Below, one piece after another: positions 1 through 34,041 of a DNA stretch of 34,041 nt. The notes beneath the pieces were generated by a model. That model searched no databases, was not told the origin of the DNA, and worked only from the letters and a program-made list of their open reading frames with translations. The stretch is taken from positions 1 to 34,041 of IMG/VR virus record IMGVR_UViG_3300005588_000028; one strand, 5' to 3'. The DNA is from a virus. Made by a program: the position numbers and the translations under genes. Position 1 is the first letter of the stretch, and every line of letters starts with the position of its first letter.

Positions 1-60
1 GCTTGTTTTACCTGCTCTATTTGCCCGTGTCCGTATCCTGCACGCCAGAAACTTTTAGCT
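1..60. repeat. Terminal direct repeat, left copy
   Basis: Identical to 33982-34041 over 60 bases. It lies inside the protease coding sequence, and joining the copies restores a single open frame with the complete papain triad. This is what a circular assembly with a fixed overlap looks like; a true short terminal repeat of the virion DNA cannot be excluded from sequence alone. Confidence 0.95.
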
Positions 61-488
61 TTATAGTGTTTTGCTACTTCTTGCATTCCTGCCGTAATTT
101 CCGGCTTCATGTAGTGCATGCGGTCTACTCCTACTACTTCCTCGTCTATAGTTCCGTACGGGAGCGCTCCTTCTTCGATTATACCTTTCATCATTTGTGA
201 TATACCTGTCCCCCAGCCTATATAGTTTTGACGTTTTTTAGCTAAATGCCAAGCGTATCGTGGTGATAGTTTTGTTTTTTCTTGTACACTTTTTGCGGCA
301 ATTCCTGCCATTCCTACGCATGCGTCTATACCGTTTTGATAAAAATGCGGTACGTCTTCTATTACGTATTCGTCTGGTAGCTCTTTTGTACCTGCTCCTA
401 GTAAAATCTCGTATTTATAATCACGCTCGTCTGGTGCTTCTATTACGCACCCTAGTTCTGGTGTTTTGTGTTCTTTTGTTTGTGCCAT
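1..488 (-). CDS. Papain-family (C1A) cysteine protease, N-terminal part (gene cut by contig ends)
   Basis: This is the first half of a 324-residue protein that continues at the other window end (33495-33981). The start is ATG at 488 in the usual TATG context. The segment holds the catalytic cysteine: Q51 and C57 in YQNGIDACVGMAG reproduce the papain Gln19/Cys25 spacing of six residues; the active-site helix follows. His and Asn of the triad are in the second half. No signal peptide is visible. The gene follows two small membrane-protein genes' coding direction in reverse order and precedes them in transcription (protease, then the 170-residue and 101-residue products lie upstream in transcription). 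A cysteine protease in the late region could act in lysis, virion maturation or entry; the sequence does not say which. Family assignment is firm, role is open. Confidence 0.88.
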   Translation of the reverse strand, partial: MAQTKEHKTPELGCVIEAPDERDYKYEILLGAGTKELPDEYVIEDVPHFYQNGIDACVGMAGIAAKSVQEKTKLSPRYAWHLAKKRQNYIGWGTGISQMMKGIIEEGALPYGTIDEEVVGVDRMHYMKPEITAGMQEVAKHYKAKSFWRAGYGHGQIEQVKQ

Positions 489-498
489 AAAATTTTGG

Positions 499-1011
499 TT
501 AGTTGGTTAAAAATGGCTTACTTTTTAATTGTTGTGTTTTTTGTATTCCAAATTTTAGGTTTATTGCTATAGTACTTTCTAAATGACATTTTTCTCCTTT
601 ATCTTTGGGGGCTGTGTATCCGTACTCCCATGAAGTTGTTATAGTATCTCCTGTTTTAGGGTCTATAGTTATTTCTGGAAACTTTCTAGGATTTTTTACA
701 AACGCCGAACTCTCGTACGACCTGTAAAAATACTCTCCTGTTTTATCCTCGCATTTCATTACGTCAAGCCAAGTATACTTCCCGGGCTTTTTTATTTCAC
801 CTGTGGACACAAACCTAGGGGTAGTACCTACTTCTACTAGCTCCGTTAGTGGTGCTATTTCTTCGTATACAAACCAATTATTGCGAGGCATTAAACTCAA
901 ATAAGTATACTCTACTAGTAGAGGTAGTATTGAAAAAAGCAATGCGAATATTATTCCGTTTGCTATTCTGTGTCTTTTCTTCTTAACAAGTTTTACAAGT
1001 AATTCACACAT
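499..1011 (-). CDS. Membrane-anchored late protein, unknown function
   Basis: 170 residues. The N-terminus is short and basic (KLVKKKRHRR-like), followed by one hydrophobic segment at about residues 17-40 (IIFALLFSILPLLVEYTYL), then a polar domain rich in Thr, Lys and Tyr with two cysteines about 50 residues apart, so a type II membrane protein with an external domain is likely. Start ATG at 1011 is in an ATATATG context. It sits 3 bases after the 101-residue membrane protein gene and its stop TAA lies inside the leader of the cysteine protease, overlapping the AACCAACTAACC motif there. In tailed phages this position, next to lysis genes, suggests a spanin-like or entry-related role, but no lipobox or coiled coil is visible. 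I do not recognise the family. Confidence 0.7.
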   Translation of the reverse strand: MCELLVKLVKKKRHRIANGIIFALLFSILPLLVEYTYLSLMPRNNWFVYEEIAPLTELVEVGTTPRFVSTGEIKKPGKYTWLDVMKCEDKTGEYFYRSYESSAFVKNPRKFPEITIDPKTGDTITTSWEYGYTAPKDKGEKCHLESTIAINLKFGIQKTQQLKSKPFLTN

Positions 1012-1014
1012 ATA

Positions 1015-1320
1015 TTATTTCTTCTTATTTTTTCCAATAGCTTCTAATATGTTCCCCTCGAAAAAGTAACCCGTTACTAGTCCCATTATAGCGTGTACTG
1101 CGGTAGGTGTGCTATAGGTCGGCACTACTATATCAAGTACTACTGATATAGCCCACACCAAGAGTACAACTACTGATATTATCGTACGCTCCCAGTTAAC
1201 CGATATTTTTTTTACAAAAATGCGGTGTATTATCCAGCCTGAAACTAATCCAAATATAAAACCTACGAAGAACGAGGCTCCGTGTGTTATTAAATAATTG
1301 TATGCTTTGTTTTCTTGCAT
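1015..1320 (-). CDS. Small multi-span membrane protein, possible holin
   Basis: 101 residues with three predicted membrane segments: about 12-30 (FFVGFIFGLVSGWII), 46-64 (TIISVVVLLVWAISVVLDIV) and 73-90 (AVHAIMGLVTGYFF), and a lysine-rich tail. The start is ATG at 1320 in the AAGCCTATG context typical of the late genes here. Size, three spans and charged C-terminus fit a class I holin, and the gene lies directly before the 170-residue membrane protein and the cysteine protease in transcription order. A second small membrane protein (33195-33482) competes for the holin role, so the assignment is inference from topology and position. Confidence 0.68.
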   Translation of the reverse strand: MQENKAYNYLITHGASFFVGFIFGLVSGWIIHRIFVKKISVNWERTIISVVVLLVWAISVVLDIVVPTYSTPTAVHAIMGLVTGYFFEGNILEAIGKNKKK

Positions 1321-1373
1321 AGGCTTTCTTTTCCTTTGTTTTTATAGACTTTTTATAGGATATGTGGTACATA

Positions 1374-1387
1374 TTCCATATATGGAA
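1374..1387. promoter_or_regulatory. 14-bp perfect palindrome
   Basis: TTCCATATATGGAA lies in the 120-base gap between the 634-residue and 101-residue genes, with TATAAA-like sequence downstream on the minus strand. It could be an operator or the loop-less stem of an RNA; I see no matching protein in the window. Confidence 0.35.
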
Positions 1388-1440
1388 ATTATTATAATAA
1401 TAATCGGGACGCTTTGGCTTCTAGATAAAATAAAGGTTAA

Positions 1441-3345
1441 CTAAATTTCTAGCAATTCTTTTATTGCTTGCTTTGCTGTTGCCTTACTTGGTTGCGTACC
1501 TTCACCTATCAAGTTCAAAAACTCTGTAACAATTCCCCCGGAAGATTGCGGTACTCCGGTTCTATTTGCTGTCTGTAAAATTCCTAGTAGTGAGTCATCA
1601 TCGGCTATATCGTAGTATCTGGCTAATAGGTCTATGAAGTCTTGTATGTTTGAGATTTTGGTATTGAAATTCATACCGTAGTCCAAAAGTTGGCTTTCTA
1701 GCTCTTGGATTAGCTGTGCTATGTCGCTTCCACTTGAAGCGTTACTATTTATACGTCTTAGCAGCTTACTTGCGCGCTCGTCGAACAATTCGTCACTATA
1801 CTCATTAACATTTCCAAAGCGTTTATTTGTCTCTTTTTGCAGAGTAATCAATTTTGCTACTTTTTCGTTTGCTTCACGATATCCCGGCGCAACATCTTCT
1901 ATTGCTTCGGCCATACCTTGTCGCATAGCATTTATTGCTTTGTCTTCGGTCTCTACAAGTTTTATACCGCTACTTGATTTTCCTTTTAGGTCGGCAAATA
2001 ATTCCTTTCTATACATGTGTAGTCTTTCAGGGTCGTTTGCTCTTTCTATTACGTCATTAAAAATTTGTTGTAGTTCTTTGCGTGCAGTCGCTGAGTTAGC
2101 ACCTGATAGTTCGGTGCGTGAAAAGTCAAGCATACCTTTTTCGTCTACGTTTATGCCTTTTACTTTCGCCCCTAGACTTTCCAAAACCTTATTTATTGTT
2201 TGTGTCCGGTCTATCTGTACACCTCCAATTTCAGATACTTTATCGTCTAATTTGCTTCCTGCTTCCTGCAATGCTCTACCTAGCCCACTTACGCGTTTTC
2301 TATATTCTTCTCCAATTATTGTGGCTGGTCGTAAATTCCCCGAGCGGTTTTTCTCGTATTCAACTGCATTGCGTGCCAAATTCTTAAATACATTCTTGTC
2401 GGGTTCTGACGCTTCTTTTATTAATTGCAAATCTCGTAGTTCTACCCCTTGTTTTATTGCTGTTTGTGCTTCGGGGTTCAAAGCTCTAAAGGCCGTTTCC
2501 GCTTCTCGTATTTCATCTGCTTTTAGAGCTAGGTTTTTTCTAGTTCCTACTACATTACGATATTTATTTTTCGCTACCGTTCCAACGTCTTTTAATAGTC
2601 CTGTTGAACCTCCTCCGTCAAGTGGTGGTATGTCTCTTGATAATGGATTACGTATATTTTTAGCTTTTTGTATTCCTGTTTCAACTATATCTTTACCGCC
2701 TGATAATACTTTTTGTGTAGTTCGCCCTACCTGTCGCGCTCCTGCTCCTAGTACTGGTAGCGTTGCTCCTACTGCCCCACCTAGCACGAGCCCTCCTGCT
2801 CCACCTATTAAAGTGTTAATTAATACGTCTAAAGCACCCTTATCTTCTGATAGCGCTCTTCCTCCTTCGTATGAAGCTCCTAGCACCGCTCCTTCTTTTG
2901 CTGCTTGTTTGAAACCTTCTTTTGCTACTGTTTTTAGTCCTGCTCCTGCTAGGTTCTTAATAGCTCCCCCTCCGGTTATAGTACTACCTACTTGTAGCCC
3001 TGTACCTACTACATCTTTTACATCTCCTGCAAAACTCCCACTAGCTCCTAGCGGTTTTACTTCTCCGAAAAATGGTATATTACGAACCTTTGTAGCTTCT
3101 GAACCTGCTCTACGTACTGCTTGACTTGCTTTTTCGTCGTTTCCTAGTGCCTTTTGCACTCCACCTTCCACTAAATTACCTAGTCCGCTTGTTAGGTTAT
3201 ATGCACTTGCTCCCACTTTTACGAATGGGGACGCTAAATCACGGGCAATGGTACTTAAAACATTTTGCCGTTCTTTTTTAGGGTTTTTTGGTCTCTCCCC
3301 TATTTGTACATTAGCTTGTCGTGCTAGTTCTTCTAGTGTTGGCAT
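1441..3345 (-). CDS. Probable internal virion (DNA ejection) protein
   Basis: 634 residues. The first 100 residues are charged and helical; residues about 105-205 are Gly/Ala-rich with hydrophobic stretches (ITGGGAIKNLAGAGL, LINTLIGGAGGLVLGGAVGA) that look like glycine-zipper membrane segments; the rest is long, charged, helical and coiled-coil-like up to a short C-terminal tail. Large, mostly helical proteins with glycine-rich hydrophobic patches encoded after the tail genes are typical ejection proteins of podoviruses (P22 gp16/gp20, T7 gp15/gp16 roles), which leave the capsid and form a channel for DNA. The start ATG at 3345 follows AAACC; the preceding gene ends 4 bases upstream. Function is inferred from composition and place, not from a recognised domain. 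Confidence 0.7.
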   Translation of the reverse strand: MPTLEELARQANVQIGERPKNPKKERQNVLSTIARDLASPFVKVGASAYNLTSGLGNLVEGGVQKALGNDEKASQAVRRAGSEATKVRNIPFFGEVKPLGASGSFAGDVKDVVGTGLQVGSTITGGGAIKNLAGAGLKTVAKEGFKQAAKEGAVLGASYEGGRALSEDKGALDVLINTLIGGAGGLVLGGAVGATLPVLGAGARQVGRTTQKVLSGGKDIVETGIQKAKNIRNPLSRDIPPLDGGGSTGLLKDVGTVAKNKYRNVVGTRKNLALKADEIREAETAFRALNPEAQTAIKQGVELRDLQLIKEASEPDKNVFKNLARNAVEYEKNRSGNLRPATIIGEEYRKRVSGLGRALQEAGSKLDDKVSEIGGVQIDRTQTINKVLESLGAKVKGINVDEKGMLDFSRTELSGANSATARKELQQIFNDVIERANDPERLHMYRKELFADLKGKSSSGIKLVETEDKAINAMRQGMAEAIEDVAPGYREANEKVAKLITLQKETNKRFGNVNEYSDELFDERASKLLRRINSNASSGSDIAQLIQELESQLLDYGMNFNTKISNIQDFIDLLARYYDIADDDSLLGILQTANRTGVPQSSGGIVTEFLNLIGEGTQPSKATAKQAIKELLEI

Positions 3346-3349
3346 AGGT

Positions 3350-5785
3350 TTATGCTATTTTACTTAATGCTTGCGCTAATTCTCCATTTTGTCCGAAAAA
3401 GCGATTATATACTGATTGTTTTACGTCATCGGTACTACGTGCGAAATTTCTACCACCTGACCATCTTAAATCGTATATCTTTTTTATTAGTTCCTGCTCT
3501 GGTGCGTTTTGTCCTAGTGATTTTATTGCGTTTATTACTATATTGTTATTTGCTCCGTGCTGTACTGCGGTACTCCATACTACGTCTTGCAAAACATTAC
3601 TATAGTTACTTATGTCATATCCTGCTTTTTGTATTTTTTGTACTTGCGGATTGAAGTGTGTTTTTGCTATGTATTGTTTTTGCTCTGCTCCAAAGTTTTG
3701 TGGGTCTTTTTGTGCGACTTCCTTCCACTTATTCCGCCATGCTTCGCTATTGAATGTTAGCCCTTGAAACTCTTTTGCGTAGTTTGATTGCTGTACAAAT
3801 TTCTTAGCGTTATTGTGGGCTAATTGATATGTCCCGTAGCTCCAGCCTCCTGTATTATCGTACCCTATAGCTCCCGGGTTTCCTCCTGACTCATACCGCT
3901 CTGATAATTCTCCTAAGCGTTGACCCGTGCCGCTTCCCACGTTATTAAAATCTGTACTTTGCTGTTTTAATAATTTCGGTATAGCTGTGTCAAGAACTTT
4001 TCTCACTCCCTCTTTTCCTAGTAATTCTAGGGCTTCTTCGTATGTTGCGTCTGTTGCGCCTATCATTCTATACTGTTCTTTTAGCGCGTTATTTTGTAGT
4101 CGCTCTAGTTCTTCTATGAAATTTCCTTTTCTTTGAGATACGTCTATCAATGTTCCACCTTCTTTCAAAATCTTTATATCTGTTTCACTTAGAACTCCTG
4201 ACATTAGGTCTAGGTTTTCTAGTGTTATCAAGTTTGCAAGTCTATCTATTTTTCTTCCTAAATCTCCTGTAGCTCCTGTTAAAGTTTTTAGTGATGGAAG
4301 TTTACTTCCTAGCGGCCCGGTAATTGCACTTAGAGCATTGTCGTTCATTATACTATCTATCAATCCTACTACATCGCTTGTAGCGTCTACTTTATCCTCT
4401 ACTTGTTTTTTCGCTGCGTCTGCGTATGTTGAGCCTACTGGAAGCCCTAAGTCTGACGCTTCTTTTGGTGTCAATTGTTTATCCATAAATGAAGGGTCTT
4501 GTGCTTTTGGATTGCCTGCTATTAAGTTACCCTCTGCGTCGTATCGTGTTTGCCCTTCTCCTAGTGTAAATCCATCTGCTCCTTCTCTTGGTTGACTGTC
4601 TAGGAAGTCTGGTAGATACCGTAGATTTCTTTGCTCTGCCGCTCTTTGTGCAAATTCTTGGTCTCGTTCTGCTTCTGATAGTAAGTAGTTTAGTTTTTCT
4701 ACGCTAATATCACGGTCTTGCCCCGTGTCAAATACTGAACGTTGTATATTGCTTTCTATTTCGTCTATCCCTTGGTCGTATAGGCTTAGGTACTGGTCTT
4801 TTTGGGCTATGCTGTTTGATATATCTGCGAATGCTAAATCTTGTAGGTTTTTTAGTCTACCGCTTCTTGTCGCTTGACTTATCCATGGATTGTTATACAA
4901 CTCTCCTGTGGCCGTTACTAGGTCTGCACGTTTTTGTGCTATTTCGTCATCTAGTTTTTTTACACTATCTTTTATTTCGTTTAGTCCACTTAGATCGTAA
5001 AGTTCTCGGTACTGGTCTACCGTAGTTTGTTTTGGTTTTTGAAAAACGTCGTCTAGTAAGTCGGGTATACCTAGATTATTTCTTATTTCGTCGCTTTCGG
5101 CTTTTGTTGGTTGTGATGATTTGTTTACTAGCGCTACGTAGTCCTCTAAGCTCAATCCAGCTTCTCCTGCTTTTACTGATAGGCTCTTTAGTGCTTGGTC
5201 TGTTTGTTGGTCTCCTGTACTTGGCGTTTGTACTCCGCCTGCTGATACTTCTGGTACTCTAATTTCTCCTGCTGATATTTCTTGCTGTCCTGTTGTATTT
5301 GTTGGAGTAGGCGTTCCCGTAGTTGTGGGTACTTGCGCAGGTGCAGGTGTAGTTGTAGTAGGTACATTTGCACTAGTTCCTCCCGGTAGCTTAAAAGTTT
5401 GCCCCGGTTGTATTAGATTTGGGTTTGTTATTTGTGGGTTTAGCTTTTGTAGTTCTGCTATTGTCGTACCGTTTCTAGCGGCTATTGCTGATAGGTTATC
5501 CCCTGATTTTACGGTGTACGAAGAACCTGACGGTGTTGTTGTCGGTTGTGGTGCTGTAGGTGCTGGCGCTGGGTTTGGTGTAGTCGTCCTTGTTGCTGTG
5601 CTTGTCTCTACTGCTGTATCGTTGCTTATACGGCTTATATCTGGTTTTGGTGCTGGTGGTTTACTTTGTGTAGGTGCGGTAGTTTTGTTTTGTGTATATG
5701 GCGCTAAAAATGGGTCTACTGCTTGTATATACCGTTTACTCTTTGGGTCGTTTGGGTTGTAGTTTGGGTTTTTTGTGAAAGCCAT
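3350..5785 (-). CDS. Virion-associated LysM and lysozyme-like peptidoglycan hydrolase
   Basis: 811 residues with a clear modular layout: a Pro/Thr-rich N-terminus, a LysM domain at about 89-134 (YTVKSGDNLSAIAARNG, ending QPGQTFKLP), another Pro/Thr linker, a long helical middle, and a lysozyme or chitosanase-like domain from about 622. That domain starts with ERYESGGNPGAIG and GGWSYGTYQLA, the ESGG...SYGxYQ pattern of phage tail-associated muramidase-like domains; E629 or E632 is the likely acid. LysM binds peptidoglycan; the C-terminal domain should cut it during DNA entry. It lies between the adaptor and the ejection protein genes, so it is most likely packaged in the particle. Start ATG at 5785 is in an AATATATG context. 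Confidence 0.82.
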   Translation of the reverse strand: MAFTKNPNYNPNDPKSKRYIQAVDPFLAPYTQNKTTAPTQSKPPAPKPDISRISNDTAVETSTATRTTTPNPAPAPTAPQPTTTPSGSSYTVKSGDNLSAIAARNGTTIAELQKLNPQITNPNLIQPGQTFKLPGGTSANVPTTTTPAPAQVPTTTGTPTPTNTTGQQEISAGEIRVPEVSAGGVQTPSTGDQQTDQALKSLSVKAGEAGLSLEDYVALVNKSSQPTKAESDEIRNNLGIPDLLDDVFQKPKQTTVDQYRELYDLSGLNEIKDSVKKLDDEIAQKRADLVTATGELYNNPWISQATRSGRLKNLQDLAFADISNSIAQKDQYLSLYDQGIDEIESNIQRSVFDTGQDRDISVEKLNYLLSEAERDQEFAQRAAEQRNLRYLPDFLDSQPREGADGFTLGEGQTRYDAEGNLIAGNPKAQDPSFMDKQLTPKEASDLGLPVGSTYADAAKKQVEDKVDATSDVVGLIDSIMNDNALSAITGPLGSKLPSLKTLTGATGDLGRKIDRLANLITLENLDLMSGVLSETDIKILKEGGTLIDVSQRKGNFIEELERLQNNALKEQYRMIGATDATYEEALELLGKEGVRKVLDTAIPKLLKQQSTDFNNVGSGTGQRLGELSERYESGGNPGAIGYDNTGGWSYGTYQLAHNNAKKFVQQSNYAKEFQGLTFNSEAWRNKWKEVAQKDPQNFGAEQKQYIAKTHFNPQVQKIQKAGYDISNYSNVLQDVVWSTAVQHGANNNIVINAIKSLGQNAPEQELIKKIYDLRWSGGRNFARSTDDVKQSVYNRFFGQNGELAQALSKIA

Positions 5786-5788
5786 ATA

Positions 5789-6490
5789 TTAACAAGTTTC
5801 AAAGTTACCTCGTTGTGTTCGTCGCTCTCCCCCGTTTGTTGGTAGTATGTCTACGTATTCAAACATTTGAGCGTCCTTTGTTTGATATTTTGCTTGTTCC
5901 TTTTTTTGTGTTTTCCATATTGCGTCTGCTATAGATTTTGCGCCTGCTTGTTCTGCTACTCCTTTATCGTAAAGTGAACCTCTACCTTTTTTTAGGGCTA
6001 TTCCAAGGGCATATTTTACTATCGCCTCTTCGGGGTCTTGTTCTCCTGCGAATGGGTGTGTATCTGCGTCATCGCTCATTGCGTCTGGCACTAGATGTCC
6101 CCATACTGCTATTTCTACTACTGATGATGGCGCTGGATTTATAAAAAACTGTCTTCTGAAATCTGAGAAAATCTTATCTGTTGTGCTTCCGCTGCTATCT
6201 TCTTGGTATTTTAAGTATTCACTAAAAGCGGTGCGGTCGTAATCCACTCCGTTTAGTCTTAATTTCCATATCGTATCTGTTCTAAATTTTTCTGGATAAT
6301 TATAGTATTCTTGCCCTGCTACACTATCGCGGTAATATGCGTATTGTGTTTGCTGCCATTGGTGAAGTGCTGCGTACCAACGTACGGCTCTATTTACTAT
6401 TCTTTGTACGTATGCGTCGCTATAGAAAGCGTCCCCTGTTTCTATACTTAGGTCGTCGCGTACGGCTGTTTGTAATTCCAAGTTTGTCAT
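5789..6490 (-). CDS. Head-tail adaptor (podovirus connector-like) protein
   Basis: 233 residues. The N-terminal half (LELQTAVRDDLSIETGDAFYSDAYVQRIVNRAVRWYAA) has the helical pattern of phage adaptor proteins that bind under the portal (P22 gp4/T7 gp11 role); residues around YPEKFRTDTIWKLRLNGVDY and the WGHLVP block form the beta part common in that family, and the C-terminal third is helical with AIVKYALGIAL. Start ATG at 6490, about 10 bases after an extended -10 promoter, with no Shine-Dalgarno. It lies next to the nozzle-like gene cluster, which supports a neck role. Confidence 0.72.
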   Translation of the reverse strand: MTNLELQTAVRDDLSIETGDAFYSDAYVQRIVNRAVRWYAALHQWQQTQYAYYRDSVAGQEYYNYPEKFRTDTIWKLRLNGVDYDRTAFSEYLKYQEDSSGSTTDKIFSDFRRQFFINPAPSSVVEIAVWGHLVPDAMSDDADTHPFAGEQDPEEAIVKYALGIALKKGRGSLYDKGVAEQAGAKSIADAIWKTQKKEQAKYQTKDAQMFEYVDILPTNGGERRTQRGNFETC

Positions 6491-6499
6491 AGTGATTAT

Positions 6500-6508
6500 A
6501 TTATACCA
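6500..6508 (-). promoter_or_regulatory. Extended -10 promoter for adaptor gene
   Basis: Minus strand reads TGGTATAAT, a full extended -10 element, ending 10 bases before the ATG at 6490. No good -35 is present; a perfect dyad (6523-6541) occupies that place. If used, the transcript would have almost no leader. Confidence 0.5.
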
Positions 6509-6522
6509 CTTTTTTATTTTTT

Positions 6523-6541
6523 TAGCACTACGTTAGTGCTA
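6523..6541. promoter_or_regulatory. Dyad TAGCACTA-cgt-TAGTGCTA, possible operator
   Basis: Perfect 8-bp arms around a 3-base centre. No T-run follows on either strand, so it is not a good terminator; it overlaps the end of the 6528-6806 gene and the -35 region of the TGGTATAAT promoter, which suits a protein-binding operator. Confidence 0.4.
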
Positions 6542-6806
6542 CGTAAAGCCATGTATCTGCCTCTCTACTGTAGATGTATAATCTTTTTGTCGTTGGTGAT
6601 GTTAGACTATCTACGTATATTAGTAGACTATCGCTTATACTTTTTGGCGCTAGTGTTGGCGTTGTTGTTACGGTACGTATACTCCCTTGCAAGTCTATCC
6701 AATGCTGTGTACCGGGAAATGCTTGTAATCCTTTTTCCTTTCTTCGCTCTACTATCTCGCGTGGCGTTACTGGTTTTGTAGATTGTTCTCTGTTGTTATC
6801 TATCAT
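6528..6806 (-). CDS. Small virion-region protein, unknown function
   Basis: 92 residues from ATG at 6806 (MIDNNREQSTKPVTPREIVERRKEKG). A GTG four codons further upstream is open, but ATG 6806 sits in the AATATG context used elsewhere and begins one base after the stop of the upstream nozzle-like gene, so I prefer it. The C-terminal half is beta-like with SRTVTTTPTLAPKSISDSLL-type alternation and ends WLYVALT. The gene is between nozzle and adaptor, so a small neck or fibre-attachment part is possible. I do not recognise it. Confidence 0.62.
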   Translation of the reverse strand: MIDNNREQSTKPVTPREIVERRKEKGLQAFPGTQHWIDLQGSIRTVTTTPTLAPKSISDSLLIYVDSLTSPTTKRLYIYSREADTWLYVALT

Positions 6807-6807
6807 A

Positions 6808-8193
6808 TTATTCTGCACTTTCGTAGTGTATGGTTACGCTTCGTATTCCTTTAGTGTTTCCTGCTGCGAATGCTACCCGTAGTTTCCATAGACTTGTTAT
6901 GTATATGTTTACAAATTTTTCTTTGAAATCTATTGCGCCGTCTGCTGCAAAAGTTAAGTCAAAAAGTTCTGTGGCCGTTCCGTTTTTGTCTACGCTATGT
7001 AGTGTTATATCGCTACCGCTTGCTAGTGTTTCGCATTCTACTGTTATTTTTCTTATCCATACTTTTTCTGGAAACGAATAGAAATTGCTATCGAAGTTAC
7101 TTGCTCCAGCGAATGTGTCTAGGTCTATAAGGTCTAATAATCTACCGGTTGAACTTAGCAATACGGTGTTATCTCCTGCGTAGTATATTGCGTCTATTTC
7201 TCTTTGCGGTGCTGTTCGTTCGTCTGCGTATACGTACCAAAATATATTACCTAGCCCTAGGTCTCCGTATGCTAGTATTCCGTTTTCATCGCGTACTAGT
7301 AAAATGTCGTCTACGTTTGCTAGTTGGTGTTTGTATGTCGTTGCGCTCTCTATTTTTCTTAGAAAACTTATACCGTCTCCGTTGAAGTACCCTAGTTTAT
7401 TTCCGTATGTAACGTATATTACTCCTCCTACATTTCTTGAACCTTCTACTTGTGCGTCTATTTCTATTTCACGTACAAATTCTAGGTTTACGGTATCTAT
7501 AACAAAACATCTCGCAGCCGCTTTTTTGGTATGTCCTGCGTTTGCTGTTTGCGATACGAAGGCTAGCAAATGTCGTCCGTCCGTATGTTTAATTAAGTTT
7601 GTTATATTGTAGTCGTCTGGTAGTAGCATTGCGCTTGCTACTGCTGTAGTTCCGTCCCATGTATGTATTTTGTATTCGTCTGCTATATATAAAATATCCT
7701 CCACTATTTCCATGGGGTGTCTGAAAGTACTTGATAGCGCGCTTTTACTCAATGTATTTGTCCACCAGTCGTGGTCTAGACTAGTTAAATCGCTACCGTC
7801 TAGTTTTGCTATGTCTGTTGTACTAGTTGCAAATAGTGAATTTTTATATACGAGCATATCGCTTGTACCGTCGTTGTAGCTATTTGTAGCGTCTGTTTGT
7901 CGTAGTGTAACTGTACTACCGTCTATAGTATAAAATTTTCCGTCTTCATCTAGTGCATACCCGTCGTTTCCTAGAAATGTAGGGTCTGCTGCAAAACATA
8001 CAACATTATCTGTTACTACATCACTATTATCCGCGTCTAAGTCGGTGCGTGCTGGTTGTGGGTATAGTATAGCCGCTTGTTCTGCGAATAGTCCTATCCC
8101 CTCTCTTGCACCTGAAAATCCGCCATTGTTATGGTTTTCTGTCAAACTTATTCCTCTATTAAAATCGGTTTTGTCTATAGTAAAAGTAGCCAT
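6808..8193 (-). CDS. Tail nozzle/hub-like beta-propeller protein
   Basis: 461 residues, start ATG at 8193 (ATAATATG). After an N-terminal FNRGISLTENHNNGGFSGARE block, the sequence is built of repeated short beta strands with GxxYxxDGS-type turns (GKFYTIDGSTVTL, LYIADEYKIHTWDG, IYVTYGNKLGYFNG), as in beta-propellers. The last 90 residues form a separate beta sandwich. Propeller-bearing tubular hub proteins (P22 gp10, T7 gp12) form the distal short tail, and this gene adjoins the adaptor gene, so a nozzle role is reasonable. The evidence is fold pattern and synteny, not a catalytic motif. Confidence 0.68.
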   Translation of the reverse strand: MATFTIDKTDFNRGISLTENHNNGGFSGAREGIGLFAEQAAILYPQPARTDLDADNSDVVTDNVVCFAADPTFLGNDGYALDEDGKFYTIDGSTVTLRQTDATNSYNDGTSDMLVYKNSLFATSTTDIAKLDGSDLTSLDHDWWTNTLSKSALSSTFRHPMEIVEDILYIADEYKIHTWDGTTAVASAMLLPDDYNITNLIKHTDGRHLLAFVSQTANAGHTKKAAARCFVIDTVNLEFVREIEIDAQVEGSRNVGGVIYVTYGNKLGYFNGDGISFLRKIESATTYKHQLANVDDILLVRDENGILAYGDLGLGNIFWYVYADERTAPQREIDAIYYAGDNTVLLSSTGRLLDLIDLDTFAGASNFDSNFYSFPEKVWIRKITVECETLASGSDITLHSVDKNGTATELFDLTFAADGAIDFKEKFVNIYITSLWKLRVAFAAGNTKGIRSVTIHYESAE

Positions 8194-8194
8194 A

Positions 8195-9517
8195 TTATGG
8201 TATGTCTAGATATTTTTTTATAAATGTACCAGCTTGTTCTGAGTATTTTCTGAACCATGATATATCCTGACCGTTTATCAGCCCTTGAAAACGTAGCTCT
8301 AGGTTTATAGTTTCGTCTATATCTCTACCGAATGTACCCACTCTTGAAAAAGTATCTACTAGGGTTATTGCGTCGGTTAGAACTTTCTCAGCCATGTTTT
8401 GTATTGTCGCTACTAGTGTAACGGTTTCGTCGAACTCTCTATTGTAATTTTTTTGATTACTTAAAGTATCGGCTAGGGTTACTAGTTCTGATATATCTTT
8501 TCCTACTAGTTTTAGTATGTTATCGCTCAAGGCTATTTCTTCGCCTAGTTCTCGTGCGTATGTTTTTACATTTACTATTGTGTCTTGTAGGGGTAATGCT
8601 TCTGCTAGGCTTATACTTACACTACGCACTAACGTATCTGCTAGGGTTATTGCTTCAAATAGTGTTTTTCCGTTTATCTGCTGCGTACCGCTGTCTACAA
8701 GGCTCAAAATTTCGCCTAGTTCGCGCGTGTAGGCTAAACTAGCCTCTATTGTGTCTAAAAGTGTTATCGTGTCGTCTAGGCTTATTTCTGTAGCCCTAGA
8801 CATAGTGTCCGCTAAGGTTACTGCCTCATCTAGTGATTTTCCTGCTTGTTTTTCCAAATTTTCTGCTAGCGATATTGTTTCGTTGAATGTTTCTGTATAT
8901 GCTGTACTTGTTGATGGTGCTATAGACGCAACTACTCCCCCCCAGTTCCAAGAGCCTGATATTGTGAATGCTAAAGAGTCGCTTCCTGCTGGTGTAGTTA
9001 CACTATTACTATCTGCAAAACCTGTCCCTGATGTCGCTCCTGCTCTCATTACCGTTCCTGCACCTGCCGATACCGTATTCCCAGTAGGTACTCTATATTC
9101 ACCCACTAGCCAAGAATTATCTGCTACTGTAGTAGTAGTCAATGAAAATGAACTAGAGCTACTTATTGTATTTGTTGCGTTTGAGTCTGGCTGTCCTGTT
9201 TGTTTTGCTCCGGTATATGACGCTGCATGTCCTGATAATACTGAAGAAGAGCTAGCCGTTACTACTACGTTATTTGCCCCTGTTGCTGGTGCTATTAAAT
9301 ACCATAGTGTACTCCATCTATCCCCTGATGTTTGTACTCCACCTATCTTTGTTAGTGCAACTCCATTGTAGGTTATTCCTGTAATTAGTGAACTACCTCC
9401 TGAGTCATCTGTCATTCCTACAAATAATATACGGTCTGAACCTGTACATGTATGCGAAAAAGTCAACGATGTCGCCGTTGTACTTCCGCTACTTATTGCG
9501 TCAAATGCTATTGCCAT
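8195..9517 (-). CDS. Fibre-like protein with Ig-like domain and tandem helical repeats
   Basis: 440 residues from ATG at 9517 (ATATATATGGC context); the open frame reaches 9574 but without a good start. Residues 1-200 are a Ser/Thr/Gly-rich beta domain with the SSSxFSLTTTTVADNSWLVGEY pattern split over strands, as in phage adhesion modules. Residues about 205-400 are at least eight imperfect repeats of 18-26 residues with a core like (L/F)xExxxLxDTxxxx. The last 25 residues are a compact tail (WFRKYSEQAGTFIKK). Position after the capsid genes and before the nozzle indicates a virion surface fibre or spike. Confidence 0.72.
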   Translation of the reverse strand: MAIAFDAISSGSTTATSLTFSHTCTGSDRILFVGMTDDSGGSSLITGITYNGVALTKIGGVQTSGDRWSTLWYLIAPATGANNVVVTASSSSVLSGHAASYTGAKQTGQPDSNATNTISSSSSFSLTTTTVADNSWLVGEYRVPTGNTVSAGAGTVMRAGATSGTGFADSNSVTTPAGSDSLAFTISGSWNWGGVVASIAPSTSTAYTETFNETISLAENLEKQAGKSLDEAVTLADTMSRATEISLDDTITLLDTIEASLAYTRELGEILSLVDSGTQQINGKTLFEAITLADTLVRSVSISLAEALPLQDTIVNVKTYARELGEEIALSDNILKLVGKDISELVTLADTLSNQKNYNREFDETVTLVATIQNMAEKVLTDAITLVDTFSRVGTFGRDIDETINLELRFQGLINGQDISWFRKYSEQAGTFIKKYLDIP

Positions 9518-9574
9518 ATATATGCTACTTATTCTATCTATGCCCGAGTACGACACCCGAGCATAATAGGACAA

Positions 9575-10249
9575 TTAGTCTACGTCAACGTTTATAGTTA
9601 CTTGTAAACTGTCGCCGTTCACTACGTTTACCGCTGTGAATACTTGGCGATTGAGCAATACGCCGCTTGACGCTGCGTTCAATGCTCCTGCCTCCGTTAC
9701 TGCGAATGTCGATGTAAAACTAAAAGTTTTCACGAGTGTCGCTGTATCGTTTGTTACGTCTGTGGTAGTTCTAGACGCTGTCGCTGATGCTCGCGCACCC
9801 CCACCTGTCGTAATTTCTGTTTCAAGTGTCGTATCAGTTGCTGCTGCTGCTGTTGTACCTGTACCGATTGCTATATAGGTAAACGCTGCTTCACTATCTG
9901 CTCCGTTTATACGACTTGCTACTCCTGCCATTCCGGCATTCGTAATTAGGTTTGCTACGTGTAGCTCTGATACCCACTGCCCTGTCAAAAAAGGGATACG
10001 TAGTCCGTACGCTGCTAGTCTGTTTAGCAATCCACGTTTTACGTAACTTGCTGAAACTTCTCCTTTTTCATCGCGTAGTACTTCTATAGGTTCTGCAATT
10101 AGTTTTCGCATTTTGCTTACTATTGCTTGACCTAGTCTATTCATTTTGAATAGCTTTTTTTCGTTTCCGTTTTTATCTTTGAGCTTATAGGTAATATTCT
10201 CATATAAATGAGATTTTGCTCGTAGCCCTGACATTTTTTGTTTGTTCAT
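9575..10249 (-). CDS. Virion structural protein with C-terminal beta domain
   Basis: 224 residues. The first 95 are basic and helical (KMNRLGQAIVSKMRKLIAE), the rest is an Ala/Thr-rich beta domain ending in a common phage tail motif pattern: FAVTEAGALNA, GVLLNRQVF, VNVVNGDSLQVTINV. That ending is known from many phage structural proteins whose function is not established. Start ATG 10249 after AAGCC. It sits between a small acidic protein gene and the fibre-like gene. Confidence 0.7.
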   Translation of the reverse strand: MNKQKMSGLRAKSHLYENITYKLKDKNGNEKKLFKMNRLGQAIVSKMRKLIAEPIEVLRDEKGEVSASYVKRGLLNRLAAYGLRIPFLTGQWVSELHVANLITNAGMAGVASRINGADSEAAFTYIAIGTGTTAAAATDTTLETEITTGGGARASATASRTTTDVTNDTATLVKTFSFTSTFAVTEAGALNAASSGVLLNRQVFTAVNVVNGDSLQVTINVDVD

Positions 10250-10258
10250 AGGCTTATA

Positions 10259-10585
10259 TTACTTACTAGCTTTTTTAGTTTTTTTAGAACGTTTAAAAGT
10301 TACGTCTACTGTCGCACCTTTTAATTCTTCTATAACTTCTTTTGCCTGTTTATTCGTAGCGTCGACTTCTTTTTGTTCTACCTTTTGTACTTTTTCAAGC
10401 TCGAAGGTTGCTACGGCTTTTGCTAGGCTTTCCTTTATGTCCTCGGCTGAGGTTCCTAGTGGAAATCCGAGTTTTCGGGTTTCAATTACATTGCCGTCTT
10501 CCATGAAGTCGACGGTTACGTCTAGAAACTCTTCGCCGGTTTTTACGAAACGGTCTCGCTTCGTACTTATGATTTTTGCTTCCAT
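10259..10585 (-). CDS. Small virion-region protein, unknown function
   Basis: 108 residues: a beta-strand-like first half (DRFVKTGEEFLDVTVDFMEDG) and a charged helical second half ending in a lysine-rich tail (FKRSKKTKKASK). It lies just downstream of the major capsid gene, beyond a hairpin that may act as terminator, and 9 bases upstream of the next gene. Gene order suggests a head completion or decoration factor; the sequence does not decide. Confidence 0.6.
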   Translation of the reverse strand: MEAKIISTKRDRFVKTGEEFLDVTVDFMEDGNVIETRKLGFPLGTSAEDIKESLAKAVATFELEKVQKVEQKEVDATNKQAKEVIEELKGATVDVTFKRSKKTKKASK

Positions 10586-10620
10586 AATCCGGTTGTGTTT
10601 CTTTGATTTAATCCTATAAA

Positions 10621-10647
10621 GGGCTACCCGAAATATCGAAGTAGCCC
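10621..10647 (-). terminator. Hairpin after major capsid gene
   Basis: GGGCTAC and GTAGCCC form a perfect 7-bp stem around 13 bases; on the minus strand TTTAT follows. The U-run is short, so termination may be partial, which would leave capsid mRNA in excess over downstream genes. Confidence 0.5.
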
Positions 10648-10661
10648 TATTGAGGAGTAGG

Positions 10662-11747
10662 CTATACAGTCACGAATAGTGCTGCTAGAGCCTTTCGGCG
10701 TTCGTCTACGACTTTTGCCCCGTAAACATTCAAACCTTTGTAGGCTTTTCCGAAGTTACCTTGTAGGTCTTCGATACCTGTTTCTACGAATGCCATCGCG
10801 AATGTGATAGCTGAACGGTGTCCTGCTAATACCCAGTATCCTGTAGTATTATCTCCGGCTACTTGTTCGTTTTCGTAAATGTCGAAACCTGCTAGGCGTC
10901 CAACAAAACCATTTTTGATTGTTGCGCTGTCGCTTTCTACGTCTCTTGTAACTACACTAGCTTGCACTAGAATGTTACTTACTGCTGCGTTGATTACTAA
11001 CCAACGGTTACTTTTTGGAGTTTTGCTTTCGTCTAGTTTTTGTTTCAAGTCTAGGATATATCCGTAAACTGTGTTCGCTGCTAGTGAAATTGCTGTGTTT
11101 GCTTCGATTTCGTATGTTGCACCACTTGAAATTGCTCCACCTGTGTAAGCTGATGTTTCATCGTCCTTGTCGTCTTCAATTACAATTGCTGTAGTTGATG
11201 TGAACGTTTTAATACGATACCACACTGTATGTCCGTCTGCTTTGAAACCTTTTCCTACCATTCCTGATGTGAAAGTAGTTCCTGAACCTGCTACTGCTCC
11301 TGTTGAAGTAGTTACGGTTACTGTACCTGTAGTATAACTTGTACCTACACGGTTACCAGACGCTACGTCTGAATGTAATGCTAGTACGTATGTGTCTACT
11401 GCTTCTTGTAGTTGCCCTGCTTTTTCCTCCATGAGGGTACTTTCTGGGTTTTCTACGTATGATTTGAAAGTATCTAGTGATTTGATTTTGAAGTAATACG
11501 CTTTTTGTTGGTCTGTTACTAGCGTAGCTTCACTCTCGGTTACATCTCCGAGTGTTAGGTCTGAACCTGTATATGTTTGTAGGCCTTCTGACTCACTGAA
11601 AGTTAGAACGTTTAAGCGTGATGCTTTGTCCTTGATTTCCCCTTCGTAGTCATTGTTTGTAATCATTGGAGTTACTGAAGTTTCAAAAAACTTTTCAATA
11701 GCTGCTCCTGCGAATACTTCGGCCAAGTTTGTTCCATGTGCTGACAT
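10662..11747 (-). CDS. Major capsid protein with inserted Ig-like domain
   Basis: 361 residues. N-terminal helix (LAEVFAGAAIEKFFE), a long central helix (EEKAGQLQEAVDTYVLALHSDVA) and the C-terminal blocks FVGRLAGFDIYENEQV and GHRSAITFAMAFVETGIE are the pattern of HK97-fold coat proteins of podoviruses. Residues about 139-214 (GTVTVTTSTG, GSGTTFTSGMVGKGFKADG, YRIKTFTSTTAIVIEDD) look like a separate Thr-rich beta domain inserted into the fold, probably exposed on the capsid surface. Start ATG 11747 after AAGCC; a TTGACG/TATAAA promoter lies in its leader and a hairpin after its stop, so it is likely transcribed at a high level. The scaffold gene precedes it, as expected. Confidence 0.85.
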   Translation of the reverse strand: MSAHGTNLAEVFAGAAIEKFFETSVTPMITNNDYEGEIKDKASRLNVLTFSESEGLQTYTGSDLTLGDVTESEATLVTDQQKAYYFKIKSLDTFKSYVENPESTLMEEKAGQLQEAVDTYVLALHSDVASGNRVGTSYTTGTVTVTTSTGAVAGSGTTFTSGMVGKGFKADGHTVWYRIKTFTSTTAIVIEDDKDDETSAYTGGAISSGATYEIEANTAISLAANTVYGYILDLKQKLDESKTPKSNRWLVINAAVSNILVQASVVTRDVESDSATIKNGFVGRLAGFDIYENEQVAGDNTTGYWVLAGHRSAITFAMAFVETGIEDLQGNFGKAYKGLNVYGAKVVDERRKALAALFVTV

Positions 11748-11765
11748 AGGCTTGGTTAATAGGGT

Positions 11766-11795
11766 TTTATAAAATTTATATAGTTATCCCGTCAA
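11766..11795 (-). promoter_or_regulatory. Sigma70-like promoter before major capsid gene
   Basis: Minus strand reads TTGACG (11795-11790), 18-base spacer, TATAAA (11771-11766), ending about 18 bases before the ATG. This is the best -35 box seen in the late region. Confidence 0.55.
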
Positions 11796-11807
11796 GCGCT
11801 AACGTGT

Positions 11808-12746
11808 CTAGCTTCGTACTTTAAGTTTTCCTTCTCGTGCGAGTTTCGCGTACCTCTTCGGGTCGGTCTTTCTGATTTGGGCTATCTCCTCTGTTGAGAA
11901 GCCTTTTTCTGTTTTTCCTGAACCTTCTACTCCTCCTCCGCTTCCCGGCTCTACGCCGCTAGGTGGTGGTGTCGCCGGCTTTTCGGCTGGCTTTGTCGCT
12001 AGTCCTTTTGTGTATAGGAAACTTGCGGCTAGGGTTTCTAAAGGTACTTTTAGATTTTCGTCTTTGTAGGAAAATTCCTTAAATTCCTCTGCATGTTCCG
12101 ATATAACTTTCCATTCCTCTTTAGATGTTAGGTCTTTTACTTGTTGGTTATACATTCGCTCGTCGTACATTTCTGTTACGAGTTTTTGCATTTCTGCCAT
12201 TTGGCGTACTGTTGCTTTTGTATCTCTCAACATTGTTTTTTCCGCATCTGATAAGTTGTGGAAGCCCGGTATTGCTTGTGCTAGTTGGTCGTCTGTTAGC
12301 GTCGTTGTGGGTTGTGGCGTTGGCTCTTGTGGTACTCCTTCCGGCTCCATGCGCGTTGGTGTCGGTGTGTCTCCTGTTGGCGCTATAGGTTGCCCTGTTT
12401 TGGGGTCTAGTCCTGCCTCTTGTAAGACTTTTAGTAGTCTTTGAGCTTCCTGCGAACTTTCCGAAAATTTAGTTTTATAGTCTACGTCTGTAGGCTCTAC
12501 TGGTTTTGTCGGGTCGTCCCCTTGACCGTTATTTTCTGGCGTGGTCGTTGGCTGTTGTCCGCCTTCCGTCCCGTTTCCTCCCTCTGGCGTAGTAGTTGGA
12601 GCTGGCGTTGTTGGCTCTGGTGTATTCCTATGCCCGCCGGGGGTTGTTCCCATTATTGGCTTCGTAGGTTCTACCGGTGCGCCTCCTGCTGGCTCGGTAC
12701 TTGCTGGGGCTGGTGTGGGGTTAGGTGTTCCTGTTGGTGTTTCCAT
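11808..12746 (-). CDS. Capsid scaffolding protein candidate
   Basis: 312 residues. The first 95 or so are low-complexity Pro/Thr/Glu (TPNPTPAPASTEPAGG, TTPAPTTTPEGG), the middle is charged and helical (YKTKFSESSQEAQRLLKVLQ; LTDDQLAQAIPGFHNLSDAE), and the end is basic (RKTDPKRYAKLAREGKLKVRS). A long, acidic, helical protein with a basic C-terminus encoded directly before the coat protein is the usual scaffold arrangement. Start ATG 12746. Its leader holds AACCAACTAA (12791-12800), the motif matched by the small RNA loop. Confidence 0.7.
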   Translation of the reverse strand: METPTGTPNPTPAPASTEPAGGAPVEPTKPIMGTTPGGHRNTPEPTTPAPTTTPEGGNGTEGGQQPTTTPENNGQGDDPTKPVEPTDVDYKTKFSESSQEAQRLLKVLQEAGLDPKTGQPIAPTGDTPTPTRMEPEGVPQEPTPQPTTTLTDDQLAQAIPGFHNLSDAEKTMLRDTKATVRQMAEMQKLVTEMYDERMYNQQVKDLTSKEEWKVISEHAEEFKEFSYKDENLKVPLETLAASFLYTKGLATKPAEKPATPPPSGVEPGSGGGVEGSGKTEKGFSTEEIAQIRKTDPKRYAKLAREGKLKVRS

Positions 12747-12820
12747 AGTTTTTAGTGCCGTCCTTTGCGTATAGCGTCCGGGTTTGGCAATTAGTTGGTT
12801 AAATTATATCTCTTTGCTCT

Positions 12821-13012
12821 TTACTTTTTCCCCTTCATTCCTTTTGGCATGAAGTTTTTACCTTTTTTAGTAGCTGAATGCGTTAGGCTTGGTTTAGCAC
12901 CCATTTTTGGACGTGCTAGGCTGTCTTTTATACGGTCGCTCTTGCGTGCGTCCATATTCATACCACCGTTACCTTTTGCCTTCATGTTCGCTTTTGCGTA
13001 CATACTTTTCAT
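12821..13012 (-). CDS. Very basic small protein
   Basis: 63 residues with about one third Lys/Arg, several Met and Gly, few hydrophobic residues and no acidic cluster (NMKAKGNGGMNMDARKSDR; KKGKNFMPKGMKGKK). Start ATG 13012 after AAGCC, the strong late-gene context, and its place between the 116-residue and scaffold genes suggest it is a real virion-region gene. A nucleic-acid-binding or capsid-internal peptide is a fair guess; I do not recognise a family. Confidence 0.6.
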   Translation of the reverse strand: MKSMYAKANMKAKGNGGMNMDARKSDRIKDSLARPKMGAKPSLTHSATKKGKNFMPKGMKGKK

Positions 13013-13037
13013 AGGCTTGTAATTAGTTTAATAAATA

Positions 13038-13388
13038 CTATTGTTCGTTTTCGTCTTCTTCGCTATCTTCCTTTTCCGCTTTTTCTAGTAGTTCCGCTAG
13101 AACTTCATTTTTTGCGTTCCCGCTGAACTCTACTTCTAGCTCTTTTAGCCTTGCCTTCATTTCTTTTCTAGAAAGTTTTACCGGCTCGTCGCCTCCTGCC
13201 TCCCCTGAGGTTTTAGCTTCTTCTTCTAGACCGTAGTATTTGCGTTGGTCTGAGCTTAGGTAGTCTTTGCGTCCACGTAGGAAATTAAATTCTCTTGGTG
13301 TTAGCGCTCCTGCTTCCTTTTGTAGTAGGTCTTGTAGACGTTCTTGTACGTCTCTTGGAAGTGAACCTATTGGTAATTGCTTACTCAT
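13038..13388 (-). CDS. Helical acidic protein, unknown function
   Basis: 116 residues. N-terminal part LPIGSLPRDVQERLQDLLQK and LTPREFNFLRGRKDYLSSD is helical; the C-terminus is very acidic (EKAEKEDSEEDENEQ). It has AAGGxx-free leader and starts at ATG 13388 in a CTATG context. It is translated between the 107-residue protein and the basic peptide, so the acidic/basic pair could interact. No family recognised. Confidence 0.6.
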   Translation of the reverse strand: MSKQLPIGSLPRDVQERLQDLLQKEAGALTPREFNFLRGRKDYLSSDQRKYYGLEEEAKTSGEAGGDEPVKLSRKEMKARLKELEVEFSGNAKNEVLAELLEKAEKEDSEEDENEQ

Positions 13389-13392
13389 AGTA

Positions 13393-13716
13393 CTATGATA
13401 TATTATTTAATAATTCTCGCTCTAGCGACTTGCGTCGTTCTAGCGGTTCTTTTATGAAAGTTATAATCGCCTCGTAGTTTTCTATCCTTGCTACGGTGTA
13501 TAGCGCTTCTCTATCTTCGCCTAGTTTCGCATGTTCTTTTAATACGCGTTGTAATTTTTTTACTTGCGTTTCTAGAAATTTTGCTACTTCTTCTATACGA
13601 ACCTCGGTACTCAATGTTTTTTCCCATTCTTCGTATGTTTTGCGTTCTAGGTCTGTTAGCTCGCTGTAGTCTTTTACTCCTAGCTTTTTTAGATACTCTA
13701 CTAGTATGTTTTTCAT
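13393..13716 (-). CDS. Helical protein after portal, unknown function
   Basis: 107 residues, almost entirely helical and heptad-like (VRIEEVAKFLETQVKKLQRV; EPLERRKSLERELLNN). Start ATG 13716 is in AACCAACCTATG, so the start region carries AAAACCAAC (13719-13727), complementary to the small RNA loop. It follows the portal gene by 50 bases. It may be a coiled-coil head assembly factor; no family recognised. Confidence 0.62.
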   Translation of the reverse strand: MKNILVEYLKKLGVKDYSELTDLERKTYEEWEKTLSTEVRIEEVAKFLETQVKKLQRVLKEHAKLGEDREALYTVARIENYEAIITFIKEPLERRKSLERELLNNIS

Positions 13717-13765
13717 AGGTTGGTTTTGTTTATTCTATTATACACTATTTTTATGTGTATGAATA

Positions 13766-15541
13766 CTATGCTATTTGCGAGGCCGCTATTGCTTCGTCTA
13801 CTGCTCCTAGTGCTTGCGTTGCTCCGTCGTTTTCTGGCGCTATTCCGCTTCCCGGTGCTTCTGTTCCTCCACCTAGTGTCGCTGTTATCTTCTGCGCTTC
13901 GTACGCTTCTATCTCCTGCGCTTCTTCTGGTGATAGGTCTCCTAGACTTATTAGGCGTTTTTGTATTGCCTTGTTTAGAGGCGCGTTATCTGGAAACTCT
14001 TGTTTTACTGCCATTAGTCTTTGAATTTTGTCTAGCTTGTCGGCTGTACGTTCGTTTGCTCCGCTGGCTATTACTTTATATCCTACTGGACTTATCAGTT
14101 CCTCTTTTGTAAACTCTTTTCCTACTAGTTTACCTTGTGGGTTTTTCTTATAAAGTGTTACTGCTTGATTGTCGGATAGGTTTGCTTCGTATAGTGCGTA
14201 CCATTTTTCTACAAAACGTTTCCATGATAGGCGGTAGAATTTACTCATGCTTGTGGTTCTTTGCTCTGCTTTCCCCACGGCGATTTCAATTTCCCCTAGT
14301 GTTCTTTTTGCTGACTCTATTACTCCTTTGTCTACTGCTCCTGTCGCGCTGGCTTTTTCTGCTAGTCCTATTAAAAATTGTATTTCGTCGGTAGTTCCTG
14401 ATAGTTCAGGCACGTCCACTCTTTGATATACCTCGGCTGGTTTTCCGGGTAATGGGTACCACCCTCCCGGTCTTGGTTTGAAGTTTTGAGGTGAAAATCC
14501 TTCCATTGTACTATCGTAGAAGTTCATACCGAAATTTCTTAGGGTACGGTTTTCTATTAGCTGTGATAGCCAGATATTTATGATTTGGTTTGGTGTTCGT
14601 ATCATGTCGGCTATACTGTCGCTGTACTGGTCTGTAGCTTCTATATCGTCTGCCCAGCTTTCAAATGGCCAAAATTCTACCCCTATTGCCGCCTTTATAG
14701 GTTCGGCTCTTAGGATTATATCTTCTCCGGCTATTAGTACTACATGGCGCACGAATTCTTTAGCACTTGCGTCCCATATTTGGGTGTAGTGCTGTGTTAG
14801 CTCCTCCATGTGGTCGTAGTCCATTTTTTCTATACTCTCGTAGCTGTTCTTACCATCGCTTAGTTGCTGCATGCGACGCTGTCTAGCTTCGTACATCTTC
14901 TTGTTTTGTTCACTTCTTTTGGTAGCTACTTTGCGCCCTTGTTGGTCTACCATTGCTTTTAGTTTTTTGCGTCCTTCTTCGTCATATCTCTCGTTTGTAG
15001 TTATTTCTTCTAGGTTACGAAAAATATGCGGTTCTACTAAGTACCGGTTTGTTTCTATATCTAGTGGGCTACCTTTTGGGTCGAATAGTATATCGTGTAC
15101 ATCTTTTAGCTCTGAGCCAAATTCTCCATCGAACCAGTTTAGTTTTTTTGTACTACGTCCGTATAGACAAACTTGTTTTTTGTCTACGTAGTCCATTAGT
15201 TGCATGTTGTTGTCGTCGTAGTCCTCTGCCCATTTAGCGTTCATTGCTATCTCACGGTCTAGGTCTCCGGCTTTATCTTCTAGCACTATATCTGGCTCTT
15301 CGTCTATACGTGGCAATATTGTTCTTATAGTCTCTTTTATTAGAGGTATATTCACTGCATGTCGTTGAGTTAGCCGGTTTAGTTGGATTTTATCGCGGTA
15401 TAACAAATAGTTTTCGTCCCATTGTGGATGCCGGCGTTGTTGAAACTCAAAAGCCGCCTTTTTCTCGGCTTTGAGTTTCGTTACTAGTTTTGTGATACTC
15501 GTTCCTTTTGGAAGTTGTATTGCTTTTTGCTTAGTCGCCAT
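13766..15541 (-). CDS. Portal protein
   Basis: 591 residues. Features typical of podovirus portals are present: N-terminal KAAFEFQQRRHPQWDENYLLY, a block with VNIPLIKETIRTILPRI, DILFDPKGSPLDIETNRYLV (wing), a stem-like WLSQLIENRTLRNFG region and a C-terminal helical crown (AQEIEAYEAQKITAT). Start ATG 15541 after AAGCC. It is followed by head assembly genes and lies downstream of the large terminase. The portal ring forms the DNA gate at one capsid vertex and docks the terminase. Confidence 0.82.
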   Translation of the reverse strand: MATKQKAIQLPKGTSITKLVTKLKAEKKAAFEFQQRRHPQWDENYLLYRDKIQLNRLTQRHAVNIPLIKETIRTILPRIDEEPDIVLEDKAGDLDREIAMNAKWAEDYDDNNMQLMDYVDKKQVCLYGRSTKKLNWFDGEFGSELKDVHDILFDPKGSPLDIETNRYLVEPHIFRNLEEITTNERYDEEGRKKLKAMVDQQGRKVATKRSEQNKKMYEARQRRMQQLSDGKNSYESIEKMDYDHMEELTQHYTQIWDASAKEFVRHVVLIAGEDIILRAEPIKAAIGVEFWPFESWADDIEATDQYSDSIADMIRTPNQIINIWLSQLIENRTLRNFGMNFYDSTMEGFSPQNFKPRPGGWYPLPGKPAEVYQRVDVPELSGTTDEIQFLIGLAEKASATGAVDKGVIESAKRTLGEIEIAVGKAEQRTTSMSKFYRLSWKRFVEKWYALYEANLSDNQAVTLYKKNPQGKLVGKEFTKEELISPVGYKVIASGANERTADKLDKIQRLMAVKQEFPDNAPLNKAIQKRLISLGDLSPEEAQEIEAYEAQKITATLGGGTEAPGSGIAPENDGATQALGAVDEAIAASQIA

Positions 15542-15558
15542 AGGCTTTTAATCTATTT

Positions 15559-16887
15559 TTATACTGCTACTATTTCGCATGGTCTCGCTGTTGCTGAAAG
15601 TGATACATTTACTAGATTATTTGTTGGTGATACGAATTCCACTTTTGCGTCGTCGTTTGCTCCTTCGTTTATGTACATTGGTACTCCTATACTTGAAGCG
15701 GTTGCACTATATTCTATTTTTATCATTCTGTTTGCGTCTACTGTTTGTACATATACTGAGTATGGGAATAGTGCTAGGTCGTGGTATAGCTGGTCTGTTA
15801 CACCGTCCTCGTCGCAATATACTGGGGTTAGGAAATATCCTACTCCTACACCTGTTTCCACATCTCCTACTTTTGCTGGGTCTATTGTATTAACTGAACC
15901 GCTGGCGTTTGTTGGTGATACGAATACTAGCGCGTCTGCTGCGTCTACTGCGTCGTCATCGAAGTATACTTGTACTCCGTTAGAAGCCGCTGAAGCGTCA
16001 TGTTTTAGTCTGATAAAGTTTCCTAGAGGTAGCTCTATGAACAGGTCTCCTCCTATCGGACTTACTATTAAAAATCTTTCTTCTGCGCTTACTGCGTCCT
16101 CGTCGAAATATACTATAATTCCTCCTTGTGCTGCGTTGTCGTCGTCTAGTACTGGATATGCTTCTGCGCCTCCGTCTTCAAATGATGAGTTTGCGTTACC
16201 TGCTGTAACTGATTTTAGTATTGCTTTGTTACCTCCTACCATGTGAGCGTATAGTGCTGTTCCTGTAGTGGCTGCGTTATCGTCGTCTGTTAGTGCTATA
16301 GTTCCTTGATACACTCTAGCTTCTGGTAAAATAGCTACGTTATTAAGTCCTGTGGTTTCCCATTCTTCTATAGCTGTTATATCTCCTACTAACTGACCTA
16401 TTGAAAGATTAGCTTTTGATAGTCGTAGCCATAGTTTTTCATTGTTTCCTGCGGTGTCGTCGTCTGATACTTTCAATGCTTCTGATTGCACGCGTTGTTT
16501 AATTGCGTCGTCCGATATCATTTTTGCGTATGTGATTTGATTGTCTCCTATTTCTGCTGTTGTAATTTCCCCGAGCAAATTCCAAGAGGCACTACCTGTA
16601 TCTCCTACATTTTCATATCGAGCTTTTGTACCACTTGCTACGTCTGTTTTTCTAAACGTTGCTGATTTTGCGAAACCTGAGTATCCTGTTGGCAAAGTTT
16701 CCCCTGCTGCTTCTATTATATCTCGCTCTTCGTCTCTAGCTATAACCTCGTTTGTTAGGTACGGTGCTAGAGCAACTAAAAAAGCCGCTTCTTTTGTGGT
16801 GCGTAGCCCGCTGTCGATAGCCTCTATTCGGTCTATCTCTTGTCTGGTTTTTTGTGGTAGCTCCTGTTTTATTTCAAATGATGCCAT
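15559..16887 (-). CDS. Repeat-containing virion protein between terminase and portal
   Basis: 442 residues. After a helical N-terminus (KQELPQKTRQEIDRIEAIDSG) and a beta region, residues about 195-440 contain four or five copies of an acidic module with the pattern DDDxAxxxGxxVYFDEDAV...xxFVSPTN (ending variants VSPIGG, VSPTNA, VSPTNN), each roughly 45-55 residues. Aspartate clusters in each copy could bind calcium. It sits between the large terminase and the portal, an odd place for a spike, though virion decoration proteins can be there. Start ATG 16887 after AAACC. Confidence 0.68.
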   Translation of the reverse strand: MASFEIKQELPQKTRQEIDRIEAIDSGLRTTKEAAFLVALAPYLTNEVIARDEERDIIEAAGETLPTGYSGFAKSATFRKTDVASGTKARYENVGDTGSASWNLLGEITTAEIGDNQITYAKMISDDAIKQRVQSEALKVSDDDTAGNNEKLWLRLSKANLSIGQLVGDITAIEEWETTGLNNVAILPEARVYQGTIALTDDDNAATTGTALYAHMVGGNKAILKSVTAGNANSSFEDGGAEAYPVLDDDNAAQGGIIVYFDEDAVSAEERFLIVSPIGGDLFIELPLGNFIRLKHDASAASNGVQVYFDDDAVDAADALVFVSPTNASGSVNTIDPAKVGDVETGVGVGYFLTPVYCDEDGVTDQLYHDLALFPYSVYVQTVDANRMIKIEYSATASSIGVPMYINEGANDDAKVEFVSPTNNLVNVSLSATARPCEIVAV

Positions 16888-16912
16888 AGGTTTATGTTAT
16901 GGTTAATATATA

Positions 16913-17053
16913 TTATTGTATATGTACGGTTGCCTTTGTTACGGCTTTTTTAAGCCCTTCTTTTTCTAGCTCACGCAAAACACGCTCCAGTAGTGCCTGC
17001 AACGCCTTTTCGTCTAAGTTCTTTGTTCGTAGCTCTATGGTTATATTTTGCAT
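16913..17053 (-). CDS. Small protein, unknown function
   Basis: 46 residues: a short strand (NITIELRTKNL) then an amphipathic helix (KALQALLERVLRELEKEGLKKAV) and a final strand. Start ATG 17053 in a CTATG context, about 20 bases downstream of an extended -10 promoter (17074-17082). Real coding is supported by codon choice and by tight placement before the repeat protein. Possibly a small regulator or head factor; nothing more can be said. Confidence 0.55.
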   Translation of the reverse strand: MQNITIELRTKNLDEKALQALLERVLRELEKEGLKKAVTKATVHIQ

Positions 17054-17073
17054 AGATGTTGTTTGATGTTTTT

Positions 17074-17082
17074 ATTATAACA
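17074..17082 (-). promoter_or_regulatory. Extended -10 promoter opening the capsid region
   Basis: Minus strand TGTTATAAT, a full extended -10, in the 71-base gap after the large terminase. A perfect TTATCCACA box lies 35 bases upstream. No clear -35. It would drive the 46-residue gene, the repeat protein and the portal cluster. Confidence 0.55.
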
Positions 17083-17114
17083 CAATTTCAAAATGCAAGA
17101 TAGTACATATATTT

Positions 17115-17123
17115 TTATCCACA
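17115..17123 (+). promoter_or_regulatory. DnaA-box consensus TTATCCACA
   Basis: Perfect nine-base DnaA box just after the large terminase stop and 35 bases upstream of the -10 at 17074-17079. One of four such boxes with similar spacing to promoters. Confidence 0.5.
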
Positions 17124-17124
17124 A

Positions 17125-18594
17125 TTAAAATCCTAGTTCTGGGTAGTATGGCTCTACTCCTCCCGCTACTTGTTGATTTTCAAGTACTAGTTTTTTAGTT
17201 TTTGGTGCGAATGTGAAACTTATCGGGTCTACTAGTCCTAGGTCGTGTATTCCTCGTTTATGTAGTGTTTGTTTGTCTATTATCTGCACTTTACCAGTTC
17301 TACTGTTTTTATATTTCAATGCTAGTAATTGTTTTTCAATTCCCGGTGTCTTTTCTATTTTCCCTCCGTTCTCTATCCATAGTTTCATTTGCCAAAATAT
17401 ATACGCTCTTAGGTTTAGATACTGCTCTGCGTGATGGTCTTTTGGTAGTTTTTCACGCCATGACTTCCCACTATCTCCTGCATTTATTCTGTTTAGCTTT
17501 CTGTAGTACTCTGATTGCTTCTCTAGTTTTCTACATGTTCCTGAACCTACTCCTTGCCCATCTACGAACCAGTTATTTATTCCGTCTCCGTTTGTTACTA
17601 TGTCGTCGGCAAAGTCTAGGCAGTCTGTAGCGGTTGAACGAAATACTATTTTTGCTAGGTTCATTCCTCTGCGCGCTATGGTGCTTTCATTTTCTCCTCC
17701 GTCTGCTGGGTCTGCTCCTAGTAGTTCCTCTCCTAGCATGTCTAGTGTATCTGGTTCTACCATTGCTTTTTGAATGGTTGCATGACCAAGTAGAGGCATA
17801 TATCCCTCTTTATCTCTACGCTCTGTATTTGGAAATGTATTTTTATATAGTATGGCGTAATTAGCCTTATTTTTGACCTCCTCGTGGTATTCCTCGGTTA
17901 CACGCCCCTCTGCTATACCTTGGTCTATTTGTATGTCTATTTGGTGATATTTTGGGTCTTGGTAGCTTTGGTAGAAGTGATGCTCTGTTCCACTTTCTTG
18001 GTCTATACTATCCCACGGGTTTCCAATCTTCATTAAAAAGTTATCTGGATTATCTCCAAGCATTCGGAAAACTTTTGAATATTCGTTATTGTTGATTAGT
18101 CCGCTTTCATCTAGTATTACATTTTCTGAACCAAACCCCATGGTATTTCCTTGATAGAAGGTTCTTACTTCCCCTTGGTTCAAGTATGTTATGTGATTAC
18201 GACTTCTACGCTGGGTTAGCGTTTCGTTTTTTATCTGCTTTGCGTTGGTTTTTAGTAGTGCTGATATTATCGGGTCGTTTACACTAAAAGTTATTACGTA
18301 GTCCATTATAATTTGGGCTTGTTCTTTTGTCGGTGCTATTATAGCCCACTTTTCTTTTTTCATACTTGCGCGTACTGCTACTGCTGCACCTACTGCTAGC
18401 GATTTTCCGTATCGTGTATGCGCCATTACGTGTATACGGTTACACATTACGTCTTCTGCTCCCTTGAAGCCTCTGTTTAAGATTATTTCCATTATCTCCC
18501 TCTGCCCTTGTGTTATTGTGTCATTAAAAATATGTCCTTCTTTTGTTTCAAAGTGGAAGGTTTGCAATATCTTGTCGGCCTTTGGTGTTTTCAT
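17125..18594 (-). CDS. terL: Terminase large subunit
   Basis: 489 residues. ATPase: Walker A variant AHTRYGKS at 58-65, Walker B VILDESG with D162 and E163. Nuclease: D295 in LLGADPADGG, a second acidic region around FVDGQGVGSG and a third near HDLGLVDPISF, the RNase H-like triad. The enzyme pumps DNA into the prohead and cuts it. The start ATG 18594 overlaps the previous stop as ATGA. It lies 1.9 kb from the small terminase subunit, with a tRNA and RNA block between. Confidence 0.93.
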   Translation of the reverse strand: MKTPKADKILQTFHFETKEGHIFNDTITQGQREIMEIILNRGFKGAEDVMCNRIHVMAHTRYGKSLAVGAAVAVRASMKKEKWAIIAPTKEQAQIIMDYVITFSVNDPIISALLKTNAKQIKNETLTQRRSRNHITYLNQGEVRTFYQGNTMGFGSENVILDESGLINNNEYSKVFRMLGDNPDNFLMKIGNPWDSIDQESGTEHHFYQSYQDPKYHQIDIQIDQGIAEGRVTEEYHEEVKNKANYAILYKNTFPNTERRDKEGYMPLLGHATIQKAMVEPDTLDMLGEELLGADPADGGENESTIARRGMNLAKIVFRSTATDCLDFADDIVTNGDGINNWFVDGQGVGSGTCRKLEKQSEYYRKLNRINAGDSGKSWREKLPKDHHAEQYLNLRAYIFWQMKLWIENGGKIEKTPGIEKQLLALKYKNSRTGKVQIIDKQTLHKRGIHDLGLVDPISFTFAPKTKKLVLENQQVAGGVEPYYPELGF

Positions 18595-19043
18595 TTCTTA
18601 GTATTTATCTGGTCGCGTATATATGCTACTTCAAAATCGTTTAGTTTATGCGCGTGTTTATCTAGGTACTTCGTACTATTTTTGCTTATAATCTTTTTTA
18701 TTAGCTTATCCTTTTTGCTAGTCTCCTCTGTAACGTACGGTACTAACTCTAACTTTGGTCTTTGGTGTATAGCGGCTCCTTCTATCTTTGTTTTGAAACT
18801 GCGTTGTAGTTCTGTATATGAAAGTTCTTTATGTGAAGCTATATCGAAACCGTTATTTTCCTTTCCTATTATATATAGACGTGGGACTGTGTCCTTCATG
18901 TTATCCATTGCTTGGTCGAATGCTTCTTCTTGGCTATTTGCTATTGCTGTATATAAAAACAGGTGCGCGTCTCCGTGCTTATCTGTAGTTACTAGGTTTA
19001 GTATATGTAGCTTTGGTATTAGTTTTTGGTTGCTTATACGCAT
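18591..19043 (-). CDS. Protein upstream of terL, unknown function
   Basis: 150 residues. A beta-rich N-terminal half (KLHILNLVTTDKHGDAHLFLY, then DTVPRLYIIGKENNGFDIA) and a lysine-rich helical C-terminal half (KKDKLIKKIISKNSTKYLD). It ends in TGA overlapping the terL ATG, so the two are translationally coupled. Position suggests a packaging-related factor, but no domain is recognised. Confidence 0.65.
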   Translation of the reverse strand: MRISNQKLIPKLHILNLVTTDKHGDAHLFLYTAIANSQEEAFDQAMDNMKDTVPRLYIIGKENNGFDIASHKELSYTELQRSFKTKIEGAAIHQRPKLELVPYVTEETSKKDKLIKKIISKNSTKYLDKHAHKLNDFEVAYIRDQINTKK

Positions 19044-19044
19044 A

Positions 19045-19278
19045 CTATTTCTTTATACTTTCCTTTAGTTTTTTTATTTTTCTGAATAGATTATGTTCGG
19101 CTTTTTGTCGTGCTATGCGGTGTCGGCGCTCTTGTCTTAGCAATTCTAGTATACCTAGTTGATTTACTGTTAGTAGTGTGGCTACTAAGGCTACTGTCCA
19201 ATGATTATGTTTCCATACCACCGCTAGTAGCAATATAGTTCCTATTGTTCTTAGTACTGATATAACGTTAATTTTCAT
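19045..19278 (-). CDS. Small membrane protein with basic coiled C-terminus
   Basis: 77 residues: two hydrophobic segments (about 6-22 and 28-46, LLLAVVWKHNHW, VALVATLLTVNQLGIL) followed by an Arg/Lys-rich helix (RQERRHRIARQKAEHN). It starts at ATG 19278 in a CTATG context and ends one base before the next gene. Topology suggests a membrane tether with a cytoplasmic basic tail; role unknown. Confidence 0.6.
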   Translation of the reverse strand: MKINVISVLRTIGTILLLAVVWKHNHWTVALVATLLTVNQLGILELLRQERRHRIARQKAEHNLFRKIKKLKESIKK

Positions 19279-19297
19279 AGAGTCTTGTATTATTTTT

Positions 19298-19456
19298 TCA
19301 AATTCCTTTTTTTGCGTCCCTTTTCCTCCGCTTCATTAGATTTTTTAGATGTGCGTCTCCACATACCGAGCTTGCGAAAAAGCCTAGCTTAGCCCTGCTT
19401 TTACGTAGTTGCTTATAGCATATTGCGCACTTTCTTTCTGTGTTGTTTTTTTTCAT
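19298..19456 (-). CDS. Small zinc-finger-like protein
   Basis: 52 residues, too short for most gene callers' limits. It has CAIC (10-13) and CGDAH (32-36), a C-x2-C ... C-x3-H pattern that could bind zinc, and a basic C-terminal tail (KRRKRDAKKGI). The ATG at 19456 lies only two bases after the 3' end of the tRNA-Ile, so translation and tRNA processing may be linked; the context is CTATG as elsewhere. Stop is TGA. Confidence 0.55.
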   Translation of the reverse strand: MKKNNTERKCAICYKQLRKSRAKLGFFASSVCGDAHLKNLMKRRKRDAKKGI

Positions 19457-19458
19457 AG

Positions 19459-19531
19459 TAGGCTAGAGTGGATTTGAACCGCTGGTCTCGTCGTTATAAG
19501 CGACGTGCTTTAACCGCTAAGCTACTAGCCC
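19459..19531 (-). tRNA. tRNA-Ile (anticodon UAU)
   Basis: 73 bases. Acceptor GGGCTAG with CTAGCCT, D arm GCTT-AAGC with GG in the loop, anticodon stem CGTCG/CGACG with loop CTTATAA (anticodon TAT), T loop TTCAAAT, discriminator A. CCA is not encoded. It reads ATA, a codon used often in this genome. UAU-anticodon tRNA-Ile is uncommon in bacteria, which usually modify a CAU tRNA. Confidence 0.93.
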
Positions 19532-19540
19532 GTCATTTAG

Positions 19541-19612
19541 TTGCGCAGGTAGGAGTTGAACCTACTATCTCCTCCGTATGAAAGAGGCGACTTTCCGTTT
19601 GTCTTCTGCGCT
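19541..19612 (-). tRNA. tRNA with anticodon CAU (Met or Ile2)
   Basis: About 72 bases. GCGCAG pairs with CTGCGC in the acceptor, D arm GAC/GTC with GG in the loop, anticodon stem CCTCT/GGAGG with loop TTCATAC (CAT), T arm GTAGG-TTCAACT-CCTAC. The three G-C pairs of initiator tRNA are absent, so it is elongator Met or an Ile2 tRNA that would need lysidine. The 1-72 pair is mismatched, so exact ends are uncertain by one base. Confidence 0.85.
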
Positions 19613-19860
19613 GTCTCCGTCGCCTGTGCGAGCTTAGCACGGACTACTACCGTAGTTCACCATATCCGTTTAGGTGCAGTACGGCCTTTGTATATTACTA
19701 TGCCTGCTTATAGGCGACGGTAGGCGTATAGTTACCGTAAAACGCTAGGTATTCCTAGCGAACGGCGTTATACGCTTCTAAGGCTTGCCTCGTCCTTAGT
19801 TGGTAGTCCTATTTACCGGTAGGGTTCTGCCCTAGTATTCCGGTCTTACTTACTACTCCC
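19613..19860 (-). ncRNA. Structured intergenic RNA upstream of the tRNA pair (candidate)
   Basis: About 250 bases between the 186-residue gene and the tRNAs with no credible ORF but dense pairing: a 10-bp bulged hairpin (19815-19844), a 6-bp hairpin (CTAAGG at 19778-19783 with CCTTAG at 19794-19799), a 7-bp stem (19724-19730 with 19769-19775) enclosing CCGT/ACGG and a perfect 7-bp hairpin with a four-base loop (19743-19760), and GTGC/GCAC (19626-19640). Two longer pairings, 19641-19647 with 19803-19809 and 19617-19624 with 19713-19720, would interlock as a pseudoknot, but such matches can arise by chance. I do not recognise a known RNA class. It may be a ribozyme-like or packaging RNA, a remnant of a larger tRNA array, or a processed leader. 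Confidence 0.5.
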
Positions 19861-19876
19861 TTTTTGTTATTTGCTG

Positions 19877-20437
19877 TTATTTGCTGTTTTCCTTTGCTAG
19901 CGCCTCTTCTATTTCCTTACTCTTACGCGCTTCGTATTCTTCTGTTACTCCCTTACCTTCTGCCCCCCAGTTAGATTGCTCTAGTCCGCATAATTCACAT
20001 TGTTTTTTGTCTGGTGTTTCACTATGCTCGCATTCTTTTCTAGTTTCTAGGTTTTGGCGCTGTGCTTCTGGCCAATTCATTACTGGTGGCTCTACGTATT
20101 CGCGTAGTCGTAGACGTGGTTTAATTTCTCTTGGTGCGTAGTGTAGCTCTGCGAACCATTCGATACCTTCTTCTTTTACTATAACGTCGTACTCTTCTCT
20201 AAATGCTTTTTGTTCTTTTTCTGTAAGTTTATCCCCTGTTTTAGTATCTACTGGTACTAGGTAGGCTACTAGACCTTTTTCTGACGCTGATACTAGCGGT
20301 TGTAGCTCCTGTCCTCTTTTTTCTACTAGCTCTTTGTACCTCTTTACATGTCTATCCGCTTTTTCCTGTCGTTCGGCTTCTACTTTCTTTTGTCTTTGTT
20401 TGTGTAAGCGTAGTGCTTGGCTTCCTTTTTTTCCCAT
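19877..20437 (-). CDS. Charged protein with CxxC pair, between terS and RNA block
   Basis: 186 residues. A long basic N-terminal helix (LRLHKQRQKKVEAERQEKAD), a mixed middle (GLVAYLVPVDTKTG; EGIEWFAELHYAPREIKPRL) and a small cysteine/histidine site near the end (CEHSETPDKKQCELCG) that could bind one zinc ion, then a charged tail. Start ATG 20437 after AAACC. It directly follows the small terminase gene, so a packaging accessory role is possible. No family recognised. Confidence 0.65.
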   Translation of the reverse strand: MGKKGSQALRLHKQRQKKVEAERQEKADRHVKRYKELVEKRGQELQPLVSASEKGLVAYLVPVDTKTGDKLTEKEQKAFREEYDVIVKEEGIEWFAELHYAPREIKPRLRLREYVEPPVMNWPEAQRQNLETRKECEHSETPDKKQCELCGLEQSNWGAEGKGVTEEYEARKSKEIEEALAKENSK

Positions 20438-20453
20438 AGGTTTATTATTATTA

Positions 20454-20960
20454 TTATTTATCTAAAATGGTACTTATATTTTTTATCGCCTCGGCTAGTA
20501 GTTGTGGTACTTCGCTTTCCTTCTCGTCTCGCTTCTTTAATCGCCCTACTACTTCTAGTACGGTACGTGCTGCTGGTGTATCACCTTTTAGTGCTTTGTT
20601 TTCCTGTGCTAGTACTACGTCCCCTACTCGTTCCGTGAAATATTTAATCTGTACATTTTCCACGTCGTTCCAAAAGCCGGGGTGCGATTTCCATTGCGAT
20701 AGTGTCGCTACGTTTACGCCTAGCATTTTTGCTAGCTTCTCCTGCGTGTCCACTCCTATCGTTGAAGTTCTGTATTCGCGCGGTAGTGCTATGTACTGTA
20801 TCAGCGTTACGTATGCTCCCGGGTTCTTCATTCCTTTTAGGTCGCTTACTAAACTAGCTGGGTGTACTCGCTCGGGCATGGGGGTAGCAATTTCTTTGGG
20901 TTTCTTTGCTTTTGCTTTTACCTTTGCCTTTTTTTTAATTGTCTTTTTTTTGTTTGCCAT
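20454..20960 (-). CDS. terS: Terminase small subunit candidate
   Basis: 168 residues. After a lysine/alanine-rich tail (KKKAKVKAKAKKPKE), residues about 70-105 form a helix-turn-helix (TQEKLAKMLGVNVATLSQWK followed by HPGFWNDV) of the type found in phage small terminases and related insert-specific HTH proteins; the C-terminal half is helical and would oligomerise (LAQENKALKGDTPAARTVLEVV). It would recognise the packaging site and hand DNA to the large subunit at 17125-18594. Start ATG 20960, CTATG context. The identity rests on the HTH and gene order. Confidence 0.75.
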   Translation of the reverse strand: MANKKKTIKKKAKVKAKAKKPKEIATPMPERVHPASLVSDLKGMKNPGAYVTLIQYIALPREYRTSTIGVDTQEKLAKMLGVNVATLSQWKSHPGFWNDVENVQIKYFTERVGDVVLAQENKALKGDTPAARTVLEVVGRLKKRDEKESEVPQLLAEAIKNISTILDK

Positions 20961-21009
20961 AGTGTATCTAGTATAGCTTATTATAGGGCTTTTGGCTATA
21001 CAGTTCTGC

Positions 21010-21273
21010 TTAGGTATCTAGTAGATTGTAAACCTTTATGCTGGTTACCTCCATATCCGCGTATGGATGATAATTTGGGTCTACTTCCGTATCTGGATTT
21101 TGTTTTACATATTCTTCCCACTGTTTAGCACCTGCCTTTATATTTTCAACGTGAATATCTAAAGCTACTTGTATTGCTGTCCTATTTTTTTTATCTGCAT
21201 ACCCGTAAGTGTTGCCTTTTACTATATATGCGTACACTCCGTTTATGATTGCTACTATATCTATATTTCCCAT
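21010..21273 (-). CDS. Small protein downstream of methyltransferase, unknown
   Basis: 87 residues. Starts MGNIDIVAIINGVYAYIVKGNTYG and continues into a mostly helical middle (AIQVALDIHVENIKAGAKQW) and an acidic end. ATG 21273 in GATATATG. It lies 15 bases after the methyltransferase and 50 bases before terS, whose leader carries TATAAT and TATACT. Nothing recognisable; real coding is likely from spacing and codon use. Confidence 0.55.
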   Translation of the reverse strand: MGNIDIVAIINGVYAYIVKGNTYGYADKKNRTAIQVALDIHVENIKAGAKQWEEYVKQNPDTEVDPNYHPYADMEVTSIKVYNLLDT

Positions 21274-21288
21274 ATATCTATTTTAGTT

Positions 21289-22344
21289 TTAATAGTTGTC
21301 ATTGGTTTTTATATATTTTAGTATATTAACTATTACATCTACGTTGAAGGCGTTACCTAGACCTCTATACCTTTGCGTGTTACTTACTCCCTCTGTGTAG
21401 TTGTCTGGTAGACCTTGTAGCCTCTCACATTCTATCGGGGTTAATTTTCTAACGTATTCATGCTCTACATCGACCATACTATCCGTTTGTACTGTGGTTA
21501 ATGCATTGGCTCTTCCTGTTTTGTTATACTCTGGCTTTTTTCCGTCCCCTCTATTGCGTAGTGCTACTGGAAATGCGTATAGCCCAGTCTTTGCTCCGCG
21601 TCCTCCGCCGTTTGCTGATAGGCATACGCCTTTCCCTTCTATGCTGTAAACTCTATCGCCTTGCCCGCCTTTGTTCATGTGGCCTATTCGTATACTATCC
21701 CAGTTGTGCTTATCCATTATCCCACTACCTCTACCGCTTGAACGTACTGTATGGCTTTTTAGTTTTTCCTTTACTCCGTGCTTGTCTAGTACAATATATT
21801 TTCCTACATCTGCGCCGTCGGTGTTTTCGTGTATTATATCCTTTAGATATATTCCTTTATCTTCTGGGAGTTGTACGTTTGGTATGTTCGTCCAAAAAAG
21901 GCGTTTTCTGTTTTGTGCTGATACTAGATTTGCATTTATCATTATCGGTTCTACTCCCATTAGCTCTGTTATTTGCTGTTTTGCTTCTTTTGGCATGCTT
22001 GCCACATTTTCTAGTATAAAATACTTTGGTTTTGTTTCTTTTAGAATGCGTAGGTACTCGTAGAATAGTCCACTACGTTGCCCTGCTAATCCTTTTCTAT
22101 TCTTTTTTGCTATGCTTAGGTCTTGGCATGGGCTACCTCCCACTAGTAGGTCTATACTTGGTAGGTCGGTTGCTTTTACTTCTGTTACATCGCCTAGATG
22201 TACTGTACTTTTATAATTTTTTTTTGCTATTTCTATAGCGTATTTGTCTATCTCGCTTGCGTAGTAAGTATCTACGTGTATACCTGCTCTACCTAGTGCT
22301 ACTCTTGCGCATGATATACCGTCGAATAATGATAGTACTTTCAT
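21289..22344 (-). CDS. DNA (cytosine-5) methyltransferase
   Basis: 351 residues from ATG 22344; an upstream in-frame ATG-like start at 22380 falls in the structured leader and is less likely because the family begins MKVLSLFDG. Motif I FDGISCARVAL, motif IV GGSPCQDLS with catalytic C73, motif VI LENVAS (E112), motif VIII QNRKR (144-148), then a target domain and motifs IX/X KLTPIECERLQGLPDNYT and RGLGNAFNVDV. It transfers a methyl group from SAM to cytosine C5. No restriction partner is nearby, so it is an orphan enzyme that most likely protects phage DNA from host restriction. A cloverleaf-like RNA occupies its leader. Confidence 0.93.
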   Translation of the reverse strand: MKVLSLFDGISCARVALGRAGIHVDTYYASEIDKYAIEIAKKNYKSTVHLGDVTEVKATDLPSIDLLVGGSPCQDLSIAKKNRKGLAGQRSGLFYEYLRILKETKPKYFILENVASMPKEAKQQITELMGVEPIMINANLVSAQNRKRLFWTNIPNVQLPEDKGIYLKDIIHENTDGADVGKYIVLDKHGVKEKLKSHTVRSSGRGSGIMDKHNWDSIRIGHMNKGGQGDRVYSIEGKGVCLSANGGGRGAKTGLYAFPVALRNRGDGKKPEYNKTGRANALTTVQTDSMVDVEHEYVRKLTPIECERLQGLPDNYTEGVSNTQRYRGLGNAFNVDVIVNILKYIKTNDNY

Positions 22345-22360
22345 ATATATTATTTTAATC

Positions 22361-22453
22361 TCCCCATGCTGCGACCACAAGCAGATGGCGTAGCCTGTAA
22401 ATCCGCCTAGTACACGTGGGTACTGTAGTCTACTTATGATTGTAGTATGGGGA
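22361..22453 (-). ncRNA. Cloverleaf-like structured leader of the methyltransferase (candidate)
   Basis: 93 bases closed by a 7-bp stem (TCCCCAT with ATGGGGA) enclosing four hairpins: CTAC/GTAG (22430-22445), AGTAC/GTACT (22409-22424), GGCG/CGCC (22387-22407) and CTGC/GCAG (22369-22384). Read on the plus strand the layout resembles a tRNA with a long variable arm, but there is no TTC T-loop and the anticodon-like loop is 13 bases, so it is not a normal tRNA. It ends 17 bases before the methyltransferase ATG. It could be a riboswitch, a protein-binding leader or a decayed tRNA. Confidence 0.5.
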
Positions 22454-22461
22454 TAGTTTTA

Positions 22462-22506
22462 CTAATCGAATAGTGTTTGTAAAAAATCTAGGTCTGTGTC
22501 TTGCAT
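22462..22506 (-). CDS. 14-residue possible leader peptide
   Basis: MQDTDLDFLQTLFD, starting ATG 22506 in the ATATATG context used by real genes here, ending TAG eight bases before the cloverleaf element. So short an ORF can arise by chance; the start context and its position before a structured leader make it worth noting. Confidence 0.3.
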   Translation of the reverse strand: MQDTDLDFLQTLFD

Positions 22507-22527
22507 ATATTAAATGTTACTGAGGGT

Positions 22528-22974
22528 TTATTTGGGGATTAGCTCTGGGTTTTCGTAGATGTTTCCTATTACTTCGACACAACCCTCTGCCTCATTTGCT
22601 TGTGAAACTACTGTAATAAGATGTCCTTGCATTTTTCCTTTTACAAGCCACATTGCTGGCAAACTATAAACTTCTACAATCCACGTGTTTGTTTTTCCAA
22701 ACTCAACCTGACTAGGGAAACTTCTTGAAAAAACACGCTCTTTCTCAGTTACTTTCAAAATATCCCCCTCATAAATCTCTTTTCCGTTTTTATCTTTGAT
22801 ACCTGTGTATTGCATTAAAACAACCTCTTTGAAAAAAGGAATAAACACCCCAGTTTTACCTTGTAGAGCAAGTTGCGTGTTCATAGAAACGCTTAGTGCT
22901 AGTGGTGTCATTTTGTGTAAATCAACCATTGTTTTTTCTTCTTTGTTCCACGCTCTAAATTTTATTTCTCTCAT
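22528..22974 (-). CDS. YopX-like phage protein
   Basis: 148 residues. The N-terminal REIKFRAWNKEEKTM and the block MQYTGIKDKNGKEIYEGDIL are the signature of the YopX family, small phage proteins of unknown function widespread in Gram-positive phages. The end (VEVIGNIYENPEL) is also typical. It starts ATG 22974 in a 20-base sequence that is repeated at the start of the next upstream gene. Base composition is less A-ending than in neighbouring genes, suggesting acquisition. Function unknown; found in accessory regions. Confidence 0.88.
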   Translation of the reverse strand: MREIKFRAWNKEEKTMVDLHKMTPLALSVSMNTQLALQGKTGVFIPFFKEVVLMQYTGIKDKNGKEIYEGDILKVTEKERVFSRSFPSQVEFGKTNTWIVEVYSLPAMWLVKGKMQGHLITVVSQANEAEGCVEVIGNIYENPELIPK

Positions 22975-22990
22975 ATAAACATTTAATTAT
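22971..22990. repeat. 20-bp direct repeat, copy 1
   Basis: The start region of the YopX-like gene (TCATATAAACATTTAATTAT) is identical to 23391-23410 at the start of the neighbouring gene, exactly 420 bp away. Shared leaders like this arise by gene duplication, by insertion, or as a common regulatory site. Confidence 0.9.
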
Positions 22991-23394
22991 GTAAGGGTTA
23001 TTAGTTTGTTTTCTAGTAGGTATATGAGCATTTCAGCTCTTGCGTTTGCTTCGTTTTTGTCTGTTGTTTCGTAGTATGTACCATCATGTCTTGAATACAT
23101 AATTTGCCAACACAAACCGAGTATTCCTATAAACAAATCATACTCACATCCAACACTAACTATGATTTTATTTGGCAACATCTCCCCGAGTTCGGCTACT
23201 GTGAAAGCTGAAATATCAGTAATTTTGTTTGTTTTGTTAGGAATGTAATCTAAAGAATACTCTTCCACACCTTGCTCAATTTCCCAATGTTTTAAATCAA
23301 GTCTTACATAATAAAACAAACTCTCTTGCTCCACTCCAAGCTCTTTAAGTTTTTGTGCTAGCTCTAGGTTTACTACTTGTTGTTCTAGTTTCAT
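22987..23394 (-). CDS. Phage accessory protein, unknown function
   Basis: 135 residues. A helical start (LELAQKLKELGVEQESLFYY), a beta-rich centre (DISAFTVAELGEMLPNKIIV) and a helical end (ANARAEMLIYLLENKLITL). It looks like a common small phage accessory family often found beside YopX genes, but I cannot name it. ATG 23394 lies in the same 20-base repeat as the YopX start, and its stop overlaps the other copy. Confidence 0.72.
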   Translation of the reverse strand: MKLEQQVVNLELAQKLKELGVEQESLFYYVRLDLKHWEIEQGVEEYSLDYIPNKTNKITDISAFTVAELGEMLPNKIIVSVGCEYDLFIGILGLCWQIMYSRHDGTYYETTDKNEANARAEMLIYLLENKLITLT

Positions 23395-23410
23395 ATAAAC
23401 ATTTAATTAT
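23391..23410. repeat. 20-bp direct repeat, copy 2
   Basis: Identical to 22971-22990 and placed the same way over the start codon of its gene. Confidence 0.9.
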
Positions 23411-23417
23411 TGAAGTG

Positions 23418-23443
23418 GGCTTGTATTGTTGACGGAACAAGCC
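23418..23443. other. 7-bp inverted repeat at the island edge
   Basis: GGCTTGT and ACAAGCC flank 12 bases just beyond the last island gene. It could be a weak terminator or the edge of the imported segment. An orphan AAGGAGGTGATC ribosome-binding sequence lies next to it at about 23461-23472 with no gene behind it. Confidence 0.4.
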
Positions 23444-23473
23444 AGAACCGCTAGATAAAAGATCACCTCCTTG

Positions 23474-23644
23474 CTAGGCTCGAAGCTCGAATGACGACTT
23501 TTCGCCAACAGGACATCGGAACAAGTCCGAGCCGTTTTCAAGCTTTTTCACCCACTGAAAGTTCTGAGTGCACTTGCACACGGGGCAATACCTCTGAAAG
23601 GTGTCGCCGACCTCGTAGACCGTTTTCCCTTTGACGACTTTCAT
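23474..23644 (-). CDS. Small zinc-ribbon protein in foreign island
   Basis: 56 residues. CPVCKC (20-25) and RCP (43-45) with a nearby Gly/Glu tail form a partial zinc ribbon in which the last ligand is unclear. Start ATG 23644 has TAAGGAGG seven bases upstream, a textbook Shine-Dalgarno site that the rest of the genome lacks. GC content and codon choice (GGC, CTC, TCC) also differ from the flanks. After its stop a second perfect Shine-Dalgarno has no following gene, so the imported segment seems cut off there. Function unknown. Confidence 0.6.
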   Translation of the reverse strand: MKVVKGKTVYEVGDTFQRYCPVCKCTQNFQWVKKLENGSDLFRCPVGEKSSFELRA

Positions 23645-23656
23645 CGCCGTTCCTCC

Positions 23657-23920
23657 TTAGCAGACGTCAATCCGCTTGTTGCTTCCGTACTCAATGGTCT
23701 GACCGCATTTGCTCTGGTAGAGCTGGCGACCGTCCGTGGTACTCCCCTTACTGATGAAGGGGTGGCTGGATTTGCAACGCATACAGTAAAAAACTTTCCG
23801 CATTTTCTTTTGTCCTCCGACAAGGTGTAGTGCACTCACGCCTATTACGAGAATGCTGATTAGCCAGTATCCGAGCGGCGAACCGTCGGACGCTGTAAAA
23901 CCTAGAAATGTTAGTATCAT
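23657..23920 (-). CDS. Membrane protein with zinc-ribbon tail in foreign island
   Basis: 87 residues from ATG 23920, chosen because GGAGG lies six bases upstream; an in-frame GTG at 23941 is less likely. One membrane segment at about 15-35 (YWLISILVIGVSALHLV), then CMRC and a later CGQ as possible zinc ligands. An internal ATG at MRKVFYCMRC also has GGAGG nine bases upstream, so a soluble 48-residue form may be made, or two genes fused. Its TAA stop is shared with the Shine-Dalgarno of the next gene. Composition unlike the phage. Confidence 0.55.
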   Translation of the reverse strand: MILTFLGFTASDGSPLGYWLISILVIGVSALHLVGGQKKMRKVFYCMRCKSSHPFISKGSTTDGRQLYQSKCGQTIEYGSNKRIDVC

Positions 23921-23934
23921 AGTCCCCTCCACCA

Positions 23935-23957
23935 GCCCCACAATCTAGTTATGGGGC
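23935..23957. other. 6-bp inverted repeat at upstream edge of island
   Basis: GCCCCA and TGGGGC separated by 11 bases just upstream of the first island gene. With the inverted repeat at 23418-23443 it brackets the island; no target-site duplication is clear. Confidence 0.35.
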
Positions 23958-24009
23958 AAAGGAGTTACCTACTGCACTATAGAACAAACTAGGTTTTCTT
24001 CTATAGTTC

Positions 24010-24430
24010 CTACTTTTCCGGCTTCATTATTACTGAAAATATAGGTAGTACTGCTTGGTGTTTTCTGTCTTCTAGTTCTATTGTTTCACCTTTTGTAAAT
24101 TTTAGTAGTACTATATCGTTTAGTAGTTCCTTATCGCTCCGCAGGTCTATTTTTAGGTCTTCTAGTTTTGTTACTACGTCGTAGTTATCCCTATCTACTA
24201 TATTTGTTATTGTCTTACGTTTTGCTCGTAGTCCTTTTAGTTCCTCCTGCACTTCCTTGTACCCGGGCGTTTTTTCGTACTGCTCTACTAGTATAGTTTT
24301 TTGTTCTTTTTCTGTGGTCGTTCCGTAGTCCTCGCTGCTTTTTGCTTAGTGGTCGCCTGCGCGTTCTATGGTCTCTATGCTGTCTATGTCCTAGTTCTTT
24401 TTTGAAGGTCTTGACCCTTCTTGCTGGCAT
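24010..24430 (-). pseudogene. Disrupted gene: intact-looking C-terminal half, broken N-terminal half
   Basis: The part from 24345 to 24010 reads as good protein (AKSSEDYGTTTEKEQ, VEQYEKTPGYKEVQEELKG, TKLEDLKIDLRSDKE) but has no ATG; the only in-frame start is GTG 24252. Upstream in the same frame is DIDSIETIERAGDH, bounded by TAA (24346-24348) and TAG (24391-24393). An ATG at 24430 reads MPARRVKTFKKEL in another frame and would join DIDSIE by a +1 shift at CTA-G. So one coherent protein of about 139 residues seems split by one shift and one stop. Decay, sequencing error and recoding all remain possible. A strong promoter sits 30 bases upstream. Confidence 0.55.
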
Positions 24431-24460
24431 ATTATATATGTTTATGTGTTACTATGCCTT

Positions 24461-24469
24461 AGTATATCA
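24461..24469 (-). promoter_or_regulatory. Extended -10 promoter, conserved copy
   Basis: Minus strand TGATATACT. The 21 bases at 24454-24474 match 29805-29825 at 20 positions, so this is a repeated promoter module. A TTATCCCCA box lies 28 bases upstream. It would drive the disrupted gene and the island. Confidence 0.55.
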
Positions 24470-24494
24470 CATATAACACTTTTGCGCTTGTTTT

Positions 24495-24503
24495 TTATCC
24501 CCA
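24495..24503 (+). promoter_or_regulatory. DnaA-box-like TTATCCCCA
   Basis: Eight of nine match to TTATCCACA, upstream of the -10 at 24461-24466 at the same distance class as the other three boxes. Weak on its own. Confidence 0.3.
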
Positions 24504-24507
24504 TGTT

Positions 24508-24942
24508 TCACTTAGCCCTGTACTCTCCTATTTCTTTTGTCTTTTTTGTTTTCGGTTTTGGTTGTAGTGTTACTAGTTTTTCAGTTTTATTCGTTAGCTG
24601 ACTACCTGTCGATAGGTTTACACCTTCAAATATATCTTTTATCGGTTTTAGCTCTTTGTAATTTTCGTAGTTTTTAGCTTTTCCGTATCTGCTTTCTTGT
24701 TCGTTGCATTTACGTATTCGGCTATTTTGTATTTCTACCTCCTCTATCCGGTCTTTGTCTTCGGTTATACTTACGTAGTAGCTTGGATTAAAAATTCCTG
24801 AGCGTATTTTACATGGTGAGCCAGTTTTTACCGCTAGTACAATTTGCGGTAGTTCGTCCGTATCGCATGGCATAGCGTCCCCCTTACTTAGATTTACCTT
24901 GTAGGCTTGTAGTACCGGTTGGTTTAGTGGTGTTTCACTCAT
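24508..24942 (-). CDS. Protein downstream of replication initiator, unknown
   Basis: 144 residues. A beta-like start (PVLQAYKVNLSKGDAMPCDT; VLAVKTGSPCKIRSG) and a basic helical second half with NYENYKELKPIKDIFEG and a Lys-rich end. ATG 24942 overlaps the TGA stop of the replication protein gene (ATGA), so the pair is co-translated, which points to a replication-linked role. No domain recognised. Confidence 0.62.
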   Translation of the reverse strand: MSETPLNQPVLQAYKVNLSKGDAMPCDTDELPQIVLAVKTGSPCKIRSGIFNPSYYVSITEDKDRIEEVEIQNSRIRKCNEQESRYGKAKNYENYKELKPIKDIFEGVNLSTGSQLTNKTEKLVTLQPKPKTKKTKEIGEYRAK

Positions 24943-25691
24943 AGGCCTATTATTTCTTTTGATTTACTGCTTGATGTATCTCTTATTTTATCGCAATATG
25001 CTTTTAGTACACCTAGTTTATCCTCTAGTTGCATAGGCGTGGTTATTGTTGGGGCGTATTTCTTGCTATTTGTTTGTGGTAAAAAACGTATAATCCCCCT
25101 TATGCTTTCGTCTCCCCATTTATCTACTAGGCGTTGTAGTGCTTTACGCTGTGTTTTATTTGCGTATAGTCGTGTGTAGCTTGGGTTTACTGGCTCGAAC
25201 TCTTTTATTAGGTCGTTTAGCTTTGCTCCGTCATTGTTCTGCGTCGCTTCTGCGTCGCAAGTATTTGTAGTCTTTGATGTAGTCTCTGTAGTAGTCTCTG
25301 TAATAGTTGGTGGTTTTTTCCGCTTCTTGTTGGTGGTTTTTCCCCTATCCAGTTGGTGGTTTTTCCCCCATCTAGTTATTGCAACTATTAGCTCGTCCTC
25401 TTCTAGTGTATAGTATGTTTTTGCTGGTACTCCTCTGCGTTCTGTGGTTATTACTCCGCTTTCTACTAGACGTTTTTTTGCTGATTTTAATTCGTATAGT
25501 CCGCAACGTATATCATTGCAAAATTCTTTGTCTGTTTTGTAAAAATCTCCTCCCATTGTGTACCACCAGTATGCTATTTGTGATAGTAGTACGCCTCCTG
25601 CTACGCTTCCTGCTATATCTGCGTATGCTGGCTGGTATGCTATAGGTCGTTGGTTTAGGGCTACTAGCGCGCCCTTTGGTAGATTGCTCAT
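24939..25691 (-). CDS. Replication initiator with winged-helix domain
   Basis: 250 residues. The N-terminal 90 residues (SVAGGVLLSQIAYWW; KTDKEFCNDIRCGLYELKSA; RLVESGVITTERRG) form the winged helix seen in phage replication proteins of the lambda O/DnaD type. A Thr-rich linker (TETTTETTSKTTNT) follows, then a C-terminal helical domain (TQRKALQRLVDKWGDESIRG) that usually contacts the host helicase or its loader. No own helicase or polymerase gene is present, so the phage must recruit the host replisome. ATG 25691 is directly preceded by AAAACCAAC, complementary to the small RNA loop. Confidence 0.78.
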   Translation of the reverse strand: MSNLPKGALVALNQRPIAYQPAYADIAGSVAGGVLLSQIAYWWYTMGGDFYKTDKEFCNDIRCGLYELKSAKKRLVESGVITTERRGVPAKTYYTLEEDELIVAITRWGKNHQLDRGKTTNKKRKKPPTITETTTETTSKTTNTCDAEATQNNDGAKLNDLIKEFEPVNPSYTRLYANKTQRKALQRLVDKWGDESIRGIIRFLPQTNSKKYAPTITTPMQLEDKLGVLKAYCDKIRDTSSSKSKEIIGL

Positions 25692-25750
25692 GTTGGTTTT
25701 GTGAAGTAAATTATATATTCTAGTATAATACTTTTTTGTTTTTTAGGCGA

Positions 25751-26194
25751 TTAACCTGCTTCTACTTTTTGTGGGTCTGGTATTACTATTCCCGCTTCTG
25801 CTACGTCTGCACGTATGCGCTCTACGTACTCGTAGAACTCTTGTGTATCCGTCTCGCTTCCGCTTTTCGCTATAATGACCTCTTTACCGTTTGGCATGGT
25901 ATAACGCTTCTTAGAGGCGTACAATGCCTTGTATATGTCGTGTAGTTCGTCTACTGTATGACCTGTTTCCTGTGATATTATCGGTAGTACTACTGTCCAG
26001 TAGTAGCCGTTTTGATTTCCTTTTTCTCCGGGCGCTCCTGTACTTCGCGTACGACGATATTTTTTCACTACTATGTTTAGTCTATCCCCTTCTTTGAAGT
26101 TGGCTGAACAATACTTGTCGTATGACTCTTTGAAGTCTAGTATGGTGTTACCTTTTTTATATGTAGCTGTGAATTTTGGGTATATTTTTGCCAT
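25751..26194 (-). CDS. NinB/Orf-like recombination protein candidate
   Basis: 147 residues. The centre (KGNQNGYYWTVVLPIISQETG; DELHDIYKALYASKKRY) and the end (TQEFYEYVERIRADVAEAG, IVIPDP) follow the layout of phage NinB-type proteins: a QNxYYW core, a helical middle and a final IPDP. NinB (lambda Orf) loads recombinase onto SSB-coated DNA. The adjacent NinG-like gene supports this. ATG 26194, AATATATG context. Confidence 0.7.
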   Translation of the reverse strand: MAKIYPKFTATYKKGNTILDFKESYDKYCSANFKEGDRLNIVVKKYRRTRSTGAPGEKGNQNGYYWTVVLPIISQETGHTVDELHDIYKALYASKKRYTMPNGKEVIIAKSGSETDTQEFYEYVERIRADVAEAGIVIPDPQKVEAG

Positions 26195-26198
26195 ATAT

Positions 26199-26729
26199 TT
26201 ATGTTTGATATGTATCTATTATATCGTATAGCTCTTGTGGCGTGTATTTTTTCATTAAATCCTTTTTGCTTTCTAATTCTAATACTGTTTTTTCTCCGTA
26301 TTTATACATTAACGCTGTTCTATATAGTACTAGTTCGCCGTTGCCAAATTCATTACAACTTTTACATTGAGTATTGCAATTTCGTTCATCGTACCTTACT
26401 GCCATTGAGGCTCTAGGTATGAAATGTCCGTTTTGCATTATTTTTTCGTCTCCTGTTACTCCGCATGTTATACATCGCCCCTTATCTCTTTTGCGTATAT
26501 ATCTGCTAAAAATTAGGTCGGCTAGTTTTATTAGTTCTGCTAGGTTTTTTCCGTCTTTATTTTCTCTATTTTTATGTTTTTTTGTTTGTCTTGCTCTAGC
26601 TCTTTTAGCGTATTCTTTTTGCTTTGCCCTTTTGTGGGCTAGCAAGCATTTATCACACTTGCTAGCCGTAATACCGTTATAGCCTATACGTGGCTCAAAA
26701 TCGTTTTTACACTTTTTGCACGTCTTCAT
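26199..26729 (-). CDS. NinG-like endonuclease (Rap family)
   Basis: 176 residues. N-terminal zinc site C4/C7 with C25/C28, a basic helix, then the NinG core: CITCG (86-90), NGHFIPRAS (100-108), RYDERNCNTQCKSCN with C118, C122 and C125. The GHF-R-S and N-x-QC-x2-C arrangement is an HNH-type fold; lambda Rap cuts branched recombination intermediates. It lies in a run with NinB-like, SSB-tailed, nuclease and ERF genes. Start ATG 26729. Confidence 0.88.
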   Translation of the reverse strand: MKTCKKCKNDFEPRIGYNGITASKCDKCLLAHKRAKQKEYAKRARARQTKKHKNRENKDGKNLAELIKLADLIFSRYIRKRDKGRCITCGVTGDEKIMQNGHFIPRASMAVRYDERNCNTQCKSCNEFGNGELVLYRTALMYKYGEKTVLELESKKDLMKKYTPQELYDIIDTYQT

Positions 26730-26730
26730 A

Positions 26731-27015
26731 CTAAAACGGTATATCTTCTACCTTTACATCTTCTATATTTTCGCTTGCCCCCTCGTTATTTAGTGCCTGC
26801 TGATTTTCTTGTTGTGAATTTCGCAATGGTTGATTTGGCATTATTTTATAGTCGGGTTGTGTATCTTTTGATTTTTTGTTAGCGAAACATACTATAGCGT
26901 GTTTTACTCCCTCTATTTCTATCATTCCGCTCATGTATTGCACTCCTTTTTTTGATGTTTTAATCCATAACGCCCCCAGCTCTTTTGGACGTTCTGCGTT
27001 TTCTTGGTATGTCAT
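26731..27015 (-). CDS. Small protein with SSB-like acidic C-terminal tip
   Basis: 94 residues. The first 55 (LGALWIKTSKKGVQYMSGMI; HAIVCFANKKSKDTQPDYKI) look like small beta proteins of the DUF736 type that often sit beside phage recombination genes. A Gln/Asn-rich linker follows and the last residues are VEDIPF, the same kind of tip as bacterial SSB (DDDIPF), which binds SSB partner proteins. The pattern is beta-fold plus disordered linker plus tip, as in SSB itself, but the fold is too short for a normal OB fold. Stop is followed at once by the NinG-like start. ATG 27015 overlaps the upstream stop. Confidence 0.65.
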   Translation of the reverse strand: MTYQENAERPKELGALWIKTSKKGVQYMSGMIEIEGVKHAIVCFANKKSKDTQPDYKIMPNQPLRNSQQENQQALNNEGASENIEDVKVEDIPF

Positions 27016-27299
27016 AAGTATTTTTCTAAAAGTTGATTAGCGTACTCTAATGCTCGTAGTATTACCCTGCTCGGTATATTTGAAGGTACTTCTTTTGCTG
27101 GGTGGTTACGTAGCCATGCTCCCCTTTTTTCTAGTGCTAGTAGTTGTTTTTCCTTATATATTCCTACGCTGTACCCTGTTATTAAGTGAGGCTCTAGGGT
27201 TATTTCATATATCCCTACTTTTGCACTTAGATAACTCTCTCCGTTGGGTAAATCTATTGCTTTGAAGTCGCTAAGGACAAGCTCTTGCGGTTTATTCAT
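27012..27299 (-). CDS. Protein of recombination operon, unknown
   Basis: 95 residues: LPNGESYLSAKVGIYEITLE (beta) and a helical end (RVILRALEYANQLLEKY). Both ends overlap neighbours as ATGA, so it is a translated member of the run from nuclease to NinG. No family recognised. Confidence 0.62.
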   Translation of the reverse strand: MNKPQELVLSDFKAIDLPNGESYLSAKVGIYEITLEPHLITGYSVGIYKEKQLLALEKRGAWLRNHPAKEVPSNIPSRVILRALEYANQLLEKYL

Positions 27300-27919
27300 A
27301 GTATCGATTTTATTACTTCTGTGTACGCTCGACTTATTTCCGCCGCCGTACGTTTAATTATTGTTACCATTTCTAGTACATCTCCCACGGTTCTTGTGGT
27401 TTCAAAACTCTCTATATTACCTGTTAGGGATACTACTCCGCTATCGTTTTGGGTTTGTATCCAGTCTAGATGCATTTTCTTAGGTAGCTTCTTCTCGTTT
27501 AGGTATACCATTGTAGCGTATAGGGTTAGTTGACCGTGTTTGTCTACTTTTTTTTGCGTCCACGGCGTTACTCCTGTTTTATACTCTCGTATTCCTTCGC
27601 TTGGTGGGTCTTCTGAGGTGTCTAGGAAGCCGAGGATTTTTATATTCCCGGCTTCCGTTTCTAGTGTAGCTTCTAGTCTGTATTCTGATACTGCGTATTG
27701 AGGTACTGCTTTTGTCGCTAGTTCTAGTATTTCGTCTCCGTCCGTTTCTCCTGTCTCTAGCGCTTCTGCGAATTTTTTACCGTAGCGCATTGCGTTATTT
27801 GTAAAACCGTCTTTACCGTAAAAATACCTCTCCGCGTATTGTTTTTTGCTACGTCTCCACAAGTCTATCTGCGACCAGCTAAGGTGTGGTTTAGGTAGTT
27901 TTAGGGTTGTCGATTTCAT
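27296..27919 (-). CDS. PD-(D/E)XK (RecB/Cas4-like) nuclease
   Basis: 207 residues. SWSQIDLWRRSKKQYAERYF near the N-terminus is the usual lead-in of these nucleases; E79, D100 in ILGFLDTSED, E112 and K114 in REYKTG form the catalytic set and Q130/Y134 (GQLTLYATM) is the QxxxY motif. It should resect or trim DNA ends and pairs with the adjacent ERF annealing protein, as exonuclease plus SSAP in phage recombination. Start at 27919 overlaps the ERF end. Confidence 0.87.
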   Translation of the reverse strand: MKSTTLKLPKPHLSWSQIDLWRRSKKQYAERYFYGKDGFTNNAMRYGKKFAEALETGETDGDEILELATKAVPQYAVSEYRLEATLETEAGNIKILGFLDTSEDPPSEGIREYKTGVTPWTQKKVDKHGQLTLYATMVYLNEKKLPKKMHLDWIQTQNDSGVVSLTGNIESFETTRTVGDVLEMVTIIKRTAAEISRAYTEVIKSIL

Positions 27920-28577
27920 CTAATTTTGCGCTTATAATTTTACTTAATTCAGCTTTTTGCTCTTTGTTATATATACTACTTTCCTTTATTCCCTCTAGTA
28001 CTTCTAGTAGGCGGTCTCCGTCCTTCATGTTTCCTATAAGGTTTTTTGCTGTTTGAAATTTTACTGCTGGCGTTGCTTCTGGTGAGGTTGCTCTCTTTTT
28101 GTCTGCTTTGTCGTCTTCTGCGTCCCCCTCGCTGGTTTCTACTTGGAAAAACTTTTGTAGGAAATACTTGTTAGCCATAGTATACGCTTTTGGCAATGCT
28201 TTGTCTGCTGCGTCTTGCCCTACTCCGTAGAAGTTTACTGTATGGCCTTGCCCTGTTTCTACGTCCCGTATTGTGTATGCTATGCAAACCTTTACTTGAA
28301 ACTCTGTATTCCCTTTGCTTGTTGTTACTTCCGTGCGGTCTTCTGATTTTGTAGTTAGATACAAAACTAGCCCTTGCGCTCCTAGAAGTGGTTTTATTTC
28401 TGCTATTAAATCTCGCTCTTTTGTATAGCTGTATTTGTGAAAATCATTATTTCCTAGCTTTGCTACTACTTGCACGCCTTGCTGTACGGCCATTACTTTT
28501 GCCCATAGTCCTTTTGGTTGCTTAGTCTTTTTTGGTTGCTTTTTACCTGTTGGCTTTTTGTTGGTTTCGTTTTTCAT
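27891..28577 (-). CDS. erf: ERF-family single-strand annealing protein
   Basis: 228 residues. The core (AKVMAVQQGVQVVAKLGNND; YSYTKERDLIAEIKPLLGAQ; VNFYGVGQDAADKALPKAYT; YFLQKFF) is the ERF pattern seen in P22 Erf and relatives. It anneals complementary strands. The C-terminal third is charged and helical. Codons 4-6 carry AAACCAAC, a partial match to the small RNA loop. ATG 28577 in AAATATATG. Confidence 0.9.
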   Translation of the reverse strand: MKNETNKKPTGKKQPKKTKQPKGLWAKVMAVQQGVQVVAKLGNNDFHKYSYTKERDLIAEIKPLLGAQGLVLYLTTKSEDRTEVTTSKGNTEFQVKVCIAYTIRDVETGQGHTVNFYGVGQDAADKALPKAYTMANKYFLQKFFQVETSEGDAEDDKADKKRATSPEATPAVKFQTAKNLIGNMKDGDRLLEVLEGIKESSIYNKEQKAELSKIISAKLDEIDNPKTT

Positions 28578-28581
28578 ATAT

Positions 28582-28908
28582 TTATCGCTCGTTATTAAAT
28601 AAATATGATAGTTCGTCTAGTCTCCCTAGTATTTTTTTTGTTTTTTCGCTTTCAATTTCTCCTATTCTATTCTCTTTTTCTTTTTTGAAGTTTGTATATA
28701 CGTGTTCGTATCTATGAATATCCCCTACAATTTGTCCTAATGAATACTCTTGCGTTTTTTTCTCTCCGTTGTATTCGTACACGACAGTTATCTTTAACCG
28801 TCGTAGTAAAGTATTACGGTCTACATATTCTCTTACAGCGTTTATTTCTTGGTCAAATTGCTGTTCTGCTTCCACTTCTATTCTTTTTTCTAGTTGTGTT
28901 TTTTTCAT
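28582..28908 (-). CDS. Helical protein before ERF, unknown
   Basis: 108 residues, charged and helical (EKRIEVEAEQQFDQEINAVR; IGEIESEKTKKILGRLDELS) with a short beta part (KITVVYEYNGEKKTQEYSL). ATG 28908; its leader has AACCAAC at 28916-28922. It lies between the coiled-coil and ERF genes and is probably co-transcribed. No family recognised. Confidence 0.6.
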   Translation of the reverse strand: MKKTQLEKRIEVEAEQQFDQEINAVREYVDRNTLLRRLKITVVYEYNGEKKTQEYSLGQIVGDIHRYEHVYTNFKKEKENRIGEIESEKTKKILGRLDELSYLFNNER

Positions 28909-28920
28909 AGCATTTGTTGG

Positions 28921-29526
28921 TTATCGACGGTTAGCTAATTGTTTTTCTATTTCTACTACTACCCCCGGGATTTCTACGCCGGCTAGTGCTGCCTTGCGAA
29001 TTTTTACCATATCTAGAATTAGATATTCGCGTGGTACTTTTGCCTCGTCTACTACTTTAGGCACTCGTACTTCCTTAAACGTTACGCTTCCGCTTTTCGC
29101 TTCTACCTTGTTTTGTGTTTCTGGTATAGCTTCCATTTTCTTAACGGCTGTATCTAGTTTCATTGTTCCTTTTTCTACACGTGCCGCTAGTTTAGCTTTC
29201 GCCTTACGTTCTTCTTCTTCGACTTTGTTTTGGTACGCTATCATTTTTTGACTTACTATTCGCTTAGCTTCGCTTTGTGCTGTCTCTAAAGGTTTGAACA
29301 ATTCTCGTGCGCTTTTTAGTCCTGCGTTTAGTGGTTTTGTTATAGCCTCTTTTCGAGCTTTTATCATGTCCCCTGTTTGGTTTATTTTACTTAGTAGCTC
29401 GGTCGCGCTTGCCATGTCTTCTTGGCTTTCTATCGTTAGTGCCTCGGACGCGTTTACTGCTTTTGTTGTGTTACTTTTTACTATCTTTAGTTCCTTATCT
29501 TCTGTTGTTTCGTTGGTTTTTTTCAT
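28921..29526 (-). CDS. Coiled-coil protein of recombination module
   Basis: 201 residues, mostly helical: a long heptad region (about residues 60-110; GLKSARELFKPLETAQSEAK, KMIAYQNKVEEEERKAKAKL) and a C-terminal domain (FKEVRVPKVVDEAKVPREYL; GVEIPGVVVEIEKQL). Proteins like this precede ERF/RecT genes in many phages and are sometimes called host-nuclease inhibitor or DUF1351-like; I do not assign one. Codons 3-5 contain AAAACCAAC. ATG 29526. Confidence 0.68.
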   Translation of the reverse strand: MKKTNETTEDKELKIVKSNTTKAVNASEALTIESQEDMASATELLSKINQTGDMIKARKEAITKPLNAGLKSARELFKPLETAQSEAKRIVSQKMIAYQNKVEEEERKAKAKLAARVEKGTMKLDTAVKKMEAIPETQNKVEAKSGSVTFKEVRVPKVVDEAKVPREYLILDMVKIRKAALAGVEIPGVVVEIEKQLANRR

Positions 29527-29548
29527 ACAAAAAAATATAATGAATAAA

Positions 29549-29791
29549 TTATGTAGCTTGCGCCTGTATATATGCTAGTAGGTTTCGGCCTTGTATAAAA
29601 TACTTGCGACCTCTCCCCTCTCCGACCTTTATTGCATTTATAGTGCGTTTGCTTTTTGGTTTTGCGTCGTCCTCTAGTACCCTTTTCAATACTGATGGAT
29701 AGCTTTTTATCCCCGGTATTAGCTGTTCTCGTGCTATTTCTGTAGGACTGTATAATTTGTCTAGCTCTATCTTCTTTAGTTCATTTTTCAT
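29549..29791 (-). CDS. Small HTH (excisionase-like) DNA-binding protein
   Basis: 80 residues. LYSPTEIAREQL is the first helix pair of MerR/excisionase-type winged helices, followed by RTINAIKVGEGRGRKYFIQG and NLLAYIQ, which fit the wing and last helix. It is the first gene after the promoter at 29812-29820, so it may regulate the recombination operon. No integrase is present, so a true excisionase role is unlikely. Confidence 0.62.
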   Translation of the reverse strand: MKNELKKIELDKLYSPTEIAREQLIPGIKSYPSVLKRVLEDDAKPKSKRTINAIKVGEGRGRKYFIQGRNLLAYIQAQAT

Positions 29792-29811
29792 AGTTTTTTA
29801 TTATATGCCTT

Positions 29812-29820
29812 ATTATATCA
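29812..29820 (-). promoter_or_regulatory. Extended -10 promoter for recombination operon
   Basis: Minus strand TGATATAAT, 20 bases before ATG 29791; the surrounding 21 bases recur at 24454-24474. A TTGTCCACA box lies 31 bases upstream of the -10. Confidence 0.65.
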
Positions 29821-29830
29821 CATATCTTAT

Positions 29831-31288
29831 TTACTCTGTAGCCCTTCGTGTGGACAACTTTTTTATTAGTTCGTTTGCTACGCTAATTTGTTTTGCTCGT
29901 TGTTGTTTACCTTCTAGAATTGTAGATATAATCTGGCTTTTACGTCCTAGTAGTTCTACTATATCTTGCTCTATAGTTCCTTTTGCTATGTAGTAGTACA
30001 CGTTTACTTGGCTTTGCTGTCCTATACGGTGCGCTCGGTCTTCGGCTTGCTCGTGTAGCGCTGGTGTCCATTCCATATCTGCGAATATTACGGTACTTGC
30101 TTCGGTTAGTGTTATACCTACTCCGGCGGCCTTTATATTTCCTATAAATACTTTTACTTTGTCGTTTCGTTGAAAAGCGTCTATTGATAGCTGTCTAGCT
30201 GTTTGGTCGTCTTCTCCGCTTAGTGTTACTGCTAAAATTTTCTCTTTTCTAAGTTCTGCGCGTAGCTGTCTTAGTGTCTCGGTGTACTGTGTAAATATAA
30301 TTACCTTTTCCCCTTGCTCCACTATATTTACTACGTCTGATACTACGGTTTTTACCTTAGCTTGGCTTGCTACTTGTTTTAGTTTTTGTAGCTCTACTAG
30401 ATGTTTTGCTTGTTTTATATTCTCTAATTTTTCTTGACGCTCTTCTTCTGTAAGGTCGCTAAAAATAATAGGGTTATTTTCTATATAGTCCATGTACTCG
30501 TCCCATACTGCTTCGTATTTTTTCCGGTCTTCTTTTGTTATTTCCACGTCTACGTTTGCTATTACTTTTGCTGGCAATAGGTCTCCTAATATTTTCTTAG
30601 TTCTTCTTAAATATACCGGTTGTATTTTTTCCCTTAGTTTTGGTAGGTTGGTTGCTCCGCTCGTATCTAAAAATTTCACTTGCTCCATACGTCCTGTTTT
30701 TGGGTTGTATCTCTCCTTACTCGTAACTCTCCAAAATGCTCCGCAATAGTCCATTACGTATGTGTACCAGCTTGCCCCTAGTGGGTGGTTTATAGCTCGT
30801 AGTAGTGTAAATAGTTCCTCTGGCCTGTTCATCATCGGCGTACCTGTTAATAGGTAGCAATTTTGTATATCCTTTACTATTTCTAGTGCTGTTTTTGTTC
30901 TCTTACTCTTACTATTTTTTATATAATGCGCTTCGTCTAAAATAGCTGTATCAAAATGCTTTTCTTTTAGTTTTTTGCGGTTATAGTCTCTACTTATAAT
31001 ATCGTAATTTACTATTTCCCATGTCCCACCGTGTCCTTGGCTGTAAGGTTCTTCTTTTTTACCGTTGTATATGGTTATGCTTGCGTCTGGTTCTACCATT
31101 AAAATCTCGCGCGCCCAGTTGGTTTTTAGTGATGCTGGGCATAGTACCAAATTACTATTTCCTACTTGTGTAGCACTTACTATAGCTTGTCGTGTTTTTC
31201 CTAGTCCCATTTGGTCGGCTAGTAGTGCCTTTTTTTTCTTTATTAAAAAGGCTATTCCCTCTTCTTGGTGCTTAAATAGTTTTTGCAT
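29831..31288 (-). CDS. SNF2-family helicase/translocase
   Basis: 485 residues. Walker A QMGLGKT (26-32), DEAH at 118-121 (AILDEAHYIKN), LLTGTPMMN (motif III), KVIIFTQYTETL (IV), GVGITLTEAS (V) and QAEDRAHRIGQ (VI). These are all superfamily-2 SNF2 motifs, so it moves along or remodels DNA-protein complexes using ATP; phage members often aid replication restart or recombination. It starts at 31288 within the end of the preceding gene and is the largest early gene. Confidence 0.92.
   Translation of the reverse strand: MQKLFKHQEEGIAFLIKKKKALLADQMGLGKTRQAIVSATQVGNSNLVLCPASLKTNWAREILMVEPDASITIYNGKKEEPYSQGHGGTWEIVNYDIISRDYNRKKLKEKHFDTAILDEAHYIKNSKSKRTKTALEIVKDIQNCYLLTGTPMMNRPEELFTLLRAINHPLGASWYTYVMDYCGAFWRVTSKERYNPKTGRMEQVKFLDTSGATNLPKLREKIQPVYLRRTKKILGDLLPAKVIANVDVEITKEDRKKYEAVWDEYMDYIENNPIIFSDLTEEERQEKLENIKQAKHLVELQKLKQVASQAKVKTVVSDVVNIVEQGEKVIIFTQYTETLRQLRAELRKEKILAVTLSGEDDQTARQLSIDAFQRNDKVKVFIGNIKAAGVGITLTEASTVIFADMEWTPALHEQAEDRAHRIGQQSQVNVYYYIAKGTIEQDIVELLGRKSQIISTILEGKQQRAKQISVANELIKKLSTRRATE
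29849..29857 (-). promoter_or_regulatory. DnaA-box-like TTGTCCACA
   Basis: Eight of nine match to TTATCCACA, inside the end of the SNF2 gene, 31 bases upstream of the -10 at 29812-29817, the same gap as at the 33-kb promoter. Confidence 0.4.
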
Positions 31289-31469
31289 ATTCCTTTAATT
31301 TATTTTCTAAATCTTGTAGTTTTTCTAGTGGCATTATTACTGCGCTACCGTCTGTAGTAGAGTATACGGTTGTTTTTCCGCTGTGTATTGCCTCTGCTGT
31401 CGCCTTATGTAGTGCTAATGATGTTTTTGCTGTAGGTCTATTACCTACGTATATTTTGTCTTTATTCAT
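31272..31469 (-). CDS. Small protein before SNF2 gene, unknown
   Basis: 65 residues. IYVGNRPTAKTSLALHKATA and TVYSTTDGSAVIMPLEKLQD, then a helical end. It overlaps the SNF2 start by 17 bases and its own ATG 31469 overlaps the upstream stop, so it is translated in a chain. Family not recognised; possibly an antirepressor-like or regulatory early protein. Confidence 0.58.
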   Translation of the reverse strand: MNKDKIYVGNRPTAKTSLALHKATAEAIHSGKTTVYSTTDGSAVIMPLEKLQDLENKLKEYAKTI

Positions 31470-31882
31470 ATATTTGTTTTTGTATATAGATTTTTTATTA
31501 ATTGATTAACACCTTTTCCTCTTTTACCTGTTTCTTTTTCATAGAAACTCCCTGTTGTTGGCCAAAAATCAAAACCTAATACTGTATAGTGATAATCTGT
31601 ATGTTTCTTTATGTGTTTACTGTAGCCATTTTTTTCCAATTTTTCTAAAAAATTAATCATATTACGGTACTTAGTAGCACTGCGTCCTCTTAAAACTGCA
31701 TTAAATTCTTCCTTCCTCTCCATTCTACTATCCATGTACTTTTTGCTAATTTCCTTTTCTTTTTCAATTTCTGAAATAAATTCATTAATTCTACCATACG
31801 TTCTACTCTGTAGAATTTTCGATATTCTTCTTTTTTCACAACCGCAGATTTTTTTAGCTATTTTTTTTATTAATCTATTCAT
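31466..31882 (-). CDS. Early protein with FWPTTGSFY motif, unknown
   Basis: 138 residues. A basic N-terminal half (RLIKKIAKKICGCEKRRISK) with long helices, and a conserved-looking C-terminal block YTVLGFDFWPTTGSFYEKET and KGVNQLIKNLY. The DFWPTTG...KGxxxLI pattern occurs in several phage small proteins of unknown function. ATG 31882, AATATG context; the stop overlaps the next start. Confidence 0.65.
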   Translation of the reverse strand: MNRLIKKIAKKICGCEKRRISKILQSRTYGRINEFISEIEKEKEISKKYMDSRMERKEEFNAVLRGRSATKYRNMINFLEKLEKNGYSKHIKKHTDYHYTVLGFDFWPTTGSFYEKETGKRGKGVNQLIKNLYTKTNI

Positions 31883-31885
31883 ATT

Positions 31886-32083
31886 TTATTGTTCTATTAT
31901 TTGGTCGCCTATGCGGTTTTCTACCTCTGTTTTTACTCGTTCTGCAAACTCTTCCATGTGCCAAACCTCTGTTGTATGTTTTCCGCTTACCCTTATGTCA
32001 TGGGCTATAGCTGAAACTGCTAGTGCTATTTTTCTTGCTTCTGTTGGTGTGAAATAAAATCCTATTTTTGGTTCTTTATTCAT
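31886..32083 (-). CDS. Small early protein, unknown
   Basis: 65 residues, mainly helical: GFYFTPTEARKIALAVSAIA, a short polar turn (SGKHTTEVWH) and FAERVKTEVENRIGDQI. ATG 32083 overlaps the end of the 3D-domain gene. No family recognised. Confidence 0.55.
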   Translation of the reverse strand: MNKEPKIGFYFTPTEARKIALAVSAIAHDIRVSGKHTTEVWHMEEFAERVKTEVENRIGDQIIEQ

Positions 32084-32543
32084 ATATTCGTACTTCCTTA
32101 TGTCCTGTTACTTCGTACGGGCAAGTCATATCTTTGTCGCATGAAATATCAAAACGATTATTAAATTTTTTTGCTGTTCTATCTAAACATACGTACCTTT
32201 TCCCATCTATTTCTACCTTTGTACCTAGTTCTATACTTCGTGGGCATGCTACAACGTCGCTACGTCCGCAAATATCGTCCCCTGTGGCGCTTATACATGG
32301 CGTTGCGTCTGTTTGTTCGGGTACGGTGTTATATCCTGTTACGTAGGCTTGTAGCGTCTTGTATGGTTTTTCTGCGTTTACTACTTCTAGTACTAGCTCC
32401 ATGTCTAGTGCTTCTCCTGTTTCGTGTGAAACATTTGTATTTACGTGTAGTACTCCGTATATAGTAGTAAAAAATACTACTACTGCTACTGCTAAAAAAG
32501 TTTTAGCTATTTTTATTAGTTCTTTGTCTGTGTAGTTTTTCAT
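32076..32543 (-). CDS. 3D-domain (RlpA/lytic-like) cell-wall protein
   Basis: 155 residues. One N-terminal membrane segment (about 13-31, AKTFLAVAVVVFFTTIYGVL), then a beta-barrel domain with the 3D pattern: YVTGYNTVPEQTDATPCISA, VVACPRSIELGTKVEIDGKR, DRTAKKFNNRFDISCDKD. D121, D132 and D136 are the probable acidic residues. Such domains occur in lytic transglycosylase-like and Rpf-associated proteins. Being early, membrane-anchored and at the far end from the virion lysozyme, it may remodel the wall for infection or act in lysis. Cysteines (C83, C92, C100, C119, C135, C141) could form disulfides, so an extracytoplasmic location is likely. Confidence 0.72.
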   Translation of the reverse strand: MKNYTDKELIKIAKTFLAVAVVVFFTTIYGVLHVNTNVSHETGEALDMELVLEVVNAEKPYKTLQAYVTGYNTVPEQTDATPCISATGDDICGRSDVVACPRSIELGTKVEIDGKRYVCLDRTAKKFNNRFDISCDKDMTCPYEVTGHKEVRIYE

Positions 32544-32550
32544 ATTTTTA

Positions 32551-32664
32551 TTAAAATTGATTAGGGCAATTATTTGGGTCGTGTAGTTCTCCGCAATCTG
32601 TACATGCTTGATGTCTAGGCTCTACTCCTATAGCGTCTAAATCTACGTTTGGTGGGTAGTTCAT
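32551..32664 (-). CDS. Tiny zinc-finger-like protein
   Basis: 37 residues, below the size limit of most gene callers. ATG 32664 has the late-type AAGCCTATG context. HQACTDCGELHDPNNC gives C-x2-C and C plus two His, a possible single zinc site. Ends TAA just before the 3D-domain start. Likely real because of context and tight packing, function unknown. Confidence 0.5.
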   Translation of the reverse strand: MNYPPNVDLDAIGVEPRHQACTDCGELHDPNNCPNQF

Positions 32665-32668
32665 AGGC

Positions 32669-32866
32669 TTATCTTATTATTGCTGTTAATGAAAGTTTTT
32701 TATAGCGCTGTCCGTATTGTTTTGCTATCTTGCGTCCCTCCTCGTTTAGTACGTCTAGTGCTGGCTGGGCTTCGGCTCGGCAAGTTTTGTAGTCTGCCCC
32801 TTGCCGTAGTTTTCTTTTTACTAGCTCTATTGTTGTTTTTGCGTCCTCTACTTTTTGGTTTTTCAT
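32669..32866 (-). CDS. Small early protein, unknown
   Basis: 65 residues, basic and helical (VEDAKTTIELVKRKLRQGAD; RAEAQPALDVLNEEGRKIAK). The middle has a TPR-like look but is too short. It lies between two small zinc-finger genes and starts ATG 32866 in AATATG. No family recognised. Confidence 0.55.
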   Translation of the reverse strand: MKNQKVEDAKTTIELVKRKLRQGADYKTCRAEAQPALDVLNEEGRKIAKQYGQRYKKLSLTAIIR

Positions 32867-32867
32867 A

Positions 32868-33008
32868 TTACTCTGGTTTGTGGCAATCTTCGCATACTCG
32901 TACGCTCATTATTGCGTGTATCTTGTTGTATAGTTCTGGCACGTCTTTTGGTATTTCCTTCTGGCATTCTGTACATGCTGTATATACTCCCTTTTTTTCG
33001 TTCTTCAT
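32868..33008 (-). CDS. First early gene: zinc-finger-like protein
   Basis: 46 residues from ATG 33008; the longer frame to 33050 has no good context. CTECQKEIP and CEDCHKPE give two CxxC sites as in DksA/TraR-type or treble-clef zinc fingers, with 24 residues between. It is the first gene behind the promoter at 33039-33067, a position typical of early host-takeover proteins that may bind RNA polymerase; that is inference. No other domain. Confidence 0.6.
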   Translation of the reverse strand: MKNEKKGVYTACTECQKEIPKDVPELYNKIHAIMSVRVCEDCHKPE

Positions 33009-33038
33009 ATTTTTGTTGGCTTTATGTTTATATGTCTT

Positions 33039-33067
33039 ATTATATGCCATACAAGTATTTATGTCGA
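33039..33067 (-). promoter_or_regulatory. Early promoter, TCGACA/TATAAT
   Basis: Minus strand TCGACA (33067-33062), 17-base spacer, TATAAT (33044-33039). Best sigma70 promoter in the window. The part around the -10 resembles the 29.8-kb and 24.46-kb promoters. Confidence 0.72.
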
Positions 33068-33075
33068 TAGTCCTA

Positions 33076-33084
33076 TGTGGATAA
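33076..33084 (-). promoter_or_regulatory. DnaA box TTATCCACA near early promoter
   Basis: Perfect nine-base match on the minus strand, between the terminator and the early promoter, 31 bases upstream of its -10. It is the best place for an origin-like or DnaA-responsive element in the window. Confidence 0.5.
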
Positions 33085-33096
33085 GTTCTTTTATAT

Positions 33097-33129
33097 AAAA
33101 AAAGAAGCCCCGTAGTTGGAGCTTCTTTT
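33097..33129 (-). terminator. Rho-independent terminator closing late operon and small RNA
   Basis: Minus strand: GAAGCTCC-AACTAC-GGGGCTTC (8 bp, one G-U) followed by seven T. Strong intrinsic terminator. It separates the late genes from the early promoter and gives the 3' end of the small RNA. Confidence 0.9.
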
Positions 33130-33174
33130 CAAAAGAGCGCGCATATATGGAAAACCAACTAACCATATACGCGT
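33097..33174 (-). ncRNA. Candidate small regulatory RNA with complementary loop
   Basis: About 78 bases from a start near 33174 to the terminator. Promoter: extended -10 at 33181-33189. First stem-loop: 11 bp (33163-33173 with 33140-33150, one G-U) closing a 12-base loop TTAGTTGGTTTT at 33151-33162; then the terminator stem. The loop plus two stem bases (GGTTAGTTGGTT) is the exact complement of AACCAACTAACC at 497-508, 9 bases upstream of the protease ATG; including one more pair the match is 13 bases. The same core AACCAAC recurs near starts of the scaffold, 13.7-kb, replication, ERF and coiled-coil genes. A 35-codon ORF (33059-33166) crosses it but runs through the terminator stem. Confidence 0.55.
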
Positions 33175-33180
33175 ACTGCT

Positions 33181-33189
33181 ATTATAGCA
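33181..33189 (-). promoter_or_regulatory. Extended -10 promoter for the small RNA
   Basis: Minus strand TGCTATAAT directly after the holin-like gene stop. The -35 region is TTTCGC with a 17-base spacer, only three matches, so it depends on the extended -10. Confidence 0.6.
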
Positions 33190-33194
33190 TTATT

Positions 33195-33482
33195 TTACGC
33201 TTTGCGAAATGTTTTTAGTATATCGTTTAGGTAGTTACTACCCCGTCCTATTATCACTCCGCTTAGTGCGTAGTCTACTAGTGGATATGTTGATGAAATT
33301 CCTACTAGTTCTGGGATACTTACTTTATATGCTACCGCTAGACCTACTCCTAGAGCTAATGATACGTACCGCAAATATGTGCGTTTTCTTTGCATTGCTT
33401 CTGGTTTTCCGTCTCCTGCTATGTATTTGATTATTCCTTCTACAAATGTAGCTAGAAATAAAATTCCTGTTACTGCTTCCAT
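33195..33482 (-). CDS. Small membrane protein, holin-like
   Basis: 95 residues. Hydrophobic segments at about 3-20 (AVTGILFLATFVEGIIKYIAG), 36-55 (YVSLALGVGLAVAYKVSIP) and 66-78 (PLVDYALSGVIIG), separated by a basic loop with RKRTYLR. Phage proteins of this size and topology are often annotated as holins. It is the last gene before the terminator and follows the protease. ATG 33482 after AAACC. Compare the other candidate at 1015-1320. Confidence 0.68.
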   Translation of the reverse strand: MEAVTGILFLATFVEGIIKYIAGDGKPEAMQRKRTYLRYVSLALGVGLAVAYKVSIPELVGISSTYPLVDYALSGVIIGRGSNYLNDILKTFRKA

Positions 33483-33494
33483 AGGTTTATATTA

Positions 33495-34041
33495 TTAAAA
33501 TACTAAATCGTACATTTCTTGTAGGTTTTCCTCTACTACTACTGTGTCTGACCAGTCTCCCCAGAATTTACCATCTCGTCCAAAATAAAATGACTCTTCA
33601 TTTTTTATCCAAGCTATTTTTCCGGCTGAAACAAAGTAGTGGGCTGGGTGGTTTGCGTTTCGTACTAGCTTACCGTCTAGGTTTGCTAGTATTCTAGCTT
33701 TTGGTTTTTCTATATCTGTTATTACGAAAAATGACTCTAGTTTGTAGTGTTGTAGTTCGTCGGTGTATATATAGAAATCTCCTTTATCTCCCCATTTATT
33801 ACTCCATGAATTTTGGAAAACTATATACTCTCTACCTGCTTTGTCTTTTTTCCACCCTTTTACTACAAAGGCATGCCCGTATCTTGCTAATTTTGGTTTT
33901 GGGATAAATCCTTTTACTGGTCTATCGTACTCTGCGTACCAGTACATTGATACTACTAACGGTATTTTTTCATTATACAAGGCTTGTTTTACCTGCTCTA
34001 TTTGCCCGTGTCCGTATCCTGCACGCCAGAAACTTTTAGCT
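33495..34041 (-). CDS. Papain-family (C1A) cysteine protease, C-terminal part
   Basis: Continuation of the protease that starts at 488; bases 33982-34041 duplicate 1-60, and on the circle the frame passes from codon 162 through an Ala codon into LYNEKIPLVV. H199 sits in GHAFVVKGW and N220 in FQNSWSNKWGDKGDFYI, matching papain His159 and the NSWGxxWGxxGY block. The last 80 or so residues form a separate domain (LVRNANHPAHYFV, IAWIKNEESFYF) that resembles wall or surface repeat domains with a VYxV-GKxxxI-F pattern, which could anchor the enzyme to an envelope. It is followed in transcription by a small membrane protein, giving a lysis-cassette-like pair. Apparent TTG start at 33980 is only the contig edge. 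Confidence 0.88.
   Translation of the reverse strand, partial: AKSFWRAGYGHGQIEQVKQALYNEKIPLVVSMYWYAEYDRPVKGFIPKPKLARYGHAFVVKGWKKDKAGREYIVFQNSWSNKWGDKGDFYIYTDELQHYKLESFFVITDIEKPKARILANLDGKLVRNANHPAHYFVSAGKIAWIKNEESFYFGRDGKFWGDWSDTVVVEENLQEMYDLVF
33982..34041. repeat. Terminal direct repeat, right copy
   Basis: Exact second copy of bases 1-60. Removing one copy gives a 33,981-bp circle. Confidence 0.95.

Follow-up and report, generated by a model that had tools for sequence, protein, structure and literature searches.

A holin-adjacent promoter-RNA-terminator unit in a metagenomic phage group and the complementarity of its loop to phage gene starts

The stretch of DNA analysed here (the window; 34,041 nucleotides, IMG/VR record IMGVR_UViG_3300005588_000028) is a phage contig of GC content 0.40 that carries a terminal repeat of 60 bp, and almost every gene of the window is carried by the minus strand. 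Read along that strand, an early module (helicase, exonuclease-like protein, ERF, PD-(D/E)XK nuclease and DnaD/O-like replication protein) is followed by two tRNAs and then by the terminase, portal, capsid and tail genes; a cysteine protease gene and a holin-like gene are reached across the contig ends, downstream of the tail genes. Directly 3' of the holin-like gene, which is the junction between the late and early modules, lies a compact unit of promoter, hairpin and terminator that spans 33208-33097 on the minus strand.

33195-33482, minus strand: holin-like gene upstream of the unit (phrog_20258, a family of unknown function)
33181-33208, minus strand: small RNA promoter, TTCGCA-16-TATAAT with an extended -10 (TGC), 10/12 matches
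33097-33179, minus strand: predicted small RNA of ~80 nt, from just past the -10 box to the end of the U tract
33140-33173, minus strand: 11-bp hairpin with a 12-nt G/U-rich loop, from folding of the whole RNA (stem 33173-33163 paired with 33150-33140, loop 33162-33151)
33153-33165, minus strand: pairing segment UGGUUAGUUGGUU, the loop and three closing bases, from duplex prediction
33097-33130, minus strand: intrinsic terminator, 13-bp stem (33130-33099) and U tract, from the unit finder and folding

A holin role for 33195-33482 is suggested by the position of the gene and its small hydrophobic product. The promoter and terminator are predicted from consensus matches, and the RNA start at 33179 is placed from the -10 box; on these consensus-based signals the unit has its own promoter, an intrinsic terminator and a noncoding location, as expected of a small RNA. 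The predicted RNA folds at -35.1 kcal/mol (z -6.4), and none of 200 shuffles was equally stable. An earlier note on this DNA, made from the letters alone, had described an extended -10 promoter, an 11-bp stem, a 12-base loop and a strong terminator, and all of these were confirmed. Exactly one promoter-RNA-terminator unit was found by the unit finder in the window genome, the one reported here, and an Rfam scan of the window returned two tRNAs only at the gathering score and no family for the unit. Just past the unit, at 33039-33067 and ahead of the first early gene, is a second and stronger promoter match (TCGACA-17-TATAAT, 11/12), so that the unit looks transcriptionally separate. The terminator is also placed to end late-operon transcripts and may therefore have a dual role.

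The loop is complementary to the following sites at gene starts of the window (energies E in kcal/mol).

496-508, minus strand: cysteine protease leader, AACCAACTAACCA, 13 nt, perfect, at -20 to -8, ending 8 nt before the ATG (E -9.6)
12791-12800, minus strand: leader of the scaffold-like gene, AACCAACTAA, 10 nt, at -54, just past a TATAAT
13719-13727, minus strand: ahead of gene 13393-13716, AAAACCAAC, 9 nt, at -11 to -3 (E -8.0)
24918-24925, minus strand: weaker site in the early codons of gene 24508-24942, AAACCAAC, 8 nt, at +17 (E -5.8)
25692-25700, minus strand: DnaD/O-like replication gene 24939-25691, AAAACCAAC, 9 nt, abutting the ATG (E -8.1)
28560-28567, minus strand: ERF ssDNA-annealing gene, codons 4-6, AAACCAAC, 8 nt (E -8.3)
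28916-28922, minus strand: ahead of gene 28582-28908, AACCAAC, 7 nt, at -14 to -8 (E -6.0)
29512-29520, minus strand: exonuclease-like coiled-coil gene 28921-29526, codons 3-5, AAAACCAAC, 9 nt (E -7.8)

Beyond the 13-nt match at the protease leader, pairing of 7-10 nt is found at six or seven further gene starts, among them that of the replication gene (phrog_9773) and those of several genes whose function is not assigned. Every pairing quoted in the earlier note was verified, and the site at 24925-24918 is an addition to its list. The holin-like gene itself has no target site of the loop. All targets lie on the same strand as the unit and more than 1 kb from it on the circular map, which sets the arrangement apart from cis-antisense RNAs of the OOP and sar type.

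On the minus strand of the window AACCAAC occurs 14 times, and seven of these copies fall within -30 to +25 of a start, an interval that makes up 7.4% of the sequence (binomial p 2.5e-5); one further copy lies at -54. The total of about nine given in the earlier note was an undercount. No other arrangement of A4C3, of 35 in all, has as many start-proximal copies as AACCAAC (p = 0.002 against the other 34, more than one k-mer length and sequence-window size having been tried in the motif tests); A/C-rich leader composition accounts for some, not all, of the clustering. The reverse orientation, GTTGGTT, is at a start in 0 of its 2 copies in the window. Antisense matches of 8 nt to the loop lie near starts in 11 of 36 cases (p 3e-5), a value equalled by 1% of shuffled loops and 0.5% of random genomic segments, and seed complementarity to the start regions of separate genes thus exceeds chance in the window (~1% of controls). 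When leader 7-mers were scored against a Markov model of the leaders themselves, with the RNA sequence unused, AACCAAC, which is antisense to the loop, ranked third in enrichment. When loops were swapped between phages, the window's own loop outperformed all 10 foreign loops, and segments of other genomes reached its match in 0.8% of cases. The mean duplex energy across all leaders shows no preference for the own loop, the matches being confined to a subset of genes, and when leader-antisense counts were slid along whole genomes, low-complexity A/T words kept the unit from standing out in most phages.

Relatives were collected from IMG/VR (57 loci via the capsid protein; 18, then 21 via the holin-like protein). 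The same anatomy, consisting of a -10 box, a usually structured RNA of 30-80 nt and an intrinsic terminator, recurs in about ten divergent phages (G007, G008, G053, G056, G058, G052, G059, G062, G057, G064 and G054), part of these units having been recognised by eye and the rest also by the unit finder, and it stands directly after the same holin-like gene or one short gene later. Conservation of the unit by position and not by sequence is our firmest result. The exact loop GGTTAGTTGG is present in 0 of 50 relatives, and exact loop conservation is rejected; of the loop search in related phages that had been proposed, the outcome is that the position of the unit is kept and its sequence changes freely. 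One loop, GGTTTATGGTAA, is common to G007, G053, G056 and G058. A single exact match to the hairpin was found in IMG/VR; it falls on a gene start in an unrelated phage rich in GC and is taken to be chance. At the holin-adjacent locus of G005 there is a terminator only, the rest of the unit being absent, and G052 has two tandem promoter-RNA-terminator units 3' of the holin-like gene, at 35366 and 35465. No close relative of the window phage was found among phage GenBank records, none by protease or SNF2 helicase queries, and no homologue of the protease in the related phages fetched.

Agreement between loop and leaders is strong in G059 and G062, which are distant from the window and related to each other, so that they are not fully independent cases. 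An unbiased search ranked CATTGAGA first among their leader motifs, and the antisense of this motif is present in the unit, G-U pairs being tolerated; each of the three leader 7-mers at the head of the enrichment list (ATTGAGA, CATTGAG and TTGAGAA) has its antisense in the unit (UUCUCAAUGG). In both phages no foreign loop does as well as the own loop, and segments of other genomes reach the own-loop match in 0% (G059) and 0.2% (G062) of cases. The sites lie 0-12 nt upstream of the start codon. Leader variants with AACC, AATC or AACT ahead of ATTGAGA still pair with UCUCAAUGGUU via G-U, the variant bases facing UGGUU of the RNA in duplexes of up to 14 bp and -12.9 kcal/mol, a behaviour that RNA rather than DNA recognition would lead one to expect. 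Targets in G059 include a DnaD-like helicase loader, a Sak4-like annealing protein, a small cysteine-rich protein and others, and the target set of G062 differs from this one with partial overlap. A further pattern scan for RNAs of the G059 type returned the same phages only.

A second line of evidence comes from G008, a close relative that has 24 orthologues in common with the window and a different loop (window, GGTTAGTTGGTTTTCC; G008, GGTTACTATCTTTACC). Orthologues of window targets carry in G008 the complement of the loop of G008 itself (controls 0.4-4%), and the longest own-loop match correlates across the 24 orthologues with rho 0.51, a value reached by 0.4-1.6% of shuffled or random loops, a p-value that is optimistic because the G008 leaders had been inspected before the test; when the window loop is scanned on G008, rho is -0.12. 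The longest G008 matches (7 nt) belong to three orthologues, the exonuclease-like gene, gene 13393 and the scaffold-like gene, all of them window targets. G008 leaders share TAGTTAGATA, and copies of AGTTAGATA are at starts in 5/5 cases (L070/L071, reverse strand); this leading motif pairs with the G008 unit over ~6 nt only, its antisense is absent from intergenic stretches of the G008 coding strand, and AGATAG alone is not enriched at starts (7/46). No overall own-loop correlation was found between the window and orthologues in G007, G053 or G056; the sole start-proximal 8-nt match of G053 precedes the orthologue of the window's replication gene. The own-loop/leader match is weak or absent in G007, G056, G058, G052, G057, G064, G054 and G049, and, as most unit-bearing phages have no significant match, the loop/leader rule is not universal.

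Shine-Dalgarno-like leaders are not enriched (0.10 against 0.14 internally), and with a seed of GGUUAGUUGGUU the RNA does not belong with small RNAs that block G-rich Shine-Dalgarno sequences through a C-rich seed. Throughout the unit-bearing phages the corresponding fraction is 0-0.15, with no excess; it is 0.3-0.44 in G030, G036, G038, G040 and G045, distant capsid relatives where a holin-adjacent unit was undetected. Between a quarter and over a third of the genes of G007, G053, G056 and G058 open with AAAACC-ATG or AACC-ATG; this strong start context is specific to the lineage and contains no Shine-Dalgarno signal.

We hypothesize, at a probability of about 55%, that the unit encodes a phage RNA acting in trans to block or modulate the translation of a small regulon with replication and recombination genes at its core. 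From the computed unit, its positional conservation and its complementarity we infer transcription, pairing in vivo, repression and the timing of repression. A stable RNA of ~80 nt would be transcribed independently from its own host-type promoter, and its loop would expose the G/U-rich seed to the A/C-rich AACCAAC found where translation begins in the DnaD/O-like replication gene, ERF, the exonuclease-like protein, head-assembly genes and the protease. The most likely effect would be hindered ribosome binding, mRNA decay or both, and the target genes would be held down as the RNA accumulates, limiting, for example, the replication and recombination proteins. Interference with initiation appears most likely, given that the sites fall on or next to start codons and that the phage has no Shine-Dalgarno signal. 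Certain kinds of target recur: the DnaD-like helicase loader (window, the G053 orthologue and G059), ssDNA-annealing proteins (ERF for the window, a Sak4-like protein for G059), exonuclease-like genes and scaffold or head-assembly genes. Replication and recombination targets are seen in two phage groups with unrelated seeds. The action on gene starts in trans that the earlier note envisaged is favoured by the position of the unit, the G059/G062 matches and the G008 concordance; elsewhere the match is weak or absent. Its suggestion that the RNA times lysis against replication is not specifically supported; the recurrent targets are replication, recombination and assembly genes, and the holin-like gene is untargeted. 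Control of lysis timing is conceivable via the protease only, whose lytic role is putative.

There is a smaller but real chance that the unit is a genuine small RNA, or a late-operon terminator, with another job (acting on host mRNAs, or as a protein-bound RNA), and that the leader complementarity merely reflects composition, with leaders rich in A/C and poor in G facing a loop rich in G/U. This would account for the missing match in most unit-bearing phages and for the concentration of A/C-rich 7-mers as a class at starts, and it fits the four phages that keep the GGTTTATGGTAA loop while their AAAACC-ATG leaders are not its exact complement. Against it, CATTGAGA is not A/C-rich and has its antisense in the G059/G062 unit, AACCAAC exceeds other A4C3 words, and window and G008 orthologues are concordant.

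We regard it as improbable that a phage regulator binds the leader motif in double-stranded form, as an operator or promoter element, with one inverted copy in the unit. Although three window sites (12794, 13719 and 25692) lie directly downstream of TATAAT boxes and the unit's copy is near its own promoter, the copies are strand-specific (seven start-proximal against none inverted), several lie inside coding sequence or promoterless operons, the variants follow G-U pairing rules and the inverted copy sits in a hairpin loop. Least probable of all is activation, in which leader binding would uncover the start, make the mRNA more stable or guide the ribosome to phage messages; the sites are immediately around starts, and Shine-Dalgarno-like leaders in unit-bearing phages are no commoner than the coding background, but small RNA pairing usually hinders initiation when, as here, it falls on or next to the start codon.

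A repressive, trans-acting RNA at this locus would resemble lambda OOP, P22 sar, P1/P7 c4, VP882 VpdS and lambda PreS in being a short phage-encoded RNA that tunes phage or host genes by base-pairing (PMC12197685). OOP, sar and c4 have phage-gene targets, mainly one each, and VpdS and PreS work with Hfq, the target of PreS being host dnaN (PMC12197685). In contrast to OOP, sar and c4, the window loop would serve about seven dispersed phage genes via a repeated leader motif, and, unlike all of these RNAs, the unit comes from a metagenomic phage group and has no Rfam match. The Gram-positive small RNAs RsaE, RNAIII and LhrC, which have C-rich seed motifs, similarly use one short loop or single-stranded seed against a common element at many ribosome-binding sites and block translation; they are bacterial, with the seed UCCC and the Shine-Dalgarno sequence as target (PMC9217828, PMC4132741), whereas the RNA proposed here would be phage-borne, with a seed that varies between phages and a phage-specific, non-Shine-Dalgarno leader element as target. 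The principle of a multi-target seed is hence already known, and its phage-borne form would be new if the RNA is expressed. Control of several of a phage's own genes through one shared leader element is known for few phage small RNAs, and a limited literature search found no description of a holin-adjacent one. Confirmation would establish that replication genes are controlled after transcription in phages that lack Shine-Dalgarno signals, and would provide a discovery rule for metagenomic phages: scan the late/early module junction and check the loop against the leaders of the same phage. It is a more speculative and rather unlikely extension that each lineage of such phages possesses a private leader, shared by a regulon of its genes, and a matching holin-adjacent antisense RNA, co-evolving as a phage-specific translation code, which, if true, could also separate co-infecting phages.

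Three further sequence elements were observed. An array of 18-bp spaced repeats containing GGTTTATGGTAA (G016, 28849-29184, reverse strand) seems to have no connection with the unit. GCCTATG, found at late genes (e.g., starts 10249, 11747, 13012 and 15541), is more enriched than any other start context of the window, and no antisense partner of it was found in the unit. A GC-rich stretch is kept in the scaffold leader (window ~12770-12791, GCCAAACCCGGACGC; G008, GCCAAACCCGAGGACGG), is repeated in G008 and is possibly a structured leader.
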